A stretch of 64,000 nt of DNA, from positions 434,001-498,000 of the forward strand of contig NZ_AP022616.1 of NCBI RefSeq assembly GCF_010731115.1, written 5' to 3'. Shown here one piece after another: positions 1 to 64,000 of this stretch. The notes under the pieces were generated by a model. It had not been told where the DNA came from and made no database searches. It worked only from the letters and a program-made list of their open reading frames with translations. Numbering within the stretch: position 1 is the first letter of the stretch; every line of letters begins with the position of its first letter. The DNA comes from Mycolicibacterium phocaicum. GTDB lineage: Bacteria > Actinomycetota > Actinomycetes > Mycobacteriales > Mycobacteriaceae. A program made the position numbers and the translations under genes.

Positions 1-96
1 CTGGCTGCCGCGCACCGGCCGGCCGAATTGCGGCCGGCCGACGCGCCGTGGATCGACCGCCCGACCGCATTCCGCACCCGGCGGGAACAGGGCTGA
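1..96 (+). CDS. NUDIX hydrolase (ADP-ribose pyrophosphatase-like), C-terminal end only
   Basis: Only the last 31 codons lie in the window, an open frame from base 1 to TGA at 94-96 whose tail reads [16 protein letters not shown]. No catalytic motif is visible. The assignment is from context: in mycobacteria the gene directly before xerD and the parA-scpAB block is a NUDIX hydrolase (Rv1700 in M. tuberculosis), and a proline/arginine-rich tail fits it. The stop lies a few bases before the preferred xerD start, as expected for co-transcribed genes. Confidence 0.5.
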
Positions 97-101
97 CGAC
101 G

Positions 102-1058
102 GTGGCGGCGTCGACGGGGGTCCGGTCGCGGCTCGAGCAGCAGGTGCAGGGCTACCTGAACCACCTCAGCATCGAACGGGGCGTCGCGGCCAACACCCTG
201 AGTTCCTACCGGCGTGACATCCGGCGGTACACCGCGCATCTGGCCGGCCGCGGTATCGACGACCTGGGCGCTGTCACCGAGACCGACGTCAGCGAGTTCC
301 TCGTCGCGCTGCGCCAGGGCGATCCGGAGAACGGCGTCGCCGCGCTGTCCTCGGTCTCGGCCGCGCGGGCCGTCATCGCGGTGCGGGGGCTGCACAAGTT
401 CGCCGCCGCCGAAGGGCTCGCCGACATCGACGTCGCGCGTGGCGTGAAGCCGCCGACGCCGGGCCGCCGGCTGCCCAAGAGCCTGAGCTACGACGACGTC
501 ATCGCGTTGTTGGACGGCGCGGGTGGCGACAGCGACGCCGACAATCCACTGACATTGCGCAACCGGGCGCTGCTGGAACTGCTGTATTCGACGGGAGCGC
601 GGATCTCCGAGGCGGTCGGCCTCGATCGCGACGACGTCGACACCGAGTCCCGGTCGGTGATGCTGCACGGCAAGGGCGGCAAGCAGCGGCTCGTGCCCAT
701 CGGCCGGCCCGCCGTCACGGCACTGGATGCCTACCTGGTGCGGGGCCGCCCCGAGCTCGCGCGCCGTGGCAAGGGCACACCCGCCATCTTCCTCAACGCG
801 CGCGGCGGTCGGCTGTCGCGGCAGAGCGCGTGGCAGGTGCTGCAGGATTCCGCCGAGCGGGCCGGCATCACGGCCGCGGTCTCACCGCACACGCTGCGCC
901 ACTCGTTCGCCACGCACCTGCTCGAAGGCGGCGCGGATGTGCGCGTCGTGCAGGAACTGCTCGGCCACGCGTCGGTCACCACGACGCAGATCTACACGCT
1001 CGTGACGGTCAGCGCGCTGCGCGAAGTGTGGGCCGGGGCGCACCCGCGCGCCAGGTGA
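102..1058 (+). CDS. xerD: Site-specific tyrosine recombinase XerD
   Basis: XerD resolves chromosome dimers at dif together with XerC. The N-terminal SAM-like core-binding domain (about residues 10-95) is followed by the catalytic domain with the full tyrosine-recombinase set, counted from GTG 102: Arg167 in STGARISEA, Lys191 in GKGGKQR, His263 and Arg266 in [10 protein letters not shown], His289 in LGHAS and nucleophile Tyr298 in TTQIYT. GTG 102 gives 318 residues, close to the usual 300-315, and begins just after the upstream stop; GTG 48 would add 18 proline-rich residues and overlap the preceding gene. It stands at the head of the segregation and housekeeping block. Confidence 0.9.
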
Positions 1059-1090
1059 GGATGACGATCGGCCGGGGCTAGCATCCGGTC

Positions 1091-1450
1091 ATGGCCTTCT
1101 ACGACGTCATCGAGACGACCGGCAAAGTGATCGATGCCGTCGGTGTCGCGGTGATCGTGGGCGGCGCGGTACTCGCCCTGGCCGCGACGGTCGGCCGGAT
1201 CCGCGGCGAGGGCGGTGCCTACGACGCGTTCCGGCGGCAGCTGGGCCGCTCGATTCTGCTGGGCCTCGAATTTCTCGTCGCCGCCGACATCATCCGCACG
1301 GTGGCCGTCACGCCGACCGCACAGAGCGTCGCGGTACTGGCCGGCATCGTCGCGATCCGAACCTTCCTGAGTTTCTCGCTGCAGGTCGAGATGACCGGCT
1401 CGTGGCCGTGGCAACGACCGGTGAAGGCGGACGACGCTCAGCCCAAGTAG
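1091..1450 (+). CDS. DUF1622 family small membrane protein
   Basis: A 119-residue protein with about three hydrophobic helices: residues 14-36 (VIDAVGVAVIVGGAVLALAA), 52-70 and 77-95. The pattern of an N-terminal helix, a polar loop with FRRQLGRSILLGLEFLVAADI and a helix with VAIRTFLSFSLQVE is typical of DUF1622, a family of unknown function in the bacterial inner membrane. The ATG is 32 bases after xerD. Its 3' end overlaps the convergent O-methyltransferase by 13 bases. Confidence 0.8.
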   Translation: MAFYDVIETTGKVIDAVGVAVIVGGAVLALAATVGRIRGEGGAYDAFRRQLGRSILLGLEFLVAADIIRTVAVTPTAQSVAVLAGIVAIRTFLSFSLQVEMTGSWPWQRPVKADDAQPK

Positions 1451-2181
1451 TCCGACTCGAGCACCAGGTCAGGCAGTGTCTTCTGGTACTCGACGTGGGT
1501 GGGGTGCTCCTGGGTGTGCCAGAGCTTGCCCTCCTGGTCCCGCATGTACGCGCGGTAGGCCGGAGCGCCGGGCACCTTCACGTTGTCCGCCACGACGACC
1601 GCACCGCGACGCAGCCAGCCGCGCGCCAGGATCGACTCCAGATCTTTGAGGTAGGCGGCCTTGTCGTGGTCGATGAACACGAAATCGAGGTTGCCCGGTC
1701 CGAATCCATGGCCGGCGAGGCGGTCGAGCGTCGCGCCGCCGTCGCCGATGGTGCCGACCACACAGGTGATCCGGTCCGCGACGCCGGCGTGGGTCCAGAT
1801 GCGGCGGGCGATTTCCGCGTTGTCCGCCGACAGCTCGACGGTGAAGACGTGTGCGTCCGGCGCGGTGCGGGCCATGAGCAGCGCGCTGTAGCCGCAGTAG
1901 GTGCCCAGCTCGAGGATGCGCGCAGGGTTTCCCCGGATGAGCGCGGACTCGAGGAGTTGACCTTTTTCGTCGCCGACATTGACCAGCATCGACTGTTCGC
2001 GGGCGAAGGTATCGATGGTCGCGAGGACATGATCGATGTCGCCGCAGCGGGCGTTGGCTTCCACGTAGGCCGCGGCGGCGGCCTCGCGGCCGTCGCCCCA
2101 CTGTCCGGTCTGGACGAACTTTCTCATCCCCAGCGCCATCCGGACGAGGGACCACTGCCGCTTCCAGCTCATGGCAGTCAC
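1438..2181 (-). CDS. SAM-dependent O-methyltransferase (catechol-type)
   Basis: A class I methyltransferase of 247 residues, expected to methylate a catechol or phenolic substrate. The SAM site is visible as ILELGTYCGYSALLMA, the acidic strand-2 end as FTVELSADNAEIA and the metal-binding Asp as FVFIDHDKAAYLKDLE followed by VVADNVKVPG. It corresponds by position and sequence style to Rv1703c beside xerD in M. tuberculosis, while the genes that follow Rv1703c there are absent here. The start is ATG 2181; ATG 2172 (residue 4) is an equal alternative. The substrate is not known. Confidence 0.85.
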   Translation of the reverse strand: MTAMSWKRQWSLVRMALGMRKFVQTGQWGDGREAAAAAYVEANARCGDIDHVLATIDTFAREQSMLVNVGDEKGQLLESALIRGNPARILELGTYCGYSALLMARTAPDAHVFTVELSADNAEIARRIWTHAGVADRITCVVGTIGDGGATLDRLAGHGFGPGNLDFVFIDHDKAAYLKDLESILARGWLRRGAVVVADNVKVPGAPAYRAYMRDQEGKLWHTQEHPTHVEYQKTLPDLVLESDYLG

Positions 2182-2274
2182 ATTAGGACAGCGGGTCTGC
2201 CGTCGTCAGCGGCGTGGCACCGTTAAACTTGCCCGGATGTTCGCTATGGGAGTCACGCCGCTGATCGGCGACGC

Positions 2275-3213
2275 ATGACCGATGTCCCAACAGGCGTGGG
2301 GGGCCTGAGCCCGGTGGAGCCGGTTTCGTTGCCGCTTGATGTCGATGGCGCGGCCGCGACCGCGGATCCGGAACCCGCGGTCGGCCTGACCGGCCGTCCC
2401 GCGCGACACATCCCCGAGCCGAAGCCCAAGAGCATGCACGGTCCGGCGAAGGTCATCGCGATGTGCAACCAGAAGGGCGGCGTCGGCAAGACCACGTCGA
2501 CCATCAATCTGGGCGCCAGCCTGGCCGAGTACGGCCGCCGCGTGTTGCTGGTCGACCTCGATCCGCAGGGCGCGCTGTCCGCCGGGCTCGGCGTTCCGCA
2601 CTACGAGCTCGAGCACACCGTGCACAACCTGCTCATCGAGCCGCGGGTGTCGATCGACGACGTGCTGATCAACACCCGGGTCAAGGGCCTGGACTTGGTG
2701 CCCAGCAACATCGACCTGTCGGCCGCCGAGATTCAGCTGGTCAACGAGGTCGGCCGCGAGCAGACGCTGTCGCGCGCGCTGTACCCCGTGCTGGACCGCT
2801 ACGACTACGTGCTGATCGACTGCCAGCCGTCGCTCGGACTGCTCACCGTGAACGGCCTGGCGTGCGCCGACGGCGTCATCATCCCGACCGAGTGCGAGTT
2901 CTTCTCGCTGCGCGGCCTGGCGTTGCTCACCGACACCGTCGACAAGGTCCGCGACCGGCTGAACCCCAAGCTCGACATCAGCGGCATCCTGATCACCCGT
3001 TACGACAACCGCACCGTCAACGCGCGTGAGGTCATGGCCCGCGTGGTGGAACGCTTCGGCAATCTGGTGTTCGACACCGTCATCAGCCGCACCGTGCGCT
3101 TCCCGGAGACCAGCGTCGCCGGTGAACCGATCACCACCTGGGCCCCGAAATCCGGTGGCGCCCAGGCGTACCGGGCGTTGGCGTGCGAGGTCATCGACCG
3201 GTTCGGCGCGTGA
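2275..3213 (+). CDS. ParA/Soj-family chromosome-partitioning ATPase
   Basis: A deviant Walker-A ATPase of 312 residues. The signature KGGVGKTT lies at 67-74, Walker A' VLLVDLDPQG follows and Walker B VLIDCQPSLGLLT is near 175-190. The first 55 residues are a proline/alanine-rich extension before the conserved core. It heads the scpA-scpB cluster (Rv1708-like), so it probably acts in chromosome organisation, perhaps with the ScpAB-SMC complex, rather than being the oriC-linked ParA, which would sit beside parB. Its stop overlaps the scpA GTG by 4 bases. Confidence 0.85.
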   Translation: MTDVPTGVGGLSPVEPVSLPLDVDGAAATADPEPAVGLTGRPARHIPEPKPKSMHGPAKVIAMCNQKGGVGKTTSTINLGASLAEYGRRVLLVDLDPQGALSAGLGVPHYELEHTVHNLLIEPRVSIDDVLINTRVKGLDLVPSNIDLSAAEIQLVNEVGREQTLSRALYPVLDRYDYVLIDCQPSLGLLTVNGLACADGVIIPTECEFFSLRGLALLTDTVDKVRDRLNPKLDISGILITRYDNRTVNAREVMARVVERFGNLVFDTVISRTVRFPETSVAGEPITTWAPKSGGAQAYRALACEVIDRFGA

Positions 3214-4085
3214 TTGCCGAGGCCGCCAGCGTTGGTGGTGAGGTGGCCGCGGACGCGGCGCCGGAGGGGCCGGCGACCGACCAGCCGGACGAGAAGAAGG
3301 CCGGTTTTCAGGTCCGCCTGACCAACTTCGAGGGCCCGTTCGACCTGCTGTTGCAGCTGATCTTCGCGCACCGGCTGGACGTCACCGAAGTGGCGCTGCA
3401 CCGCGTCACCGATGAGTTCATCGCGTACACCAAGGAGATCGGCAGCCAGCTCGAGCTGGATGAGACGACGGCGTTTCTGGTGGTCGCGGCCACGCTGCTG
3501 GACTTGAAGGCCGCGCGGCTGCTGCCGGCCGCCGAGGTCCACGACGAGGACGACCTGGCGTTGCTCGAAGTACGCGACCTGCTGTTCGCGCGGCTGCTGC
3601 AATACCGGGCGTTCAAGCACGTCGCGTTGATGTTCGCCGAGCTCGAGGCCGCCGCGATGCGCAGCTACCCGCGCGCCGTCACCCTCGAGGACAGGTTCAC
3701 CGAGCTGCTGCCGGAGGTCATGCTCGGCGTCGACGCCGACCGGTTCGCGCAGATCGCGGCGGCGGCGTTCACGCCGCGTCCGGTGCCGTCGTTGCGCGTC
3801 GATCACCTGCACGTGCAGGCGGTGTCGGTGCCCGAGCAGGCCATGAAACTGATGGGACTGCTGGAGAATCGCGGCGTCGGGGAGTGGGCGTCGTTCACCG
3901 ATCTGGTCGCCGACTGCGACGGCGGGATGGAGATCGTCGGCCGGTTCCTGGCGCTATTAGAGCTCTACCGCGCCAAGGCGGTAAACTTCGAGCAGATTGA
4001 ACCGCTTGGAGTGCTGCAAGTTTCGTGGACCGGTGAGCGGCCGACGAACGAGCATCTGGCAGCGGCGGTGGAAGAAGACCAATGA
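3210..4085 (+). CDS. scpA: Segregation and condensation protein A (kleisin)
   Basis: ScpA is the kleisin that bridges SMC heads and binds ScpB in chromosome condensation. The conserved start of the fold is clear: VRLTNFEGPFDLLLQLI, then RLDVTEVALHRVTDEF and FLVVAATLLDLKAARLLP. The C-terminal winged-helix region includes EIVGRFLALLELYRAKAV and VLQVSWTGE. GTG 3210 gives the GTGA overlap with parA that recurs through this operon and a 291-residue protein; a further upstream start would lie inside parA. The stop overlaps the scpB ATG as ATGA. Confidence 0.92.
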   Translation: MIAEAASVGGEVAADAAPEGPATDQPDEKKAGFQVRLTNFEGPFDLLLQLIFAHRLDVTEVALHRVTDEFIAYTKEIGSQLELDETTAFLVVAATLLDLKAARLLPAAEVHDEDDLALLEVRDLLFARLLQYRAFKHVALMFAELEAAAMRSYPRAVTLEDRFTELLPEVMLGVDADRFAQIAAAAFTPRPVPSLRVDHLHVQAVSVPEQAMKLMGLLENRGVGEWASFTDLVADCDGGMEIVGRFLALLELYRAKAVNFEQIEPLGVLQVSWTGERPTNEHLAAAVEEDQ

Positions 4086-4852
4086 CAGACAACGACGCGG
4101 TGATTGCCGCGGATAGCAGCGTGGGCGAGGACGTCGAGCCCGACGCCGGTGTGACCGACGCGGCGGCTGTCACCGAAGGTGACGAACTCGACACCGAGGC
4201 TGACGAGATCAGCACCGAGATCACCGACGACGAACTCGGGTGCGCACTGGAGGCCCTGCTGCTGGTGGTCGACACGCCCGCCCCGGTCGACTCTCTGGCG
4301 TCCGCGCTGGACGAGACGATCGAGCGGGTCGAGGACAAGCTGCGCCGGATGGCCGCCGAACTGGCCGAGCGCGGCAGCGGCATCGACCTGCGCGAGGCCG
4401 GCGGCGGCTGGCGGATGTACACCCGCGCCCGGTACGCGCCCTACGTCGAGCGGCTCATTCTCGACGGCGCCCGGTCCAAGCTGACCCGGGCTGCGTTGGA
4501 GACGCTGGCAGTGGTGGCCTATCGGCAGCCGGTGACCCGTGCCCGGGTGAGCGCGGTGCGTGGCGTGAACGTCGACGCCGTGATGCGGACCCTCGCGGCG
4601 CGCGGCCTGATCATCGAAGCCGGCACCGATGCCGACAGTGGCGCAACGACTTTCGCCACGACGGAATTGTTCCTGGAGCGGCTCGGTTTGACCTCGCTGA
4701 GCGAGTTGCCGGAACTCGCCCCGCTGTTGCCTGATGTCGACGTGATCGACGACATCACCGAGACGCTCTCTGAAGAGCCGCGTTTCGCCAAACTCGGCGG
4801 AACCCCTGCGCCGGCTGCGGAGCCGGCCAAATTCGACGTAGATCGGGACTGA
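4082..4852 (+). CDS. scpB: Segregation and condensation protein B
   Basis: ScpB dimers bind ScpA and support SMC loading. After an acidic, low-complexity N-terminus of about 55 residues, the paired winged helices begin at ELGCALEALLLVVDTPA. The typical YRQPVTRARVSAVRGVNVDAVMRTL recognition region and the FATTELFLERLGLTSLSELPEL motif follow. The tail after residue 225 is acidic and probably disordered. The start overlaps the scpA stop by 4 bases and the stop lies one base before the next ATG. Confidence 0.92.
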   Translation: MTDNDAVIAADSSVGEDVEPDAGVTDAAAVTEGDELDTEADEISTEITDDELGCALEALLLVVDTPAPVDSLASALDETIERVEDKLRRMAAELAERGSGIDLREAGGGWRMYTRARYAPYVERLILDGARSKLTRAALETLAVVAYRQPVTRARVSAVRGVNVDAVMRTLAARGLIIEAGTDADSGATTFATTELFLERLGLTSLSELPELAPLLPDVDVIDDITETLSEEPRFAKLGGTPAPAAEPAKFDVDRD

Positions 4853-4853
4853 C

Positions 4854-5597
4854 ATGGCCAACGAAGAAGGCGTGCGACTGCAGAAGGTGTTGTCGCAGGC
4901 GGGAATTGCCTCTCGCCGCGTCGCCGAGCGGATGATCCTGGACGGGCGAGTGGAGGTCGACGGCCAGATCGTCACCGAACTCGGCACGCGGGTGCACCCC
5001 GATCGGCAGGTCGTCCGGGTCGACGGCACCCGCGTCCTCGTCGACGAGGACCTGGTGTACCTCGCGCTGAACAAGCCAAAAGGCATGCACTCCACCATGT
5101 CTGACGACCAGGGCCGTCCGTGTATCGGTGACCTGGTCGAGCATCGCGTGCGCGGCAACAAGAAGCTGTTCCACGTCGGCCGACTCGACGCCGACACCGA
5201 AGGGCTGATCCTGCTGACCAACGACGGCGAGCTGGCGCACCGGCTGATGCACCCGCGCTACGAGGTGTCCAAGACGTACCTGGCGACCGTGCAGGGCACC
5301 GTGCCCCGCGGATTGAGCAAGAAGATGCGCGACGGCGTGGAACTGGACGACGGCCCGGCCTATGTCGACGAATTCGCGGTGGTCGACATGGCCGCCGGTA
5401 AGTCGTTGGTGAAGATCGTGCTGCACGAGGGCCGCAATCGCATCGTGCGCCGGCTGATGGCCGAGGTGGGTTACCCAGTGAAGGAACTGGTGCGTACGCA
5501 CATCGGCACGGTGGCGCTGGGGGACCAGCGCGTCAACAGCCTGCGGGCGCTGACACGCAAGGAAGTCGGCGAGCTGTACCAGGCGGTGGGCCTGTGA
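4854..5597 (+). CDS. RsuA/RluB-family 16S/23S rRNA pseudouridine synthase
   Basis: This enzyme isomerises a uridine in rRNA. An N-terminal S4 RNA-binding domain ([21 protein letters not shown], residues 7-27) precedes the catalytic domain. The active-site Asp lies in [19 protein letters not shown], and KLFHVGRL and [11 protein letters not shown] fit the RluB/RsuA group. Length 247 matches the family. It sits between scpB and cmk exactly as Rv1711 does, and its stop overlaps the GTG of cmk. The exact target uridine cannot be told from the sequence, so no RluB or RsuA name is assigned. Confidence 0.9.
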
Positions 5598-6277
5598 ACG
5601 CTCTCGTCATTGCCATCGACGGCCCGGCGGGAACCGGGAAGTCCTCGGTGTCAACGGGTTTGGCGCATGCACTCGGCGCCAATCACATCAACACCGGCGC
5701 GATGTACCGCATCGTGACGCTGGCGGTGCTGCGGGCCGGCATCGACCCGTCCGAGGTCGATGCCGTCGTTGCCGTGTGTAAGGAGACCGAGTTCTCCGTC
5801 AGCTTCGATCCGGACCACGACACGTCGTACCTTGCGGGCGAGGACGTTTCGGACGAGATCCGCGGCGACGCGGTGACGCTCGCGGTATCGGCCGTGTCGG
5901 CGATTCCGGCCGTGCGGACGCTGCTGGTGCAGCGGCAGCGCGAGCTGATCGCGGCGGCCGGCTCGGTCGTCGTCGAGGGCCGCGACATCGGCACCGTCGT
6001 CAAGCCCGACGCCGATCTCAAGATCTTCCTGACCGCCTCTGCCGAGGAGCGCGCCCGCCGGCGTAATGCGCAGAACGTCGCAAACGGCTTGAGCGACAAC
6101 TACGAAGCGGTGCTGGCCGATGTGCAGCGCCGGGACCATCTGGACTCGACGCGCGCGGTCTCGCCGCTGCATGCGGCCGATGATGCGATCGTCGTCGATT
6201 CCAGCGATATGACCCAGGCTGATGTGGTGGCACATCTGCTGGATCTCGTGCAGCAGAAGGTAGGTGTGCGTCAATGA
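5594..6277 (+). CDS. cmk: Cytidylate kinase
   Basis: Cmk phosphorylates CMP and dCMP with ATP. The P-loop is [11 protein letters not shown] at residues 8-18, followed by the NMP-binding [39 protein letters not shown] and the lid RARRRNAQN are both intact, as is the later [14 protein letters not shown]. The 227-residue length is normal. GTG 5594 overlaps the upstream stop, and the stop overlaps the der ATG, so translation of these genes is probably coupled. Confidence 0.95.
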
Positions 6278-7680
6278 GCGACGACGACGGTGTGTGGTTC
6301 GACGAAGGTGACTGGGAGATCGGCTCGGAGGGCTTCGAGGCCGAGCTCGACGAGTACGCCGGACCCCCGCCCGTGGTGGCCGTGGTCGGCCGCCCGAATG
6401 TCGGTAAATCGACTCTGGTGAACCGCATCCTGGGCCGTCGCGAAGCGGTGGTGCAGGACATCCCGGGCGTGACCCGCGACCGGGTGTCGTACGACGCGCA
6501 GTGGGTCGGGCGGCGTTTCGTGGTGCAGGACACCGGTGGTTGGGAACCCGACGCCAAGGGTCTGCAGATGCTGGTCGCCGAGCAGGCCACCGTCGCCATG
6601 CGCACCGCCGACGCGATCATTCTCGTGGTCGACGCGGTGGTCGGGGCGACCGCGGCCGATGAGGCCGCGGCCAAGCGGCTGCAGCGCTCGGGTAAGCCGG
6701 TCTTCTTGGCGGCCAACAAGGTTGACAACGAGAAGATCGAATCCGAGGCGGCGGCGTTGTGGTCGCTGGGGCTGGGACAGCCGCACTCGATCAGCGCGAT
6801 GCACGGCCGCGGTGTGGCCGATCTGCTCGACAGCGTGCTCGAGGTGCTGCCCGAGGTCTCCGAAACCTCCGGCGGCACAGGCGGTCCGCGCCGCGTCGCG
6901 CTGGTCGGCAAGCCCAACGTCGGCAAGAGCTCGCTGCTGAACAAGCTGTCGGGCGACGAGCGGTCCGTCGTGCACGACGTCGCCGGCACCACCGTGGACC
7001 CGGTCGACTCGCTGATCGAATTGGACGGCAAGACTTGGCGTTTCGTTGACACGGCCGGCCTGCGCCGCAAGGTCGGCCAGGCCAGCGGGCACGAGTTCTA
7101 CGCCTCGGTGCGCACGCACGGCGCCATCGACGCCGCCGAGGTCGCGATCATGCTGATCGACGCCTCCCAGCCGCTGACCGAGCAGGACCTGCGGGTGCTG
7201 TCGATGGTCATCGAGGCCGGGCGTGCGCTCGTCATCGCGTTCAACAAGTGGGATTTGGTCGACGAAGACCGGCGCTACCTGCTGGACAAGGAGATCGAGC
7301 GCGAGCTCGTGCAGGTGCAGTGGGCGCCGCGCGTGAATATCTCGGCGAAAACCGGTCGGGCCGTGCAGAAGTTGGTGCCGGCGCTGGAGACCTCGCTGGC
7401 ATCGTGGGACGCCCGCATCCCGACCGGGCGGCTCAACACCTTCCTCAAGGAGATCGTGGCCGCCACGCCGCCGCCGGTGCGCGGTGGCAAGCAGCCGCGC
7501 ATCCTGTTCGCCACGCAGGCGGCCTCGCGACCGCCGACCTTCGTACTGTTCACCACGGGCTTCCTGGAGGCCGGCTACCGCCGCTTCCTGGAGCGCCGGC
7601 TGCGTGAAGAGTTCGGCTTCGAGGGCAGCCCGATCAAGATCAACGTGCGGGTGCGGGAGAAGCGCGGGGCCAAGCGCTAG
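6274..7680 (+). CDS. der: GTPase Der (EngA), ribosome assembly
   Basis: Der is the double-GTPase needed for 50S subunit maturation. Two complete G domains are visible. The first has G1 [14 protein letters not shown], a DTGGWE switch and NKVDNEKIE; the second has G1 [22 protein letters not shown] and FNKWDLV. The C-terminal KH-like domain carries the usual [17 protein letters not shown] and the final KINVRVREK. At 468 residues it has the short acidic N-terminal extension ([14 protein letters not shown]) seen in mycobacteria. ATGA overlap with cmk. It is the last gene of the operon, with a hairpin 15 bases downstream. Confidence 0.96.
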
Positions 7681-7694
7681 CCGCCGACGCGCCG

Positions 7695-7715
7695 CCGGAC
7701 CCGTTTAGGGTCCGG
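7695..7715 (+). terminator. Hairpin terminator after der
   Basis: A perfect 8-bp stem CCGGACCC / GGGTCCGG with loop GTTTA lies 15 bases past the der stop and ahead of the tRNA. There is no U-tract, which is common in mycobacterial intrinsic terminators, so termination is an inference from position and stem. Confidence 0.6.
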
Positions 7716-7768
7716 AGGGAGGTCTGGGGTAGGCTTTCCAACCGTTGCCGGTTCGTCCGGTAGCGCCG

Positions 7769-7842
<74 letters not shown>

Positions 7843-7921
7843 CAAAGTTTTTGCAGGTCAAAGGCCTCGCGGTGGCTTGAATGGCGCCGTCTCTCTGCCG
7901 CATCCACCCGAGGACACCTTG

Positions 7922-9016
7922 ATGGCGATAGCCGATGTCACTGCCTACGTGCACCTCAGCAGTGAGGACGTCGAGGAGATCGGCTACGAACTCGACGTGA
8001 TCCGCCGCGACGTCGAGGAGTCGCTCGGACCGAAGGACTCGGCGTACATCCGGCGGGTGATCCATTTTCAGCGGGTGCTCGATGTCGCGGCGCGGCTGAT
8101 GATCGCCGGGAGCCGGTCCAAGGCTGGCTGGGTCGCCGGCACGTGCGCGCTGGCGTACGCGAAGTCTATCGAGAACATGGAGCTCGGCCACAACATCTCC
8201 CACGGCCAGTGGGATTGGATGAACGACCCGGAAATCCACTCCAATACCTGGGAGTGGGACATGGTCGGGCATTCCGCGCAGTGGCGGTACTCGCACAACT
8301 ATCGGCATCACGTCTACACCAACGTGTTCGGCATGGACGAGGACATCGGGTACCGCCTGCTACGAGTGACGACCGACCAGCCGTGGCGGTGGGCGTATCT
8401 GTTGACACCGCTCCGAAACCTGGTGCTCGCAGCGACGTTCGAATGGGGTATCGCCCTTCACGGCCTGCATTCGGAGCGGCTCCGGGACGAGACGCCAGGC
8501 GCTGTCACGGTGGAGAGGCGGAAATTTCTCGCCAAGAGCGCGCGCCAGTTGGGCAAAGACTATGTGTTCTTCCCGGCGCTGGGCCTGCGCCGGTGGCGTC
8601 GCACGCTGGCGGCCAATGTCAGCGCGAATGTGCTCCGGAACCTGTGGGTGTACGTGAACATCATTTGCGGGCACATCCCCGACGGGGCCGAGACATTCGA
8701 CCCCGCGGTGGTCAAGGACGAAACTCGCGGCGAATGGTATCTGCGACAAATTCTTGGGACCGCGAACTTCAACGCAAACCCGCTGCTGGCTTTCTCGGGT
8801 GGGCACCTGTGCTACCAGATCGAGCATCACCTGTTCCCTGATCTGCCGAGCAACCGGTTGCCTGAAGTAAGCGTCCGGGTGCGGGAACTGTGCGAGAAGT
8901 ACGACTTGCCCTACAACACCGCATCGCTTCCGCGCCAGTACTTTCGGACGCAAAGGATCATCCACGGGCTGGCGGTGCCTGACTGGCTGCTGCGCGTGGG
9001 GCGGCGGCGCGGTTAG
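7922..9016 (+). CDS. Acyl-CoA desaturase, DesA3-like (stearoyl-CoA delta-9 type)
   Basis: A membrane di-iron desaturase of 364 residues that would introduce a cis double bond into a fatty acyl-CoA (oleate formation in the DesA3 family). All three histidine boxes are present: H90 and H94 in GHNISHGQWDW, HNYRHH at 125-130 and QIEHH ending at 303. The start (DVTAYVHLSSEDVEEI) and the end (LFPDLPSNRLPEVSVRV) closely resemble DesA3 (Rv3229c) as I recall it. ATG 7922 is chosen because the open frame further upstream runs through the tRNA. An electron-donating partner is not adjacent. A terminator with U-tract lies at 9254-9282. Confidence 0.88.
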   Translation: MAIADVTAYVHLSSEDVEEIGYELDVIRRDVEESLGPKDSAYIRRVIHFQRVLDVAARLMIAGSRSKAGWVAGTCALAYAKSIENMELGHNISHGQWDWMNDPEIHSNTWEWDMVGHSAQWRYSHNYRHHVYTNVFGMDEDIGYRLLRVTTDQPWRWAYLLTPLRNLVLAATFEWGIALHGLHSERLRDETPGAVTVERRKFLAKSARQLGKDYVFFPALGLRRWRRTLAANVSANVLRNLWVYVNIICGHIPDGAETFDPAVVKDETRGEWYLRQILGTANFNANPLLAFSGGHLCYQIEHHLFPDLPSNRLPEVSVRVRELCEKYDLPYNTASLPRQYFRTQRIIHGLAVPDWLLRVGRRRG

Positions 9017-9035
9017 TAGACGACTGCTTTGTTTC

Positions 9036-9140
9036 CTAGCGGCAGATCCAGCTTTGGGAGACAACGTAATTGCGTGCGACTTGGGACTGGGACCGGCCTT
9101 CGATTCGGACTGCGGTGATGACCAGACGAGCCTTCGACAC
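9036..9140 (-). pseudogene. IS481-family transposase, N-terminal remnant
   Basis: Read on the minus strand from GTG 9140, 34 codons give SKARLVITAVRIEGRSQ followed by SQVARNYVVSQSWICR and a TAG stop. This matches the N-terminal helix-turn-helix that opens many actinobacterial IS481-type transposases (SKARLVITAV..EGR...VAR.YGVS..WVS). The rest of the transposase, including the DDE catalytic domain, is absent, so this is a relic. The large palindrome directly upstream of its start (9186-9252) may be what is left of the element's end. It is only 20 bases beyond the desaturase stop. Confidence 0.7.
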
Positions 9141-9185
9141 CAGCTGAAACTGGCCGATCGGGCTATGCCGATGTCTTGAGACACG

Positions 9186-9252
9186 CTATTCGCATGTCAT
9201 GAAACATCACACTGTCAGCCTGACAGTGTGATGTCGCAGGACATACGAATAG
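9186..9252. repeat. 67-bp two-tier palindrome (cruciform-capable)
   Basis: Inner arms ACATCACACTGTCA (9204-9217) and TGACAGTGTGATGT (9221-9234) form a perfect 14-bp repeat around GCC. Outer arms CTATTCGCATGTC (9186-9198) and GACATACGAATAG (9240-9252) pair at 12 of 13 positions. The structure lies between the transposase relic and the desaturase terminator. It may be an IS end or a protein-binding site. Confidence 0.75.
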
Positions 9253-9253
9253 T

Positions 9254-9282
9254 CCCGGACCTACTTTAGGTCCGGGATTTTT
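9254..9282 (+). terminator. Rho-independent terminator of the desaturase transcript
   Basis: A 9-bp stem CCCGGACCT / AGGTCCGGG with loop ACTTT is followed by A and five T residues on the plus strand. This is a textbook intrinsic terminator oriented for the desaturase. It insulates the convergent oxidoreductase gene. Confidence 0.8.
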
Positions 9283-9321
9283 CGTTTTTGGGGGCATCAG
9301 CAGCGGCCAGCTGAGGCCGGG

Positions 9322-11508
9322 TCAGCAGGCGCTGACGTGGACCCAGGTGTTGTTGACCGCCGCTGTCCCGGTGAACGAATCGACCAGTGCCGGATCATGC
9401 AGGTCATTCACATTCGCGCCGGGCAGGGTGTTGGCATGGCGCCAGCCGGTGTTCGTGTGGCCCCAGCCGTGGGGCACTGCGACGGTGCCTGACCGGATGT
9501 CGTCGCTGATGTCCAGCGGCAGCTCGATGGACCCGACGGCAGAGGTGACCTGAACCATGTCGCCTTGGGCGAGTCGGCGAGCATCGGCATCGGCTGGATG
9601 CATCAGCACCGTGCACTTGTTGGACCCGCTGGTCATCGATGGCACGTTGTGCAGCCACGAGTTGTTGCTGCGCAATTGCCGCCGCCCGATGAGCTGCAAA
9701 TCGAACTCGCGGTCGGACTCCTCGGCGGCAGTGTCGAGCAGCCGACGGGCGGCTGCGAGGAACTCGGCAGGCGCCAGCGCAACCTTGCGGTCGTCTGTGG
9801 CGATCACCTTGTCCAGCCGCGGTTCGAGCGGGCCTAGGTCGAGGCCACCTGCGCTGGAGCGTAGGTCTTTCATCGTCTTTCCCTTGCGGCCCTTGCGGAT
9901 TCGGCCGTAGGGTCCCGTCGCCAGCGCAACTGCGGCCATCCGCAATGGGTTGGCGAACTGGATCAGCGGGCTGCGGAGCGGTGCGGTCAGCTGCCGCAGC
10001 GGAGCCGGGAGCAACTCGAAGGTCAGGCGACTGAGAATCTCCCAGTCCTCCAGCGCACCGGCGGGCGGGTCGAAGGACCGGTGTTGATAGCGAATGTTGT
10101 TGCGCACGCTGAAGATCGTGGTCAGCAATCCGACGTCTTCGCGCTCCAGCGGCGACACCGGCGGCAGGATGAAGTCCGCGTGCCGGGTGGTCTCGGTGAC
10201 GTACATGTCCACCGCCACATACAGATCCAGCGATGCCAGCGCCTGGGCCAGCCGGCCCTTCTGGGGGATCGAGGACACGGGATTGCCGGCGTAGGTGATC
10301 ATGGCCCGGATCTGGCCGTCGCCGGGGGTCAGGATTTCGTCGGCCATCGCGACGGCGGGCAGCTCGGCGCGGAAGGACTTGTAGCGGCCGGACCGGTCGG
10401 TCCACGCTCCGTGTCCGACCGGGACATGTTTGGCCATCCGCGGCAGGTCGATGATCGGGGTGGAGAACATGGTGCCGCCGGCACGGTCCAAGTTGCCGGT
10501 GACGGTGTTGAGCACCATGACCAGCCAGCTCACCAGGGTTCCGGTCTGCTGCTGGCAGATCCCGATCCGGGCGTAGATGGCCGCCGATTCAGCGGCCGCG
10601 TGCTCGCGGGCCAGGGTGCGAATCGTCTCGGCGTCCACACCGGCGCGCTGCGCGACGGCCTCCGGGGTGGCGTCGGCGACCAAGTTGACAAGCTCCTGTC
10701 GACCGGTCGCCAACTGGTCGAGAGTAGCTGTGTCGCAGAGGCTTTCGTTGAGCAGGACGTGCAGCATGCCCAGTAGTAGGTACACGTCCCCGCCGGGACG
10801 CACCGACACATGCTGATCGGCCATCCGGGCGGTCTCGGTCCGGCGCGGGTCGATGACGACGACTTTCCCGCCGCGCTCGCGGATCGCTTTGATTCGGCGT
10901 TTGGCGCCCGGCATGATCGACAACGAACCGTTCGACACCGCGGGATTGGCGCCGATGATCACCAGCCGCTGGGTGCGGTCGATGTCGGTGATCGGCACCA
11001 GCACGTTGGAGCCGAAAACCCGCCACGCCGCGTACTCGTGAGGCATCTGGTCGATCGTGGACGCCGAGAAGAAGTTGGGCGTGAGCAAGGCTGCCCGCAG
11101 CATCAGGCCGTAGAACGCGCCGGAACTGTGCGCTGCCGGGTTCCCCAGGTACATCCCGAGCGATCGTGATCCGTGCTCGCTGCGGATGCGACGCAGCCGG
11201 GCTCCGATCTCGGTGAACGCCTCGTCCCAGCCGACCGGCTCGAAGCTGTCACCTACCCGGCGCATCGGGGTGCGCAACCTGTCCGGATCGTGGTGCAGGG
11301 CTCCCATGGCCGTGGCTTTCGGACAGATGTAGCCCTTCGAGAAGACGTCGTCGGGATTGCCCTCGATGCGGCTGACCTTGCCGCCGGTGACCGCGACATG
11401 GATGCCGCAGTGCGCTTCGCACAGCGTGCACTGGCTGACGTACGTGGCGCTTGCCGTTTCGTCCGCACTGCCGCGTACTCCGGGCATGGGCATGTCAAGG
11501 GCTGTCAT
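9322..11508 (-). CDS. Molybdopterin oxidoreductase (Mo-bisPGD, formate dehydrogenase/nitrate reductase superfamily)
   Basis: A 728-residue catalytic subunit of the DMSO-reductase superfamily. The N-terminal [4Fe-4S] site is Cys27, Cys30, Cys34 and Cys62 (QCTLCEAHCG ... GYICPKA), followed by the cofactor regions MYLGNPAAHS, GANPAVSNGS and VIDPRRTETARMADQ. The C-terminal molybdopterin dinucleotide-binding domain holds LRSNNSWLHNVPSM and PHGWGHTNTGW. No twin-arginine signal is visible, so it is probably cytoplasmic. No FeS or membrane subunit lies alongside, so the physiological substrate is open (formate or another small oxidisable molecule). A 22-bp palindrome lies 17 bases upstream of the start. 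Confidence 0.85.
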   Translation of the reverse strand: MTALDMPMPGVRGSADETASATYVSQCTLCEAHCGIHVAVTGGKVSRIEGNPDDVFSKGYICPKATAMGALHHDPDRLRTPMRRVGDSFEPVGWDEAFTEIGARLRRIRSEHGSRSLGMYLGNPAAHSSGAFYGLMLRAALLTPNFFSASTIDQMPHEYAAWRVFGSNVLVPITDIDRTQRLVIIGANPAVSNGSLSIMPGAKRRIKAIRERGGKVVVIDPRRTETARMADQHVSVRPGGDVYLLLGMLHVLLNESLCDTATLDQLATGRQELVNLVADATPEAVAQRAGVDAETIRTLAREHAAAESAAIYARIGICQQQTGTLVSWLVMVLNTVTGNLDRAGGTMFSTPIIDLPRMAKHVPVGHGAWTDRSGRYKSFRAELPAVAMADEILTPGDGQIRAMITYAGNPVSSIPQKGRLAQALASLDLYVAVDMYVTETTRHADFILPPVSPLEREDVGLLTTIFSVRNNIRYQHRSFDPPAGALEDWEILSRLTFELLPAPLRQLTAPLRSPLIQFANPLRMAAVALATGPYGRIRKGRKGKTMKDLRSSAGGLDLGPLEPRLDKVIATDDRKVALAPAEFLAAARRLLDTAAEESDREFDLQLIGRRQLRSNNSWLHNVPSMTSGSNKCTVLMHPADADARRLAQGDMVQVTSAVGSIELPLDISDDIRSGTVAVPHGWGHTNTGWRHANTLPGANVNDLHDPALVDSFTGTAAVNNTWVHVSAC

Positions 11509-11524
11509 CAGGCCTCCAAGACGT

Positions 11525-11546
11525 TCTGGTCACGTGCGTGACCAGA
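11525..11546. promoter_or_regulatory. 22-bp palindrome, probable operator of the molybdopterin oxidoreductase
   Basis: Arms TCTGGTCACG and CGTGACCAGA are perfect inverted repeats around the dinucleotide TG. The site lies 17 bases upstream of the oxidoreductase start. Its size and symmetry suit a TetR/GntR-type dimeric repressor, but no regulator gene is adjacent. Confidence 0.6.
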
Positions 11547-11921
11547 CTAGCCTCGGCGGTGCACTCCAGGCCAGAGCCTGCCGAACGTTGGTCTGCCGTT
11601 AACGTCCACGGGACACGGTGGGCATCGGCAGCTCCGCTATCAAGAGCCTGCGTGCTCGGCTGCTGCCAGGACGTGTTCAACCGTGGCGACTACGAGATCG
11701 GTGCTCTGCCCGATCAATTCGTCCCGTCCGATCGCCAGCTCGCCGGCGAGCCAGGCCGTCGTGGTCGCCGCGCGGTGACCGTCGCCGATAAGGCGACCGA
11801 ACTCGGTGGAACCTCGGGGGAGAACACCTACCCGGTGTCGCCTGCGACGTCCGTCCTCGGCCAGCGGGACGCGCAGCTTTTCCAGCGGGTGCGGCGTACT
11901 CAGAACGTCTAGCCTGGCGCC
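11547..11921. other. Intergenic region without a supported gene
   Basis: About 375 bases separate the oxidoreductase operator from the CitE-like gene. An open minus-strand frame ends at 11640 and looks moderately coding (STEFGRLIGDGHRA), but it has no ATG or GTG start outside the neighbouring gene and matches nothing I recognise. No RNA or further repeat was seen. Confidence 0.5.
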
Positions 11922-12740
11922 ATGACCGTGAACTCGAAGGTTTCGCGCTCCTGGCTCCTCGTCAATCCGTCCCGCGAACCTGACCTCGGGGCAGTCCTGG
12001 CGACCACGAGCTGTGACGAGGTGATCCTGGACCTCGAGGATGCCGTCGCCCCCGATGAGAAAGAGGTGGCTCGGGAGCGGGTCATCGACTTCCTGAACGG
12101 CGGGGCGCAGGCATGGGTCCGGGTCAACGACGCGTCGAGTGATTTCTGGTCTGCCGACTGCCGTGCCCTGGCGGAGTGCCGCGGGGTGAAGGGCGTCGTG
12201 CTGGCCAAGACCGAGGGCGGAAACCACATGTGGGACACCGCGAACCGGCTCGGCGGCGAGTCGCGGGTGATCGCGTTGATCGAAACGGCGCGCGGGCTGG
12301 CGCGCGTGCACGACATCGCAGCGGCGCGACCGTGCTTCCGCATCGCGTTCGGCGTCAACGACTACACGCTGGACATCGGGGTCGAGCAGGATCCGTTGGC
12401 GCTGGCCTACAGCCGCTCGCAGTTGGTCATTGCATCGCGTGCGGCGCACATCCCTGGCCCGATCGACGGGCCGACCCGCGATCCCGATCAGCTGGCCGAG
12501 GGCGTGGCGCTCACCCGGCAGATGGGTATGACGGGCAAGCTCGCGTTGCGCTCGTCCGATGCCGAGGTCATCAACGCCGGACTGAGTCCGTCCGAATCAG
12601 ACATCAGCTGGGCGCGCGAGTTCGTCGAGCAGTTCAACGCTCGCGGCGGAAAACCGAAGGACGGCAGCGACTTACCGCGATTGAACCGCGCCCGCATCAT
12701 TCTCGAGAAGGCGCGCCAACTCCGGCTGATACCGGGCTGA
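11922..12740 (+). CDS. HpcH/HpaI aldolase / citrate lyase beta-like protein (CitE-like)
   Basis: A TIM-barrel C-C lyase of 272 residues. Diagnostic segments are SWLLVNPSREPDL, VILDLEDAVAPDEKE (metal-binding acidic residues), AWVRVNDASS, VVLAKTEGG, VIALIETARGL and FRIAFGVNDYTLDIG. Stand-alone CitE homologues without the alpha and gamma citrate lyase subunits usually act on malyl-CoA, citramalyl-CoA or related acyl-CoA thioesters, and that is likely here since no other lyase subunit is nearby. The exact substrate is not determinable. ATG 11922 is the first start that fits the fold. Confidence 0.82.
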   Translation: MTVNSKVSRSWLLVNPSREPDLGAVLATTSCDEVILDLEDAVAPDEKEVARERVIDFLNGGAQAWVRVNDASSDFWSADCRALAECRGVKGVVLAKTEGGNHMWDTANRLGGESRVIALIETARGLARVHDIAAARPCFRIAFGVNDYTLDIGVEQDPLALAYSRSQLVIASRAAHIPGPIDGPTRDPDQLAEGVALTRQMGMTGKLALRSSDAEVINAGLSPSESDISWAREFVEQFNARGGKPKDGSDLPRLNRARIILEKARQLRLIPG

Positions 12741-12762
12741 ACGTCCGCGGGGGAGTGCAGCG

Positions 12763-12996
12763 TCAGGTCAGCGGTACCCAGCCCCGCGGATCGACATCCG
12801 TGGGCACGGCGCGCACGTAGAAGCAGTTGCTGAAGCCCATTGCGCCTTCGCAATGGTTGAAGATGCCGTTTCCGTCGGCTTGCCCGTCGCAGTATCCGCC
12901 CCAGGGGGTGTTGATGCACTGTCCTGGTGTGGCGTGAGCTACGCCGATGGGGCTGAACGCGAGCGCGGCGGCGGCGATTGCCAGTGCGATTTTCAT
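12763..12996 (-). CDS. Small secreted cysteine-containing protein
   Basis: A 77-residue protein with a signal peptide (MKIALAIAAAALAFSPIGVAHA, cleavage after AHA at about 22) and a mature part of about 55 residues. The mature part holds four cysteines (QCINTPWGGYCDGQ, NHCEGAMGFSNCFYV), probably two disulfides. ATG 12996 has an AAGGAGGG ribosome-binding site 9 bases upstream; the frame stays open further upstream, but the signal peptide fixes the start. Small exported proteins of this style are common in mycobacteria. Function unknown. Confidence 0.72.
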   Translation of the reverse strand: MKIALAIAAAALAFSPIGVAHATPGQCINTPWGGYCDGQADGNGIFNHCEGAMGFSNCFYVRAVPTDVDPRGWVPLT

Positions 12997-13373
12997 CAGC
13001 CCATCCCTCCTTCTGTCATGAGGTTTGTTCTGTCGCGAGGCGTTGGCGGGTGCCTTCGCCACGCCCATAAATTCCGATGGTAGGCCGAGTTCTCGCACGC
13101 TGGCACCGGTATGTGTGCAGGCAAACAGCCGTCCCAGTGGATTTCCGAAACCGGCGTGGCGCATGAGGTAGATGGGGATTTTGTGCTCGGCAGCGGTGGT
13201 CAATCGCGTACGCCACCACTAGGTTTCGACGCGGCGGCGGGTGCTGGCGCGATGAGTTACACCTTCGGTCGCACCGACCGCCACGACCTATGCGGAACCC
13301 GCTACGGCAGGGTCGCGTACGTTCCTAGAGAATTACCGCCAAGAACCCGACGCAGCACTCGACGAAAGCCATC
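12997..13373. other. Intergenic region, possibly with a gene fragment
   Basis: Between the small secreted gene and the DUF3297 gene there is no complete reading frame. On the minus strand 13008-13203 a fairly coding-looking stretch includes HKIPIYLMRHAGFGNPLG; it runs in frame into the secreted protein but lies outside it. I do not recognise it, and it may be a decayed gene. The last 110 bases presumably carry the DUF3297 promoter. Confidence 0.4.
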
Positions 13374-13625
13374 ATGTCTCAGGATCAGAACAACGACGTT
13401 CCACCGAACCACCTCTCCATCGATCCGCGCAGTCCCTTCTATAACGAAGAGGCGCTCATCCGCGGCGTGGGTATTCGCTTCAACGGCGCGGAGAAGACCA
13501 ACGTGTACGAATACGACGTCGCCGAGGGCTGGGTGCGGGTGGAAGTCCCGACCGCCAAGGATCGCCGCGGAAATCCGATGGTCGTCAAGCTCAACGGCAC
13601 GGTCGAACCCTATTTCCGTACCTAG
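13374..13625 (+). CDS. DUF3297 family protein
   Basis: A compact 83-residue cytoplasmic protein typical of DUF3297, with the conserved LSIDPRSPFYNEEALIRGVGIRFNG core, then VYEYDVAEGWVRVEV and the C-terminal VKLNGTVEPYF. Function of the family is unknown. It starts 14 bases ahead of the DUF89 gene counted from its stop, so the two are probably co-transcribed, although any functional link is a guess. Confidence 0.85.
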   Translation: MSQDQNNDVPPNHLSIDPRSPFYNEEALIRGVGIRFNGAEKTNVYEYDVAEGWVRVEVPTAKDRRGNPMVVKLNGTVEPYFRT

Positions 13626-13639
13626 CACACAGCCGAACC

Positions 13640-14818
13640 TTGGTGGATACCTCTGCTGCGCCCACGATCACCGCGGCGGTGCCCGGCTCCTTCGAGTGGG
13701 ATGTGTTCCACGGGCGTCATCCGAAGCTGATTCGTCAGGTCCTGGACTCCACGCCGTACACCCCGGCCGAAGAGGCGAAGCTGCAGCAGCTACTCGTCGA
13801 GAGCACCACCGGTGTCATCGAGCCGCTGCCCCAGACGGCTCATGACCGAGCGGATTGGCTCGCCTGGGGCGAGCAGATGTACGGACGCCCGTGGGGTGAG
13901 GTGCCGTTCCTCTGGAGCGAAAGCTACTTCTACCGCCGATTGCTCGGGGCTGTCGGCTACTTCGGGGCCGGCGCCTGGCGTGGCATCGACCCGTTCGCCC
14001 CGGTCAAGAACGCAGAGCTCACGGGGCCAGAGGTCGACCAGGAGCTCAATGTCTTCGCCGACGTGGCGGACGCGTCGGAGGATCAGCAGCACCAGGCGCT
14101 GCTGGTCGCCGCACTGTGGGGTAACCGCGCCGATCTCAGCTTCCAACTCCAGCTGAACACCGCTGCCGCAGAAGCACAGTCGGAGGGCATCCTCGTCGAC
14201 GACAGCGCGCTGCTGTGGTCTGCGCTGACATCGCAGGACAACCCGATCGTCTGCGTGGTCGCCGACAACGCCGGACGCGAGCTGCTGGCGGATCTCGTCC
14301 TGGCCGACAGTCTGCTCGCTCAGCGGTTGGCCGCCGAGATCGTGCTGTACGTCAAGCCGCACCCCTACTACGTGTCGGATGCGACCATGGCCGACGTCCT
14401 GGCTGTCGTCGAGCGCTTGAGGGCCGACTCACGTGCCCAGATCGGCCGGATCGGTGACCGGCTCTGGGACGCCGTGCGCACCGGCCGACTCAAGGTGCGC
14501 ACCCACAAGTTCTTTTGTGCGCCTTTGGCATTCCACGAGATGCCCGACGACCTCGCGGCGGAATTCGCGACCGCCACGATGACGGTGATGAAAGGCGATC
14601 TCAACTATCGGCGCCTCGTCGGAGACCGATACTGGCCCGCCACAACACCGTTCGGCCAAACCGTCGACTATTTCCCGTCCCCGGTCACGGCACTACGGAC
14701 GCTGAAGTCGGAAGTTGTCGTCGGTCTTGCGCCTGAGCAACTCACAGGACTCGATGCCAGTGGCCAGCGATGGCGGACCACCGGTGAGTACGCGCTGATC
14801 CAAGCCCGCGTGGACTAG
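13640..14818 (+). CDS. DUF89 / ARMT1-like metal-dependent phosphatase
   Basis: A 392-residue protein of the DUF89 damage-control phosphatase family. The metal-binding signature is VVADNAGRELLADLVLADSL (Asp-Asn pair) and the second conserved block is MKGDLNYRRLVGDRYWP; the ARMT1-type C-terminal region includes YFPSPVTALRTLKSEVVVGL. Family members dephosphorylate damaged or excess sugar phosphates and related metabolites with Co, Ni or Mn. TTG 13640 and GTG 13643 are adjacent start codons and either is possible. It follows DUF3297 closely and leads into the LOG gene 22 bases later. Confidence 0.82.
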   Translation: MVDTSAAPTITAAVPGSFEWDVFHGRHPKLIRQVLDSTPYTPAEEAKLQQLLVESTTGVIEPLPQTAHDRADWLAWGEQMYGRPWGEVPFLWSESYFYRRLLGAVGYFGAGAWRGIDPFAPVKNAELTGPEVDQELNVFADVADASEDQQHQALLVAALWGNRADLSFQLQLNTAAAEAQSEGILVDDSALLWSALTSQDNPIVCVVADNAGRELLADLVLADSLLAQRLAAEIVLYVKPHPYYVSDATMADVLAVVERLRADSRAQIGRIGDRLWDAVRTGRLKVRTHKFFCAPLAFHEMPDDLAAEFATATMTVMKGDLNYRRLVGDRYWPATTPFGQTVDYFPSPVTALRTLKSEVVVGLAPEQLTGLDASGQRWRTTGEYALIQARVD

Positions 14819-14840
14819 CGCACCGCATACGCTGGCCGAT

Positions 14841-15590
14841 GTGATCGAGGACCAGAACACGGACGACGACGGCGACCTGCAGATCAGCGGCCCGGTGCAA
14901 CTTCGTCGCGAACGCTGCGCGACCACGACCGCCGACCAGCGCCTGCTGGACCGGCGCGGTCCCACCGATTGGGTGCACACCGATCCGTGGCGCGTGATGC
15001 GTATCCAGGGCGAGTTCGTCGACGGCTTCGACGATCTCTCGGAGATGCCGAGGGCGGTAACGGTTTTCGGCTCTGCTCGCACGACGCCCCACTCGCCCGA
15101 ATACCGCCTGAGTGAAGAATTGGGCGTCGCCCTGGTGCGCGCCGGCTACGCGGTGATCACCGGGGGCGGCCCGGGTGCGATGGAGGCGGCAAACCGTGGG
15201 GCCAGCGAGTCCGGCGGCTATTCGGTCGGTCTGGGCATCGAGCTGCCGTTCGAACAGCGCCTCAACCACTGGGTCGATCTCGGGATCAACTTCCGCTACT
15301 TCTTCGTGCGCAAGACCATGTTCGTCAAATACGCGCAGGCGTTCGTGTGCCTGCCTGGCGGATTCGGCACTCTGGACGAACTGTTCGAAGCCTTGACGCT
15401 CGTCCAGACCCGCAAGGTCACCGCCTTTCCGATCATTCTGTTGGGCGTCGATTACTGGTCGGGCCTGATCGACTGGATTCGCAACACGATGCTGGCCGAG
15501 GGAAAGATCTCCGAATCCGACCTCGACCTGATCCACTGCACCGACAGCGTCGCAGAGGCCATCGACATCATTGTCGCGTCAGCGCGGTAG
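14841..15590 (+). CDS. LOG-family protein (Rossmann, cytokinin-riboside phosphoribohydrolase-like)
   Basis: A 249-residue TIGR00730-type LOG protein. The nucleotide-binding core has VFGSARTTPHSPEY, VITGGGPGAMEAANRGA and the hallmark CLPGGFGTLDELFEALTLVQT. Biochemically characterised LOG proteins hydrolyse nucleoside 5'-monophosphates to base and ribose-5-phosphate; the older name lysine decarboxylase is wrong for this family. An N-terminal extension of about 70 residues, typical of actinobacterial members, precedes the core. GTG 14841 is the start. It converges on the DHFR-like gene. Confidence 0.88.
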   Translation: MIEDQNTDDDGDLQISGPVQLRRERCATTTADQRLLDRRGPTDWVHTDPWRVMRIQGEFVDGFDDLSEMPRAVTVFGSARTTPHSPEYRLSEELGVALVRAGYAVITGGGPGAMEAANRGASESGGYSVGLGIELPFEQRLNHWVDLGINFRYFFVRKTMFVKYAQAFVCLPGGFGTLDELFEALTLVQTRKVTAFPIILLGVDYWSGLIDWIRNTMLAEGKISESDLDLIHCTDSVAEAIDIIVASAR

Positions 15591-15601
15591 CCGGTCCGTC
15601 T

Positions 15602-16168
15602 TCACTCGCGTTTCGCCTCATAGCGCAGTAGGACCGTGCCGCACGGAAAGGTGCGGTTCTCCAACAGGCCCAACGAGATCCATGACGGCAACGCCGGGAA
15701 GAACGGCGTGCCACCGCCGACTGCGGTGGGCACGAGCACGATCCGGTACTCGTCCACCAGCCCGGCTTGCACGACGGGCGCGGCGAGCGTCGCACCGGCC
15801 ACCTCCAGATTGCCGTCGGTCTCGGCTTTCAGCTTCCTGACCACCTCGACGGGGTCGCGGCGTTCCAGACGGGAGTTCCAGTCGACGGAGTCCAGGGTGC
15901 GCGAAAACACGACCTTCGGCATGTTCCGCCAGATGCGGGCGAAGTCGACGATCATCGGCTCGGCGTCAGGGTCGGCGTCAGCGGTGGGCCAGTACGCGGA
16001 CATCAGCTCGTAGAGTCGCCGGCCGTAGAACGCCAGGGCCGTCTCCCGCTCGAAGTCATTCCAGTACTGGTGCAGTTCCTCGCTCGGTTCGGACCAGTCG
16101 ATACTGCCTTGCGCGTCGGCGATGTACCCGTCGACCGACACATTGAAGCCATAGATGAGTCTGCCCAT
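15602..16168 (-). CDS. Dihydrofolate reductase / RibD C-terminal-like family protein
   Basis: A 188-residue member of the RibD-C/DHFR-like fold, showing the start GRLIYGFNVSVDGYIADAQG, a FYGRRLYELM motif, KVVFSRTLDSV, NLEVAGATLAAPVV and LVDEYRIVLVPTAVGGGTPFF. These stand-alone proteins are probably NAD(P)H-dependent reductases of unknown substrate and are not classical FolA. ATG 16168 begins the conserved domain; a start 33 bases upstream adds only residues outside the fold. Confidence 0.8.
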   Translation of the reverse strand: MGRLIYGFNVSVDGYIADAQGSIDWSEPSEELHQYWNDFERETALAFYGRRLYELMSAYWPTADADPDAEPMIVDFARIWRNMPKVVFSRTLDSVDWNSRLERRDPVEVVRKLKAETDGNLEVAGATLAAPVVQAGLVDEYRIVLVPTAVGGGTPFFPALPSWISLGLLENRTFPCGTVLLRYEAKRE

Positions 16169-16362
16169 GTAGATCAGACTGCACCCGAGCGCAAGATTCA
16201 TCGGTCAGGGCGGCATCCGTGACACTCGCCGGCCGCGGCGCGTAGCGCCGGGATGTTGAGCACACCAGGGAGATAACCGGCTGCGCTGGTTTCGGGCATG
16301 CCTCTGATCACCCGTGCTCGGCCGCGCCAATCGCGCCGTTCAGGCGGCGCGGCAACGCCCGC

Positions 16363-16806
16363 CTACCGGAGGGACTCGGCGCGCTTCTTGACGCCGTCGG
16401 TCATGCCGCCGAAGCCCTTCTTCAGGGCGCGGCCCATGATGCCGGCGACGATCGGTGACACGGGCCCGAACAGCTGGAAGTGCGAGTCGTAGCGGGTGCG
16501 GCCGTCGGGCAGCGGTGTCAGGCGGTGCGAGCGCTCGCTGCGGAGCAGCCCCAGCGGGGCGGGCTTCATGTTGTAGCTGAACTCGACGCCCGGGGTGAAG
16601 GTGTTGATGAATTCGCGCTGCTTCTTGGGCGGACCGATCAGCACCACCTTCATGTCGATCGGGCTGCCGGGCTCGAACGTCGACGAGCACTCGGTGACGA
16701 AGGGGTTCCACTCGCCGTAGCTGGCCCCGTCGGTGAGCACCTGCCAGACCACCTCGGCCGGTGCGTCGATCTCTACTGACCTGTCAATCGCGAAACTCAC
16801 AGACAC
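16363..16806 (-). CDS. SRPBCC-family (polyketide cyclase/dehydrase-like) protein
   Basis: A 147-residue START/SRPBCC fold. The family opening FAIDRSVEIDAPAEVVWQVLTDGASYGEWNPFV is clear, followed by the strands MKVVLIGPPKKQREFINTF and RTRYDSHFQLFGP and the long C-terminal helix VAGIMGRALKKGFGGMTDGVKKRAE. These proteins bind a hydrophobic ligand in a deep pocket; the ligand is unknown. GTG 16806 is chosen, with GTG 16800 two codons later as an alternative; the longer open frame upstream adds 34 residues unlike the fold. Confidence 0.75.
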   Translation of the reverse strand: MSVSFAIDRSVEIDAPAEVVWQVLTDGASYGEWNPFVTECSSTFEPGSPIDMKVVLIGPPKKQREFINTFTPGVEFSYNMKPAPLGLLRSERSHRLTPLPDGRTRYDSHFQLFGPVSPIVAGIMGRALKKGFGGMTDGVKKRAESLR

Positions 16807-16928
16807 ACCGTACGGGAGGCGGTGAACACCTCGCGACAACTGTCCACTGATCGCGCTGATTGGAGCCATCCACCGGGACCTCGGCACCGAATCACTTTTG
16901 ACGACCACACCAAACGGGAAGGCGCGAT

Positions 16929-17567
16929 GTGCTGAATCAAATGCGGACGTTCACTACGCAAGTGCTGAGCCCCGTGACGTCGACGGTAGGGATTCGGAGC
17001 GGGATCGAAGAGCCGTCATACGAAGCGGAGCCGTTGGCCCGCGGAGTGCAGATTCGCCGGTACGGGCGGCGAATCGCCGCGCAAACCACGGTGCACGGAG
17101 ACGAGGAAGACGCACGCAGTGCCGGGTTCCGCAGATTGGCCGCATACATCTTCGGCGCCAACCACCGGGGCGATCGAATTGCGATGACGGCGCCGGTCGG
17201 GCAACTCCAGCGCAGCGATACCAGTTGGAAAATCGCGATGACCGCGCCGGTGGAGCAGCAAGGCAGTCCGGCCGGCGGTTGGGTTGTCCGGTTCTTCATG
17301 CCGGCCGGATCGACGCTGGAGTCGTTGCCGGTACCGGATGACGAGCGCGTCGAGCTGGTGCCGGTTCCAGCGGAAACCGTTGCCGTGCTGCGCTTCAGTG
17401 GTGATCGCGGCGCCGACAGCATCGCCCGGCACACTGATCACCTGCGCGAGACGCTCCGCGACTACGGATTCGCCGCCGAAGGCGAACCGTCGGCCTGGTT
17501 CTACGACCCGCCGTGGACCCTGCCGTGCCGACGCCGCAACGAGATCGCGATTCCCGTTGAGAGCTGA
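16929..17567 (+). CDS. SOUL heme-binding family protein
   Basis: A 212-residue SOUL/HBP protein. After about 25 N-terminal residues the domain starts at EEPSYEAEPLARGVQIRRYG and shows FRRLAAYIFGANHRGDRIAMTAPV, a second IAMTAPV, VRFFMPAGSTLESLPVPDD and AWFYDPPWTLPCRRRNEIAIPV, all hallmarks of the family. SOUL proteins bind heme or porphyrins reversibly. The next gene, 60 bases downstream, is TspO, another tetrapyrrole-binding protein, so a joint role in porphyrin handling is likely. GTG 16929 is the start. Confidence 0.88.
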   Translation: MLNQMRTFTTQVLSPVTSTVGIRSGIEEPSYEAEPLARGVQIRRYGRRIAAQTTVHGDEEDARSAGFRRLAAYIFGANHRGDRIAMTAPVGQLQRSDTSWKIAMTAPVEQQGSPAGGWVVRFFMPAGSTLESLPVPDDERVELVPVPAETVAVLRFSGDRGADSIARHTDHLRETLRDYGFAAEGEPSAWFYDPPWTLPCRRRNEIAIPVES

Positions 17568-17627
17568 CCGCGCTGCCGTCCGCCCGATCGACAACGTCCG
17601 CAACTCACCGCACAGGAGCCTCAGACC

Positions 17628-18116
17628 ATGAAACCGAAGACGATCGCCGCCACCGCCGCCGCTGTTCTCGCCACTGCCATTGCGGGAGGGGCGGCATCGG
17701 GCCCGGCCGTCGCCTCGCCGTGGTACGCGCGCTTGCGCAAGCCGAGCTATCAGCCGCCGCGGCAGGCGTTCCCCATCGTCTGGCCGCTGCTGTACGCGGA
17801 CATCGCTGTCGTGTCCGCCGACACGCTCGACCGCTTGAGCGACGCGGAAGACACGCGAGCCGCCCGCCGTTTCGGTACCGCACTCGCGATCAATCTGGGG
17901 CTCAACGCCAGCTGGTCGTGGATCTTCTTCAACCGCCACCGGCTCGGGGCGGCGGCACTGACCGCGGCCGCACTGACGGTCAGCAGTGCCGACCTGACGC
18001 GTCGCGCCCTCGCGGTACGGCAACAGCGCGCGGCGCCCCTGGCCGCCTATCCGGCCTGGTGCGCTTTCGCGACCGCACTGTCGACGCACATCTGGTGGCT
18101 CAACCGGCGCCGCTGA
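17628..18116 (+). CDS. TspO/MBR family tryptophan-rich sensory membrane protein
   Basis: A 162-residue, five-helix membrane protein of the TspO/peripheral benzodiazepine receptor family. The family pattern is visible as SPWYARLRKPSYQPPRQAFPIVWPLLYADIAV, NLGLNASWSWIFF and AYPAWCAFATALSTHIWWLNRR. Bacterial TspO binds and may degrade or export porphyrins such as protoporphyrin IX under oxidative stress. An AGGAG-type site lies ahead of ATG 17628. It is co-directional with the SOUL gene and probably in the same transcript. Confidence 0.85.
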   Translation: MKPKTIAATAAAVLATAIAGGAASGPAVASPWYARLRKPSYQPPRQAFPIVWPLLYADIAVVSADTLDRLSDAEDTRAARRFGTALAINLGLNASWSWIFFNRHRLGAAALTAAALTVSSADLTRRALAVRQQRAAPLAAYPAWCAFATALSTHIWWLNRRR

Positions 18117-18130
18117 CGTAGCCGCAGTCG

Positions 18131-19630
18131 CTAGGCGGCGCGGGTCCGCTCCTTCTGCGCTTCGGCCGCGATGTTCTTGATCATGCCCGTGAAGATGATG
18201 CCGTGGAACGGCATCAGGGCATACCAATACAGCCGTCCGGCAAGGCCTTTCGGAAAGAAGATGGCGCGCTGGTGGAGATGGGTGGTGTCCCCGCGGGCTT
18301 GCAGCTCCCATTGCAGCCAGGCTTTGCCCGGGGCGCGCATCTCGGCGCGCAGCCGCAGCAGATGTGGCCGTTCGATGCGCTCGACGCGCCAGAAATCGAG
18401 GGCGTCACCGGTGTAGAGGGTGTTCGGGTTGCGCCGGCCCCGCGCCAAGCCGACACCCCCGGTCAGTACATCGAGCCACCCGCGGATGGTCCAGGCGAGC
18501 GGAAACGAGTACCAACCGCGTTCACCGCCGATGCCTTCGACGACCCGCCACACCTGCTCGATGACGGCGTCAGAGTCGAGGCTGCGGTCGTCGGTGTAGA
18601 TCACATCGCCGGTCCAGCTGGGATCCGACGGCAGCGGATCGGCGGGCGCGCCGGTCGGCGAAGCGTTGGCCCACGTGGTTTCGACTTCGCCGTTCTTGAT
18701 CCGGCGCAGCGCCAGTCTGACCGCTTCGCGGTATCCGGTGGTGCCGCCGGGCGGGGGCGGGATCACCGCATCGATATCGTGCTCGGCGACCACCGCGTCG
18801 GTGCTCAGGGACTCGATGAGGGCGCGGCCGATCTGCGGTGGCACCGGGGTCACCAGCCCGATCCACAACCCGGCGAGTTTGGGGGTGAGGACGGGCAGGA
18901 CGAGGATTCGGCGTTTGGCCAGTCCGGCGACGTCGGCGTAGATCTGCATCATCTCGCCGTAGCGCAGAACGTCGGGTCCGCCGATGTCGTAGGTGCGGGA
19001 GCGCGGCAGGTCGGTGGTGGCGGCGGCCAGCAGGTAGTAGAGGACGTCGCGGATGGCGATCGGCTGGATGCGGTTGTTGACCCAGCGCGGCGTTGTCATC
19101 ACGGGTAGCCGGTTGGTCAGGTGGCGGATCATCTCGAAGGAGGCCGAACCCGAACCGATGACGACGCCGGCCTGCAGCACGAAAGTCGGGACACCGGAAT
19201 TGATGAGAATCTCTCCGACCTGGCTGCGGGACCGCAGGTGGGGAGAGAGCCGATCAGATTCGGTGTGCAGGCCGCTCAGGTAGACGATGCGTGTGACGTT
19301 GGCGCCGCGCGCCGCGGACGCCAGATTCTCCGCGCTGCAGCGTTCGGCTTCGGTGAATTCGCCGTGGTTACCCATCGAGTGCACCAGGTAGTAGATGACG
19401 TCGATGTCGCGGCACGCGTCGCCGAGGGTGTCCGCATCGGTGAGGTCACCGCGCACCACCTCCACGTCAGCCGCCCAGGGCACGTCACTGATCTTGTCCG
19501 GGTTGCGCGCCAGTACACGCACGTGGTGGCCGGCTTCGATGACGCGTGGCACCAGACGCCCGCCGATGTATCCGGTGGCCCCGGTCACCAGTACGCGCAG
19601 CGACGGTGTGGGTTGATTCACGTCGGTCAC
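18131..19630 (-). CDS. NAD(P)-binding SDR-type oxidoreductase with DUF2867 domain
   Basis: A 499-residue two-domain protein. Residues 10-300 form an NmrA/atypical SDR Rossmann domain: VTGATGYIGGRLVPRV, VRVLARNPDK, VEVVRGDLTDADTL and VIYYLVHSMG. The C-terminal 190 residues are DUF2867, an SRPBCC-like domain (YSFPLAWTIRGWLDVLTGG ... GLAGRLYWYALMPFH). This fusion is common in actinobacteria and its substrate is unknown. It converges on tspO with 14 bases between stops. Confidence 0.85.
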   Translation of the reverse strand: MTDVNQPTPSLRVLVTGATGYIGGRLVPRVIEAGHHVRVLARNPDKISDVPWAADVEVVRGDLTDADTLGDACRDIDVIYYLVHSMGNHGEFTEAERCSAENLASAARGANVTRIVYLSGLHTESDRLSPHLRSRSQVGEILINSGVPTFVLQAGVVIGSGSASFEMIRHLTNRLPVMTTPRWVNNRIQPIAIRDVLYYLLAAATTDLPRSRTYDIGGPDVLRYGEMMQIYADVAGLAKRRILVLPVLTPKLAGLWIGLVTPVPPQIGRALIESLSTDAVVAEHDIDAVIPPPPGGTTGYREAVRLALRRIKNGEVETTWANASPTGAPADPLPSDPSWTGDVIYTDDRSLDSDAVIEQVWRVVEGIGGERGWYSFPLAWTIRGWLDVLTGGVGLARGRRNPNTLYTGDALDFWRVERIERPHLLRLRAEMRAPGKAWLQWELQARGDTTHLHQRAIFFPKGLAGRLYWYALMPFHGIIFTGMIKNIAAEAQKERTRAA

Positions 19631-19817
19631 AGACTCTCCTTGGCTACGGCTTCACGCTGACTGTCAGGACAGTTCCCGAAAATGCCCTTCACTACCCAGT
19701 GATTCGGAGACCTGCCGTGCGCGGATGCCCGGCAGATTGGTTTGGTCCGAACGCGGACGGGGCATTCGGGGCGAACATGCCGTATGCGCGGTGTCCGTCT
19801 GGGAAAGGTCTGACCAC

Positions 19818-19967
19818 GTGACGATCGATTACGACAGCCTGCAACAGCTGGTTGGTACGCCGCAGCAGGTCCATGAATTCATCTGCACCCGTTGCATTCA
19901 CGTTCGCCAGCTCAGCGATCTGGCAGCTGATCGATCGCAGCGTCGCATCTGTCGCGAGTGCGCGTGA
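19818..19967 (+). CDS. Short DUF4193-like zinc-ribbon protein
   Basis: A 49-residue gene. GTG 19818 has a GGGAAAGG ribosome-binding site 9 bases upstream. The C-terminal half HEFICTRCIHVRQLSDL ... RRICRECA has the CxxC ... CxxC spacing and the flanking residues of the DUF4193 zinc ribbon (DEFTCSSCFLV.HRS.LA...ICRDCA). The acidic N-terminal half seen in longer DUF4193 proteins is missing, so this is either a minimal paralogue or a truncated copy. It lies alone between the SDR gene (divergent) and the nitroreductase 51 bases downstream. Confidence 0.6.
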   Translation: MTIDYDSLQQLVGTPQQVHEFICTRCIHVRQLSDLAADRSQRRICRECA

Positions 19968-20018
19968 CCAGGATCGACTGAGCGGCCGAGTCACCCGGTC
20001 CGCGCTAGCCTGGCGACC

Positions 20019-20369
20019 ATGTCCAGCACGTTCTTCGACAACCCGGTCGCGCGCGCCCTCAACAAGGCAGCGGTCGGTCTGACCACCGTTCCCGTCGTCG
20101 GCGGCATCGTCGGCCGCAGTCTGGTCGAGATCCGCTACACGGGTCGCAAGTCGGGGCGCCGCTTCCAGACGCCCGTGAACTTCCGGCTGTCCGGTGCTGA
20201 CGTCGTCATCAGGGTGATGTCACCGGACTCCAAGAGCTGGTGGCGCAACTTTCTCGGCGACGGCGGCCCCATCACGCTGCTCAACTTCCGTGGCACCGAC
20301 CGCGCCGGGCATGCGATCTCGACGCGTGACGACAAGGGCCGGGTGACGGTGCGGGTACAGCTCGACTGA
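20019..20369 (+). CDS. Ddn-family F420-dependent nitroreductase/quinone reductase
   Basis: A 116-residue single-domain protein of the deazaflavin-dependent nitroreductase (DUF385) family. The core reads LVEIRYTGRKSGRRFQTPVNFR, then VVIRVMSPDSKSWWRNFLGDG, matching the F420H2-binding split-barrel. Mycobacterial relatives such as Ddn reduce quinones and nitro compounds with reduced F420. ATG 20019 follows the DUF4193-like gene, and the gene ends 60 bases before the frameshifted hydratase. Confidence 0.82.
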   Translation: MSSTFFDNPVARALNKAAVGLTTVPVVGGIVGRSLVEIRYTGRKSGRRFQTPVNFRLSGADVVIRVMSPDSKSWWRNFLGDGGPITLLNFRGTDRAGHAISTRDDKGRVTVRVQLD

Positions 20370-20445
20370 GCGTCAATCCGCGGCGGAAATGGCATGATCC
20401 GGGTGTCGACATCCGCAGGAGGCGAGAACGTGCCGCTGGCTCACC

Positions 20446-21410
20446 GTGAGGCCAAAGCGAGGGCGTCCGTTGCCTGACGAGCTGAGGGTCGTCGATCTCG
20501 CTGATGTCCCGGGCTCCGCCGGGCCGGCGATCGGGATCGGAGACCCGGCCGGCGATGACGCCGAGGTCTGGTTGCAGCAGGCGACTTTCACGCTGGTCGA
20601 CCGTCCGTGCGCGGACCGCAGGACCGTGCAGGTGCCCGATGTCGACGCGGCGCTGGCACAGATCAGCGAACGCGTCGCGTCCTGGCCGCAGACAGCCGCC
20701 GTGTGCGACGACGTGCTGCGGGCGTTCGACCCGGCAGCGCCGACGTTCGCCGGGCTGACCACCGAATCGCTGGCATATTCGACGTTGCAGTCCGGCCGGG
20801 AGTTCACCCGCTGGCTGGCCGAGCGCGGCCCGAAAACCGTTCCGCTGCTCCCGGATCCGGTGGTGTCGCACCGCGACGGTGACACTCTGCACGTGGCGTT
20901 CAACCGTCCGCAGCGGCACAACGCGTTCTCGACCGATGCGCGGGCTGCGCTGCTGGAGGCGCTGGAGGTCGCTCGCCTGGACACCTCGGTGACCGCTCTG
21001 GTGCTCACCGGGAACGGTCCGTCCTTCTGCAGCGGCGGAGACCTCGCCGAATTCGGGACGTTCGACGATCCGGCCTCGGCGCACCTTGCGCGCACGCGCT
21101 TCAGCCCGGCCCTGGTGCTCGACGAGATCACCGCGCGACTGGGCACGGCGTGCCAGGCCGTCGTGCACGGTCAGGTGCTGGGCAGCGGACTGGAGATGGC
21201 CGCGTTCTGCGGGCACGTCACCTGTCACCCGGGGACGCCACCCTCGGCCTGCCGGAGCTGACGCTGGGACTGATCCCCGGCGCCGGTGGCACCGTGAGCA
21301 TCACCCGGCGGATCGGCCGTTGGCGCACAGCGTATTTGGTGCTGTCCGGGGCGACGATCGACGCGACGACAGCGCGGGACTGGGGCTTGGTCGATGCGGT
21401 TCGTGCGTGA
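20446..21410 (+). pseudogene. Enoyl-CoA hydratase/isomerase family gene with a one-base frameshift
   Basis: The crotonase fold is complete but split over two frames: VVSHRDGDTLHVAFNRPQRHNAFS, LTGNGPSFCSGGDLAEF and GQVLGSGLEMAAF in the first, then DATLGLPELTLGLIPGAGG and DWGLVDAV in the second. The shift falls at the GGGG run 21231-21234; one extra G would restore a continuous product. About 120 residues at the N-terminus are not crotonase-like. The start is unclear: GTG 20446, TTG 20470, or GTG 20430 (best AGGAGG site), the last of which is closed by TGA at 20477. The stop overlaps the CoA transferase GTG. Either a real inactivation or a homopolymer sequencing error. Confidence 0.7.
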
Positions 21411-22606
21411 GTGAGGCGGTACGGGACTGGTCGGCCAGCGGGCTGGCCGCGCTGACAGGCGTGCCCGATGGCCCGCCGGACGTCAGTCGAGCTGCGGTGT
21501 TGAGTCGGGCTCGGGCGGTCGCGTCCGTGCTGTCGGGGCAACTCGGCATCGCGGTCGATGCTGCGGAACTCCTCGCGGGACGGGCCGCGTTGTCAAGGCT
21601 GCACCGGCAGGGACGGATCAGCGCCGGGGGCGCCACGCGGCTTGTCGCCGGCCGGGACGGCTGGTTCGCCCTGACGCTGGCGCGGCTCGATGATGTCGCT
21701 GCGGTGCCGGCGCTGCTCGAATCCGATGTGCCGGTTGATCACCTGTGGCCGGCGCTCATCGAGTGGGCCGGTCGCCGTCAGGTCGCCGATGTCGCCGAGC
21801 GCGCGCGTCTGCTCGGACTTCCTGTCGGCGTGCTGGGGGAGACCGCTGCCGCCGCGCCGGTGGTGCGTCGGCACGGCAATCGAAACCCTTTCCAGGGCCA
21901 CGGCCGGTTGCTCGTGGCCGACCTGTCCTCGATGTGGGCCGGCCCGCTGTGTGGGCAGTTGCTGGCCCGGGCCGGCGCGACGGTGATCAAGGTGGAGAGC
22001 CCGTCGCGGCCGGATGGCACCCGGCAGGGCGAACGACGATTCTTCGACTGGATGAATGCCGGAAAGCTCTGCTACGCCGCTGATTTCGGCAAGCCCGAGG
22101 AACTGCGACAGTTGTTGTCCGTGGCCGATGTGGTGATCGAATCGTCGCGCCCGGACGCACTCGTGCATCGGGGCCTGGGGCCGGAAGATGTCCCGGCGCG
22201 GGCTGGCCGGGTGTGGCTGCGGATCACCGGCCACGGTACGGAAGGGGCCCACGCCCACTGGGTGGGGTTCGGTGACGATGCCGCGGTATCCGGTGGTCTG
22301 GTCGGGTCCGACCCGGCGGGCTCGGGGCCGGTGTTCTGCGGTGACGCTATCGCTGACCCGCTGACGGGGTTGCACGCTGCGCTGGCCGTGACTGATTCGC
22401 TGCGGCGCGGCGGTGGTGAAGTCGTCGAGGTGGCGCTGGCGGCTGTGGCGGCCGAGTACGCCGCGCTACCGCTGACAGCCAGTGACGGCGTTGATCCACC
22501 GGCCGATCCGGCGGCGCCGGTGTTGACGTCACGGGCGGGCGAGCTGGGTGTGGACAACGCGCGGGTCCGGGACCTCGTGTGGGAAAGGGCTTCTGGGGCA
22601 TGCTGA
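21407..22606 (+). CDS. CaiB/BaiF family III CoA transferase
   Basis: A 399-residue protein whose C-terminal two thirds carry the family III CoA-transferase fold: LVADLSSMWAGPLCGQLLARAGATVIKVE, SRPDGTRQ, FFDWMNAGKLCYAADF, DVVIESSRPDALVHRGLG and WLRITGHG. The N-terminal 170 residues are unusual for the family. The catalytic Asp usual in NxxKR(s)xxLDL-type motifs is not obvious, so activity on a specific acyl-CoA is uncertain. GTG 21407 overlaps the hydratase stop (GTGA) and its TGA overlaps the amidohydrolase ATG, so the three genes form one translationally coupled operon. Confidence 0.82.
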   Translation: MSEAVRDWSASGLAALTGVPDGPPDVSRAAVLSRARAVASVLSGQLGIAVDAAELLAGRAALSRLHRQGRISAGGATRLVAGRDGWFALTLARLDDVAAVPALLESDVPVDHLWPALIEWAGRRQVADVAERARLLGLPVGVLGETAAAAPVVRRHGNRNPFQGHGRLLVADLSSMWAGPLCGQLLARAGATVIKVESPSRPDGTRQGERRFFDWMNAGKLCYAADFGKPEELRQLLSVADVVIESSRPDALVHRGLGPEDVPARAGRVWLRITGHGTEGAHAHWVGFGDDAAVSGGLVGSDPAGSGPVFCGDAIADPLTGLHAALAVTDSLRRGGGEVVEVALAAVAAEYAALPLTASDGVDPPADPAAPVLTSRAGELGVDNARVRDLVWERASGAC

Positions 22607-23904
22607 TTCAACGGGCCGCGCTGCTCGACGGCCGCACCGTCGATATCCGGCTGGGCCGGCGGGTCGAGGCCATGGCAGACGGTCTGCAGCCGATGGCGGG
22701 GGAGGACGTGCTCGATGCGGCCGGCGGCACCGCCATCCCGGGACTGCATGACCATCACGTGCACTTGCGTTCGGCGGCAGCGGCATTGACGTCGGTTCGG
22801 GTCGGCCCGGGCGAGGTGCGCAGCCGCGACGCGCTGCGTGCGGTCCTGGCGCGGGCCGACGTGGGCGTGGACGGTTGGATTCGGGCCGTCGGCTATCACG
22901 AGGCTGTTGCGGGCCCGCTGGATCGCGCTGTGCTGGACGAGGTGTCGCCGAATGTGCCGGTACGCGTCCAGCACCGCAGCGGCGTGCTGTGGACGCTGAA
23001 CTCCGCGGGGTTGGCGGCCGTCCGCCTGCCCGACCACCCCGACGGCCGGCTGCGCAGTGCGGACCCTGGCTGGACGCATGCGTTGCAGCGCAACGACGCC
23101 GGGCTCGGCGAGATCAGCCGGCGCCTCTCGGCGTTCGGGGTCACCGGTGTCACGGACGCGACCCCCGATCTCACCGCCGAGGATGTGCTGGACTTCGCCG
23201 AAGCGCAACGACACGGTGAACTTTGTCAGCGTGTCGAAGTCCTGGCACCGGCCAAGCGCATCCTGCACGACGACGATCTGGATCTCGACGCGCTGGCCGA
23301 TTGGATCACGGCGCGGCACCACCAGGGCGGAATCGTTGCGCTGCACTGTGTTACGGCCATGCAGCTGGTTGTCACGATTGCCGCGCTGCGGCAGGCAGGG
23401 TCACGCGCCGGCGACCGCATCGAGCACGGCGCCGTCATCCCCGACGACTGTCTGGCGGACCTGCGTGAACTCGGCGTGCTGGTGGTGACCCAGCCGAACT
23501 TCGTCGCCGAACGCGGCGAGCAGTACCTCACCGACGTGCCCGCGGACGAGCATTGCCGGCTGTGGCGCGTGGCATCGCTGTGTGGCGCGCAGATACCCGT
23601 CGCACTGTCGACCGACATGCCGTTCGGGGACGCCGACCCCTGGGCGGCGATGCGTGCCGCGGTGCACCGCAGCACGCCCTCCGGCAGCGTGCTCGGAGCG
23701 AAGGAAAGCATCGACGCCGCAACGGCATTGGCGATGTTCCTCGGCGCACCCGAGCAGCCGCATGTGCCCCGGCAACTGGCAGTGGGCATGCCGGCGGACG
23801 TGTGCCTGCTGGCAGCCCCACCGCGAGACGTCCTGGCTACGCTGGACGCCTCGCTGGTGGCCGCCACCGTCTACGACGGCGCGGTGGTGTACCGGGCCGG
23901 CTAG
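22600..23904 (+). CDS. Amidohydrolase family protein (YtcJ-like metal-dependent hydrolase)
   Basis: A 434-residue metal-dependent hydrolase. The metal motif is GLHDHHVHL (HxH type) near residue 55. Further ligands are suggested by VALHCVTAMQLV, RIEHGAVIPDD and ALSTDMPFGDADPWAAMR, and the C-terminus returns to the urease-like beta-sandwich with QLAVGMPADVCLL. The substrate is unknown. ATG 22600 overlaps the CoA-transferase stop. Its own stop shares the CTAG tetranucleotide with the convergent nitronate monooxygenase. Confidence 0.85.
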   Translation: MLIQRAALLDGRTVDIRLGRRVEAMADGLQPMAGEDVLDAAGGTAIPGLHDHHVHLRSAAAALTSVRVGPGEVRSRDALRAVLARADVGVDGWIRAVGYHEAVAGPLDRAVLDEVSPNVPVRVQHRSGVLWTLNSAGLAAVRLPDHPDGRLRSADPGWTHALQRNDAGLGEISRRLSAFGVTGVTDATPDLTAEDVLDFAEAQRHGELCQRVEVLAPAKRILHDDDLDLDALADWITARHHQGGIVALHCVTAMQLVVTIAALRQAGSRAGDRIEHGAVIPDDCLADLRELGVLVVTQPNFVAERGEQYLTDVPADEHCRLWRVASLCGAQIPVALSTDMPFGDADPWAAMRAAVHRSTPSGSVLGAKESIDAATALAMFLGAPEQPHVPRQLAVGMPADVCLLAAPPRDVLATLDASLVAATVYDGAVVYRAG

Positions 23905-24899
23905 TGCACCGGCTGCAGCATGTCGTCGTCGAGCGTCCGGTTCAGCAGGTCCTGGCGGGCTTCGACGTACTGCGTCTTCAAGGTCTCCACCAGTTGCGCG
24001 ACGGTGAGACGTTCCTTGATGCTGCCCACGCCCTGCCCGGCACCCCAGATGTCCTTCCACGCCTTCGCGTCGGTGTTGCCGCCGGAGCCGAAGTTCATTG
24101 CCGAGGCGTCGGATTCGGGCAGGTTGTCGGGATCAAGGCCCTGGGCGACGATGCTGCCGCGGAGGTAGTTGCCGTGCACGCCGGTGAACAGGTTGCTGTA
24201 GACGATCTCCGAAGCGGTGGAGTCGACGATCATCTGCTTGTATTCGGGCACCGCGTTGGCTTCGTCGGTGGACAGGAAAGCCGAACCGACATAGGCGAAG
24301 TCGGCTCCCGCGGCGAGCGCCGCAAGAATGGACCGGCCATGGGCGATGGCGCCCGACAGCAGCAGCGGACCGTCGAACCACTCGCGGATTTCGCGGACCA
24401 GGGCGAAGGGGGACTGGGTGCCGGCATGGCCGCCGGCACCGGCCGCTACGGCGATGATGCCGTCGGCGCCCTTGTCGATGGCCTTGTGCGCGAACTCATT
24501 GTTGATGATGTCGTGCAGGACGATGCCGCCGTAGGAGTGCACCGCGTCGTTGATCTCGGGCCGTGCGCCGAGCGAGGTGATCACGATCGGCACCTTGTGC
24601 TCGACGATGACGCCCATGTCGTGTTCGAGCCGGTCGTTGGACCGGTGCACGATCTGGTTGACGGCGAACGGCGCGACGATGGCGTCGGGATTGGCGAGGG
24701 CGTAGGCGGCGTTCGACTCCTCGATCTCATCCAGCCAATCACCCAGCAGGCTGGAGGGCCGGGCGTTCAGCGCGGGGAACGAGCCGATGACACCGGCCTG
24801 GCACTCCGCCTTCACCAGTTCGGGCCCCGAGCACAGGAACAACGGCGACGCGACCACCGGCAGGGACAGGCGCTGTGCGAGGACGGGAGGCAGACCCAT
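23901..24899 (-). CDS. Nitronate monooxygenase (2-nitropropane dioxygenase family)
   Basis: A 332-residue FMN-dependent TIM barrel that oxidises alkyl nitronates. The family motifs are LPVVASPLFLCSGPELVKAECQAG, VPIVITSLGA, GADGIIAVAAGAGGHAGTQ (phosphate and flavin binding), PLLLSGAIAHGRSILAALAAGADFAYVGSAFL and the FxGxxG-like segment NTDAKAWKDIWGAGQG near the C-terminus. It is divergent from a PadR regulator, with two similar palindromes in the shared 273-bp region, so it is probably repressed by that protein. Confidence 0.87.
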   Translation of the reverse strand: MGLPPVLAQRLSLPVVASPLFLCSGPELVKAECQAGVIGSFPALNARPSSLLGDWLDEIEESNAAYALANPDAIVAPFAVNQIVHRSNDRLEHDMGVIVEHKVPIVITSLGARPEINDAVHSYGGIVLHDIINNEFAHKAIDKGADGIIAVAAGAGGHAGTQSPFALVREIREWFDGPLLLSGAIAHGRSILAALAAGADFAYVGSAFLSTDEANAVPEYKQMIVDSTASEIVYSNLFTGVHGNYLRGSIVAQGLDPDNLPESDASAMNFGSGGNTDAKAWKDIWGAGQGVGSIKERLTVAQLVETLKTQYVEARQDLLNRTLDDDMLQPVH

Positions 24900-24959
24900 G
24901 GTGATAGCCCTTCGAATCGGAAACCGTGGTTGTTCAGGACTTTAGCTGCGCCACCTTGG

Positions 24960-24979
24960 TTATGCAACTAGTGGCATAA
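24960..24979. promoter_or_regulatory. Operator-like palindrome 1 (PadR target candidate)
   Basis: TTATGC and GCATAA flank an 8-bp near-symmetric core (AACTAGTG); 18 of 20 positions are palindromic. It lies 60 bases upstream of the nitronate monooxygenase start. An ATGc-N8-gCAT dyad resembles known PadR boxes (ATGT-N8-ACAT). Confidence 0.65.
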
Positions 24980-25085
24980 TCAGGAGTGGGTGACCCGGCG
25001 GCGAGTTGAGAACGGTGTTCGAACACGTTGGCAATTCGTCGGATTTGGGCAGTGTTCGGCGGCCGGCCAGTTTATCGTCGTGGCT

Positions 25086-25105
25086 TTATGCAACAGATTG
25101 GATAA
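25086..25105. promoter_or_regulatory. Operator-like site 2 (degenerate copy of site 1)
   Basis: TTATGCAAC followed by AGATT and GGATAA repeats site 1 with nine identical leading bases and five of the last six. It lies 67 bases ahead of the PadR start, which suggests autoregulation. Confidence 0.55.
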
Positions 25106-25172
25106 CGGTTGTGACAGGACCCTTGCCGCCGCGTTCCGCCGGCGGAAACTCCACGACACCTACGATCACGCC

Positions 25173-25727
25173 ATGTCGCTGCAATTCGCCATCCTGACCG
25201 CGCTCACGGAGCGGGCATCGACCGGTATCGAACTCACCCGCCGGTTCGACCGGGCATTCGGCTACTTCTGGCCGGCGACCCACCAGCAGATCTATCGCGA
25301 ACTCGACAAGCTCAAGACCTCCGGGCTGGCCGAGGCCTCGACTCCCGACCGCCCCGAGCGCGGCCAGCCCAAACGATTCAGCATCACGCCGTCCGGCCGG
25401 CGTGCTCTCAGCGAATGGCTTGGCGGCATTGATGATCCCGCGCCGGAGCGCATGGCCATCGCGGTGCGCGTCCGTGCTGCCGCGGCACTCGGCGAGACCG
25501 GGGCCGTGCGCGGCGTGATCGCCCACCACCTCGCAGCGCATGAAGCGATGTTGGCCAACTACCGCGAGATCGATGCCCGTGATTTCGCGGCCCCGGTCGC
25601 CGATGCCGACGTGTTACGCCACCTCGTGTTGAAGGCGGGGTTGCGTACCGAGCAGGCCTGGGTGGACTGGTGCCGCGAGGCGCTGGACGTACTGGACAGG
25701 CTCACGTCGTCCGCCGACCGGACCTGA
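25173..25727 (+). CDS. PadR-family transcriptional regulator
   Basis: A 184-residue winged-helix regulator. The PadR N-terminal domain reads SLQFAILTALTERASTGIELTRRFDR, FWPATHQQIYRELDKLKTSGL and PKRFSITPSGRRALSEWL. The C-terminal part is the helical dimerisation domain of the long (AphA-like) PadR group. ATG 25173 begins at the domain; the open frame extends upstream through the operator region but has no PadR character there. It is divergent from the nitronate monooxygenase and its stop lies 3 bases from the convergent methyltransferase. Confidence 0.85.
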   Translation: MSLQFAILTALTERASTGIELTRRFDRAFGYFWPATHQQIYRELDKLKTSGLAEASTPDRPERGQPKRFSITPSGRRALSEWLGGIDDPAPERMAIAVRVRAAAALGETGAVRGVIAHHLAAHEAMLANYREIDARDFAAPVADADVLRHLVLKAGLRTEQAWVDWCREALDVLDRLTSSADRT

Positions 25728-25730
25728 GGG

Positions 25731-26381
25731 CTACGCCGCCGGCTTCTGCCAGACCAGTAGGTAACGCCAGAAGAGCAGGCGCCGCACCTGGGCGCAGGGA
25801 AGCAGCTCCGCGGTCTGTGCGGCGACCTGGCGCGTCGTCAGTCGTGGATCCAGGACCACCGGCATCACGTCGTGATCGGGCGTCTTCGCGAACCCGGTGC
25901 CGATTTTCAGCAGCCGTTCCGCGCGAAATCGGACACCGAGCGCGCGATGTGCGAGTGCCGCCGCGAGCTCATGCGGCCACTCCCGGCGCAGATCGGTCCG
26001 AGGCAGCGCGATCGCCGCGAGGACACCGCCGGGCCGCAGTGCCGCGGCCAGCTGCGCCAGCACCGTGTCGAGCGGCATGTGGTGCAGTGCGCTGATGGAC
26101 ACGATCGCGTCGTAGTCGCTCGCCGGCAGCCCGTCGGTGAGGACGTCGGCCTGGACGCAGTTCACATTCGTCGGGGTCCGGCGCCGGGCTTCGGTGATCA
26201 TCGCGGCCGAGCGGTCGACCGCGTCGACGTGGCCGCAGCGCTGGGCGAGCTGAACGGCGAATCCGCCGGCTCCGCAGCCGACGTCCAGGACACGTCGGCA
26301 GCCCGGCGGCACGTGCCGCAGCAGCAGGTGCTGGTAGTAGGCGTTGTGGTCCCAGTCGAGCATGCTCCGAGCGTTGGCCAC
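25731..26381 (-). CDS. Class I SAM-dependent methyltransferase
   Basis: A 216-residue methyltransferase of the Methyltransf_11 type. Motif I is VLDVGCGAGGFAVQLA, motif II VDAVDRSAAMITEA and the post-motif segment DYDAIVSISALHHMPLDTVLAQLAAALRPGGVLAAI. The N-terminal LDWDHNAYYQHLLLRHVP is the usual acidic/aromatic entry. GTG 26381 starts 7 bases after the P450 stop; ATG 26363 is the alternative. It is co-directional with the P450, so it may methylate a product of that enzyme, but this is only inference. Confidence 0.82.
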   Translation of the reverse strand: MANARSMLDWDHNAYYQHLLLRHVPPGCRRVLDVGCGAGGFAVQLAQRCGHVDAVDRSAAMITEARRRTPTNVNCVQADVLTDGLPASDYDAIVSISALHHMPLDTVLAQLAAALRPGGVLAAIALPRTDLRREWPHELAAALAHRALGVRFRAERLLKIGTGFAKTPDHDVMPVVLDPRLTTRQVAAQTAELLPCAQVRRLLFWRYLLVWQKPAA

Positions 26382-26388
26382 GCCGGCG

Positions 26389-27753
26389 TCACACCCGCGC
26401 GGTGACCCGAACCGGGATGGGACCTTTCGCAACCGTCGTGTACGGCGATTCGAGCGGGAAGTCGTCGTGCATCGACTCGATACGGTTCGACCGCACGATG
26501 GTGGCCAGTGCCAGCGTCGTCACCAGCATGGCGAAATGCTCACCGATGCAGGACCGCGGGCCCGCGGCGAACGGGATGAACTGCCACCGGTCGCGGGTCT
26601 TGGCGTTCTCCGGGCCGAACCGGTCGGGGTTGAAGGCCAGCGGGTGGTCCCACAACGTCGGATCCCGGTGCACGGCACTGATGCCGATGGCCACGATGCT
26701 GCCGGCTTCGACGCGGTGGCCGTCCACCACCATGTCCTGCAGCGCCGTCCGGCCCACACCGGCGGCCGGCGGGCATAGCCGCAGCGACTCGTTGAGCACC
26801 TGGGCGGTGTAGGTGAGGCGGGAAACGTCGTCGGGTGTCAGCTCTCGGTCACCGATCGCGGCGACCTCGGCGGCAACCCGGTCCTGCAGCTCGGGATTCC
26901 GCCCGAGTTGCCACAAGGCGTACGTCAGCGTCGTCGCCGTCGTGTCGTGGCCCGCCAGCATGAAGATGAGCAGATCGTTGCAGATGTCGTCGTCGGACAG
27001 CTTCCGGCCGGTGTCGGGATCCGAGGCCGCCAGCAGCGCCTTGACCAGCGGCGCATCGCGGTCCGGGTTCGCACGGCAGTCCCGCAGGACGGCCATGGTC
27101 ATCTTGCGCATCCGGGCGACGGCAGCACGTGCGCGACGGCGTCCCGGCGTCGGGAGCCACTTCGGCGCCTTGACCGGCCGCAGGGCGCGGTCGGCCGTGT
27201 AGCGCGAGGCCACGTGCATGTTCTCGGCGATGGTGTTGCTGTGCTCGTTGATGTCGAGACCGAGAATCGAGTAGCCGAGGGAGCGCATCGCAAGCCGGCG
27301 GCACTCGGTGTCGAGGTCGACGTCGCGAGCGTCACGCCAGCGGTCGGCGATCGACTGCGCGGCCTGCGACATGTGCCCGCCGAACCGGTCGACGTGCTGC
27401 TTGGTGAACACCGGCTGCAGGGCGCGCCGGCGCGGCGGCCAGGCGCTGTTGGGCAGGACGAAGAGATTGTCGCCGACCACGTTGCGCACTTCTTCGTGGA
27501 TCGTGGAGCGCTCGGCGAGGTTGTCGGTGCGGCCCAGCACGTCGCGGATCCCGGCGGGGGAGGTGACGAGCACGATGGGCGGCGCGACGCGCTTGGGTAC
27601 GACGGCGATGCGGCTGATGGGCCCGCCGGCCTGGCTCAGCGTGACCAGCCCGGTGTGCAGTTGCCGGGTGGCGAACAACTGCCTGAACGGCAGCGGATTC
27701 TTCGGCGCGAGCGGCAGCGTGCCCACGTCGCGGGCCTCGATGGTTGCAGTCAT
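26389..27753 (-). CDS. Cytochrome P450
   Basis: A 454-residue P450 monooxygenase. The I-helix oxygen-activation motif is AGHDTTATTLTYAL, the ExxR pair is Glu322/Arg325 in LNESLRLCPP, the PERF-like region is FNPDRFGPENAKTRD and the heme loop FAAGPRSCIGEHFAM carries the axial Cys402. The RRALQPVFTKQHVDRF start is CYP102/CYP132-like in style, but I cannot name the subfamily. No ferredoxin is adjacent. A methyltransferase follows in the same direction. The substrate is unknown, perhaps a fatty acid or lipid. Confidence 0.9.
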   Translation of the reverse strand: MTATIEARDVGTLPLAPKNPLPFRQLFATRQLHTGLVTLSQAGGPISRIAVVPKRVAPPIVLVTSPAGIRDVLGRTDNLAERSTIHEEVRNVVGDNLFVLPNSAWPPRRRALQPVFTKQHVDRFGGHMSQAAQSIADRWRDARDVDLDTECRRLAMRSLGYSILGLDINEHSNTIAENMHVASRYTADRALRPVKAPKWLPTPGRRRARAAVARMRKMTMAVLRDCRANPDRDAPLVKALLAASDPDTGRKLSDDDICNDLLIFMLAGHDTTATTLTYALWQLGRNPELQDRVAAEVAAIGDRELTPDDVSRLTYTAQVLNESLRLCPPAAGVGRTALQDMVVDGHRVEAGSIVAIGISAVHRDPTLWDHPLAFNPDRFGPENAKTRDRWQFIPFAAGPRSCIGEHFAMLVTTLALATIVRSNRIESMHDDFPLESPYTTVAKGPIPVRVTARV

Positions 27754-27800
27754 GTCAATAAAGAATTATGCCGCGCCGGGTGCGTGTGGTCGAGAGGTTC

Positions 27801-27820
27801 GAGTGACTTTTGGCCATAGC
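27801..27820 (+). promoter_or_regulatory. DosR-box-like site upstream of the first usp
   Basis: GTGACTTTTGGCCAT follows the mycobacterial DosR consensus (GGGACTTNNGGNCCT type). It lies about 65 bases ahead of the usp start at 27886. Nearly the same sequence precedes the paralogue at 29893. Confidence 0.65.
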
Positions 27821-27885
27821 ACCGGGCAGTCGGCGTCCGTACCGTTGAAAGTGTCGGAATTGCACCTTCGTCTGGAGCGGACCCC

Positions 27886-28779
27886 ATGACCGAGTTATCT
27901 CCTCGCCCTTACATTTTGGTTGGCATCGATGGCTCGCGGTCATCGTTGGAAGCGCTGCTCTGGGCCATCGGTGAGGCACAGCTGCGTAATCTGCCATTGC
28001 GGCTGGTGCACGCCGTCGACTACGGCAATTTCGTCATGGGCTTCAACCCGGGCGCCTCGGAGAGCTTCTTCAAGTTCGTGGAGACGTCGGGCCAGAACTT
28101 CCTCAACGAAGCCAGGGAGCGGGTCCAGGCTCTCGCGCCCGAGGTGGAGGTGTCCGTCCACAACCTCGTCGGCCGCCCGGCACAGTTGTTGGAGGAACAG
28201 TCGAAAGACGCCTTCCTCACCGTCGTCGGTTCCAGTGGGCTGCATGGAATCACCGGGCTGCTGGCCGGGTCGGTGGCGGTGTCACTGACCGCGCACGGCC
28301 ACAGCCCCGTTGTCGTGGTCCGTGCCCCGGGCCAACATGCCGGCGGACCCGTCGTCGTGGGCATCAGCGGTGCGCCCGACAGCGAGGAGGCGATCGGCTG
28401 GGCCTTCCAGGAGGCGTCGCTGCGCGGCGCGAAACTGCTCGCCGTTCTGGTATCGAGTTATGTCCCAGCCTATTTCGACTACGTCGAACCCACGTGGGAA
28501 GAGCTGCCGGGGCCGGCCCGAGAGGACCAGCAGGCGATGCTGCTGGCCGAACGGTTGGCCGGTTGGCAGGAGAAGTTCCCCGAAGTCACGGTCCGCCGCG
28601 TGGTCGCTGCCGGTCACCCCGGGCACGTCCTGCTGGGCTACGCGCAACGCGCGCAGTTGATCGTCACCGGAACCCGCGGACACGGAAACGCGGCCGGGTG
28701 GTTCCTGGGGTCGACGAGTCACCGGCTGGTTCAGCATGCCGAGTGTCCGGTGCTGGTTGCCCGCCCACAGGCTCGGTAG
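27886..28779 (+). CDS. Universal stress protein, tandem UspA domains
   Basis: A 297-residue two-domain Usp expected to bind ATP and accumulate in dormancy. Domain 1 begins [19 protein letters not shown] and carries the ATP motif G-x2-G-x9-GS in VVGSSGLHGITGLLAGS; domain 2 begins [19 protein letters not shown] and has a second full motif in GTRGHGNAAGWFLGS. Both sites are intact, unlike the second domains of the other usp genes here. It has a DosR-like box upstream, is closely similar to the product at 29893 and ends at a UUCG-capped hairpin. Confidence 0.92.
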   Translation: MTELSPRPYILVGIDGSRSSLEALLWAIGEAQLRNLPLRLVHAVDYGNFVMGFNPGASESFFKFVETSGQNFLNEARERVQALAPEVEVSVHNLVGRPAQLLEEQSKDAFLTVVGSSGLHGITGLLAGSVAVSLTAHGHSPVVVVRAPGQHAGGPVVVGISGAPDSEEAIGWAFQEASLRGAKLLAVLVSSYVPAYFDYVEPTWEELPGPAREDQQAMLLAERLAGWQEKFPEVTVRRVVAAGHPGHVLLGYAQRAQLIVTGTRGHGNAAGWFLGSTSHRLVQHAECPVLVARPQAR

Positions 28780-28791
28780 TCAGACCGTTCA

Positions 28792-28825
28792 CAGGGCAGG
28801 TGGCCGTTCGCGGCCACCTGCCCTG
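28792..28825. terminator. Bidirectional hairpin terminator with TTCG tetraloop
   Basis: A perfect 15-bp stem (CAGGGCAGGTGGCCG with its complement) closes a TTCG loop between the convergent stops of two usp genes. The very stable UUCG cap and the position argue for transcription termination in both directions. There is no U-tract. Confidence 0.75.
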
Positions 28826-28832
28826 ACGCTCT

Positions 28833-29630
28833 TCATGGCCGAGCGACGAGCACAGATGGGTTGTCGGCGTTGGAGTCGGCGTGCGAGCCGACGATCTTCA
28901 CGAGCTCAGCGGCTTCGTGGGCGCCGACAACGACCAGGCTGATCGGTTCGGGCGTCGTCCGGAGGAATCGCATGAAACTGGTCGCGACGGGCACGGTCGA
29001 GATGTAGACGTCGGGGTAGAGGTCGTGCCACACCGCACAACGACGCAGCAACTCCTGGCGGGCGCTCATCCCGGTCTCGGGCGGACACACGCCGACCGCG
29101 AGAATGGGGCGTCCACGTAATTGCGCCTCGGCGACCGCCGCGACCAGCACGTCGTGATTCTCTTCCCGGTCATTGACCTCGACAACGATCGACCCGGCCG
29201 GGAACCGTCGGCGCGGTGCGTAACTGCGGACCACGGCGGCCGGGCACTCCGCGCCCTCGGCCACACCTGCCGCGGTCGATCCCAGGAGCGCTTTTGCGAA
29301 GCGGCCGATCCCGACGGAGCCGACGCACACCATGGCAGCGTGGCGGGATTCGCTGATCAACACCGCCGTTGGGTCGCCCACTACGACGGCGGTCTCGATC
29401 TTGACCTGCGCGGCGGTGTCGTCGATGGCCGCATGCGCGGCGCGCAGACAGGTCCTGGCGTATTCGATGGTCATCCGATCCGAGCGCTGCGGGCCTTGCA
29501 CGCAGCTCACCAGCCGTAGCGGCACATCGCGGACGATGGCCTCGCCGACCGCCCAGTGAGCGGCGTACACGGCAGCTGTCGAGCCGTCTATGCCAACCAC
29601 GACGCAGTCACCATTGTGGGTCTCGATCAT
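28833..29630 (-). CDS. Universal stress protein, tandem domains (second degenerate)
   Basis: A 265-residue Usp. Domain 1 opens VVVGIDGSTAAVYAAHWAVGEA and has the ATP-binding motif VGSVGIGRFAKALLGST. Domain 2 is shorter, and its corresponding loop (VVVGAHEAAELVKIVGS) lacks the second glycine, so only one nucleotide site is expected. It is the divergent partner of the usp-phosphoketolase operon and is preceded by its own DosR-like box at 29732-29751. It converges on the first usp across the TTCG hairpin. Confidence 0.9.
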   Translation of the reverse strand: MIETHNGDCVVVGIDGSTAAVYAAHWAVGEAIVRDVPLRLVSCVQGPQRSDRMTIEYARTCLRAAHAAIDDTAAQVKIETAVVVGDPTAVLISESRHAAMVCVGSVGIGRFAKALLGSTAAGVAEGAECPAAVVRSYAPRRRFPAGSIVVEVNDREENHDVLVAAVAEAQLRGRPILAVGVCPPETGMSARQELLRRCAVWHDLYPDVYISTVPVATSFMRFLRTTPEPISLVVVGAHEAAELVKIVGSHADSNADNPSVLVARP

Positions 29631-29731
29631 CTTGTCTCCCGGAGCTTTTGGCGTGCTCCGCAGTGGTCTTCCTGGGCGTGCGGAACCGTAGATGTGTCAT
29701 CGAATCCTCACGCGGGCAAGCCTTCGGGGTC

Positions 29732-29751
29732 GAGGGCATAAAGGCCCTGGG
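29732..29751 (-). promoter_or_regulatory. DosR-box-like site for the minus-strand usp
   Basis: On the minus strand the core reads AGGGCCTTTATGCCCT, a nearly palindromic DosR-like box about 100 bases upstream of the usp start at 29630. Confidence 0.5.
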
Positions 29752-29810
29752 GCCGCCGCATGAGTCACCACGGGTCGACGGCCCGAGCCGATGGCAACTG
29801 TTCACTCGAC

Positions 29811-29830
29811 GAGTGACTTTCGGCCATAGT
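29811..29830 (+). promoter_or_regulatory. DosR-box-like site upstream of the usp-phosphoketolase operon
   Basis: GAGTGACTTTCGGCCATAGT differs at only two positions from the box at 27801-27820. It lies about 62 bases ahead of GTG 29893. Confidence 0.65.
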
Positions 29831-29892
29831 CGCCGAGGGGGCGGGCTCGTACCGTCAGGGACATCGGACAAGCAGCGTCATCGGAGGACAAC

Positions 29893-30798
29893 GTGACCGA
29901 ATTATCGCCCCGCCCTTACATTTTGGTTGGCATCGACGGATCGAGCTCATCGCTGATCGCCCTGAACTGGGCCGTCAACGAAGCGCAGTTGCGCAATCTT
30001 CCGCTCCGCTTGGTGCACGCCGTCGACTTCGAGAGTTTTGCGATGGGGTTCAATCCGGGTGCCTCGGAGAGCTTCTTCCAGTACCTGGAGACGACCGGCC
30101 AACGTTTCCTCGATGAAGCCCTGGATCGCGTCCAGACGCTGGACCCTGATCTGGAGGTGATGTTGACCAGAAAGGCGGGCCGTCCGGCGCGGGTGCTCAT
30201 CGACCTGTCGAAGGGCGCATTCCTCACCGTCGTCGGTTCCAGTGGACTCAACGCGTTCACGGGTCTGCTGGCCGGCTCGGTGGCAGTGGCACTGACGGCG
30301 CACGGGCACAGCCCGGTGGTCGTGGTCCGCGCACCGGGGGTGCCGGTGACAGGGCCCGTTGTGGTCGGGATCAGTGGGGCTCCGGACAGTGAGGACGCGA
30401 TTGCCTGGGCCTTCGAGGAGGCCTCCATGCGCGGCGCAGAACTGACCGCGGTCCTGGTGTGGGGCTACCTGCCGGTGCATTTCTACGATGCGGAACCATC
30501 CTGGAATGACTTGACGGGCCAGGCTCGCGAGGAACAGCAGGAGATGCTGCTTGCCGAGCGATTGGCCGGGTGGCAGGAGAAATTTCCAGAGGTCGCGGTC
30601 CGCCGCGTCGCGGCGATCGGCAACCCTGGACACGTTCTGCTGAGCCATGCTCAGCGCGCCCAGTTGGTCGTCACGGGAAGTCACGGGCGCGGCGACGCCA
30701 CCGGACTGCTGCTCGGGTCCACCAGCCACAAACTGATTCACCAGGCGAATTGCCCGGTACTCGTTGCTCGGCCGCATGCTCGCGAGTCCACCCGATGA
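29893..30798 (+). CDS. Universal stress protein, tandem UspA domains (paralogue of the 27886 gene)
   Basis: A 301-residue Usp whose first domain closely copies that of the gene at 27886 (both start [16 protein letters not shown] and share ASESFF and LTVVGSSGL), pointing to local duplication. Both ATP motifs are complete: [16 protein letters not shown] and [19 protein letters not shown] 29893 follows GGAGGACAAC. The stop TGA overlaps the phosphoketolase ATG, so the stress protein and the metabolic enzyme are translated from one message, under the DosR-like box at 29811. Confidence 0.92.
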
Positions 30799-33188
30799 CG
30801 AGCGCAACTCGCGAGGTAGGTGAGCCCTTGGCCGCGGCGCGGTTGCGCTCCGTGGACGCGTACTGGCGGGCTGCCAACTATCTCACGGCCGGCCAGATCT
30901 ACCTGATGGGCAACCCGCTGCTGCGAACACCATTGGCCCAACAGGACATCAAGCCGCGTCCGTTGGGCCACTGGGGCACTTCGCCTGGGCTGAACTTCAT
31001 TTACGCGCATTTGAATCGCGCCATCATCGAGCACGATCTCGACGCGATGTACGTCATCGGCCCCGGTCATGGCGGGCCCGCGCTGTTCGCGAATGCCTGG
31101 CTCGAGGGCAGCTACAGCCGAACGCGTCCCGACATCGCCCGTGATGGCCACGGGATGGCGACATTGTTCCGCGAGTTCTCTTTTCCCGGTGGCGTTCCCA
31201 GCCACGTGGCGCCTGAAGTTCCGGGATCCATTCACGAGGGCGGCGAGCTCGGGTACTCCCTGGCGCACGCCTATGGTGCGGCTCTCGACAACCCGAACCT
31301 GTTGGTGGCGTGCGTAATCGGCGACGGCGAAGCAGAGACCGGCCCGCTCGCGGCCAGTTGGCATTCCAACAAGTTCATCAACCCGGCTACCGACGGCGCC
31401 GTCCTGCCGATCCTGCACCTCAATGGGTACAAGATCGCCAATCCGACGGTGCTGGCCCGGATCACCGACGCTGAACTCGACTGCCTGTTGCGGGGATACG
31501 GGCACTACCCGATCTACGTCAGCGGTGACGATCCGCACCAGCTGCATCAGGACATGGCGGCGGCACTGGATCGCGTCGTGGCGATGATCGACGAAATCCA
31601 GACTGCCGCGCGCATGGTCTCGGCGCCGCCGCGCCCGCAGTGGCCCATGATCGTGCTGCGGACACCGAAAGGCTGGACCGGACCACGATGGGTCGACGGC
31701 CTGCCCGTCGAGGGCACGTGGCGTTCGCATCAGGTGCCCCTCGCCGACGTCCGTACCGACCCCGAACACCGTCGACAGTTCATGGACTGGCTGCACTCCT
31801 ACCGCCCCGAGGAACTGTTCGATGAAACCGGTTGTCCCACAAAGCTGGTCACCGACAACGTGCCGGCGCCCGAACATCGGATGGGTGCGAACCCACACGC
31901 CAACGGTGGCCTGTTGCTGACGCCGTTGCACCTGCCGGTCGCCAAGGAATTCGCCGTGTCCACGGTCGGACCCGGGGATACGATGGCCGAACCGACCAGG
32001 GTGCTCGGCCGGTATCTGCGCGAAGTGATGGTGCGCAACGCCGGCTACCGCAACTTCAGGTTGTTCGGACCCGATGAGACCGCGTCGAACCGGCTCGGTG
32101 CGGTGTACGACGTCAGCGACAAACAGTGGAGCGCAGCGGTTTTGCCGAGCGATGAGCATCTGGCTCGCGACGGGCGCGTGCTCGAAGTCCTGTCGGAGCA
32201 CATGTGCCAGGGTTGGCTGGAAGGTTATCTGCTGACGGGGCGGCACGGTCTGCTCAACAGCTATGAGGCCTTCGCCCACGTCGTCGACTCGATGGTGAAC
32301 CAGCATGCCAAGTGGCTCAAGGTAAGTCGGCAGTTGCCGTGGCGTGCACCGATCGCGTCACTGAACTACCTGATCACGTCACATGTGTGGCGTCAGGACC
32401 ACAACGGCTTCTCGCACCAGGACCCCGGTTTCATCGACCACGTCGCCAACAAGCGCGCCGAGATCGCCCGCATCTACCTGCCGCCGGATGCCAACACCCT
32501 GCTGTCGGTGGCAGCGCATTGCCTGGCCAGCCGGGACTACATCAACGTGATCGTCGCCGGGAAGAACGACGCTCCGGTGTGGCTGACCGCCGAACAAGCC
32601 GCGGTGCACTGCGCACGCGGCGCGGACATCTTCGAATGGGCCAGCACCGACGGAGGCTCGGTGCCTGACGTGGTGCTGGGCTGTGCGGGCGACGTGCCGA
32701 CCCTCGAGGTGCTCGCCGCCGTGTCGATACTGCGAAAGCACCTGCCAGAGATCAGAATTCGCGTCGTCAACGTGGTCGACCTGTTCCGTCTGCAGTCGAA
32801 CACCCAACATTCGCACGGCATGACCGATGCGGAGTACGACACACTGTTCACCACTGACCGGCCCGTGATCTTCGCCTACCACGGATACCCGTCGTTGATT
32901 CACCGGCTGACCTACCGTCGCCGCAACCATCAGCACATGCACGTGCGCGGATATCTGGAAGAGGGCTCGACGACAACGCCTTTCGACATGCTGGTGCTGA
33001 ACAAGATGGATCGCTTCCAACTGGTGATCGACGCCATCGACCTTATGCCCGGACTCGATGGTCCGGCGGTACGCGCACTGCGCGCGGCAATGGTCGAGGC
33101 GCACGATCGCCACCGAGAGTGGATCCGGACGCACGGAGAGGATCTGCCCGAGGTCACGGACTGGCGTTGGGATCCGGCCGATGACTGA
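30795..33188 (+). CDS. xfp: Xylulose-5-phosphate/fructose-6-phosphate phosphoketolase
   Basis: A thiamine-diphosphate enzyme that splits xylulose-5-P or fructose-6-P with phosphate to acetyl-phosphate plus glyceraldehyde-3-P or erythrose-4-P. At 797 residues it has the family length. Signatures include [72 protein letters not shown], the TPP motif [21 protein letters not shown], and [18 protein letters not shown] in the middle domain. ATG 30795 overlaps the usp stop. In a hypoxia-controlled operon it would provide oxygen-independent acetyl-phosphate and ATP. Confidence 0.95.
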
Positions 33189-33239
33189 CGGTGTCGGTGG
33201 TTACGGACTGAATCGGATTACCAGAAAGGATCTTTCGTC

Positions 33240-33671
33240 ATGAGTAAGTTAGTCAAGGGCGGTCAGGGTCATAGCGGTACGGCCGCCACGGCTGTTGTCG
33301 CCGGGCTGGCCGCGTTGATGTCAGTGGTGACGGTGCTGGGTACAGCCGGCGCCCAACCGTTGGATCCGTGTTCGCCTTCGGAGATGATGCGTGGCCACGC
33401 CGCGGTGATGGATCAGATGGCCGATTACCTCGACGCGCACCCCGACGTAGAACAGGCGATGCGCCAGGCAATGCAGATGGGCAGCCCACACGAGCGGCAT
33501 GTTGCGATGCAGGGTTACCTCCAGGCGCATCCGGATGTCGCCGCCGACATGAAGAACATCCGCCAGCCGATGCTGGATCAGCGCGCCAATTGTGGTCTGC
33601 CGCCCCAGGAAATGCCCATGCAGGGCGGCATGAAGTCCGGTATGAGCGTGCCCGGCATGATGGGCCAGTGA
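33240..33671 (+). CDS. Secreted hemophore-like heme-binding protein
   Basis: A 143-residue exported protein with a signal peptide ending AGA near residue 37. The mature part DPCSPSEMMRGHAAVMDQMADYLDAHPDVEQAM and YLQAHPDVAADMKNIRQPMLD..ANCGLP matches the two-cysteine helical fold of mycobacterial hemophore-related proteins (Rv0203-like). The C-terminal 25 residues are methionine and glycine rich (MPMQGGMKSGMSVPGMM), a feature that could also bind metal. AGAAAGGA precedes ATG 33240. It lies 51 bases after the phosphoketolase and may be in its transcript. Confidence 0.75.
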   Translation: MSKLVKGGQGHSGTAATAVVAGLAALMSVVTVLGTAGAQPLDPCSPSEMMRGHAAVMDQMADYLDAHPDVEQAMRQAMQMGSPHERHVAMQGYLQAHPDVAADMKNIRQPMLDQRANCGLPPQEMPMQGGMKSGMSVPGMMGQ

Positions 33672-33710
33672 TCACGCCAGGTCGTTGCCCGGTCTCTGGC
33701 AACCCGCAAT

Positions 33711-34424
33711 TCAGTGTGGAAGCGAACTGACCGTGGATCGTCGAGACGCCGGGCTTGTGGTGCGCGCGATCGCGAAAGTCAGCATCACGAGAAACGTGCC
33801 GACGATGGCAACGTGGATGCGCTCGAACAGCCCCGTCCAATCTGTGTCCGCCAGCGCAGTCACGATTTCGATGCCGCCGAGGACGGCGCCGATCGCCGCA
33901 CAGGTGAGCCCCATCAATCTCAGATGGCGCATGCCCGGCTGACCGCCCAGCGCGACACCATAGGCTGCCATCGCGAACAGGATCGCGGTGAAACCGACCA
34001 CCCCGGAGATGGTGTGCAACTGCGACAGCTGCGTCGACACGGCGGCGTGATCGGCCGCCCAGCACCGGGGGTCAACCGACGGGGCGCAGCTCATGGGCGA
34101 CAGCGCGTCGACGACCGACGTGGCGGCAGCAACCACCAGCGCCGCGCTCCCGAGCCGCATTGGTGATGACGGGCGCCAGATGACCAGGACGCCGGCAAGT
34201 ACCGCAAGGCCGATGCCGGCGACCAGGTCGCCCATCCGGAAAAACTGGTAGTACGGTTGGCCGGCGACCGCCAGTTCACTGATGTAAGACCGGGTCGGGC
34301 TGAGCGGAGACCCGACGATCCATTGGAGCGGGAAGTCGCAGTAACCGATGAGTCCGACGAGCACGGCGACAGTCCACGGTCGTAGTGCCGGCCGGAACCT
34401 GGTGTAGGTCACCGTCGAAGCCAT
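33711..34424 (-). CDS. DUF998 family membrane protein
   Basis: A 237-residue integral membrane protein with about six helices. The DUF998 pattern is visible in the first third: GYCDFPLQWIVGSPLSPTRSYISELAVAGQPYYQFFRMGDLVAG. The middle loop carries two cysteines (SCAPSVDPRCWAADH) and is followed by HTISGVVGFTAIL, the family's conserved His. Function is unknown. It is convergent with the hemophore gene and is the distal member of a minus-strand pair with the SRPBCC-like protein. Confidence 0.78.
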   Translation of the reverse strand: MASTVTYTRFRPALRPWTVAVLVGLIGYCDFPLQWIVGSPLSPTRSYISELAVAGQPYYQFFRMGDLVAGIGLAVLAGVLVIWRPSSPMRLGSAALVVAAATSVVDALSPMSCAPSVDPRCWAADHAAVSTQLSQLHTISGVVGFTAILFAMAAYGVALGGQPGMRHLRLMGLTCAAIGAVLGGIEIVTALADTDWTGLFERIHVAIVGTFLVMLTFAIARTTSPASRRSTVSSLPH

Positions 34425-34452
34425 ACCCTCGGCCCGATCTCGAGAAACCTGG

Positions 34453-35115
34453 TCAGGCCGCGGGTTCCGGCGTGCGGGTCGCGACCGGAGTCGCCTCCGC
34501 CCGTTCCCTGATCCCGAGCAGCATGCCGCGCACCGTCAGCGAAACCACCGGACCGGCCGCTTCGGTGACGAAGACCTGGCCGGGGTGGCGGAGTCCCGCC
34601 CTGGTGCGCACCAGTAGGCGGCACTGGTCATCCCAATGGGGTTCGAGATGGAACGACCACACCGCTTCCCAAGGGAATTCCGGCGGTGTCCCGCACAACA
34701 CGATCGACTGTTTGTCGACGACGCTCGCGACCCGCAGCAGCACACCGCCGCGCCGGCCGAGCCAGCCCGGCGGTGCGAGGCGTACCGGGTCGCCTGGTTC
34801 GAGTCGCTGCCATTCCGGACGGATGGCGTGGTCGCCGTGGTAGTCGCGACTGAGCAGGCTCTCCAGCGACTCGTAGGTGTAGAAGCCGGCGCGGTCCTCG
34901 CCGAGTTGCATCAGCCAGGGCCACACCGCGCGCACCGGTGCGTCGATCAAGATGCCCTCGGTCGACTGCAGTGCGGGTGAGCGCACGAGCTCGTCACCCG
35001 GCAATCGTCTCCTGCATTCTGCTTTTGTCGTACCCCAATTGCGGTAGTACCGGCGCGCCGCGTACAGCAGTGCCGCACCGCCGACGGCAGCTTCGGCAAA
35101 GTGTGTCCTGGTCAT
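34453..35115 (-). CDS. SRPBCC-like protein with N-terminal membrane anchor
   Basis: A 220-residue protein. The first 25 residues (AEAAVGGAALLYAARRYYRNWG) may be a membrane anchor. The rest has the SRPBCC-like pattern seen in many actinobacteria: EGILIDAPVRAVWPWLMQLGEDRAGFYTYESLESLLSRDYHGD, LAPPGWLGRRGGVLLRVASV and FPWEAVWSFHLEPHWDDQCRLLVRTR. Function unknown. ATG 35115. It lies within the dormancy island but no DosR-like box was seen directly upstream. Confidence 0.7.
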   Translation of the reverse strand: MTRTHFAEAAVGGAALLYAARRYYRNWGTTKAECRRRLPGDELVRSPALQSTEGILIDAPVRAVWPWLMQLGEDRAGFYTYESLESLLSRDYHGDHAIRPEWQRLEPGDPVRLAPPGWLGRRGGVLLRVASVVDKQSIVLCGTPPEFPWEAVWSFHLEPHWDDQCRLLVRTRAGLRHPGQVFVTEAAGPVVSLTVRGMLLGIRERAEATPVATRTPEPAA

Positions 35116-35147
35116 ACGACAACTGTGCGCTCAAGGAACCGCGCCGA

Positions 35148-35537
35148 CTAGGGTCTTGGGTCCTCAGATTCACCGTCGCCCGTTATCCACGATTTGGCGT
35201 CCTCGACATGGCCCGCGGGAAACGGCCGGATGTCCGCCGCGATGAAATGCGAAACCAGGTGCTTGGCAACGCCGGCCAGCGGCGAATCGGTCACGACGGC
35301 AATCTTTTTCACGTGTTGGTGATGGTCATGGACGAATCGCATGTGGGTCACCATCGCGCCGAAACCGTCCCATCCCGGAAAGTGCGGAGCATCGATGATG
35401 AGGCCCGCAAGGTCGCCGCCCTGCTCGATCTTCGGGTCGACGGTGTGGCTGAGTGCGGCGAAATCGTCCGTGCTCAAGGGGGATTCGGGATGAATGGTGA
35501 GGATCGAGTTGTCCGAGTCCCATTGCTGATCGATCAT
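35148..35537 (-). CDS. STAS/SpoIIAA-like protein
   Basis: A 129-residue protein resembling the SpoIIAA-like STAS/SEC14 family: ILTIHPESPLSTDDFAALSHTVDPKI, LAGLIIDAPHFPGWDGFGAMVTHMRFVHDHHQHVKKIAVVTDSPLAGVAKHLVSHFIAADIRPF. These proteins have a lipid-binding-like alpha/beta fold and are often found with stress genes. No serine phosphorylation motif typical of anti-sigma antagonists is evident. It is co-directional with the WS/DGAT gene 64 bases upstream, so it may be co-expressed with it. Confidence 0.75.
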   Translation of the reverse strand: MIDQQWDSDNSILTIHPESPLSTDDFAALSHTVDPKIEQGGDLAGLIIDAPHFPGWDGFGAMVTHMRFVHDHHQHVKKIAVVTDSPLAGVAKHLVSHFIAADIRPFPAGHVEDAKSWITGDGESEDPRP

Positions 35538-35601
35538 GTTTGGTCACTCCCTTGTTGTCGGTCGGGGCGTAATGCATTGCGGGGCAGGGTAAAGCATGCC
35601 T

Positions 35602-36999
35602 CTAGCCGCTGAGCAGCATCAGGTTGCCCAGCCGGCGGGTGTGCGTCGCAGCGGAGGCGACAGCGACCAGATGAGCGATCCCGTGCTCGATGCCGCGGGC
35701 GAGATCGTCCGCGTCGAGTTCGGCGTCGTAGTCGCCGATGACGCCGAACGTCAGACGATCGGCGTAGCTCATGATGGCGATCCCGGTGCGCATGCCCATC
35801 GCGATCGGGGGCACCGGCACCAGCGCGACGATCTTCCGGCCCATCAAGCGCATTCGCCGGCTCGGGCCGGGGACATTCGTCGTCACGGCCACGACGCCGT
35901 GTTGCGGCAGCCGGCCCAACAGCCGCACGGCAGATGCCATCACCGGAAACGGAATCAGGTTGGCCGCGGCAACCACGAAGGAGCCGGCTTGGCGCTGCCC
36001 ACTGCTTTTCGCCGTCGTCAGCCGCTTGTGGACCAAGCGAAGCTGTTCGAGCGGATCCGGCCGATCGACGGGTAGGTCCGGCAGCAATATGGAAACCCGG
36101 TTGTCGGGAACGTGGAGCAGTTCGGCCGGCCGGACGGAAACCGGCACCACGGTACGGATCGGCCCGGCCGAAGGTTGCATGTCGTGCCGCAGCATCGCAG
36201 ACCGGAAACCGTCGGTGATGGCGGCCAGAGCCACATCGTTGACCGTGACGCCGAACCGTTTGGCGACCATCTGGACATCCTGCAACGAGACGTCGACAGC
36301 ACTGAACCGACGCATGTCGCTGAGCTGACCGTTGAGCGGTTGGGTCGATGTGGTGAGCACACCGGCCACGAGTTGAGCGGCCCCGAACGCCATCCGTACC
36401 CCACTGCGCGCCGTCGACCGCACCATCCGCCACGCATCGGTGCCGAGCGCGATCGGATTGAAGGCGCGCGAGGGATGCCGGTCCGATACCGAAGGGAGGC
36501 TGAGGACTTCATCGTGGTCGGCCCATTGGTTGTCGCAGATGCCTGCGAGCATCGCTGTCGCCGCGACACCGTCGGCGATGCAGTGGTGCAGCTTCACCAC
36601 GATCGCCCAGCGATCATCGGCCAGACCGTCCAGCATCCAGGCCTCCCACAAGGGACGGGACCTGTCGAGACGGCGCTCCATCAAATCGGCGACCGCACGA
36701 TGGAGCGCGGTGTCATCACCGGGCGCTGTCACGGTGAGTCGGCGGACGTGGTGGGTGATGTCGAAACTGGGCGCCGGTACCCATTCTGGAGCGCTGAGAT
36801 CGAGCGGATAGGAGTGCAACACCTGTCGGCAGCGGGGGAGCGTGGCCGACCGCTCGTCGAGCACAGTCACGAGTTCGGCGAAGTCCGGCGCCGGGCCTTC
36901 CATGAGGGCGACCACTGCGACAGCAAGATTGGCGTGGCTGTCGGAATCCTCCGCCTGCAGGAAACCGGCATCGAGAGCGGTGAGCTGATTGTCGTTCAT
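35602..36999 (-). CDS. WS/DGAT-family O-acyltransferase (triacylglycerol synthase)
   Basis: A 465-residue wax ester synthase/diacylglycerol acyltransferase. The catalytic HHxxxDG is HHCIADG at residues 138-144. Other family blocks are LTALDAGFLQAEDSDSHANLAV, RSRPLWEAWMLDGL, NDVALAAITDGFRSAML, VPVSVRP and TNVPGPSRRMRLMGRKIVALVPVPPIA. It makes storage triacylglycerol from diacylglycerol and acyl-CoA. AAAGGAAA precedes ATG 36999. Two DosR-like boxes lie 97-156 bases upstream, as for the hypoxia-induced Tgs1 of M. tuberculosis, so lipid storage on entry to dormancy is the likely role. Confidence 0.92.
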   Translation of the reverse strand: MNDNQLTALDAGFLQAEDSDSHANLAVAVVALMEGPAPDFAELVTVLDERSATLPRCRQVLHSYPLDLSAPEWVPAPSFDITHHVRRLTVTAPGDDTALHRAVADLMERRLDRSRPLWEAWMLDGLADDRWAIVVKLHHCIADGVAATAMLAGICDNQWADHDEVLSLPSVSDRHPSRAFNPIALGTDAWRMVRSTARSGVRMAFGAAQLVAGVLTTSTQPLNGQLSDMRRFSAVDVSLQDVQMVAKRFGVTVNDVALAAITDGFRSAMLRHDMQPSAGPIRTVVPVSVRPAELLHVPDNRVSILLPDLPVDRPDPLEQLRLVHKRLTTAKSSGQRQAGSFVVAAANLIPFPVMASAVRLLGRLPQHGVVAVTTNVPGPSRRMRLMGRKIVALVPVPPIAMGMRTGIAIMSYADRLTFGVIGDYDAELDADDLARGIEHGIAHLVAVASAATHTRRLGNLMLLSG

Positions 37000-37095
37000 C
37001 GGTTTCCTTTACGGGCCGGCCCGCGGGCGGTGCGGTATTCGCGAATGATGTTGCGCCTATCGGCGGTTCGTCAGCAGGGCTGATGGACCGCGGTC

Positions 37096-37115
37096 GTAGG
37101 GACCTTCGGCACCTG
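37096..37115. promoter_or_regulatory. DosR-box-like site A between WS/DGAT and the membrane protein gene
   Basis: GTAGGGACCTTCGGCACCTG closely follows the DosR consensus (GGGACCTTCGGCACC core). It lies 97 bases upstream of the WS/DGAT start. Confidence 0.65.
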
Positions 37116-37135
37116 TGGCCTTCCGGCTATCTGCC

Positions 37136-37155
37136 AGAGGACTTTTGACCCGTGT
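37136..37155. promoter_or_regulatory. DosR-box-like site B
   Basis: AGAGGACTTTTGACCCGTGT lies 40 bases from site A (about four helical turns) and 32 bases ahead of the divergent gene at 37187. The pair could serve both directions. Confidence 0.65.
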
Positions 37156-37186
37156 GGCCCTCAGCCGAGTGGCGCACCATGTGGAC

Positions 37187-37771
37187 ATGCGGTTGTCAGA
37201 AGGTCTCGACGGTGCACACCAGGGACAACTTCGCGGTATGACCGGCGTGGCACTGATTGCGGCGCCAATATTCATCGGTTGGATGTTCGGCGATCTCTCG
37301 TCGGTCCGCCTGGGACTGCCGGATGACGCAGTGGCACCGGCGAAAGTTGCTACGGCACAACAGCAGGCGCCGCCCGCATCGCAACAACTGCACACGTGGC
37401 TTGCACGACTCGAATCGCCGCTGGACGCGTTGCTGATCCAGCGAGACAACATGACCAGGGCGGCGGCCAGCGCCGACATGGCGGGAATCCAGCGAGCCTG
37501 CGAGGCCGGTCAGGCGGCCGTGCCGCCGCTACAGATATTGTTGCCGAGCCCGGATGCGACCCTGACCACGGCCCTGCGGCAGACTCTCGATGATTTCGGC
37601 TCCGGGTTCAGTGAGTGCCTGGCCGGAATTCGGCATCAGGACGTCGCCGACATCGAGATGGCCTCGGTCTATCTGTACCGCGCGAACAACGATCTCCGAA
37701 CGCTGATGGCCGTGATCGCGCGCGTGCTCGATGACGCCGACTCCGCGACCCAGGACGTCGTGCCGATCTGA
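37187..37771 (+). CDS. Membrane-anchored helical protein of unknown function (DosR-box gene)
   Basis: A 194-residue protein with one hydrophobic helix near residues 19-35 (TGVALIAAPIFIGWMFG) and a mostly helical outer part with SPLDALLIQRDNMTRAAASADMAGIQRACEAGQ and a late cysteine (FSECLAGIRHQDVADIEMASVYLYRANNDL). I do not recognise the family. ATG 37187 is preferred because the DosR-like box at 37136-37155 lies directly upstream; an earlier in-frame start would put the box inside the gene. Probably induced under hypoxia. Confidence 0.68.
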   Translation: MRLSEGLDGAHQGQLRGMTGVALIAAPIFIGWMFGDLSSVRLGLPDDAVAPAKVATAQQQAPPASQQLHTWLARLESPLDALLIQRDNMTRAAASADMAGIQRACEAGQAAVPPLQILLPSPDATLTTALRQTLDDFGSGFSECLAGIRHQDVADIEMASVYLYRANNDLRTLMAVIARVLDDADSATQDVVPI

Positions 37772-37805
37772 CACCGAGCGTCGAGCCGAATGCCGGTGGA
37801 GCGCC

Positions 37806-38240
37806 TTAAGACTCGGAGGTCGCGGTGACGGACGGGGCCGGTCGACGATCCGGAGACCACCCGACGACGGTGAGATACAGTCCGGCCAGTCCGGTGACGA
37901 TCACGCCGACCTGCCACCACGGTGCGGCGGCCAGGACGTCCTGTCCCGTGGTGAGGTACGCCCCGGGGAACGTCATCAACGCCACACCCTTGAGTACCGT
38001 CAACCAGCCCAGCACCGACACGGTGGCGGCGGCAGCTCCGCGCCAGTACGGGTGCAGTGTGACGACAACCAGTCCCATCGGTAGGACGAATGCGCCTGTG
38101 ACCCAGGGCCATACCGAGTCGTCCCCGAACGTGTGCAGCAGCGTCTTGACGTAATCGGCCCGGGTGACCAGTGAAGCGGCCGCGACGACGAGGTAGGGGC
38201 CGAGCACCCGGGCGAACATCCGGGTGCGGTGCGCGATCAT
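37806..38240 (-). CDS. Small four-helix membrane protein of unknown function
   Basis: A 144-residue protein with four predicted membrane helices: VLGPYLVVAAASLV, PWVTGAFVLPMGLVVVTL, ATVSVLGWLTVLKGVALM and WWQVGVIVTGLAGLYLTVVGW. No family motif is recognised. Its ATG overlaps the stop of the nitroreductase (ATGA), so it is translationally coupled to that gene at the far end of the usp-devR-devS side of the island. Confidence 0.7.
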   Translation of the reverse strand: MIAHRTRMFARVLGPYLVVAAASLVTRADYVKTLLHTFGDDSVWPWVTGAFVLPMGLVVVTLHPYWRGAAAATVSVLGWLTVLKGVALMTFPGAYLTTGQDVLAAAPWWQVGVIVTGLAGLYLTVVGWSPDRRPAPSVTATSES

Positions 38241-39268
38241 CGATCCGCCTCCTCGTCGTCAGTGGGCTGTGAACCCAACACCGGGTCGTCGTCGTGCAGA
38301 AGGGACACGACGTCCGTCAGCGCGCGGCGCGGGGTCGCGGGCAGGGGATCGGCGTTGAGGGGTGCCCAGCCGACCCGGATGAGCATCTGCGGGAACAGCT
38401 CGTCACCGAAAACGTCCGATCGGACGATTGCTCGACACGCGGGATTCTCCAATGCCTCCGTGACGGGGCAGGTGGACAGGCCCTGTGCGGTGGCAGTGAG
38501 CAGAACTGCGCTCGTCGCTTCGCCGGCTCGCAGTCGATCGATCGGAGCATCGGTCGAGGTGCCGAGTGCCAATAGCGAACCGTTGTCATCACTGGCCGTC
38601 GTACCGGCGGCCTGGCCGAGTACGGGTCCGGCGAAGATGCGACCCGGGAGAGCTGCACTATGGTCGGGCGTGGGTGTACTTCGAGCGGGCACTCCGGCCA
38701 CGGAGGCATAGCGCCCGCTCCAGACCGTCAGTTCGGTGAGATAGTCCAGATCATGCACATGCTGCGAAACAGCCTGCCGCAGCGCACTTGTGAGGACGTC
38801 GTTGAGCTTCACCCGGCGGAGCCCGATGCCCAGACGGGCGGCGCGGGCGGTCATCAGAGCGATGTCTCCGAGCGGGACAGGCCAGCCGCTGTAGTAGCGC
38901 CGGTCGGTTCTGCGCCTCGGAATCGCTGCGGCGAGCGCGATGTCGGGCTGCTCCGGGGTGACGGGGCTCAGCTCGATCGCGGCGAGGTGATCAGGTTCGG
39001 CCGGATTGGGGAATCTGCGCACGGTCGGCTGCCAGCCCAGCGCGTGGAAGGCCACGGTCGCGTGGTGCAGGGCCGCACCGCAACTGATCAACAGGTCGCG
39101 ACCGTCGGGGTCGGTGTGAATCAGGTGCAATGACGATTCTGCGTACAAGTGCACACTGTTCGAGCCGATCCGCCACCGCCACGGTTGCGTGTTGTGGACC
39201 GAGGGGGCACGCGTTGCCAGCGCCATGGCTGCGCAAATCGTCTGGTGGTCGGGGAACTTCTCGGACAT
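38237..39268 (-). CDS. Acg-family nitroreductase-like protein
   Basis: A 343-residue protein of the Acg/Rv3131 nitroreductase-fold group of the DosR regulon. Its hallmark is ALATRAPSVHNTQPWRWRIG near the N-terminus, followed by SCGAALHHATVAFHALGW and IPRRRTDRRYYSGWPVP; the C-terminal half holds GEATSAVLLTATAQGLSTCPVTEALENP and PQMLIRVGWAP. Structural work on Acg suggests an FMN-sequestering protein rather than an active reductase. ATG 39268 has GAGGTG 6 bases upstream; the open frame upstream lacks family sequence. Only a weak DosR-like site (39399-39418) is seen, so it may be read from devR-devS. Confidence 0.85.
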   Translation of the reverse strand: MSEKFPDHQTICAAMALATRAPSVHNTQPWRWRIGSNSVHLYAESSLHLIHTDPDGRDLLISCGAALHHATVAFHALGWQPTVRRFPNPAEPDHLAAIELSPVTPEQPDIALAAAIPRRRTDRRYYSGWPVPLGDIALMTARAARLGIGLRRVKLNDVLTSALRQAVSQHVHDLDYLTELTVWSGRYASVAGVPARSTPTPDHSAALPGRIFAGPVLGQAAGTTASDDNGSLLALGTSTDAPIDRLRAGEATSAVLLTATAQGLSTCPVTEALENPACRAIVRSDVFGDELFPQMLIRVGWAPLNADPLPATPRRALTDVVSLLHDDDPVLGSQPTDDEEADR

Positions 39269-39430
39269 CTGATTCACCTCGCAAGACCTGTCGTCGAGAT
39301 CGACGCGGAGCGATTCAGGTCGCGCCCACTGCTCGTTTCTCATACAGCGATCCTTCCGGTGATCCGGCACGACCGACAGAGCACTACGTCACTTGCTGAG
39401 AGGTCTTGGTCGCTCACTCCAGGTTGCCCG

Positions 39431-41191
<1,761 letters not shown>

Positions 41192-41839
41192 TCAGTCGTC
41201 AGAGCGCCGCGGTCGGTCCAATTTCGACACGAACACCGCGGCCTGGGTGCGGCGCTCCATGCCGAGTTTGGCGAGTAGCCGCGACACGTAGTTCTTGACC
41301 GTCTTCTCGGCCAGGAACATTCGTGCGGCAATTTGCTTGTTGGTCAAGCCTTCACCGAGCAGATCCAGCAGCACCCGTTCCTGGTCGGTCAGGCCCGAAA
41401 GTGGGTCGGACCGCTCGGCGGCGTTGCGCAGCTTCGTCATCAACGCCGCGGCGGCGCGATTGTCCAGCAGGGACCGTCCGGCGCCGACGGCCTTGATGGC
41501 CTCGGCAAGTTCCATGCCCTTGATGTCCTTGATGACATATCCGCTCGCGCCGGCCAGGACCGCGTCGAGCATGGCCTCGTCGGAGGTGAATGACGTCAAC
41601 ATCAGACACCGCAGGTCGGGCAGCCGCGACAGCAGATCGCGGCACAGTTCGATGCCGTTGCCGTCCGGCAGTCGCACATCGAGGACGGCGACATCGGGCC
41701 GGAGCGCGGGGATCTGCGCCATGGCATGCGCCACGGTGCCGGCCTCGCCGATGACCTGCAGATCCGGGTCCGCACTCAACAGGTCGATGAGTCCACGGCG
41801 CACGACTTCATGGTCATCGACGAGGAATACTGTGACCAT
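41192..41839 (-). CDS. devR: Dormancy response regulator DevR (DosR)
   Basis: A 215-residue NarL/FixJ-type regulator, master of the hypoxic dormancy regulon. The receiver has VDDH at 8-10, phospho-acceptor Asp54 in [10 protein letters not shown], Thr82 and Lys104, all at M. tuberculosis DosR positions. The LuxR helix-turn-helix retains the base-reading residues Lys179, Lys182 and Asn183 ([12 protein letters not shown]) and Thr198; residue 205 is Ser where M. tuberculosis has Thr. ATG 41839 gives the canonical [16 protein letters not shown] start, with GAAGGG ahead. The order usp-devR-devS matches Rv3134c-devR-devS. Confidence 0.97.
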
Positions 41840-41913
41840 TCGCGTGCCCTTCTGCACGCCGTCGGCGTGCGTTCAGTGTTGATGTCCTGCCATGACGATA
41901 GGCCAGGCTCCGG

Positions 41914-42777
41914 CTACAGACGCTGATTATGTTGGCAAATCAGTGCCGTGCAGTTCACCTGGGGCGAGGCCGAGCGTGCGGTTCCCACGATCTCACCCAT
42001 CCCGGGCCTGCGGTGTCTGCCGATCACCAGCAACTGGATCGAATCGGCTTGGCGATCAAGATAATTCATGGTGGAGCCACGGATTGCGACGGGGTTGAAT
42101 TCGATGTCCGGATTGGCTAGGCGGTGCCGGGTGAGGCGTTTGTCCAGTCGTGCGCATACGCCGTCGTCCTGCGCTTTGTCGCGGCCGTCGGAAAGTGAGG
42201 TCGGCCGCGTTGCGAGCACTGTCAAAGGCGCTCCGCGCAGCCGGGCTTCGCTGATCCCGGCTTCGAGAACGACGGTGCTGTCCGGACTTTCATCGACTTC
42301 GACAACTACGTGACGGCGCTGCATCGCCCCATGGTGATTGCCGCTACGGACGATGGCGACCGGGCACGGCGCCGACGTGGCCAATGTCGCCGCGGTGGAA
42401 CCGAGCCGGTGCCCCGTGGCATGCGCGATGCCGAGCGAGCCGAGACACAGCAGATCGGCAGAGCGGCTGGCGTCCAACAAGACCCGGGAGGGATGCCCCT
42501 GCAGCACTTCCCATTCCACTTTGACCGGCTTCTCGGTGGACTCGACCGCGACCAGCGCGCGCCGCACGGAGACGTCCGCGCACGCCAGATCTTGCGCTTC
42601 CTGCTGGGGATCGACAGCACCATGGCCGCGCGGCTCGACCACGTAGAGCAGGCGCAGGGGCACATCACGACTGACGGCTTCGTCGACCGCCCACAAGGCG
42701 GCGTCGACCGACCACCGCGAGCCGTCGATGCCGACCACCACGGCCGACGATGGTGAAGCTGATTTGTACATCTTCAC
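41914..42777 (-). CDS. Universal stress protein of the devR-devS operon (Rv3134c-like)
   Basis: A 287-residue tandem Usp immediately ahead of devR with a 74-base gap, the position of Rv3134c in M. tuberculosis. Domain 1 starts AVVVGIDGSRWSVDAALWAVDEA and has the ATP motif LGSLGIAHATGHRLGST. Domain 2 (HVVVEVDESPDSTVVLEAGI) ends in IGRHRRPGMGEIVGTAR, which lacks the second glycine, so it probably does not bind ATP. A DosR-like box lies 72 bases upstream, making this the first gene of an autoregulated operon. ATG 42777 or 42771. Confidence 0.9.
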   Translation of the reverse strand: MKMYKSASPSSAVVVGIDGSRWSVDAALWAVDEAVSRDVPLRLLYVVEPRGHGAVDPQQEAQDLACADVSVRRALVAVESTEKPVKVEWEVLQGHPSRVLLDASRSADLLCLGSLGIAHATGHRLGSTAATLATSAPCPVAIVRSGNHHGAMQRRHVVVEVDESPDSTVVLEAGISEARLRGAPLTVLATRPTSLSDGRDKAQDDGVCARLDKRLTRHRLANPDIEFNPVAIRGSTMNYLDRQADSIQLLVIGRHRRPGMGEIVGTARSASPQVNCTALICQHNQRL

Positions 42778-42848
42778 ACCCTCCTGACACCACCGAACTG
42801 ACTATTGGTCGACGGTAGGTGCGACGACGGCGCCGGCGGCAGGGGCAT

Positions 42849-42868
42849 TGGTCCCTAAGTCACCTGTG
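42849..42868 (-). promoter_or_regulatory. DosR-box-like site of the usp-devR-devS operon
   Basis: The minus strand reads CAGGTGACTTAGGGACCAA (core GTGACTTAGGGACC), 72 bases upstream of the usp start. This is where autoregulatory DosR sites lie upstream of Rv3134c in M. tuberculosis. Confidence 0.65.
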
Positions 42869-43066
42869 ACAGTGGCCTCTTGAACCAGGCCGCTTGGCCT
42901 CGACCTCGGGCCCATGTGCTCTAGTCAACGGCCGTGGCGACCAGCCATCGTCGATCACATGAAGAAGCAGCTGGCAACCGGGACCGCGCTTGCGGCCGCG
43001 CTGTGCGTAGCGGGCCGACTGATGCGGAAGCGGGCCGCCGCCCGGCGCGCCTCCAGCGCCCCGCCG

Positions 43067-44065
43067 TCAATTCCGATCGTCAGGGCGATGTGGCCGGAAG
43101 CGGAAAACATCCGGCAGCTGGCGTCGCGGTGTCGGTGGCGGGATATCCTCCAGAGCCGGGGCCGTCCCGATCCGGACCAACACCTGGGGCAGCGGGTGAC
43201 CGGTGAGCGTGCTGATGATGTCGCGGGTGGCCGCGTGCTCGGTCAGATGGGTGAGCGTGCAACTGGCTAGGCCCGCGACGGTGGCCTCCAGCAACACCGC
43301 CGACAACGTCTCGCCGCACGCAAGGATGTCCTCACGCGTGTCGCCGAGGGCCGAGATCACCACGACGGTGGCCTGGTCATCGCCGGCGTCTTGACGTCGC
43401 TCGCGGGTGCGGGTCACCGGGAATGAGCGTCCGATCTCAACGCGGTCGTTTTCTGCAACCGAGACCAACGAGCTGTGCGGAATACCGGTCGAAATGTCAA
43501 AAGATGAAGTCCACCAGTCCAATTCGGCATGATATGCGGCGTCGTACATGCGAAGCACGTCGGTGAGATGCGAGGCCTCGGCCAGTTCGGTGCGTGTCTG
43601 GGCGGCCAGGACGTCGATCCGAGACGGGCGATTCCCCACCGCCAGCCGCAGCAGATTTTGCAGTGCCGGCCGGTCGTCGACGGCGCCGAACGGAAGTCGG
43701 TCGGTTCGTCGGCTCAATATTGCGTCTGCGGCCTGCCGCTGTGCCGGAGTTACGTCGCCGGCCGGGTGGAAGCGGATGTCGGCGAGGTGCTGGTGGTTGT
43801 GCGGATCGGGAAAGCGGTCGATCGTGGTGGTCCAGCCCGTTGCGGCCATCGCCACCCGGAGATGATCCAATGCCGCGCCGCAGCTCAACAGTGCCTGGCG
43901 CCCGGAACGGTCGGTGGTGACCAGCCGGTCGCTATCGAGGTACAGCTTCAGCGTGGCGGCTTCGAGAACCCATCGCCACGGCTGGCTGTTGTGGATCGAC
44001 GGCGCCCGGCAAGCCAGAAGCACCGCACCTTCGATTTCCGCGAGGGGAATGGCGGCTTTCGTCAT
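43067..44065 (-). CDS. Acg-family nitroreductase-like protein (second copy)
   Basis: A 332-residue paralogue of the 38237-39268 gene. It shares LLACRAPSIHNSQPWRWVLE, SCGAALDHLRVAMAATGW, ILSRRTDRLPFG and a C-terminal half with GETLSAVLLEATVAGLASCTLTHLTEHAATRD and PQVLVRIGTAP. Expected to bind FMN in a shielded site, as in Acg. ATG 44065 has GAAGGAC upstream; the open frame before it adds 48 arginine- and proline-rich residues with no family match. It is divergent from a usp gene, with two abutting DosR-like boxes 109-148 bases upstream. Confidence 0.86.
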   Translation of the reverse strand: MTKAAIPLAEIEGAVLLACRAPSIHNSQPWRWVLEAATLKLYLDSDRLVTTDRSGRQALLSCGAALDHLRVAMAATGWTTTIDRFPDPHNHQHLADIRFHPAGDVTPAQRQAADAILSRRTDRLPFGAVDDRPALQNLLRLAVGNRPSRIDVLAAQTRTELAEASHLTDVLRMYDAAYHAELDWWTSSFDISTGIPHSSLVSVAENDRVEIGRSFPVTRTRERRQDAGDDQATVVVISALGDTREDILACGETLSAVLLEATVAGLASCTLTHLTEHAATRDIISTLTGHPLPQVLVRIGTAPALEDIPPPTPRRQLPDVFRFRPHRPDDRN

Positions 44066-44173
44066 CAGGCGTCCTTCGGCAGCAGCAGTTGCACCTCGAA
44101 GCCTGCGACGGTGTGGACGCTTCGGACAGGGCCGGAAGTCATCAGTCGCGCAGCCGCCGCAACGTTCCCAGCA

Positions 44174-44193
44174 GAGCACTTTTCGGACCTTTC
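44174..44193. promoter_or_regulatory. DosR-box-like site, distal
   Basis: GAGCACTTTTCGGACCTTTC resembles the DosR consensus. It abuts a second site at 44194-44213, giving 20-bp phased tandem boxes in the divergent region. Confidence 0.5.
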
Positions 44194-44213
44194 GAGGGAC
44201 CTTCGACACTAGG
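44194..44213. promoter_or_regulatory. DosR-box-like site, proximal to the plus-strand usp
   Basis: GAGGGACCTTCGACACTAGG matches the same core as the site at 37096 (GGGACCTTCG). It lies about 75 bases ahead of ATG 44289. Confidence 0.62.
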
Positions 44214-44288
44214 CCCGGTTAACGCGGCGCGGTCAGATGTCATCGGAGATCGGTGGATCTCCAGACCACTACGGCACAAGGACTTCCG

Positions 44289-45173
44289 ATGAACACCCAA
44301 GCCCCAGTCACCCCGGTCGTGGTCGGTATCGACGGGTCCAAACATGCGCGGCGCGCTGCGCGGTGGGCTGCGCTCGAGGCGGCGAGCCGGGACACCACAT
44401 TGCGGCTGGTTTACGTCATCGACTCGGAAGGACCTGATGGCCAGAAGAGCATCCACCGCGCGCAGCACGCGTTGCACAAGGCCTGGAAAGCGGTGGCCGA
44501 TACGCATATCGACGTCAAGCTCGAGTCGGAGATACTCTCCGGCAGTCCGGCGGAATGCTTGGCCGAAGAGTCATGGCGTGCCGCGCTGGTGTGCGTCGGC
44601 GACCGGGGGACGCACGACACGCCCGATGCTCCACGCGGATCCACGGCTGTCGAGGTGGCCCGCAACGCACCGGGCACGGTAGCGATCATCCGCCGGACAC
44701 ACCGCGAATTCGACCATCGCAAATGGATTGTGGCCGTGCTGGACGAATCAGCCTCTGCCACTGCCGTACTGAAGGCCGCCGAGGCTGACTCGGCATGGCG
44801 CGCCGCGCCCATTCTGATGTTGGAGCCGTGGTCGCATTCGGGTGAGCCGGCCGACCAAGGGCATCCGGTGCACGCCGCCCTGGAGCGCTACTTGCGGGCT
44901 GCGGATGACGGTCACCTGGAGTCGGTCACGCTGGCGATGCCCGGGCATCTGACCAACCTGTTGCGCCAGAGCGCGTGCATCGACCAGCTCGTCATCGTGC
45001 CCGGCGACGACAGCGAACTGGTGGCGGAACTGACCAGCGACGAGATGCGCAAGACCTTGAAAGGTTCGGACTGCACGCTGTTGTTCATGCGGACGGCCTC
45101 CCACCCAACGAGCGGTAATGGAGCTGCCTGCCAGCAGAGTTCGATCGACCTGGCGACGGTAGGGCAGGCATGA
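44289..45173 (+). CDS. Universal stress protein, tandem domains
   Basis: A 294-residue Usp. Domain 1 starts PVVVGIDGSKHARRAARWAALEA; its nucleotide loop is VGDRGTHDTPDAPRGST, which keeps the G-x2-G-x9-GS spacing with an atypical filling. Domain 2 (WIVAVLDESASATAVLKAA) has no intact ATP motif. ATG 44289 follows CAAGGAC. The DosR-like boxes upstream and the divergent nitroreductase tie it to the dormancy island. Its stop overlaps the next ATG (ATGA). Confidence 0.88.
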   Translation: MNTQAPVTPVVVGIDGSKHARRAARWAALEAASRDTTLRLVYVIDSEGPDGQKSIHRAQHALHKAWKAVADTHIDVKLESEILSGSPAECLAEESWRAALVCVGDRGTHDTPDAPRGSTAVEVARNAPGTVAIIRRTHREFDHRKWIVAVLDESASATAVLKAAEADSAWRAAPILMLEPWSHSGEPADQGHPVHAALERYLRAADDGHLESVTLAMPGHLTNLLRQSACIDQLVIVPGDDSELVAELTSDEMRKTLKGSDCTLLFMRTASHPTSGNGAACQQSSIDLATVGQA

Positions 45174-45442
45174 CCGTGCTGCATGAGCCGGTCCGCGACA
45201 CTGCACGTGCGGACTGGATTGCCGGAGTTGCGGAGAAACTTGCTCTTCGTGAGGGACGCCACGATATGGCGCGCGATATGGAGATCATGCACTGGTGCCG
45301 AGAGGCTGCGACGCGGTTCACGGACGCTCGAATTCAGGCGTTCGTCCCGGTTCTGGTCGAGCGCATCGTCGGCGACCGCATCCGGCGCGATCGGATCGGA
45401 CGGGGTTGTGCTCCGGCGGTTATGGAACGTGCGGGTCGCTAG
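45170..45442 (+). CDS. Small protein with three-helix-bundle dimerisation-type C-terminus
   Basis: A 90-residue protein coupled to the upstream usp by an ATGA overlap. The segment WCREAATRFTDARIQAFVPVLVERIVGDRIR matches in style the short three-helix domain found at the end of many actinobacterial proteins (xxxxRFxxARVRxFVPVLVERxAR), also present in the 50067-50507 gene of this window. Function unknown; the pairing with a stress protein suggests a partner or adaptor. Its 3' end overlaps the convergent PAP2 gene by 23 bases. Confidence 0.65.
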   Translation: MTVLHEPVRDTARADWIAGVAEKLALREGRHDMARDMEIMHWCREAATRFTDARIQAFVPVLVERIVGDRIRRDRIGRGCAPAVMERAGR

Positions 45443-46019
45443 GTGCTGCGGTGACAAGGCCGCGTAGCCGGGACCTTCCGATCACTTCGAGCAACCGCCG
45501 CAGCAGCGGTCGGAACAGAAAGTATCCGGCCCCGCTGACGACGCCGCCGAGTACCAGGCCGGCAAGGACATCGCTCGGATAGTGGGCACCGACGTAGATG
45601 CGCGCGAACGCCATCACAGCCGCCGCCACGGCAGCCACGATACCCAGGTGGCGGTTCACCAGCCACAGTCCTGCGGCCACCGCTGCCACGATAACGGCAT
45701 GGATGCTCGGGAAACCGCCGTCGGTATTGCAGTGCAGAACCACGATGTTCCGTAGTGCGTTGCACGGACGGGTTTCGTTGACGGACAAGGCGATCGGGTC
45801 GTAGATCAGTAGGGCGGCCAACACGCCCAGCGGTGTCCACATCGCCGCGACCATGGCCGCCGGGTCGGTGCTCTTGCGGGCGAGCCACCATCCGGCCGAC
45901 AGCAACACGAGGAACACGAACACCCCGTCGTTGGCGTACGCGGTCAGCAGAGGCTGTAGCCATGGAGTATCGCGAGCGAAATCGTTGATGACGTGGAAGA
46001 TTCGTTGGTCGAGATTCAT
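45420..46019 (-). CDS. PAP2-family membrane phosphatase
   Basis: A 199-residue integral membrane phosphatase with six helices. Of the three acid-phosphatase motifs, the first is seen as SVNETRPCN, the second as GGFPSIHAVIVAA (PSxH with Ile where Gly is usual) and the third as FARIYVGAHYPSDVLAG (RxxxxxHxxxD). It may dephosphorylate phosphatidic acid, supplying diacylglycerol for the WS/DGAT, or undecaprenyl-type lipids. ATG 46019. The conserved catalytic His residues are present. Confidence 0.85.
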   Translation of the reverse strand: MNLDQRIFHVINDFARDTPWLQPLLTAYANDGVFVFLVLLSAGWWLARKSTDPAAMVAAMWTPLGVLAALLIYDPIALSVNETRPCNALRNIVVLHCNTDGGFPSIHAVIVAAVAAGLWLVNRHLGIVAAVAAAVMAFARIYVGAHYPSDVLAGLVLGGVVSGAGYFLFRPLLRRLLEVIGRSRLRGLVTAAPSDPHVP

Positions 46020-46136
46020 CGCCGATACTCTCCGGTCGCCGCAGTGTCTGGTGCCCGCCTTTAATAGTGGTCCAACGCGGCGATTCGTGAACGACCGACC
46101 CGCGAATGTTGCGAACGATCACTGGTGCCACGAACA

Positions 46137-46181
46137 TGAGCTTGTGTGCCAGATTCCGTCGTGATTTGGCACACAAGCTCA
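46137..46181. repeat. 15-bp perfect inverted repeat
   Basis: TGAGCTTGTGTGCCA (46137-46151) and its exact complement (46167-46181) are separated by 15 bases in the divergent region between the PAP2 gene and the small helical gene at 46257. It could be an operator for a large dimeric regulator or an RNA hairpin in the leader of the latter. Confidence 0.7.
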
Positions 46182-46256
46182 GTCTCGGCGAACCTGCGAC
46201 TTGGTCGTGTACCGAGGTCTACCGTCTTGGCTAACCGTCAACCGGAGGAGGCCGCG

Positions 46257-46484
46257 ATGCCGTTGAACCCCAGGGACTCGTTCGACGCGGTCCGGGACGT
46301 CGCCGTGCATTCCGTCGAGAAGGCGTCGGACATCGTCGACAACGCCGCGGACATCATCAGAGGTGATGTAAGAGAAGGGATTTCCGGCATTGTCGAGAAT
46401 TCCGTCGACATTGGCCGGCATGCTGTCGACAAGCTCAAGGAGGTCGTCACCGGAGACGGTGCCAATACTGACGCCGAAGCGTGA
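46257..46484 (+). CDS. Small amphipathic helical protein of unknown function
   Basis: A 75-residue protein predicted to be almost wholly helical, with recurring V/I-D spacing (HSVEKASDIVDNAADIIRGDV, GISGIVENSVDIGRHAVDKLKEV) like apolipoprotein- or LEA-type amphipathic helices. No signal peptide. A strong GGAGGAGG site lies 6 bases ahead of ATG 46257. The 15-bp inverted repeat is 76 bases upstream. Such proteins often coat lipid or stabilise proteins in stress, but this is inference. Confidence 0.68.
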   Translation: MPLNPRDSFDAVRDVAVHSVEKASDIVDNAADIIRGDVREGISGIVENSVDIGRHAVDKLKEVVTGDGANTDAEA

Positions 46485-46564
46485 TCCGGTTTTTCAGCGA
46501 ATAGTCGCCGGCCGGGGATAGGGTGCGGGCGCAATGGCCGACGAGTCCCTGGGAAGGACGGACG

Positions 46565-47578
46565 ATGAAGGTTCTGGTGACCGGGGGGACGGGCTTTGTC
46601 GGTGCGCATATCGTCGCCGCGCTGATCCGGGACGGACACGAGGTGCGGATGCTGGTCCGCCGGGCCGAGCAAGTGCCGATATCGCTTGAACCGCTGGGTG
46701 TTTCGGTCCAAGACATCGTCGTCGGAGATGTGTTGGATCCTGAGGTGGTCGCCGCGGGACTCGACGGTGTGGACGCCGTCGTGCACGCGGCCGCGGTGTT
46801 CAGTCTCGACGCGCGCCGGGCCGCCGAGATCACCCGGACCAACCTGCGCGCAACGGAATTGGTCGTGGGCGGTGCGGTGGAACGCGGCCTGGATCCCATC
46901 GTGCACATCTCGTCGACGGTGGCCCTCACGTGTCGCGACGGCGGCGGACCCGACCTGCCGCTGGGCGACGTCGACCGGCCCTACGCCAAGTCCAAACGTG
47001 AATCAGAGGTGCAGATTCGGGCGCTGCAGTCGACCGGGGCGCCCGTGGTATCGGTGTATCCCGGCGGCGTGTTGGGGCCGCACGATCCGTACCTGGGCAC
47101 GCAGTCCGAGCTGTTCGCGTGGATCGTGAAGGGCTGGCTTCCGGTGTGGCCGACGGGCGGGGCCCACTATGTCGACGTCCGCGACACCGCCGATGTGGTC
47201 GCCGCATGCCTGGTGCCGGGCCGAGGTCCGCGCCGCTACGTGGTGCCCGGGCATCACCTCACCGGCGACCTGATGCACGGCACGCTGCACAAGATCACCG
47301 GACGGTGGCTGCCGTTCGTGACCACACCGTCCATCGTGGCCAAGCCCTTCAGCCGGTTCGTGGAGCTGTTCAACAAGGTGTTGCCCGACAGCGTGCACCT
47401 GCCGGCGGACGTCGAGACCGTCGAACTCGCCGAACGCGACACCCGCTTCGACACGTCGCCCACCACCGAGGACCTCGGCATCGTCGCCCGGCCGTTCGAG
47501 GAGACTGCCCGCGACACCCTGTTGTGGCTCATCGAAATCGGCGCGCTGGCAAGCAGATACGCCGGAAACCTGCGCTGA
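46565..47578 (+). CDS. NAD-dependent epimerase/dehydratase (extended SDR)
   Basis: A 337-residue extended SDR. The cofactor motif is VTGGTGFVGAHIVAAL, with VVVGDVLDPEVV and DAVVHAAAVFSLDAR. The catalytic pair is YAKSKRESE (YxxxK), with Ser/Thr in HISSTVAL. VVSVYPGGVLGPHDPYLG is the usual substrate-loop segment. The protein resembles dihydroflavonol-4-reductase-like enzymes; the substrate is unknown. ATG 46565 starts the Rossmann strand directly and follows GGAAGGACGG. Confidence 0.87.
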   Translation: MKVLVTGGTGFVGAHIVAALIRDGHEVRMLVRRAEQVPISLEPLGVSVQDIVVGDVLDPEVVAAGLDGVDAVVHAAAVFSLDARRAAEITRTNLRATELVVGGAVERGLDPIVHISSTVALTCRDGGGPDLPLGDVDRPYAKSKRESEVQIRALQSTGAPVVSVYPGGVLGPHDPYLGTQSELFAWIVKGWLPVWPTGGAHYVDVRDTADVVAACLVPGRGPRRYVVPGHHLTGDLMHGTLHKITGRWLPFVTTPSIVAKPFSRFVELFNKVLPDSVHLPADVETVELAERDTRFDTSPTTEDLGIVARPFEETARDTLLWLIEIGALASRYAGNLR

Positions 47579-47579
47579 G

Positions 47580-48869
47580 CTAGGGCGTCGCGGTCGCGGC
47601 GGCGGCCCGGTCGGTGAGCAGGTCGTAGATCGGGCGGGACCCGAGCGCGATGGCGACCAGCAGCGCCGTCGCGCAGGCACCGAGCATCGGCGGCAGTTGG
47701 TTGGTGCTGCCCGTGAGCTCGGTGGCGAGGATGAGCCCCGTCACGGGCGCCTGGACGGTGGCGGTGAAGAACGCCGCCATGCCGATGAGGGCGAGTGCAG
47801 CCGGGGCGGGTGCTGTATGCGGCGCCAAGTGGGTCGCGATCAGGCCGACAATCAACCCTACATCGGCGCCGAGGACGAGCATCGGCGCGAACAGACCGCC
47901 GGGCGTGCCCGCCGCATACGAGACGACACCGAGGATGAACCGCAGCACCAGCACCGCGGTGACGGCACCGATGGCACCGTGGCCGAGCAGCGCCTCCTGG
48001 GTGAGCTGGTCACCCCCACCGGCAAGGTCGGGGGAGTACCAGACCAGTACCCCGACGCCGGCGCCGATGAGCGCGGCCCGGACCTCGACCGGCCACCGGC
48101 TGGTGTCGGCGGTGCGCAGGCCGAACATGATGGCCTTGTTGTAGAGGACGCCCAGAAGACCGGCGAGGACGCCGACGGCCAATACCCACCAGGAGCCGGC
48201 CAGCTGCGGATCGGCCAGGGCCGGCACCTGGAATTCACTGCCGGAGCCGACGAACGGGAGGGCCGCCATGAACCCGGACGCGGACGCGATGAGGGTGGCC
48301 ACCGTGGTGCGCGGGTCGAAGCGCTTGACGAGTTCTTCCAGGACGAAGACACCGCCGGCGATCGGCGCGTTGAACGCGGTCGCCAAGCCGGCGGCAGCTC
48401 CGGCGGCGGCGAGGACGCGAAGGTCGGCTTGGGAGCGCCGCGTCGCCGAGGCGACGATGATGGCGATGGACCCACCCATCTGCACCGACGGTCCTTCGCG
48501 CCCGAGGGCGAGGCCGGACCCGAGGGACAGCAACCCACCGACGTACTTGATCGGGAGGATTCTGAAGCGGCCCGGCTCGGCGCGGCCGGCGACGACAGCC
48601 TCGACGCGGGGGATGCCACTGCCCTCGGCGTGCGGTTCCACACGGCAGACCAACGACGCGGCCACCGCGGTGCAGACGGCGCAGATGGCCACGACAACGA
48701 TGGGGCCCCACCAACTTCCGTGCGACCAGTGCGACAGCGAGGTGCGCCACTGCGTCGCGTAGTCGAGCAGCGCCCGGAAGCTGCCTGCCGTCAGACCGGT
48801 CAACGCACCGACGACTGCCGCGGCGAGGACGAACCCGATGACGTTGCCGGCGCGTCCCTTATCCATCAC
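47580..48869 (-). CDS. ClC-family chloride channel/antiporter
   Basis: A 429-residue ClC protein with 10 or more helices. The selectivity motifs are present: GSGIPRVEAV, GREGPSVQMGGSIAII (with the gating Glu) and GGLFAPMLVLGADVGLIVG. There are no CBS domains at the C-terminus. It probably exchanges Cl- for H+ across the membrane. Its GTG/ATG region overlaps the acyl-CoA dehydrogenase stop by 4 bases, and it converges on the epimerase with one base between stops. Confidence 0.9.
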   Translation of the reverse strand: MMDKGRAGNVIGFVLAAAVVGALTGLTAGSFRALLDYATQWRTSLSHWSHGSWWGPIVVVAICAVCTAVAASLVCRVEPHAEGSGIPRVEAVVAGRAEPGRFRILPIKYVGGLLSLGSGLALGREGPSVQMGGSIAIIVASATRRSQADLRVLAAAGAAAGLATAFNAPIAGGVFVLEELVKRFDPRTTVATLIASASGFMAALPFVGSGSEFQVPALADPQLAGSWWVLAVGVLAGLLGVLYNKAIMFGLRTADTSRWPVEVRAALIGAGVGVLVWYSPDLAGGGDQLTQEALLGHGAIGAVTAVLVLRFILGVVSYAAGTPGGLFAPMLVLGADVGLIVGLIATHLAPHTAPAPAALALIGMAAFFTATVQAPVTGLILATELTGSTNQLPPMLGACATALLVAIALGSRPIYDLLTDRAAAATATP

Positions 48870-50053
48870 AGCCCACCACGGGCGACCAACTGCGCGGCGA
48901 TGACATTGCGCTGGATTTCGTTGGTGCCCTCGCCGACGATCATCAGCGGGGCGTCGCGGAAGTAGCGTTCGACGTCGTATTCGGTGGAATAGCCATAGCC
49001 ACCGTGGATTCGGACGGCGTTGAGCGCGATCTCCATGGCGATCTCGGACGCGAACAGCTTGGCCATGCCGGCCTCCATGTCGCAGCGCTCGCCACTGTCG
49101 TAGCGTTCGGCGGCATACCGCGTCAGCTGGCGCGCGGCCGTGAGTTTGGTGGCCATGTCCGCCAGGTAATTGCCGACCGACTGGTGTTTCCAGATCGGCA
49201 GACCGAAGCTCTCGCGCTCCTGCGCGTATTTGAGCGCGTCCTCCAGCGCGGCGGTCGCGACGCCGAGGGCCCGCGAGGCGACCTGAATCCGGCCCGTCTC
49301 AAGGCCTTTCATCATCTGACCGAAACCCCTGCCCGGCTCGCCACCGAGGATCGAGGACGCGGGCGTGCGGTAGCCGTCGAACGTCAGCTCGCAGGATTCG
49401 ACGCCCTTGTAGCCCAGCTTGGGCAGATCACGTGACACCGTCAGCCCGGGGCCGTGCTCGACGAGTACCACCGAAATGCCTTTGTGCCGTGGCTCGGCGG
49501 TGGGATCGGTCTTGCACAGCAGCGCGATCAGGCCCGACCGGCGCGCATTGCTGATCCACGTCTTGGACCCGCTGATCACCAGGTCGTCACCATCGCGGCG
49601 CGCGACGGTCGACATGTTCTGCAGATCCGAGCCGCCGCCCGGTTCGGTCAGGGCCATGGTTGCGCGCAGCTCGCCGGTGGCCATGCGCGGCAGGTACGTC
49701 TGCCTCTGCACCGCAGTGCCGAACAGGCCGATCAGCTTGGCCACCACGGTGTGACCGCCCATGGCGCCGGCCAGGCTCATCCAGCCGCGTGAGAGTTCCT
49801 GCGTCACTTCGACATAACACGGCATCGACACCGGGGAGCCGCCGTACTCCTCGGGGATCGCCAGCCCGTAGATGCCGATCTGCTTCATCTGCTCGATCCA
49901 CGCCTCGGGGTAGGTGTTGGCGTGTTCGACGTCGCGCACCGTGGGCTTGACGTCGCGGTCGATGAACGCGCGCACGGTTTCGACGAGCAGGGCCTCTTCG
50001 TCGGTCAGGTGAGTGGACACGGGCACTACCTTGCCAGGGGTGGTGCCGGTCAC
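48866..50053 (-). CDS. Acyl-CoA dehydrogenase
   Basis: A 395-residue FAD acyl-CoA dehydrogenase. Key segments are YGLAIPEEYGG, ATMALTEPGGGSDLQNMST (FAD binding), DLVISGSKTWISNARR, VESCELTFDGYRTP and RIHGGYGYSTEYDVERYFRDAPLMIVGEGTNEIQRNVIA, where the Glu of GEGTNE is the catalytic base. GTG 50053 is used; GTG 50020 (residue 12) would also fit. It follows the 50067 gene in the same direction and overlaps the ClC start, so the three likely share a transcript. Confidence 0.9.
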   Translation of the reverse strand: MTGTTPGKVVPVSTHLTDEEALLVETVRAFIDRDVKPTVRDVEHANTYPEAWIEQMKQIGIYGLAIPEEYGGSPVSMPCYVEVTQELSRGWMSLAGAMGGHTVVAKLIGLFGTAVQRQTYLPRMATGELRATMALTEPGGGSDLQNMSTVARRDGDDLVISGSKTWISNARRSGLIALLCKTDPTAEPRHKGISVVLVEHGPGLTVSRDLPKLGYKGVESCELTFDGYRTPASSILGGEPGRGFGQMMKGLETGRIQVASRALGVATAALEDALKYAQERESFGLPIWKHQSVGNYLADMATKLTAARQLTRYAAERYDSGERCDMEAGMAKLFASEIAMEIALNAVRIHGGYGYSTEYDVERYFRDAPLMIVGEGTNEIQRNVIAAQLVARGGL

Positions 50054-50066
50054 GAAGCCGGTCGGT

Positions 50067-50507
50067 CTAGGCGAGTTTCCGGTGCGCCGCCTGCTCGACG
50101 AACAGCGGGATGAAGTCCCGCACCGCGTGATCGTGGAAATCGGCGTGGATCCGGCGCACCACGGCCGTCACGGTCCGGGGATCGATGTTCGGATAGGTGA
50201 TGGTCAATTGCGCCACCAGCGCGTCGATGGCGGCGTACTCGGCCGCTCGCGCGGTCGTGGGATCAACCTCGGCCTCGACGTCGATCTCGGTCAGGTCGGT
50301 GTCCTGGTGCTCGATCGCGAACGCGTCGAACGCGGCGACCACGCGTTCGGGAGTGGCATCGGGGTGCTCGCGGGCCAGCGCATCGAGCGCGATCCAGCAG
50401 GTCGGGCCCAGAATCGTGGTGGGTGGTGGCCGGTCTCCCCGCGTGATGGCCGCGGTGAGCAGATCCCGGAAGGTCTGCTCGGCGAGGCTCGTGGGTTCTT
50501 CGGACAT
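50067..50507 (-). CDS. Hypothetical protein with three-helix-bundle dimerisation-type C-terminus
   Basis: A 146-residue soluble helical protein. The C-terminal 55 residues, YPNIDPRTVTAVVRRIHADFHDHAVRDFIPLFVEQAAHRKLA, match the short domain described at 45170-45442. The N-terminal 90 residues are acidic and alanine rich (VVAAFDAFAIEHQDTDLTEIDVEAEVD). No enzymatic motif is visible. Its stop lies 13 bases ahead of the acyl-CoA dehydrogenase start, indicating co-transcription. Confidence 0.68.
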   Translation of the reverse strand: MSEEPTSLAEQTFRDLLTAAITRGDRPPPTTILGPTCWIALDALAREHPDATPERVVAAFDAFAIEHQDTDLTEIDVEAEVDPTTARAAEYAAIDALVAQLTITYPNIDPRTVTAVVRRIHADFHDHAVRDFIPLFVEQAAHRKLA

Positions 50508-50649
50508 GCCAGCGACTGTACGGACCGATGGTTACCGCCAGGCGACGCGCACGTGAGATCGACTTTTCGCACCACGGGGTGGGACAGGCACGGTCGGTGA
50601 CCGGTGATCGCACCCACAATCGGCGGCGACTGTCGACAAAGGAGCGCGG

Positions 50650-50925
50650 ATGTACCTGCACATCGACCCCACCGAGGTCCCACCAGCAGTCGAGGTGCGG
50701 GAACCGGATGACTTCACGGCCTTCAAGGTGGTCGTCGAGGTGCCCGAGCACGCCTGGATCGTGCCCGACGTACTGACCGCCCTGGCCGGCCGCGGTGACG
50801 ACGACGAGTGGCGGCAGAATCTGGCCGGGATGCTGGCATATGCCGCGAGCAAGGGCTGGTGTGACGACGCCGGACGGGTCCGGGCGCACGTCGAGGTGAC
50901 TAGCGCAGCACCGCACCGGGATTGA
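50650..50925 (+). CDS. Hypothetical protein
   Basis: A 91-residue acidic protein, MYLHIDPTEVPPAVEVREP..., with regular alternation (FKVVVEVPEHAWIVPDVLTALAG, WRQNLAGMLAYAASKGWCDDAGRVRAHVEV) and one cysteine. AAAGGAG lies 7 bases ahead of ATG 50650. I do not recognise the family. It overlaps the end of the convergent FAD oxidase by 26 bases and is divergent from the 50067 gene. Confidence 0.65.
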   Translation: MYLHIDPTEVPPAVEVREPDDFTAFKVVVEVPEHAWIVPDVLTALAGRGDDDEWRQNLAGMLAYAASKGWCDDAGRVRAHVEVTSAAPHRD

Positions 50926-52264
50926 GAATGCCCTGTGGATCGAGTGCGTCCTTGATGCGCCGCGTCAGGGCCATGACGTCGTCGCCCAACTGATTGGGCA
51001 GCCAGTCCCGCTTGAGGCGTCCGACGCCGTGCTCGCCGGTGATGGTGCCGCCGAGCCCGATGGCCAGCTCCATGATGCGGGCGAACGCGCGCTCGGCGCG
51101 GTCGGTGGCGTCGGGATCGGTGGGGTCGTACACGATGATCGGATGCGTGTTGCCGTCGCCGGCGTGCGCCACCATGTAGATCTGCACATCGCAGGTGTCG
51201 GCGATGTCCTCGACCCCGGTGACCAACGCCGGCAGTTGCGGGATCGGGACGCCCACGTCCTCGAGCAACAAGCTGCCCAGCTTCTCGACCGCGCCGAACA
51301 TGCCGCGGCGGGCCGCGGTGAACGCGGCTCCCTCGGCCGGATCGTCCGTGGCGAAAACCTCCGTGGCGCCACACTTCTCGCAGTTGCTGACCATGGTCGC
51401 CACTTCCGCCGCGGCGGCTCCCGGCGCATCGGACTGCATCAACAACATGGCCCGGGCGGACCGGTCCAGACCCATCCGCATGTGGTCCTCGGCGGCGTTG
51501 ATGCTCGCGTGGTCCATGAATTCCAGCATCGCCGGCCGGATTTCAGCGGTGATGGCGACCACCGCGTTGGCGGCGTCCGCGACGGAGTCGAACAGGGCCA
51601 CCACGGTCGACGCGGGCGGTTGTGCCGGGATCAACCGCAGCGTGAGCTCCGTGATGACGCCCAGAATGCCCTCGGAACCAATGAACAATTTCGTCAACGC
51701 CAGTCCTGCAACGTCTTTCAGCAGCGGGCCACCGAGCCGTAGCGCCGTGCCGTCGGCCAGCACCACCTCCATGCCGAGCACGTAATCACCGGTGACGCCG
51801 TACTTCACGCAACACAGACCGCCCGCGTTGGTCGCTGCGTTGCCGCCGATCGACGAGATGTCGATGGACGACGGGTCCGGCGGATACCACAGGCCGTGTT
51901 GGGCGGCCGCGCGCTTGACCTCGGTGTTGGTCAGGCCCGGCTGCACCACCGCGGTCCGGGTGGCCGGATCGATCCGGATGTCCCGCATCCGTTCGGTGCT
52001 GAGCACGACGGAACCGTCGACGGCGTCGGCCCCGCCGGACAGGCCCGATCCGGCGCCGCGCGGCACCACGGCGACATGGTGTTCGGCGGCCCACCGCAAA
52101 ACCTGCTGAACGTCAGCGGTACCGGCGGGACGCACCACGGCGACCGGGGTGCCGGCGTGCGGATCGGCTGCCGAATCCCGGCGGTAGCGCTCGATGATGT
52201 CGGAATCGGTGATCAGCGCGCCGTCGGGCAATTCATCGGCGAGACGGTTCAGGGCGGCGTGCAT
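50900..52264 (-). CDS. FAD-binding glycolate/D-lactate oxidase-type protein (GlcD-like)
   Basis: A 454-residue FAD-linked 2-hydroxyacid oxidase/dehydrogenase. The FAD_binding_4 domain shows [28 protein letters not shown] and [22 protein letters not shown]. The C-terminal FAD-oxidase domain has [19 protein letters not shown] (metal ligands) and the closing [17 protein letters not shown]. It oxidises glycolate, D-lactate or a related acid; no GlcE or GlcF subunits are adjacent. Its start is divergent from the kinase gene across 105 bases. Confidence 0.9.
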
Positions 52265-52369
52265 CGTCGGACTGTATCGAGATCACGGCCCCGATGGACC
52301 GAACTGGTCCGCTGGGCGGATTTGTCGACGTTGCCTGCATCGACACCACGGCGGGCCTACGATTTGCCC

Positions 52370-54307
52370 GTGTTGCTCACCGAGGGTCAGGTTTTCGCCG
52401 GTTACACCATCCGGCGGAAACTCGGCGCGGGCGGGATGGGCAGTGTGTACCTCGCTTCGCATCCGCGTCTGCCGCGGCTGGACGCCGTGAAGGTGCTGTC
52501 GGCCGAGCTGACGTCGGATCCGGAGTACGGACCGCGGTTCCTGCGCGAAGCGGACCTGGTGTCCACGCTGTCGCATCCCAACATCCTCGGCGTCCACGAC
52601 CGCGGCGAGTGCGACGGCCAGCTCTGGATTTCGATGGACTACGTGGCCGGGACCGATGCCGCACAGCTGCTGCGCGAGCACTATCCCGCCGGCATGCCGC
52701 CCGAGGTGGCGCTCCCCATCATCCATGCCGTGGCCTCGGCGCTGGACCATGCGCACCGGCGGGGGCTGCTGCACCGAGATGTGAAGCCGGCCAACATCTT
52801 GCTGGATGCCGAGACCTCCCGCATCTACCTCGCCGACTTCGGGATCGCCCGGCCCATGAATGACTCGGCGGGGCTCACCGCGACCAACATGGCGGTAGGG
52901 ACGGTCGCGTACGCGGCGCCGGAGCAGCTCCGGGGCGAGGGGATGGACGGCCGCACGGATCAATACGCCTTGGCGTGCACGGCATTCCAGCTCCTCACCG
53001 GGAACCCGCCGTACGCCGACAGCAACCCGGCGGTGGTCATCACCAAGCACGTCACCGCACCGGCGCCGTCGCTGGGGGAGCACCGGCCCGAACTCCGTGG
53101 CCTGGATCCGGTCCTGGCGCGGGCCATGTCGAAGACGCCTGCGGCGCGTTTCGCCAGCTGCGGTGAGTTCGCGCAGGCCCTGCAGCAGCAGTCCCGCCAA
53201 CCAATGCCGATGGCCACCAACGACTTCCGCAATCAGCAGACCATGGCCGCGCCGGCACCCCCACCGTCCACACGGCACGCACCGCAGCCGCTGAACCTGC
53301 CGCCACAGCAGTTCACCTCGCCACCGCCGCGGTCGTCACGGTCCGGGGCGCTCATTGCGGTCCTGGCGGTGGTCGCCCTGTTGGTCGTCGCCGGCGTGGT
53401 GTTCGCCGGGGTGCAACTGTTCGGGGGTGGCGACCACCCGATCGGGACGCCGCCGACGCACACCATGTCGCCGACAGCCGCGGGTACCGGCTTCAGCGGC
53501 AGGTACCGCGCCGAATACGGCCCGGCCACCGATCTCCAGGGCACGGCGATCCCCGGCGGACCCGCGATCACGGGCCAATGGGACGTGCGGTCGTCGTGCG
53601 GCGCCAACGGGTGCATCGCCAACGCGTCGTACACCGGAAAGAGCGCCGTCCCCGTGGTGTCGAACATGACGTTCGACCAGATCTCCGGTGACTGGGTCGC
53701 CGTCGGGACCGGGGCCGTGAAATGCACCGACGCACCGGGCGAGGCGCCGACCGAGGTGTGGGTGGTCTTCACGCTGACCCCCAAGCCCGACGGCACCTTG
53801 GCCGGTGAGACGACGCGCAGCGCCGTCAACGGCTGCAGCAGCGTGAAGCGGACGGTTACCTTCACCCGCACCGGCGACGGCGAGTTGAGCAGCGTGTCCG
53901 ATCCCGCCGGCCTGCCGCCGCGCACCACGTCACCGGCCTCGACACTGCACGGCCGCTACCACGAGAACATCGTGTACGCGGTCGGCGGCTTCGGCCCGGG
54001 GGCGCCGGATCTGGAGGTCCGTACGCAGTGCCTGCGCACGGGAGACCGGTGCATCAGCGCATTCCACGCGATGGACGGTGTGGTCACGCTGATCTTCGCC
54101 GCGGGCAAGTGGACACGTACCGAGGAGGGCACCGTCCCGTGCGCGCTCGGGGGGACCACGCACGTCAAGATCACCGCGGAGTATCCGCTGCCGACCGATC
54201 TCCAGGATCCGATCCCGACGCTGGAGGGTCGAGGTACCAACACGTCGACCGGCGGCGAATGCAAGGGTGGCGATTTCACCGACAAGTTCGTACGCACCGG
54301 GGACTGA
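52370..54307 (+). CDS. Transmembrane Ser/Thr protein kinase (Pkn type)
   Basis: A 645-residue receptor-like kinase. The kinase domain (residues 9-275) is complete: glycine loop GAGGMGSVY at 19-27, Lys41 in AVKVL, catalytic Asp137 in [16 protein letters not shown] at 156-158 and [10 protein letters not shown] in the activation segment. A Pro/Gln-rich linker leads to one membrane helix (about 326-350). The outer 295 residues form two cysteine-containing beta modules ([10 protein letters not shown] ... and [14 protein letters not shown] ...), presumably the sensor. GTG 52370 starts it. The FHA-redox protein begins 97 bases downstream and is an obvious candidate substrate. Confidence 0.92.
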
Positions 54308-54404
54308 CTGCGATTTGCGTTCCGGAAGTGCCGATCGGGCGGCGGACTCGGGCCGGCCGATTTAAGCTGACTGCCAGCGATTTCGACTTCTCGGGGAGCT
54401 GACC

Positions 54405-57400
54405 ATGGCTGAGCCGCCGGTGATCGAGATCCGCGAATGGGGCCGGCCGGCCCGCCGCATGACGCTCAGCAGGCCGGTGCAGTTCGGCCGCGAGTGCGAC
54501 GGCGTCAACCTCGCCGACAGCGAGGTATCCCGCCGCCACCTGCGGCTGGTTCCGACGCCCACGGCGCTGTCGGTCGTCGACCTCGGCAGCAGCAACGGCA
54601 GTACCGTCAATGGCGTGCCGCTGACCGGGCGCGGGACCCTGTCGACCGGCGACGTGATCCGCTTGGGACGCACGGAGATTCTCGTCGTACACGCTCCGAA
54701 GCTGTCGAGCGCGGAGCAGGCGCCGGTCGCCGTGGCCGCCCACGACCCCACGCGGACGATGCAGGTGATCAAGCTCGTCGACGTCCCGGTCCCGGCGGCC
54801 GCGGCGGCGGAGGTCCGGCCGGTGGGACTGCGGCTGGCCGAGCGGGCGCTGGGCATCGACCCGACCGGAACCCGCGACCTGTTCCCGCCGTACACCGAAC
54901 TGCCGCACAAGGTTTCGCGTCAGGCATGGCTCGCGATCCGGGTCGGCAGCGTGCTGGTGTATCTCGCGGTGGTAGTGACGCTGTTCGTCCGGCCGGCCGC
55001 GGGACTGTTCGTCTTCTTCCGGGTGATCGTGCCGCTGTGGCCGGCGTTGTTCTTCATCGCGCCCGGTGTGTGGCGCAACATCTGCCCGCTGTCGGCATCG
55101 AATCAGCTGCCTCGGGTCGCCGGGTTCAGCCGGGCCGCCACCGCCCCCGGTTGGTGGACGCGCAACAGCTTCCTGATTGCCGCGGCGCTGTTCTTCAGCA
55201 TCGCGGGCGCGCGGCTGATCGGCCTGGACCGCAGCGGACCGGCCACGGGCGTGGTGCTGGCCGTGATCATCGCCTCGGCATTCGCCGGCGGGTTCCTGCT
55301 CAAAGGCAAGAGCGGCTGGTGCTCCAGCATCTGCCCGCTGCTGCCGCTGCAACGCACGTACGGGCAGACGCCGTACGTCACGTCGCCGAACAGTCACTGT
55401 GAGTCCTGCCTGGGCTGTGCGAAGAACTGCTACGACTTCAAACCCCGGGCGGCCTGGCAGGCCGACATGGCGGATCCCGAGCCGCGGTGGAGTGCGCCAC
55501 GCGTGTTGTTCGCCGCCGCGCTACCGGGATTCATCATCGGCTTCTTCACCGTGCATGCCCAGCAGGGCGGTATGGCGACCGAAAAGTACGGTGCGCTGGC
55601 GCTTTTCGTGTTGGTCAGCGTCGGGCTGTGCTATGTGGTGCAGGCCGTCACGCCGCTGAGCCAGGCGATGGTGACGGCGATCTTCGCTGCGGTGGCCATC
55701 AACGCGTACTACTGGTTCTCCGGTCCCATCATCGCCGACTCGGTGCGGCAGATCACCGGTGTCGACGCGCCCTGGCTGCGGTGGCCCATCATCGTGGCGA
55801 TCGCGCTGCTGACGCTGTGGTGGCTGGCCCGAACCCGGGTCAGCGAGCTGCAGTTCGCGTATGTCACCGGCGCGCGGCCCGAACCGGTGCTGCTGAACCA
55901 GCCGAAAGTGCCGGCGCGCACCGACGCCGCCGGCGGCGAAACCGCAGCTGTGCGAGTGCGTTTCGAATCTGATGCCGAACCCGTCGGGGCCGACATCGGG
56001 ATGAGTCTGCTCGACGTCGCGGAAAGCAGTGGACAGCCGATCGAGGCGGGCTGTCGAATGGGCGTATGTGGTGCCGACCCCGTGTCGATTGTCGCCGGGA
56101 TGAGCTGCCTGTCGCCGGCGGAAGCCGACGAACTCAAGACGCTGAACCGGCTGGGCCTGGGCAAGTCCAGCAGGATGGCGTGCTGTGCCCGGATCCAGGG
56201 CGGCCATGATGGCGGTGTCACGGTGTCGCTGACGCCCGAACGCGCCGACACCGCGGCGAGCAGGCCCGTCAGCTACGACCGCTCGATCGTCAGCATCGTG
56301 GTGGTCGGCAACGGCATCGCGGGGGTGACGGCCGCGGACTTCCTGCGCCGGGGCCACCCCGACTGCGAAATCCATCTGGTGGGAGCCGAGCCACACGGTC
56401 TGTACAACCGCATGGGCATCTCGCGACTGGTGTACGGCCGGTCGGCGATGCAGGGCCTGTACCTGCTGCCCGAGCAGTGGTACGACGACCACGGTGTCAC
56501 CGCCTGGCTGAACACGTGGGCATCCGGCATCCATCTGCGTTCGCGCGTGGTGCGCCTCGGCACCGGCGAGACACTGCCGTACGACAGGCTGATCCTGGCG
56601 ATGGGGTCCAGCGCCGCGGTACCCGACATTCCGGGCCTGAACCGGCCCGGAAGCGTCGTGCTGCGTTCGGCTGCCGACGCCATGCGAATCCGCGCGTACG
56701 TGCAGGAACGGCGGGCCCGGCACGCGGTGGTGGCCGGTGGTGGCCTGCTGGGGCTCGAGGCGGCGTACTGCCTGCACCAACTCGGCCTGCAAGTGACTAT
56801 GCTGGAACGCGGCACGCGGCTGCTGAGCAAGCAGATCGACGCGCGCTGCTCGCAACTCGTGGCCGAGCATTTCGCCCGCGCCGGCATCACCATCGCCCAC
56901 AAGGCGGAGACGGCGGAAGTGCGCGGCGACCCCGCCGTCACCGGCGTGCGGTTCAAGGACGGCCGAATTTTGTCGTGCGAGCTGTTCCTGGCCGCCACCG
57001 GCATCCGGCCCAACATCGAATTGGCAAGGGACGCAGGCCTGCCCGTCGGCAAAGGGGTGCTGGTCGACGACCGGATGCAGACCCGGGTGCCCGGCGTCTA
57101 CGCCGCCGGTGATGTCGCCGAGCACGGCGGCCGCGTGCTGGGCCTGTGGCCGGTGGCGACCGAACAGGCCGAGGCGGCGGCGGTCAATGCGCTGGGCGGC
57201 GACCGGACCGTGCCGGTCGAGACGCCGCCGACCATTCTCAAAGGTGTTGAACTGGAACTCTTTTCGATCGGCCCGGTGGACCCCGGCGCGGGCGACGAGG
57301 TGGTCGTCATCGACCGGCCGACGGTGCCGTCCTACCGCAGGCTGGTGGTATCGCGCGGCCGTGCGGTCGGGGCGACGGTGCTCGGGCACCACCCCGCCGA

Positions 57401-57518
57401 CCTCGCGGCCGCCCAGAAAGCGGTCCGCGAGCAGCGCCGCGTCGGACCGGTGGCAATGGGGGTGCTACGGACGGGCAACTGGGACATTCTGTCCGATGCC
57501 GACAGACTCGCCTACTGA
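54405..57518 (+). CDS. FHA domain / polyferredoxin-like membrane module / [2Fe-2S] / FAD-NAD(P)H reductase fusion
   Basis: A 1037-residue multidomain redox protein. Order: FHA domain (about 20-95; FGRECDGVNLADSEVSRRHL, DLGSSNGSTVNG); membrane helices from about 174 to 475, interrupted by a cysteine region with CSSIC (306-310) and CESCLGCAKNC (332-342), like NapH/NosR-type electron-transfer proteins; a plant-type [2Fe-2S] domain with GCRMGVCGAD (550, 555), Cys568 and ACC (593-594), the usual third Cys position being Asp558; and a NirB/rubredoxin-reductase-like flavoprotein from 628 (VVVGNGIAGVTAADFL for FAD, VVAGGGLLGLEAAYCL for NAD(P)H). It likely moves electrons from NAD(P)H to a membrane acceptor under phospho-threonine control from the adjacent kinase. 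It overlaps the convergent FHA gene by 7 bases. Confidence 0.88.
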   Translation: MAEPPVIEIREWGRPARRMTLSRPVQFGRECDGVNLADSEVSRRHLRLVPTPTALSVVDLGSSNGSTVNGVPLTGRGTLSTGDVIRLGRTEILVVHAPKLSSAEQAPVAVAAHDPTRTMQVIKLVDVPVPAAAAAEVRPVGLRLAERALGIDPTGTRDLFPPYTELPHKVSRQAWLAIRVGSVLVYLAVVVTLFVRPAAGLFVFFRVIVPLWPALFFIAPGVWRNICPLSASNQLPRVAGFSRAATAPGWWTRNSFLIAAALFFSIAGARLIGLDRSGPATGVVLAVIIASAFAGGFLLKGKSGWCSSICPLLPLQRTYGQTPYVTSPNSHCESCLGCAKNCYDFKPRAAWQADMADPEPRWSAPRVLFAAALPGFIIGFFTVHAQQGGMATEKYGALALFVLVSVGLCYVVQAVTPLSQAMVTAIFAAVAINAYYWFSGPIIADSVRQITGVDAPWLRWPIIVAIALLTLWWLARTRVSELQFAYVTGARPEPVLLNQPKVPARTDAAGGETAAVRVRFESDAEPVGADIGMSLLDVAESSGQPIEAGCRMGVCGADPVSIVAGMSCLSPAEADELKTLNRLGLGKSSRMACCARIQGGHDGGVTVSLTPERADTAASRPVSYDRSIVSIVVVGNGIAGVTAADFLRRGHPDCEIHLVGAEPHGLYNRMGISRLVYGRSAMQGLYLLPEQWYDDHGVTAWLNTWASGIHLRSRVVRLGTGETLPYDRLILAMGSSAAVPDIPGLNRPGSVVLRSAADAMRIRAYVQERRARHAVVAGGGLLGLEAAYCLHQLGLQVTMLERGTRLLSKQIDARCSQLVAEHFARAGITIAHKAETAEVRGDPAVTGVRFKDGRILSCELFLAATGIRPNIELARDAGLPVGKGVLVDDRMQTRVPGVYAAGDVAEHGGRVLGLWPVATEQAEAAAVNALGGDRTVPVETPPTILKGVELELFSIGPVDPGAGDEVVVIDRPTVPSYRRLVVSRGRAVGATVLGHHPADLAAAQKAVREQRRVGPVAMGVLRTGNWDILSDADRLAY

Positions 57519-58366
57519 CTCTGGGCCGGCACCTGATAGGTGAGAATCTTCTGGCCGATCCGCAGGTAGCAGCCAGGTAGCAGCTCGACGGGCTGGTCGC
57601 CGATCTGGGTCCAGGTCTGGTCTCCGGGCGCCGCGATGTGGGTCCCACCGACGGTTTGTGCGTCGCGGACCAGGACCATGCCGCCGCTGACGGTCACATA
57701 GGCGTGGACGCGCGACACCTGTGGGTCGTCGGGCAGGCTGATCGGCGATGCCGCACCGCTCACGACCGCGGGATCGATCATCGGGTTGCGGCCGATGATG
57801 TACGGACGGTCCAACGGGTACCCGGCCCCGTCGTCGGCGGTCAGGATTCCGGTGACCGGACGGGCGCGGGTTGTCGCGGGGGCCGGCTGAGGTGCTTGCT
57901 GCGCGGCGGACCGCGCCAGTGCCGACTGCAGTACGAAGCCGCCGCCGGGCACCACGCCGGCGACCAGATCGGTGTCCGCGCAGGGCACGAATGTCGTTGC
58001 GGCGCCGCAGATCGTGATCCGGTCGAACCAGGGCGGGACAGGTTCGTCGACGAGCGGCCGGCCACCGCTGCCCAGACGCCGCTGACCGCCGCCCGCCTCG
58101 ACGTCGGCGATCACCTCGCCCCGCACGATCAGGTGCAGACAGTCGCCGGCCGGTATCAGCGCGCCGAACGCCGGCACGGTGTCGGTTTCCGGACCATGGG
58201 CGAGTCCGGCGAGCGCCTGGGGCAATGCCGGCGGCGCGACGGTGGTGAGCAGCTGCAACAGCGGGCGGGCACGGGCGCCGTCGGGGAGGTATGTCAGCAC
58301 ATCGCCGAATCGGGCGACCAGACCTTCGCCGCGGCCGATGGCCACGTAGTGCTGCTTCTGTTCCAC
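57512..58366 (-). CDS. FHA-domain protein
   Basis: A 284-residue protein. The C-terminal 100 residues are an FHA domain: RPYIIGRNPMIDP, SLPDDPQVSRVHAYVTVSGG, LVRDAQTVGGTHIAAPGD and LLPGCYLRIGQKILTY, with the phosphothreonine-binding Arg and Ser. The N-terminal part (VAIGRGEGLVARFGDVLTYL, AFGALIPAGDCLHLIVRGEVIADVE, WFDRITICGA) is a beta-rich domain seen with FHA in other mycobacterial proteins, of unknown role. GTG 58366 is preferred over ATG 58471, which adds 35 low-complexity residues. It may be a second reader of the neighbouring kinase. Confidence 0.8.
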   Translation of the reverse strand: MEQKQHYVAIGRGEGLVARFGDVLTYLPDGARARPLLQLLTTVAPPALPQALAGLAHGPETDTVPAFGALIPAGDCLHLIVRGEVIADVEAGGGQRRLGSGGRPLVDEPVPPWFDRITICGAATTFVPCADTDLVAGVVPGGGFVLQSALARSAAQQAPQPAPATTRARPVTGILTADDGAGYPLDRPYIIGRNPMIDPAVVSGAASPISLPDDPQVSRVHAYVTVSGGMVLVRDAQTVGGTHIAAPGDQTWTQIGDQPVELLPGCYLRIGQKILTYQVPAQSQ

Positions 58367-58738
58367 CTTGTCGCCGCCTCGGTAGGTTGCCGCAGATGCT
58401 GATGATAAGTCAGCGTCCGACCCCGTGCCATGCGGCGATTCACCTGCGGCGGCGGGGCCCGTGCCCGTCATCAGGTCCCGGCAGTGTCCCTGAGTTCAAT
58501 CACGGTGGCGATCTGCCGTCGGTTACTGAACTCAGGGACCTCGGACGGCCGCAGAACGTACCTGGCTTCAATTGCGGTGGCCGTGAGCACCTCGTCGTTG
58601 ACTCTTGGGATCACCTTCGTCTTCCGGGTAGCTGCAAGGGCACAACGGGTGCCTGCAGGAGCGACAAACATGCAGGTCAGGCCCGACGATGGAAGCACTC
58701 CGCAATACCGGCCACCAACCTGAAAGGAAGCGCCGAAC
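58367..58738. other. Intergenic region with inverted and direct repeats
   Basis: The 372 bases between the FHA gene and the small secreted gene hold a 13-bp inverted repeat (58486-58498 with 58527-58539) and two copies of TTCAATNNCGGTGGC (58495-58509 and 58567-58581, 13 of 15 identical) 72 bases apart. No gene start is supported on either strand. Confidence 0.55.
58486..58539. repeat. 13-bp perfect inverted repeat
   Basis: GTCCCTGAGTTCA and TGAACTCAGGGAC flank a 28-base loop. It lies about 200 bases upstream of the small secreted gene at 58739 and 120 bases from the FHA gene start. Confidence 0.7.
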
Positions 58739-58876
58739 ATGAAGATCACCGTCAAGCACTTCGCGCCCTGGCTGGCTGCTGTCGCCGCTGTCGGAGCTCT
58801 CGCCCTGGCACCCGTCGCCGCCGCAGACCACGACGAGGCCGACCAGTCTGCCGGCGCGCTGGATCAGCCTCTCTGA
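58739..58876 (+). CDS. Very small secreted peptide
   Basis: A 45-residue product: a signal sequence (KHFAPWLAAVAAVGALALAPVAAA) with cleavage after VAAA near residue 29, leaving a 16-residue acidic peptide DHDEADQSAGALDQPL. AAAGGAAG lies 9 bases ahead of ATG 58739. The signal sequence and the end (ALDQPL) resemble those of the minus-strand 61050 gene (APVAAAD ... HIDQSF), so these may be distant paralogues around the two-component genes. Function unknown. Confidence 0.6.
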   Translation: MKITVKHFAPWLAAVAAVGALALAPVAAADHDEADQSAGALDQPL

Positions 58877-59003
58877 TCGCGCGCCCGGCGACCGGCCCGG
58901 CTCCACCAGATCAGTGTTTCTGCCTTCCAAGGCTTTTCGACGAGAAGGCGGTATCGAGGGGTGACACTGGCGGGAGCCGGGCCGTTTCGGCTGCTCGGTG
59001 TAG

Positions 59004-59369
59004 TCAGGCGATGAGGGCGCGGATCGCGTCGCCCGACAGATCGAGTTTCGGCAGGAACCGCGGTGGTGAGTCACTCAGGTCGGCGACGGGCAGGTCGGTG
59101 AAGGTCGAGGTCAGGATGGCCATCACGGTGGCGGTGCCGGCGTGGGAGTTCAGTTGCGCGACAAGGTCGAAGCCGCTCTCCTCACCGAGGTTCACGTCGA
59201 CCAGCGCGATGTCCGGCCGGAGCCGTTCGACGGTGTGCAGCCCGTCCGAGATGGATTGTGCGGTGCCGACGACGTCGATGCCGCCCTGCCGCAGGAGTGC
59301 CGTCGCCGCGGCCAGGTAGTCGGCGTTGTCGTCGACGATGACGCATCGCAGAGATTGGCGCTTCGTCAT
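59004..59369 (-). CDS. Receiver-only response regulator
   Basis: A 121-residue CheY-like receiver with no output domain. VDDN is at 13-15, the phospho-acceptor is Asp58 in IALVDVNLGEESG, the switch Thr/Ser is in AILTSTF and Lys108 in FLPKLDLSG. ATG 59369 begins the fold. It lies 41 bases downstream of the histidine kinase in the same direction, so it is its probable phosphate acceptor, acting by protein contact or as a phosphate sink for the NarL-type regulator at 61797. Confidence 0.82.
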   Translation of the reverse strand: MTKRQSLRCVIVDDNADYLAAATALLRQGGIDVVGTAQSISDGLHTVERLRPDIALVDVNLGEESGFDLVAQLNSHAGTATVMAILTSTFTDLPVADLSDSPPRFLPKLDLSGDAIRALIA

Positions 59370-59410
59370 GACTGCATTGTCTCCCGGGTGATGCCGTCCG
59401 GGCATTCCTG

Positions 59411-60964
59411 CTAGCTGCCATCTGTGCCGGCGACGGCGGTCTCTTTCAGCGGCATCTCCGCGACGAGCGTGGTCCCGACACCGGCGGTGCTGGACAGGCG
59501 CAGCTTGCCGCCGAGGGCGGCCACCCGGTCCTCCAGACCGAGCAGGCCGCTACCGGCGTCGAGGGCCGCGCCGCCGACCCCGTCGTCGGTGACCGTGATG
59601 CGCAACGATGTCGCGTCGGTGTCGACGTGCACGGTGACCACCGACGCCTGCGCGTGCTTGGCGGCATTGGTGAGGGCTTCGGCGACGGTGTAGTAGGCGG
59701 CGATCTCGACGGCCTGCGGCAGCCGCGCCGGGACGTCGACGTCGACCTCGACGGGCAGTGGCGCGCGCCGGCCGAGGTCGCGCAGTGCCGGACGCAGGCC
59801 GCCGCGCGACAGGATCGCGGGATGCACCCCGTGCGCGAGCTCGCGCAGCTCGTCGCTGGCGGTGCGCAGCCCGTCGCCGATGCCGGCGATACGGGATTGC
59901 AGCTCGGCTGGATCATCCGGGATCGCCATCTGGAGGGTGCGCACCTGAAGGGCCAGCGTGACGAGCCGCTGTTGGGCGCCGTCATGCAGGTCGCGTTCGA
60001 TGCCGCGCCGCGCGTTGTCGGAAGCGGTGACGATACGGGCCCGGGATGCGACGAGCTCGGCGCGAGCGTGCGCGTTCGCGATGGCCGTGCCGATGAGTTC
60101 GGCGAAGTCCTTCAGGCAGTCTTCGGTGTCGGCGGGGAGCGCGTCCGGACCGGATGTGCCGACAATCATTGCGCCCCAGAGCTGTCCGTCGACCGTGATG
60201 GGTACGCCGACGCACGCCTGTAGCCCGAGATCACGGACGAGTGCCGCCGTCGAACCGCCGGCGTCGTCGTGGGTGTCCTTGCGCGCGGGGCTGCCGGTCG
60301 AACGCACCATCGCGATGACGTCGTCGCCGTCGACGGGGAATGTGGTCCCGACGGCGATCGTGGTGAGTCCCGGTTCGTCGTGTGCGGCAACAAGAGTCGC
60401 GGTGCGACCCGACTCGTACCGGACGAGCCCGGCGTTGCGGACATGCAGCACCGCGGCGACTTCGTCGGCCACACCCGACAGGACGTCGGACGGCGACCTG
60501 CCTTCGGCGATCTGGGTCGCGACCCGTCGCAGTGCGCCCTGTTGGTCGGCGAGTTCGCGCACGCGCTCGGTGGCCGCGGTGGCGACCTGCCAGCTCTGGT
60601 GCGCGTCACGGGCACGGGTACGCAGTTGCCAGCCAAGGACATTCGCGAGCCCGGCGATGGGCAGGAACACCGACAGCGTGAGAACGTCGATCGGCTTGAG
60701 GGGCAGGAGCGGGCCGCCGTCCAGATGCACCTGCAGGTAGGCGACGGCACTGGCGACAGTGGTGAGCAGTGACAGACCGAGACCCCAGCCCGCGCTCATG
60801 ATCAGCACGCCGAACATGAAGACGATGGCGTAGGTGCTGTGCGGCGGCGGGTCTCGCAGTAGCCGAACCACCCCGACCTCGCCGGCGATCAGGCCGGCGG
60901 CGACCAGCAGCCCGATGTACCACGGCGGGGTGGAGACAGCCGGATTCCATCGTGCCGGATTCAT
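59411..60964 (-). CDS. Membrane sensor histidine kinase (GAF, HisKA_3)
   Basis: A 517-residue NarX-type kinase. Residues 15-112 hold about four membrane helices (DUF4118-like), 140-305 a GAF domain, and the DHp acceptor is His327 in RRGIERDLHDGAQQRL. The ATPase has TVAEALTNAAKHAQAS (N box), DDGVGGAALDAGSGLLGLEDRV and GTTLVAEMPL. The cue is not apparent from the sequence. It is followed by a receiver-only regulator and lies near the LuxR-type regulator at 61797, which is the likely DNA-binding partner. Confidence 0.9.
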   Translation of the reverse strand: MNPARWNPAVSTPPWYIGLLVAAGLIAGEVGVVRLLRDPPPHSTYAIVFMFGVLIMSAGWGLGLSLLTTVASAVAYLQVHLDGGPLLPLKPIDVLTLSVFLPIAGLANVLGWQLRTRARDAHQSWQVATAATERVRELADQQGALRRVATQIAEGRSPSDVLSGVADEVAAVLHVRNAGLVRYESGRTATLVAAHDEPGLTTIAVGTTFPVDGDDVIAMVRSTGSPARKDTHDDAGGSTAALVRDLGLQACVGVPITVDGQLWGAMIVGTSGPDALPADTEDCLKDFAELIGTAIANAHARAELVASRARIVTASDNARRGIERDLHDGAQQRLVTLALQVRTLQMAIPDDPAELQSRIAGIGDGLRTASDELRELAHGVHPAILSRGGLRPALRDLGRRAPLPVEVDVDVPARLPQAVEIAAYYTVAEALTNAAKHAQASVVTVHVDTDATSLRITVTDDGVGGAALDAGSGLLGLEDRVAALGGKLRLSSTAGVGTTLVAEMPLKETAVAGTDGS

Positions 60965-61049
60965 CGGCCGCCTCCCGCCTGGTCACCTGGTTCGGTCATC
61001 GAACCCTAACCGCGGTCGGGACCGCGCCGGCGGCCAGCTGACGGTCGTG

Positions 61050-61241
61050 TCAGAACGACTGGTCGATGTGGCCTGCCGGGGCGTTCGAGTTGTGCTCGCC
61101 GTTCTGGTACTGGCTGTAGGAATCGGTGCCGGACGGGACGGTCGGGTTGGTGTCCGCGGCGGCGACAGGCGCCACCACGAGTGCCCCGCCGACCGCGGCG
61201 ATGGACAACCACACGGTGATGCGCTTGAGGGAGTTCTTCAT
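61050..61241 (-). CDS. Small secreted protein
   Basis: A 63-residue exported protein: signal sequence MKNSLKRITVWLSIAAVG..., APVAAA cleavage near residue 28, and a mature part of 35 residues rich in Asn, Gln, Ser and Tyr (TNPTVPSGTDSYSQYQNGEHN) ending HIDQSF. A GGAG-type site is not strong. No cysteine. It is one of three tiny secreted products in this 3-kb stretch. Function unknown; possibly an envelope peptide linked to the histidine kinase upstream. Confidence 0.65.
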   Translation of the reverse strand: MKNSLKRITVWLSIAAVGGALVVAPVAAADTNPTVPSGTDSYSQYQNGEHNSNAPAGHIDQSF

Positions 61242-61291
61242 GATCGGGGCTCGCTTTCGGTCGGACGGGAGGGCGGGAAGTGGGGGTCAGG

Positions 61292-61525
61292 TCAGTGGTT
61301 CCGGAACAGCAGGAAGCCGTAGTCGCCGCCGAACGGCTGCTGCAGCTGGCCGGCTTCCTGCGCCGCCGGGCCGGGTGTCGCCACGATCTGGGCGTTGCCG
61401 TTGCTCTGGGTGACGCTGGATCCGGTGGGCAGGGTGGCGGCCGCCGCGGTCGGGGCGACGACGATGGCCAGGGCCGCCGCCGCGGTCGCGGCCAGCGGGA
61501 TGATCCGGGTGCGGGTGATGTGCAT
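61292..61525 (-). CDS. Small secreted protein
   Basis: A 77-residue exported protein with signal sequence ITRTRIIPLAATAAAALA and a cleavage region APTAAAA near residue 28. The mature part LPTGSSVTQSNGNAQIVATPG ends in GGDYGFLLFRNH. ATG 61525 is the start. It lies 50 bases upstream of the 61050 gene in the same direction, so the two are probably co-transcribed. I do not recognise a family. Confidence 0.65.
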   Translation of the reverse strand: MHITRTRIIPLAATAAAALAIVVAPTAAAATLPTGSSVTQSNGNAQIVATPGPAAQEAGQLQQPFGGDYGFLLFRNH

Positions 61526-61796
61526 TGTCCTCTACCAGCTTTCGTTGTTCTGATGTCTGCGGTTGGCCGTGTCCGGCTGTTCTTCAGATTGCTCCGCCGG
61601 GGCGCCGGTGTCGTCGATGCCAGCGCCCAATTCGGGGGTAGGGCTAGCTGCAATACGCGCCCCCTGCCAGTGGGTCCGGGGCCGATTCACCGGACTGCGG
61701 GCGACGCTGGATGGCGGCCAGGCAAGATGAACGCAATGAGCGGCACGTCCGGCGTCTGACGGCACGGCGGCCAGGGTCGAGACGAACAGGACATAC

Positions 61797-62468
61797 GTGG
61801 ACGCAGTGGGTGCGCGGGAGGGGACGCGGGTTGTCGTCGCCGATGACGACGTGTTGCTTCGGGAAGGTGTGGCGAGCCTGCTGACCGGCGCGGGTTTCAC
61901 CGTCGTCGGGCGGGCCGGTGACAGCGGCGAGCTGCTCGCGCTGGTCCGGGACACGGTCCCCGACCTGGTGGTGACCGATATCCGGATGCCACCCACGCAC
62001 ACGACCGAGGGCCTGGACGCCGCCAAGGTGATCCGTGGTGAGTTGCCCGACGTCGCGATCCTGGTGCTGTCGGCGCATGTCGACGTCGAGCACGCGATGG
62101 AACTGCTCAGCGGCGGCCAGCGCATCGGCTACCTGCTCAAGAGCCGCGTCATCGACGTGACCGACTTCCTCGAGACGCTGCACCGCATCACGGGTGGCGC
62201 GTCGGTGGTGGACCCTGCCCTGGTGCAGGAACTGTTCGCGGCGCAGCGGCGGGAGGACCCGCTGGCGGTGTTGACCGAGCGCGAACACGAGGTGCTGGCC
62301 CTGATGGCGGAGGGCCGGTCGAACGCCGGCATCGCGCATCAGCTGTGGGTGACCGAAGGCACCGTCGAGAAGCACGTACGCAGCATTCTCAGCAAGCTGA
62401 ACCTGCCCGACACCGGTGAAGATCACCGCCGCGTGCTGGCCGTCATCACCTTCCTGGATTCGCGCTGA
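61797..62468 (+). CDS. NarL/FixJ-type response regulator
   Basis: A 223-residue regulator. The receiver has VVADDDVLLREG, phospho-acceptor Asp61 in LVVTDIRMPPTHT, VLSAHVD and Lys in YLLKSRV. The LuxR helix-turn-helix is LTEREHEVLALMAEGRSNAGIAHQLWVTEGTVEKHVRSILSKLNL. GTG 61797 is the start. It is divergent from the small secreted genes, with the kinase on their far side, so it could control them. The stop overlaps the convergent DUF1361 gene by 23 bases. Confidence 0.9.
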   Translation: MDAVGAREGTRVVVADDDVLLREGVASLLTGAGFTVVGRAGDSGELLALVRDTVPDLVVTDIRMPPTHTTEGLDAAKVIRGELPDVAILVLSAHVDVEHAMELLSGGQRIGYLLKSRVIDVTDFLETLHRITGGASVVDPALVQELFAAQRREDPLAVLTEREHEVLALMAEGRSNAGIAHQLWVTEGTVEKHVRSILSKLNLPDTGEDHRRVLAVITFLDSR

Positions 62469-63108
62469 CCCGCGGGGTGGACAGGCCGCCCAGCGCCCAG
62501 ACGGTCACGTAGGCCAGCCCGAAGAACGCGGCGACCGCCAGTCCGACGCCGGTGGACTGCACGTACGACAGCGGCGCCCGCACCCACTCGAACGTGGCCG
62601 CCACGACGGCGTGGGGCCGGGTGACCAGGTCCCAGGAGTTCCAGCGCTGGAACCGGCCGATCACCACGCCGATCGCGCAGAGCCCGACGGACGTGACCAC
62701 GGTCAGCCAGCCCCAGATCGGTCCGAACTCGCGATCGATGCGTTTGTGCACCAGTAGCAGCGACACGGTGCCCAGCAGGATGCCGGTCCACGCCGCGAAC
62801 CCGTACTGCAGCACGTGGCGCCACAGCTCGTCCTGCTCGCCCAGATGGACCAGGTCGGTGACGAGGTAGGGCGCGTTCGGCAGGAATGCGAGCCAGCCCA
62901 GACCCAGCGGAAGCAGCCAGCGGCGGCGGGCCACCGCGGCGAAGGCGGCGGCGAAGAGCATCGGGATCCAGGCCAGGAACATGTTCCACACCAGGAACCG
63001 CGTCGGGTAGGACAGCGGCGCCTCCGGATCGGTGATCCCGAGGACCAACGTCAGGGCGGTCGTGGCGAGCAGGGCGGCGACCAGCAGGTACCCACGGAAA
63101 TCGATCAC
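62446..63108 (-). CDS. DUF1361 family membrane protein
   Basis: A 220-residue protein with six or seven membrane helices. The DUF1361 core is recognisable: FLVWNMFLAWIPMLFAAAFA, LLPLGLGWLAFLPNAPYLVTDLVHL and VIGRFQRWNSWDLVTRP. Function is unknown; members have been loosely linked to membrane-lipid or stress roles. It starts with GTG at 63108 and is divergent from the amidotransferase gene over 538 bases. Confidence 0.85.
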   Translation of the reverse strand: MIDFRGYLLVAALLATTALTLVLGITDPEAPLSYPTRFLVWNMFLAWIPMLFAAAFAAVARRRWLLPLGLGWLAFLPNAPYLVTDLVHLGEQDELWRHVLQYGFAAWTGILLGTVSLLLVHKRIDREFGPIWGWLTVVTSVGLCAIGVVIGRFQRWNSWDLVTRPHAVVAATFEWVRAPLSYVQSTGVGLAVAAFFGLAYVTVWALGGLSTPRVSANPGR

Positions 63109-63182
63109 CCGACCAGTGTGCCTGCGATTATGCCGAGTTTGGGGTTTCGAGGTTTAGCCCGGTCCGTGCCCGGGTATGTGAC

Positions 63183-63205
63183 CTCAGGGCAGCGCCTGCC
63201 CTGAG
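63183..63205. repeat. 10-bp stem-loop
   Basis: CTCAGGGCAG and CTGCCCTGAG enclose CGC. It lies 75 bases upstream of the DUF1361 start and may be a terminator or part of a control region. Confidence 0.6.
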
Positions 63206-63384
63206 CTGATCGAGCGGAGCCATGGAGGGGAGCAGTCCTTGACGGACGCGAGCGACAACTCAATACGGTCGATTCGACGTGTGGCGGCGATCGGTACTTC
63301 AGGCGCCGACGGGAGCGGGTGTCACTGCGTGATCCGCACGTCATCCCGCTATCCAATGGGGTAGCGGCACAGACATTTTGACGA

Positions 63385-63423
63385 GGTTAGTCGGCTACCG
63401 CGGAAGGCGGTAGCCGGCTAACC
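63385..63423 (+). promoter_or_regulatory. 17-bp hairpin upstream of the NAGGN synthesis gene
   Basis: Bases 63385-63401 pair with 63407-63423 over 17 bp (one G-T wobble at 63391/63417), closing the pentaloop GGAAG. It lies 223 bases ahead of ATG 63647 on the same strand and is a candidate RNA control element or a terminator that shields the operon. Confidence 0.6.
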
Positions 63424-63646
63424 GGACCCTGCATCACGAAATCGATTGGAAATAAACAGGAAACTCCAGATGACGCGCCCGGGGCGGGGTCTGCGGGGCG
63501 GGTACTTTCGTGTCCGTCAATCGGATCGCTGACCACTTCGCGAGCAAACATATTGCCACAGAACAAATTTGAATCATCCGCACGTCGACGGTGCACATCG
63601 GGTACGGTGGAGCCGGAGACGTCCACCAAGGGAGCTGACTTCCACC

Positions 63647-64000
63647 ATGTGCGGCATTGCCGGCGAAATCGCCTGGGGCCGTGGTGCTGATCTGGCGGCG
63701 GTTGCTGCCATGACCGACCGCATGGCACCGCGGGGCCCGGACAGTAGCGGATTGTGGGTACGGGACGGGGTGGCGTTGGGTCACCGGCGTCTGGCCATCA
63801 TCGATCTGTCCAGCCACGGACACCAACCCATGCATGATCCGGAGCTCGGCCTCACCGTCGTCTTCAATGGGTGTATCTACAATTATCCTCAACTGCGCCA
63901 GGAACTTTCGAGCAAGGGCTACCGCTTCTTCTCGCACAGCGACACCGAGGTGGTGTTGAAGGGGTATCAGGAGTGGGGCGAGCGCGTCGTCGAGCACCTG
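63647..64000 (+). CDS. N-acetylglutaminylglutamine amidotransferase, N-terminal part
   Basis: The first 118 codons of a class II glutamine amidotransferase/asparagine synthase-like enzyme, running off the window end. The N-terminal Cys2 nucleophile is in MCGIAGEIAWGRG, followed by MAPRGPDSSGLWV, ALGHRRLAIIDLSSHGHQPM, LTVVFNGCIYNYPQL and GYRFFSHSDTEVVLKGYQEWG. The INGxIYN variant FNGCIYNY with HSDTEVVL and YQEWGER fits NAGGN amidotransferase, which forms the osmoprotectant N-acetylglutaminylglutamine amide, rather than AsnB. A partner acetyltransferase would be expected downstream, beyond the window. AAGGGAG precedes ATG 63647. Confidence 0.85.
   Translation, partial: MCGIAGEIAWGRGADLAAVAAMTDRMAPRGPDSSGLWVRDGVALGHRRLAIIDLSSHGHQPMHDPELGLTVVFNGCIYNYPQLRQELSSKGYRFFSHSDTEVVLKGYQEWGERVVEHL

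Follow-up and report, generated by a model that had tools for sequence, protein, structure and literature searches.

A candidate signal-gated NADH-to-membrane electron-transfer unit encoded beside a receptor kinase in Mycolicibacterium phocaicum

Why would a protein that appears equipped to feed the electrons of NADH into the membrane also carry a forkhead-associated (FHA) domain, and be encoded directly behind a receptor-type kinase? The locus that raises this question lies in a 64,000-nt stretch of DNA, hereafter the window, from Mycolicibacterium phocaicum, a mycobacterium of the environmental kind. An earlier note, made from the sequence alone, had described a kinase, a single 1037-residue FHA/redox chain and a second, converging FHA protein; all three are present as open frames in our reading of the window, and Pfam matches confirm the arrangement. 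Its features are as follows.

52370..54307, + strand: receptor-type Ser/Thr protein kinase, 645 aa, kinase domain at residues 12-222 (Pfam and NCBIfam)
54405..57518, + strand: FHA, membrane Fe-S, [2Fe-2S] and FAD/NAD reductase fusion, 1037 aa (ORF, Pfam, alignment, structure model)
54483..54668, + strand: FHA domain of the fusion, residues 27-88, with G28, R29, S42, H45 and N64 (Pfam and sequence reading)
54750..54752, + strand: Thr116 in the disordered linker, motif H-D-P-T-R, candidate phosphosite for FHA docking (inferred)
54918..55868, + strand: membrane module with 8 predicted membrane helices, residues 172-488 (model)
55071..55088, + strand: W223-R-N-I-C227-P228 motif in a predicted cytoplasmic loop (alignment)
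55320..55334, + strand: C306-x3-C310 followed by P311, NapH/NosR type (alignment, NapH profile)
55398..55430, + strand: C332-x2-C335-x2-C338-x3-C342, presumed [4Fe-4S] ligands (alignment)
55992..56195, + strand: Fer2 [2Fe-2S] domain, residues 530-597, with C550, C555, D558 and C593 (Pfam, PDB comparison)
56292..57389, + strand: FAD/NAD(H) ferredoxin-reductase-type flavoprotein with Rubredoxin_C tail, residues 630-995 (Pfam, NCBIfam, fold)
57512..58366, - strand: convergent FHA protein, here termed fhaR, with an N-terminal domain and a C-terminal FHA (Pfam)

The kinase frame matches Pfam Pkinase with 143.5 bits (E 1e-41) and contains all of the Hanks-type motifs, namely the VAIK-type Lys, HRDxKxxN, DFG and the APE-type motif. 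One membrane helix is apparent by eye, and at 38.8 bits, against a cut-off of 35, the ectodomain matches the NCBIfam model for the dimerization domain of Rv2253/PknI. A gap of 97 bases separates the kinase stop from the fusion start, an adjacency of kinase gene and FHA membrane protein gene like that of the PknF-Rv1747-type pair. All seven Mycolicibacterium-type loci have the kinase upstream of the fusion and in the same orientation, one of them (L006) with a gene for a 476-aa protein in between. On the other side, the convergent frame (57512-58471, - strand) overlaps the 3′ end of the fusion by 7 bases; a start at 58366, as in loci L001 and L006, yields a protein of 284 aa. Its N-terminal domain has no Pfam match, and its FHA (27.8 bits, cut-off 20.7) keeps the GR and S-R-x-H elements. 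The Asn of S-x-N-G is found in one of 26 readable rows (L029), and not in the window.

Relatives of the fusion align over its full length at identities from 97% down to about 46%, and the frame is therefore no chance reading. Its N-terminal FHA domain scores 44.2 bits (cut-off 20.7). The earlier note counted a domain lacking the residues that bind phosphothreonine, together with no phosphorylation by the kinase, among the findings that would refute its proposal; G28, R29, S42, H45 and N64, the contact residues as listed in PMC5549992, are all intact as read from the sequence. The motif pattern fits 65 of 66 FHA-bearing representatives, and of these 65 the Ser is present in 65, the His in 64 and the Asn in 63. 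Judged by its Pfam score and contact residues, the fusion FHA is a candidate phosphothreonine reader.

Behind this domain, residues 101-134 form a linker for which the structure model gives pLDDT <50. A D-x-T motif ahead of the membrane part occurs in 35 of 57 Actinomycetota-type representatives with an N-terminal FHA and is absent from 22 (four Chloroflexota-side rows with an N-terminal FHA were set aside), and the same 57 proteins contain a single occurrence after the GWC motif, over about 750 aa each. A hydrophobic residue at pT+3 is found in only 11 of 57 linkers, a set that omits P0102 and adds the window, where shuffling predicts 6.3. The small regulator GarA binds its own phosphothreonine (PMC5448819), and the linker D-x-T may be a GarA-like candidate phosphosite.

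The remainder of the chain would provide a route for electrons. Where the earlier note had spoken of polyferredoxin-like membrane segments, one C-x2-C-x2-C-x3-C set is indeed present; with only this clear [4Fe-4S] set, one C-x3-C-P and one W-R-N-x-C-P, the module falls short of a polyferredoxin strictly defined. The Cys residues at C332/C335/C338/C342, C306/C310 and C227 are invariant in 94 sequences (alignment A1, built from the window and 93 of 240 listed proteins; a further alignment, A2, comprises 28 pieces), and Fer4_5 scores 16.7, under its cut-off of 22. We also rejected assignment as a NapH quinol dehydrogenase subunit: against an NCBIfam NapH cut-off of 234 bits, the window reaches 15.4 (E 0.0075) and L035 23.1 (E 3.4e-5), and in place of the first of the two C-x3-C-P motifs of NapH, the window module has a motif with a single Cys. 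By sequence, the membrane part is only distantly NapH-like. Lys plus Arg counts between the model helices are 4, 4, 6, 0 and 3 on one side and 1, 1, 0 and 0 on the other; the cluster loops and both protein ends are predicted to be cytoplasmic, and the electron acceptor should therefore be in the membrane. Our structure searches found no solved structure related to the membrane module, so that quinone reduction is proposed solely by analogy with NapH, which has itself been proposed to take electrons from quinol (PMC5928378). The fusion has no match to an FMN-binding domain.

The [2Fe-2S] domain named in the earlier note was recovered with one departure from expectation. It exceeds the Fer2 cut-off of 21 for plant/vertebrate-type [2Fe-2S] ferredoxin domains (23.2 bits in the fusion, 28.6 for the piece alone), and a profile search matches it to PDB 9i2a at E 3.7e-15. 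Within C550-x4-C555-x2-D558...C593, all invariant, D558 occupies the place of the third motif Cys in 9i2a, the nearest solved ferredoxin, and the domain is thus not a ferredoxin with four Cys ligands. Directly after it comes the reductase domain (Pyr_redox_2, 198.7; Rubredoxin_C, 31.2), whose fold resembles toluene dioxygenase reductase and BphA4 (TM by target 0.84-0.91), both of them enzymes that supply ferredoxins with electrons. NirB nitrite reductase was rejected, with 248.5 bits over residues 631-995 only versus an NCBIfam nirB cut-off of 578, and its siroheme reductase domains are not among the Pfam matches of the fusion.

We propose, at a probability of roughly one half, that the window locus encodes a signal-gated NADH-to-membrane electron-transfer unit with the FHA as its control input; the electron path, acceptor, phosphosite, gating and direction of the switch are ones that we infer. 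NADH would reduce the FAD of the C-terminal flavoprotein, which would pass electrons on to the fused [2Fe-2S] domain; the [4Fe-4S] site at the cytoplasmic face of the NapH-like module would receive them next and hand them to an acceptor within or at the membrane, for which menaquinone is the likeliest candidate. The adjacent receptor kinase would sense something extracellular and phosphorylate threonines, of which Thr116, in the flexible linker that follows the FHA, is the likeliest within the fusion itself. Binding of phosphothreonine by the N-terminal FHA would then switch or cluster the enzyme; the bound residue could belong to the same chain, as it does in GarA, to another chain, as has been proposed for Rv1747, or to the phosphorylated kinase. 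The convergent FHA protein would serve as an additional reader, or as a scaffold, for this signal, and a cyclic-nucleotide-binding partner may supply or add control in other lineages.

The distribution of the FHA domain bears on how such control might operate. The redox core is an uncharacterised family that spans Actinomycetota, Chloroflexota and Betaproteobacteria, with a sporadic occurrence where sampled; its relatives, where named in databases, are mostly called 'FAD-dependent oxidoreductase', 'nitrite reductase (NADH) large subunit' or dienoyl-CoA/sulfur reductase-like. An FHA is lacking in 122 of 283 core sequences, a set that holds some proteins twice from two sources (P0212 and L040). 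In a tree of 144 of 282 cores kept after length and redundancy filters (quick method, SH-aLRT only), the FHA is N-terminal in one large clade, C-terminal in another and N-terminal again in four rows of a third. An FHA found at the N terminus of some cores and the C terminus of others implies at least two gains. This placement at either end by lineage argues against one precise allosteric contact, and would suit an FHA that is a docking or clustering tag only, through which phosphorylation concentrates the enzyme in membrane regions rich in kinase, in line with a proposal for Rv1747, with electron transfer itself unswitched. The disordered linker of the fusion model is consistent with such a role, as is the finding that residues 1-310 of Rv1747 form condensates, more readily once phosphorylated by PknF (PMC9312465). 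Yet stand-alone cyclic-nucleotide-binding proteins, which occupy the same operon position elsewhere, are more easily read as ligand-switched regulators, and we regard a pure clustering role as unlikely.

The most widespread neighbours of the core are signalling genes. A gene for the FHA protein is present at 33 of 50 loci, and one for a cyclic-nucleotide-binding protein, which replaces or joins the FHA protein in other lineages, at 12, in 11 of them directly upstream of the core; 43 loci were retrieved with exact peptide patterns taken from the protein of the window, and these neighbour counts therefore lean toward its relatives, and the gene calls are our own, with some genes missed or misplaced. 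Nor are the loci independent, seven being Mycolicibacterium types, of which the six besides the window have fusions 87-95% identical to that of the window. A motif scan placed a kinase within 4 kb of the core at 19 of 35 loci having 4 kb on both sides, versus a chance expectation of 0.7-1.9 at 2.4-6.8 kinases per Mb (densities in 12 genomes range from 0.6 to 6.8 per Mb), and detected none at the other 16. The core-adjacent kinases belong to at least three kinase clades and differ in orientation; the background of the kinase tree was 40 stretches among the kinases listed, one of which gave no row and four of which (L118, L128, L133, L134) were re-fetches of adjacent kinases. Within the window's genus, the FHA protein is found in all three core-positive sampled genomes and is matched in 6 of 145 core-negative ones, five of these matches being to frames of 1080-1106 aa (searches at E <= 1e-100 or 1e-150, centre genome included in the counts).

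Absence of joint conservation of the three genes in relatives, which the earlier note had named as a refutation, was not borne out: they occur together in seven Mycolicibacterium-type loci (L001-L004, L006, L027 and the window) and, with the kinase reversed, in three Antrihabitans loci and one Mycobacteriaceae MAG, but the motif scan detects no kinase within 4 kb at 16 of the 35 testable loci. Six Nocardia loci (L013, L016, L020, L022, L023, L092) retain the fusion and the FHA protein with no kinase within 4 kb, so that either the cognate kinase is encoded elsewhere or the FHA reads something else. The joining of signalling parts to the same core in differing ways across relatives suggests that cell signals control electron flow.

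The same neighbours would also fit a scheme in which information ran the opposite way, with the core sensing the redox state of the NADH or quinone pool and passing it through FHA contacts to a kinase, a cyclase or other FHA-borne effectors. The FHA protein does adjoin FHA-cyclase and FHA-ABC-transporter genes as well, and at L040 and L094 the kinases next to the core, both from the Chloroflexota side, contain a DUF6529 membrane domain; by eye, two His are common to them, and the domain may, as a guess, hold heme. However, FHA domains read phosphothreonine and never write it, and a complete chain of NADH reductase, ferredoxin and membrane Fe-S module exceeds the needs of a sensor; we consider this reverse flow improbable.

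Other neighbours are metabolic. The seven Mycolicibacterium-type loci contain a FAD-linked oxidase, a recurrence extended by an oxidase about 34% identical in eight Nocardia loci, and a metabolic link therefore retains some plausibility. P450 genes lie right behind the FHA protein gene in L004, L006 and L027 and near an FHA-less paralogue, L021. Such genes, together with the likeness of the reductase to oxygenase/P450 ferredoxin reductases, would fit an ordinary redox partner of an oxygenase, P450 or FAD-linked oxidase pathway, with signalling neighbours present by chance or lineage hitch-hiking. The L021 P450, however, shares no more than about 30-36% identity with the others, none was seen at the corresponding place in the window, and the Nocardia oxidases sit at a different locus position. 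Eight membrane helices would be needless for a soluble partner, and chance would not be expected to place an FHA at either end of the core or to bring in kinases from several clades, which makes this the least probable of the alternatives and, in our view, very unlikely.

Beyond signal-gated electron transfer in the window itself, a broader and more tentative possibility is a new class of signal-controlled redox enzyme, an NADH-to-membrane chain governed by phosphothreonine (through FHA, kinase and FHA protein), by cyclic nucleotides (through a cNMP-binding partner and an FHA-linked cyclase) or by the two together, as in the Streptosporangiaceae loci L025 and L026; the redox chain might then be one of several exchangeable FHA-borne outputs of a kinase/FHA-protein cassette, along with a nucleotidyl cyclase and an ABC exporter. 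If so, electron flow into the membrane would be set directly by second messengers and kinases, beyond transcription alone, through a reader domain that is an integral part of the electron-transfer chain, located at one end of the protein or the other depending on lineage. To our knowledge, little is known of respiratory or redox enzymes under direct post-translational control by bacterial Ser/Thr kinases. With a candidate phosphosite, a kinase and a second FHA reader all named, the idea is testable with few proteins.

Several known systems share parts of this architecture. NapH, NosR and PceC likewise have a polytopic membrane module with C-x3-C-P (PMC5928378) and a [4Fe-4S] motif; the window module differs in falling far under the NapH cut-offs, in its single-Cys first motif, and in being driven by a fused NAD(H) reductase, with no FMN-binding domain match. 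TodA, BphA4 and the N-terminal part of NirB pair the same FAD/NADH reductase fold with a ferredoxin, whereas here the reductase is covalently fused to both the [2Fe-2S] domain and the membrane module. In GarA/OdhI, an FHA adjoins a flexible segment in which an acidic-Thr motif is conserved (PMC5448819), but GarA is a small soluble regulator whose phosphosite, ETTS, precedes the FHA, whereas the candidate D-x-T follows it in a membrane enzyme. PknQ and MupFHA, encoded on one M. ulcerans plasmid, are a kinase and an FHA protein that bind one another, in a system that has no redox enzyme and in which MupFHA is said to accept phosphoserine too (PMC4238996). The earlier note's statement that no characterised system has this layout needs a qualifier, because pknF and Rv1747 of M. 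tuberculosis form an operon of a kinase and an FHA membrane effector (PMC3908365), and Rv1747 is phosphorylated by PknF (PMC3908365, PMC9312465). This pair represents the closest known logic to the window locus: the gene for an integral membrane effector with an FHA and a disordered linker follows directly behind a kinase gene (PMC3908365, PMC9312465), the effector being an ABC transporter with two FHA domains in Rv1747, and in the window a protein with one FHA joined to an NADH reductase, a [2Fe-2S] domain and an Fe-S membrane module.

The three open reading frames from which the earlier note proposed a kinase acting with an FHA-gated membrane redox fusion are present in the window as read:

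52370-54307, + strand: receptor-type Ser/Thr kinase with Hanks motifs, an Rv2253/PknI-like ectodomain and, by eye, a single membrane helix
54405-57518, + strand: fusion comprising, in order, FHA domain, low-confidence linker, membrane module, Fer2 domain and Pyr_redox_2/Rubredoxin_C flavoprotein
57512-58366, - strand: convergent FHA protein with a C-terminal FHA domain and an N-terminal domain lacking a Pfam match

The kinase ectodomain exceeds the NCBIfam profile cut-off for the Rv2253/PknI dimerization domain. The 5.85-Mb, single-contig genome yields 14 kinase matches and one match spanning the whole fusion, the other 19 covering reductase, FHA or ferredoxin parts only. The named closest relatives at the locus are Mycolicibacterium/Mycobacterium records that are 87-95% identical (L001-L004, L006, L027). 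Just past the FHA protein (59004-62468) lie a DUF4118/GAF histidine kinase and two response regulators, one a short frame without an output domain match and one LuxR-type, a group also present in L001-L004 and L006.

Among 94 aligned members of the core family (membrane module, [2Fe-2S] domain and flavoprotein, with or without FHA), the residues C227-P, C306-x3-C310-P and C332-x2-C335-x2-C338-x3-C342 are invariant, as are C550, C555, D558 and C593 of the [2Fe-2S] domain; C568 and C594 are unconserved. In PDB 9i2a, the closest solved relative of this domain (E 3.7e-15), the third cysteine of the motif lines up with D558. Asp ligation of a [2Fe-2S] cluster has precedent in E. coli SdhB, and the conservation of D558 suggests that it may serve as such a ligand. 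The flavoprotein part has a fold like those of toluene dioxygenase reductase and BphA4, and E801, the acidic residue ending its second Rossmann strand, is likewise invariant. Acidic residues at this position generally favour NADH over NADPH, which makes NADH the more probable substrate. In a structure model of the fusion, eight helices cross the membrane, and both termini and the cysteine loops face the side richer in positive charge, presumably the cytoplasm. Profile comparison gave weak similarity of the membrane module to NapH, and searches of the PDB by sequence and fold returned no relative of it. Some core relatives carry a duplicated [2Fe-2S] domain (P0131, P0135, P0163) or approximately 240 additional N-terminal residues with many hydrophobic stretches, suggestive of extra membrane helices (P0139, P0140).

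Taken together, the parts argue for NADH-to-membrane electron transfer under kinase/FHA control, with gating as a candidate function. Electrons would pass from NADH through FAD, [2Fe-2S] and [4Fe-4S] to a membrane acceptor, and the kinase and FHA modules would control this path. The linker behind the FHA domain is freely variable in sequence and is modelled at pLDDT < 50 over residues 101-134. Nevertheless, the pattern [HYFV]-D-[PAS]-T-[RQSHAY] is retained in the linkers of 35 of 57 representatives (H-D-P-T116-R in the window), and a single further instance of it is found across those 57 proteins in the approximately 750 residues of each that follow the GWC motif. An acidic residue lies at most three places before a Thr in 45 of 57 linkers, versus 27 in shuffles, and a hydrophobic residue at +3 in 11, versus 6.3. 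In GarA, the phosphosite is a conserved ETTS motif in a flexible segment, bound by the protein's own FHA domain (PMC5448819); the fusion carries its D-x-T in the linker behind the FHA domain. Given this precedent and the partly conserved D-x-T, a self-docking or cross-docking switch at the candidate Thr116 would be the most economical model.

Of the 35 loci with 4 kb of sequence flanking the core on each side, 19 have a kinase within that range, as do 3 of 14 with shorter flanks. By chance, 0.7-1.9 of 35 would be expected at 2.4-6.8 kinases per Mb, although the loci are related and the figure is not a probability. The 16 of 35 loci without a nearby kinase count against kinase/FHA control, as does a recurring FAD-linked oxidase, found at seven Mycolicibacterium-type and eight Nocardia loci with ~34% identity across groups and different positions. 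This oxidase (window 50900-52264; glycolate-oxidase type by Pfam) is transcribed divergently from the kinase at the Mycolicibacterium-type loci, and its relative at the eight Nocardia loci lies downstream of the FHA protein (for example, L014:18011-19654).

In the kinase tree, core-adjacent kinases are spread over several clades. A clade of 12 holds those of Mycolicibacterium (upstream, same strand) and Antrihabitans (divergent), together with another kinase from the window's genome; a second unites Nocardia, Actinomycetospora and Desertimonas, in three different arrangements; a third comprises Chloroflexota-side L040 and L094, with a DUF6529 membrane domain; and a fourth L005 and L091, the latter kinase 5.3 kb from its core. 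The core-adjacency label changes 11 times, versus 19.4 in shuffles, indicating that these kinases are clustered, yet not of single origin. The C-terminal DUF6529 domains of the core-adjoining kinases L040:13153-14850 and L094:16433-18601 share two His residues (by eye) that may be heme ligands, making redox-sensing kinases possible. At L014:4886-7512 and other Nocardia loci, the kinase is preceded by two accessory genes whose products are putatively secreted or membrane-bound; one of them has Cys-rich CPDGS repeats. The Nocardia-type kinase and both accessory genes recur in Antrihabitans stalactiti (L138:8854-12235), where neither fusion nor FHA protein was found in the 20-kb stretch; this module seems to travel independently.

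Across 50 core loci, the FHA protein occurs at 33, a cyclic-nucleotide-binding protein at 12, both at 2 and neither at 7, three of which (L012, L036, L043) are short contigs or core fragments. In 11 of the 12 cases the gene for the cyclic-nucleotide-binding protein immediately precedes the core, and in the other it lies downstream; its product has PF00027 in the four scanned and retains the Arg of the phosphate-binding cassette in 8 of 12 (by eye).

Two protein searches, each scoring 8000 candidates, found 1542 and 1824 matches, respectively, at E <= 0.001, and the listings covered the best 120 from each. FHA-bearing and FHA-less forms of the core occur in Actinomycetota and Chloroflexota; the Betaproteobacteria seen have the FHA-less form. 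Its distribution is sporadic where sampled: counting each sample's centre genome, it was found in 5/251 genomes of the window's family, 3/148 of its genus, 17/148 of the genus of Nocardia L014, 2/396 of the phylum sample, 3/294 of the class of L040 and 1/200 of the family of Variovorax L042. Mycobacterium sp. AZCC_0083 has a second, FHA-less copy, which adjoins a P450 gene and a frame of 971 aa resembling, on reading, a LuxR-type ATPase regulator (L021:5319-12778). Placed by motif, the FHA domain is N-terminal in 154 of 283 sequences, C-terminal in 6, absent from 122 and unplaced in 1. A tree built from 144 cores groups the C-terminal form into a single clade (5 rows, support 100). A large Actinomycetota clade has N-terminal FHA in 57/59 rows, and four more N-terminal rows are intermixed with FHA-less rows in a clade that includes a member named as Chloroflexia. 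The two positions indicate that FHA joined the core more than once, with at least two gains.

All three core-positive genomes in the window's genus sample also carry the FHA protein. Six core-negative genomes match it, five through frames of 1080-1106 aa. In the sixth, G232, it adjoins a Nocardia-type kinase together with that kinase's accessory membrane protein and a protein resembling an FHA-class III cyclase (L136:1157-6047; Guanylate_cyc 19.3 bits, below the 21.9 cut-off), and no core was found genome-wide at E <= 1e-100 or on that contig. In the Streptosporangiaceae loci L025 and L026, such an FHA-cyclase, here above the cut-off (23.5 and 24.1 bits), sits between core and FHA protein, and a gene for a cyclic-nucleotide-binding protein stops one base ahead of the core start. 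These four genes are contiguous in both MAGs (L026:2203-8397), and by eye the cyclase lacks the usual purine-specifying Lys. In L090 (G1379), the gene between FHA protein and core encodes an ABC transporter that shares the FHA-FHA-ABC architecture of Rv1747, with two FHA domains; over L090:3530-11574 the FHA protein is flanked by this gene and a bestrophin-like gene. These arrangements suggest that redox chain, cyclase and exporter are alternative or joint FHA-borne outputs, which appear, from three cases rather than a survey, to be exchangeable around one FHA protein.

The earlier proposal of phospho-controlled electron transfer was thus reasonable and has gained support, although it needs correction and its gating step stands as a candidate only. 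A literature search, in which subscription papers were mostly out of reach, found no description of a kinase with an FHA-redox fusion. The closest experimental precedent for the control logic is PknF-Rv1747, and the closest precedents for the membrane part are PceC, NosR and NapH (PMC5928378).
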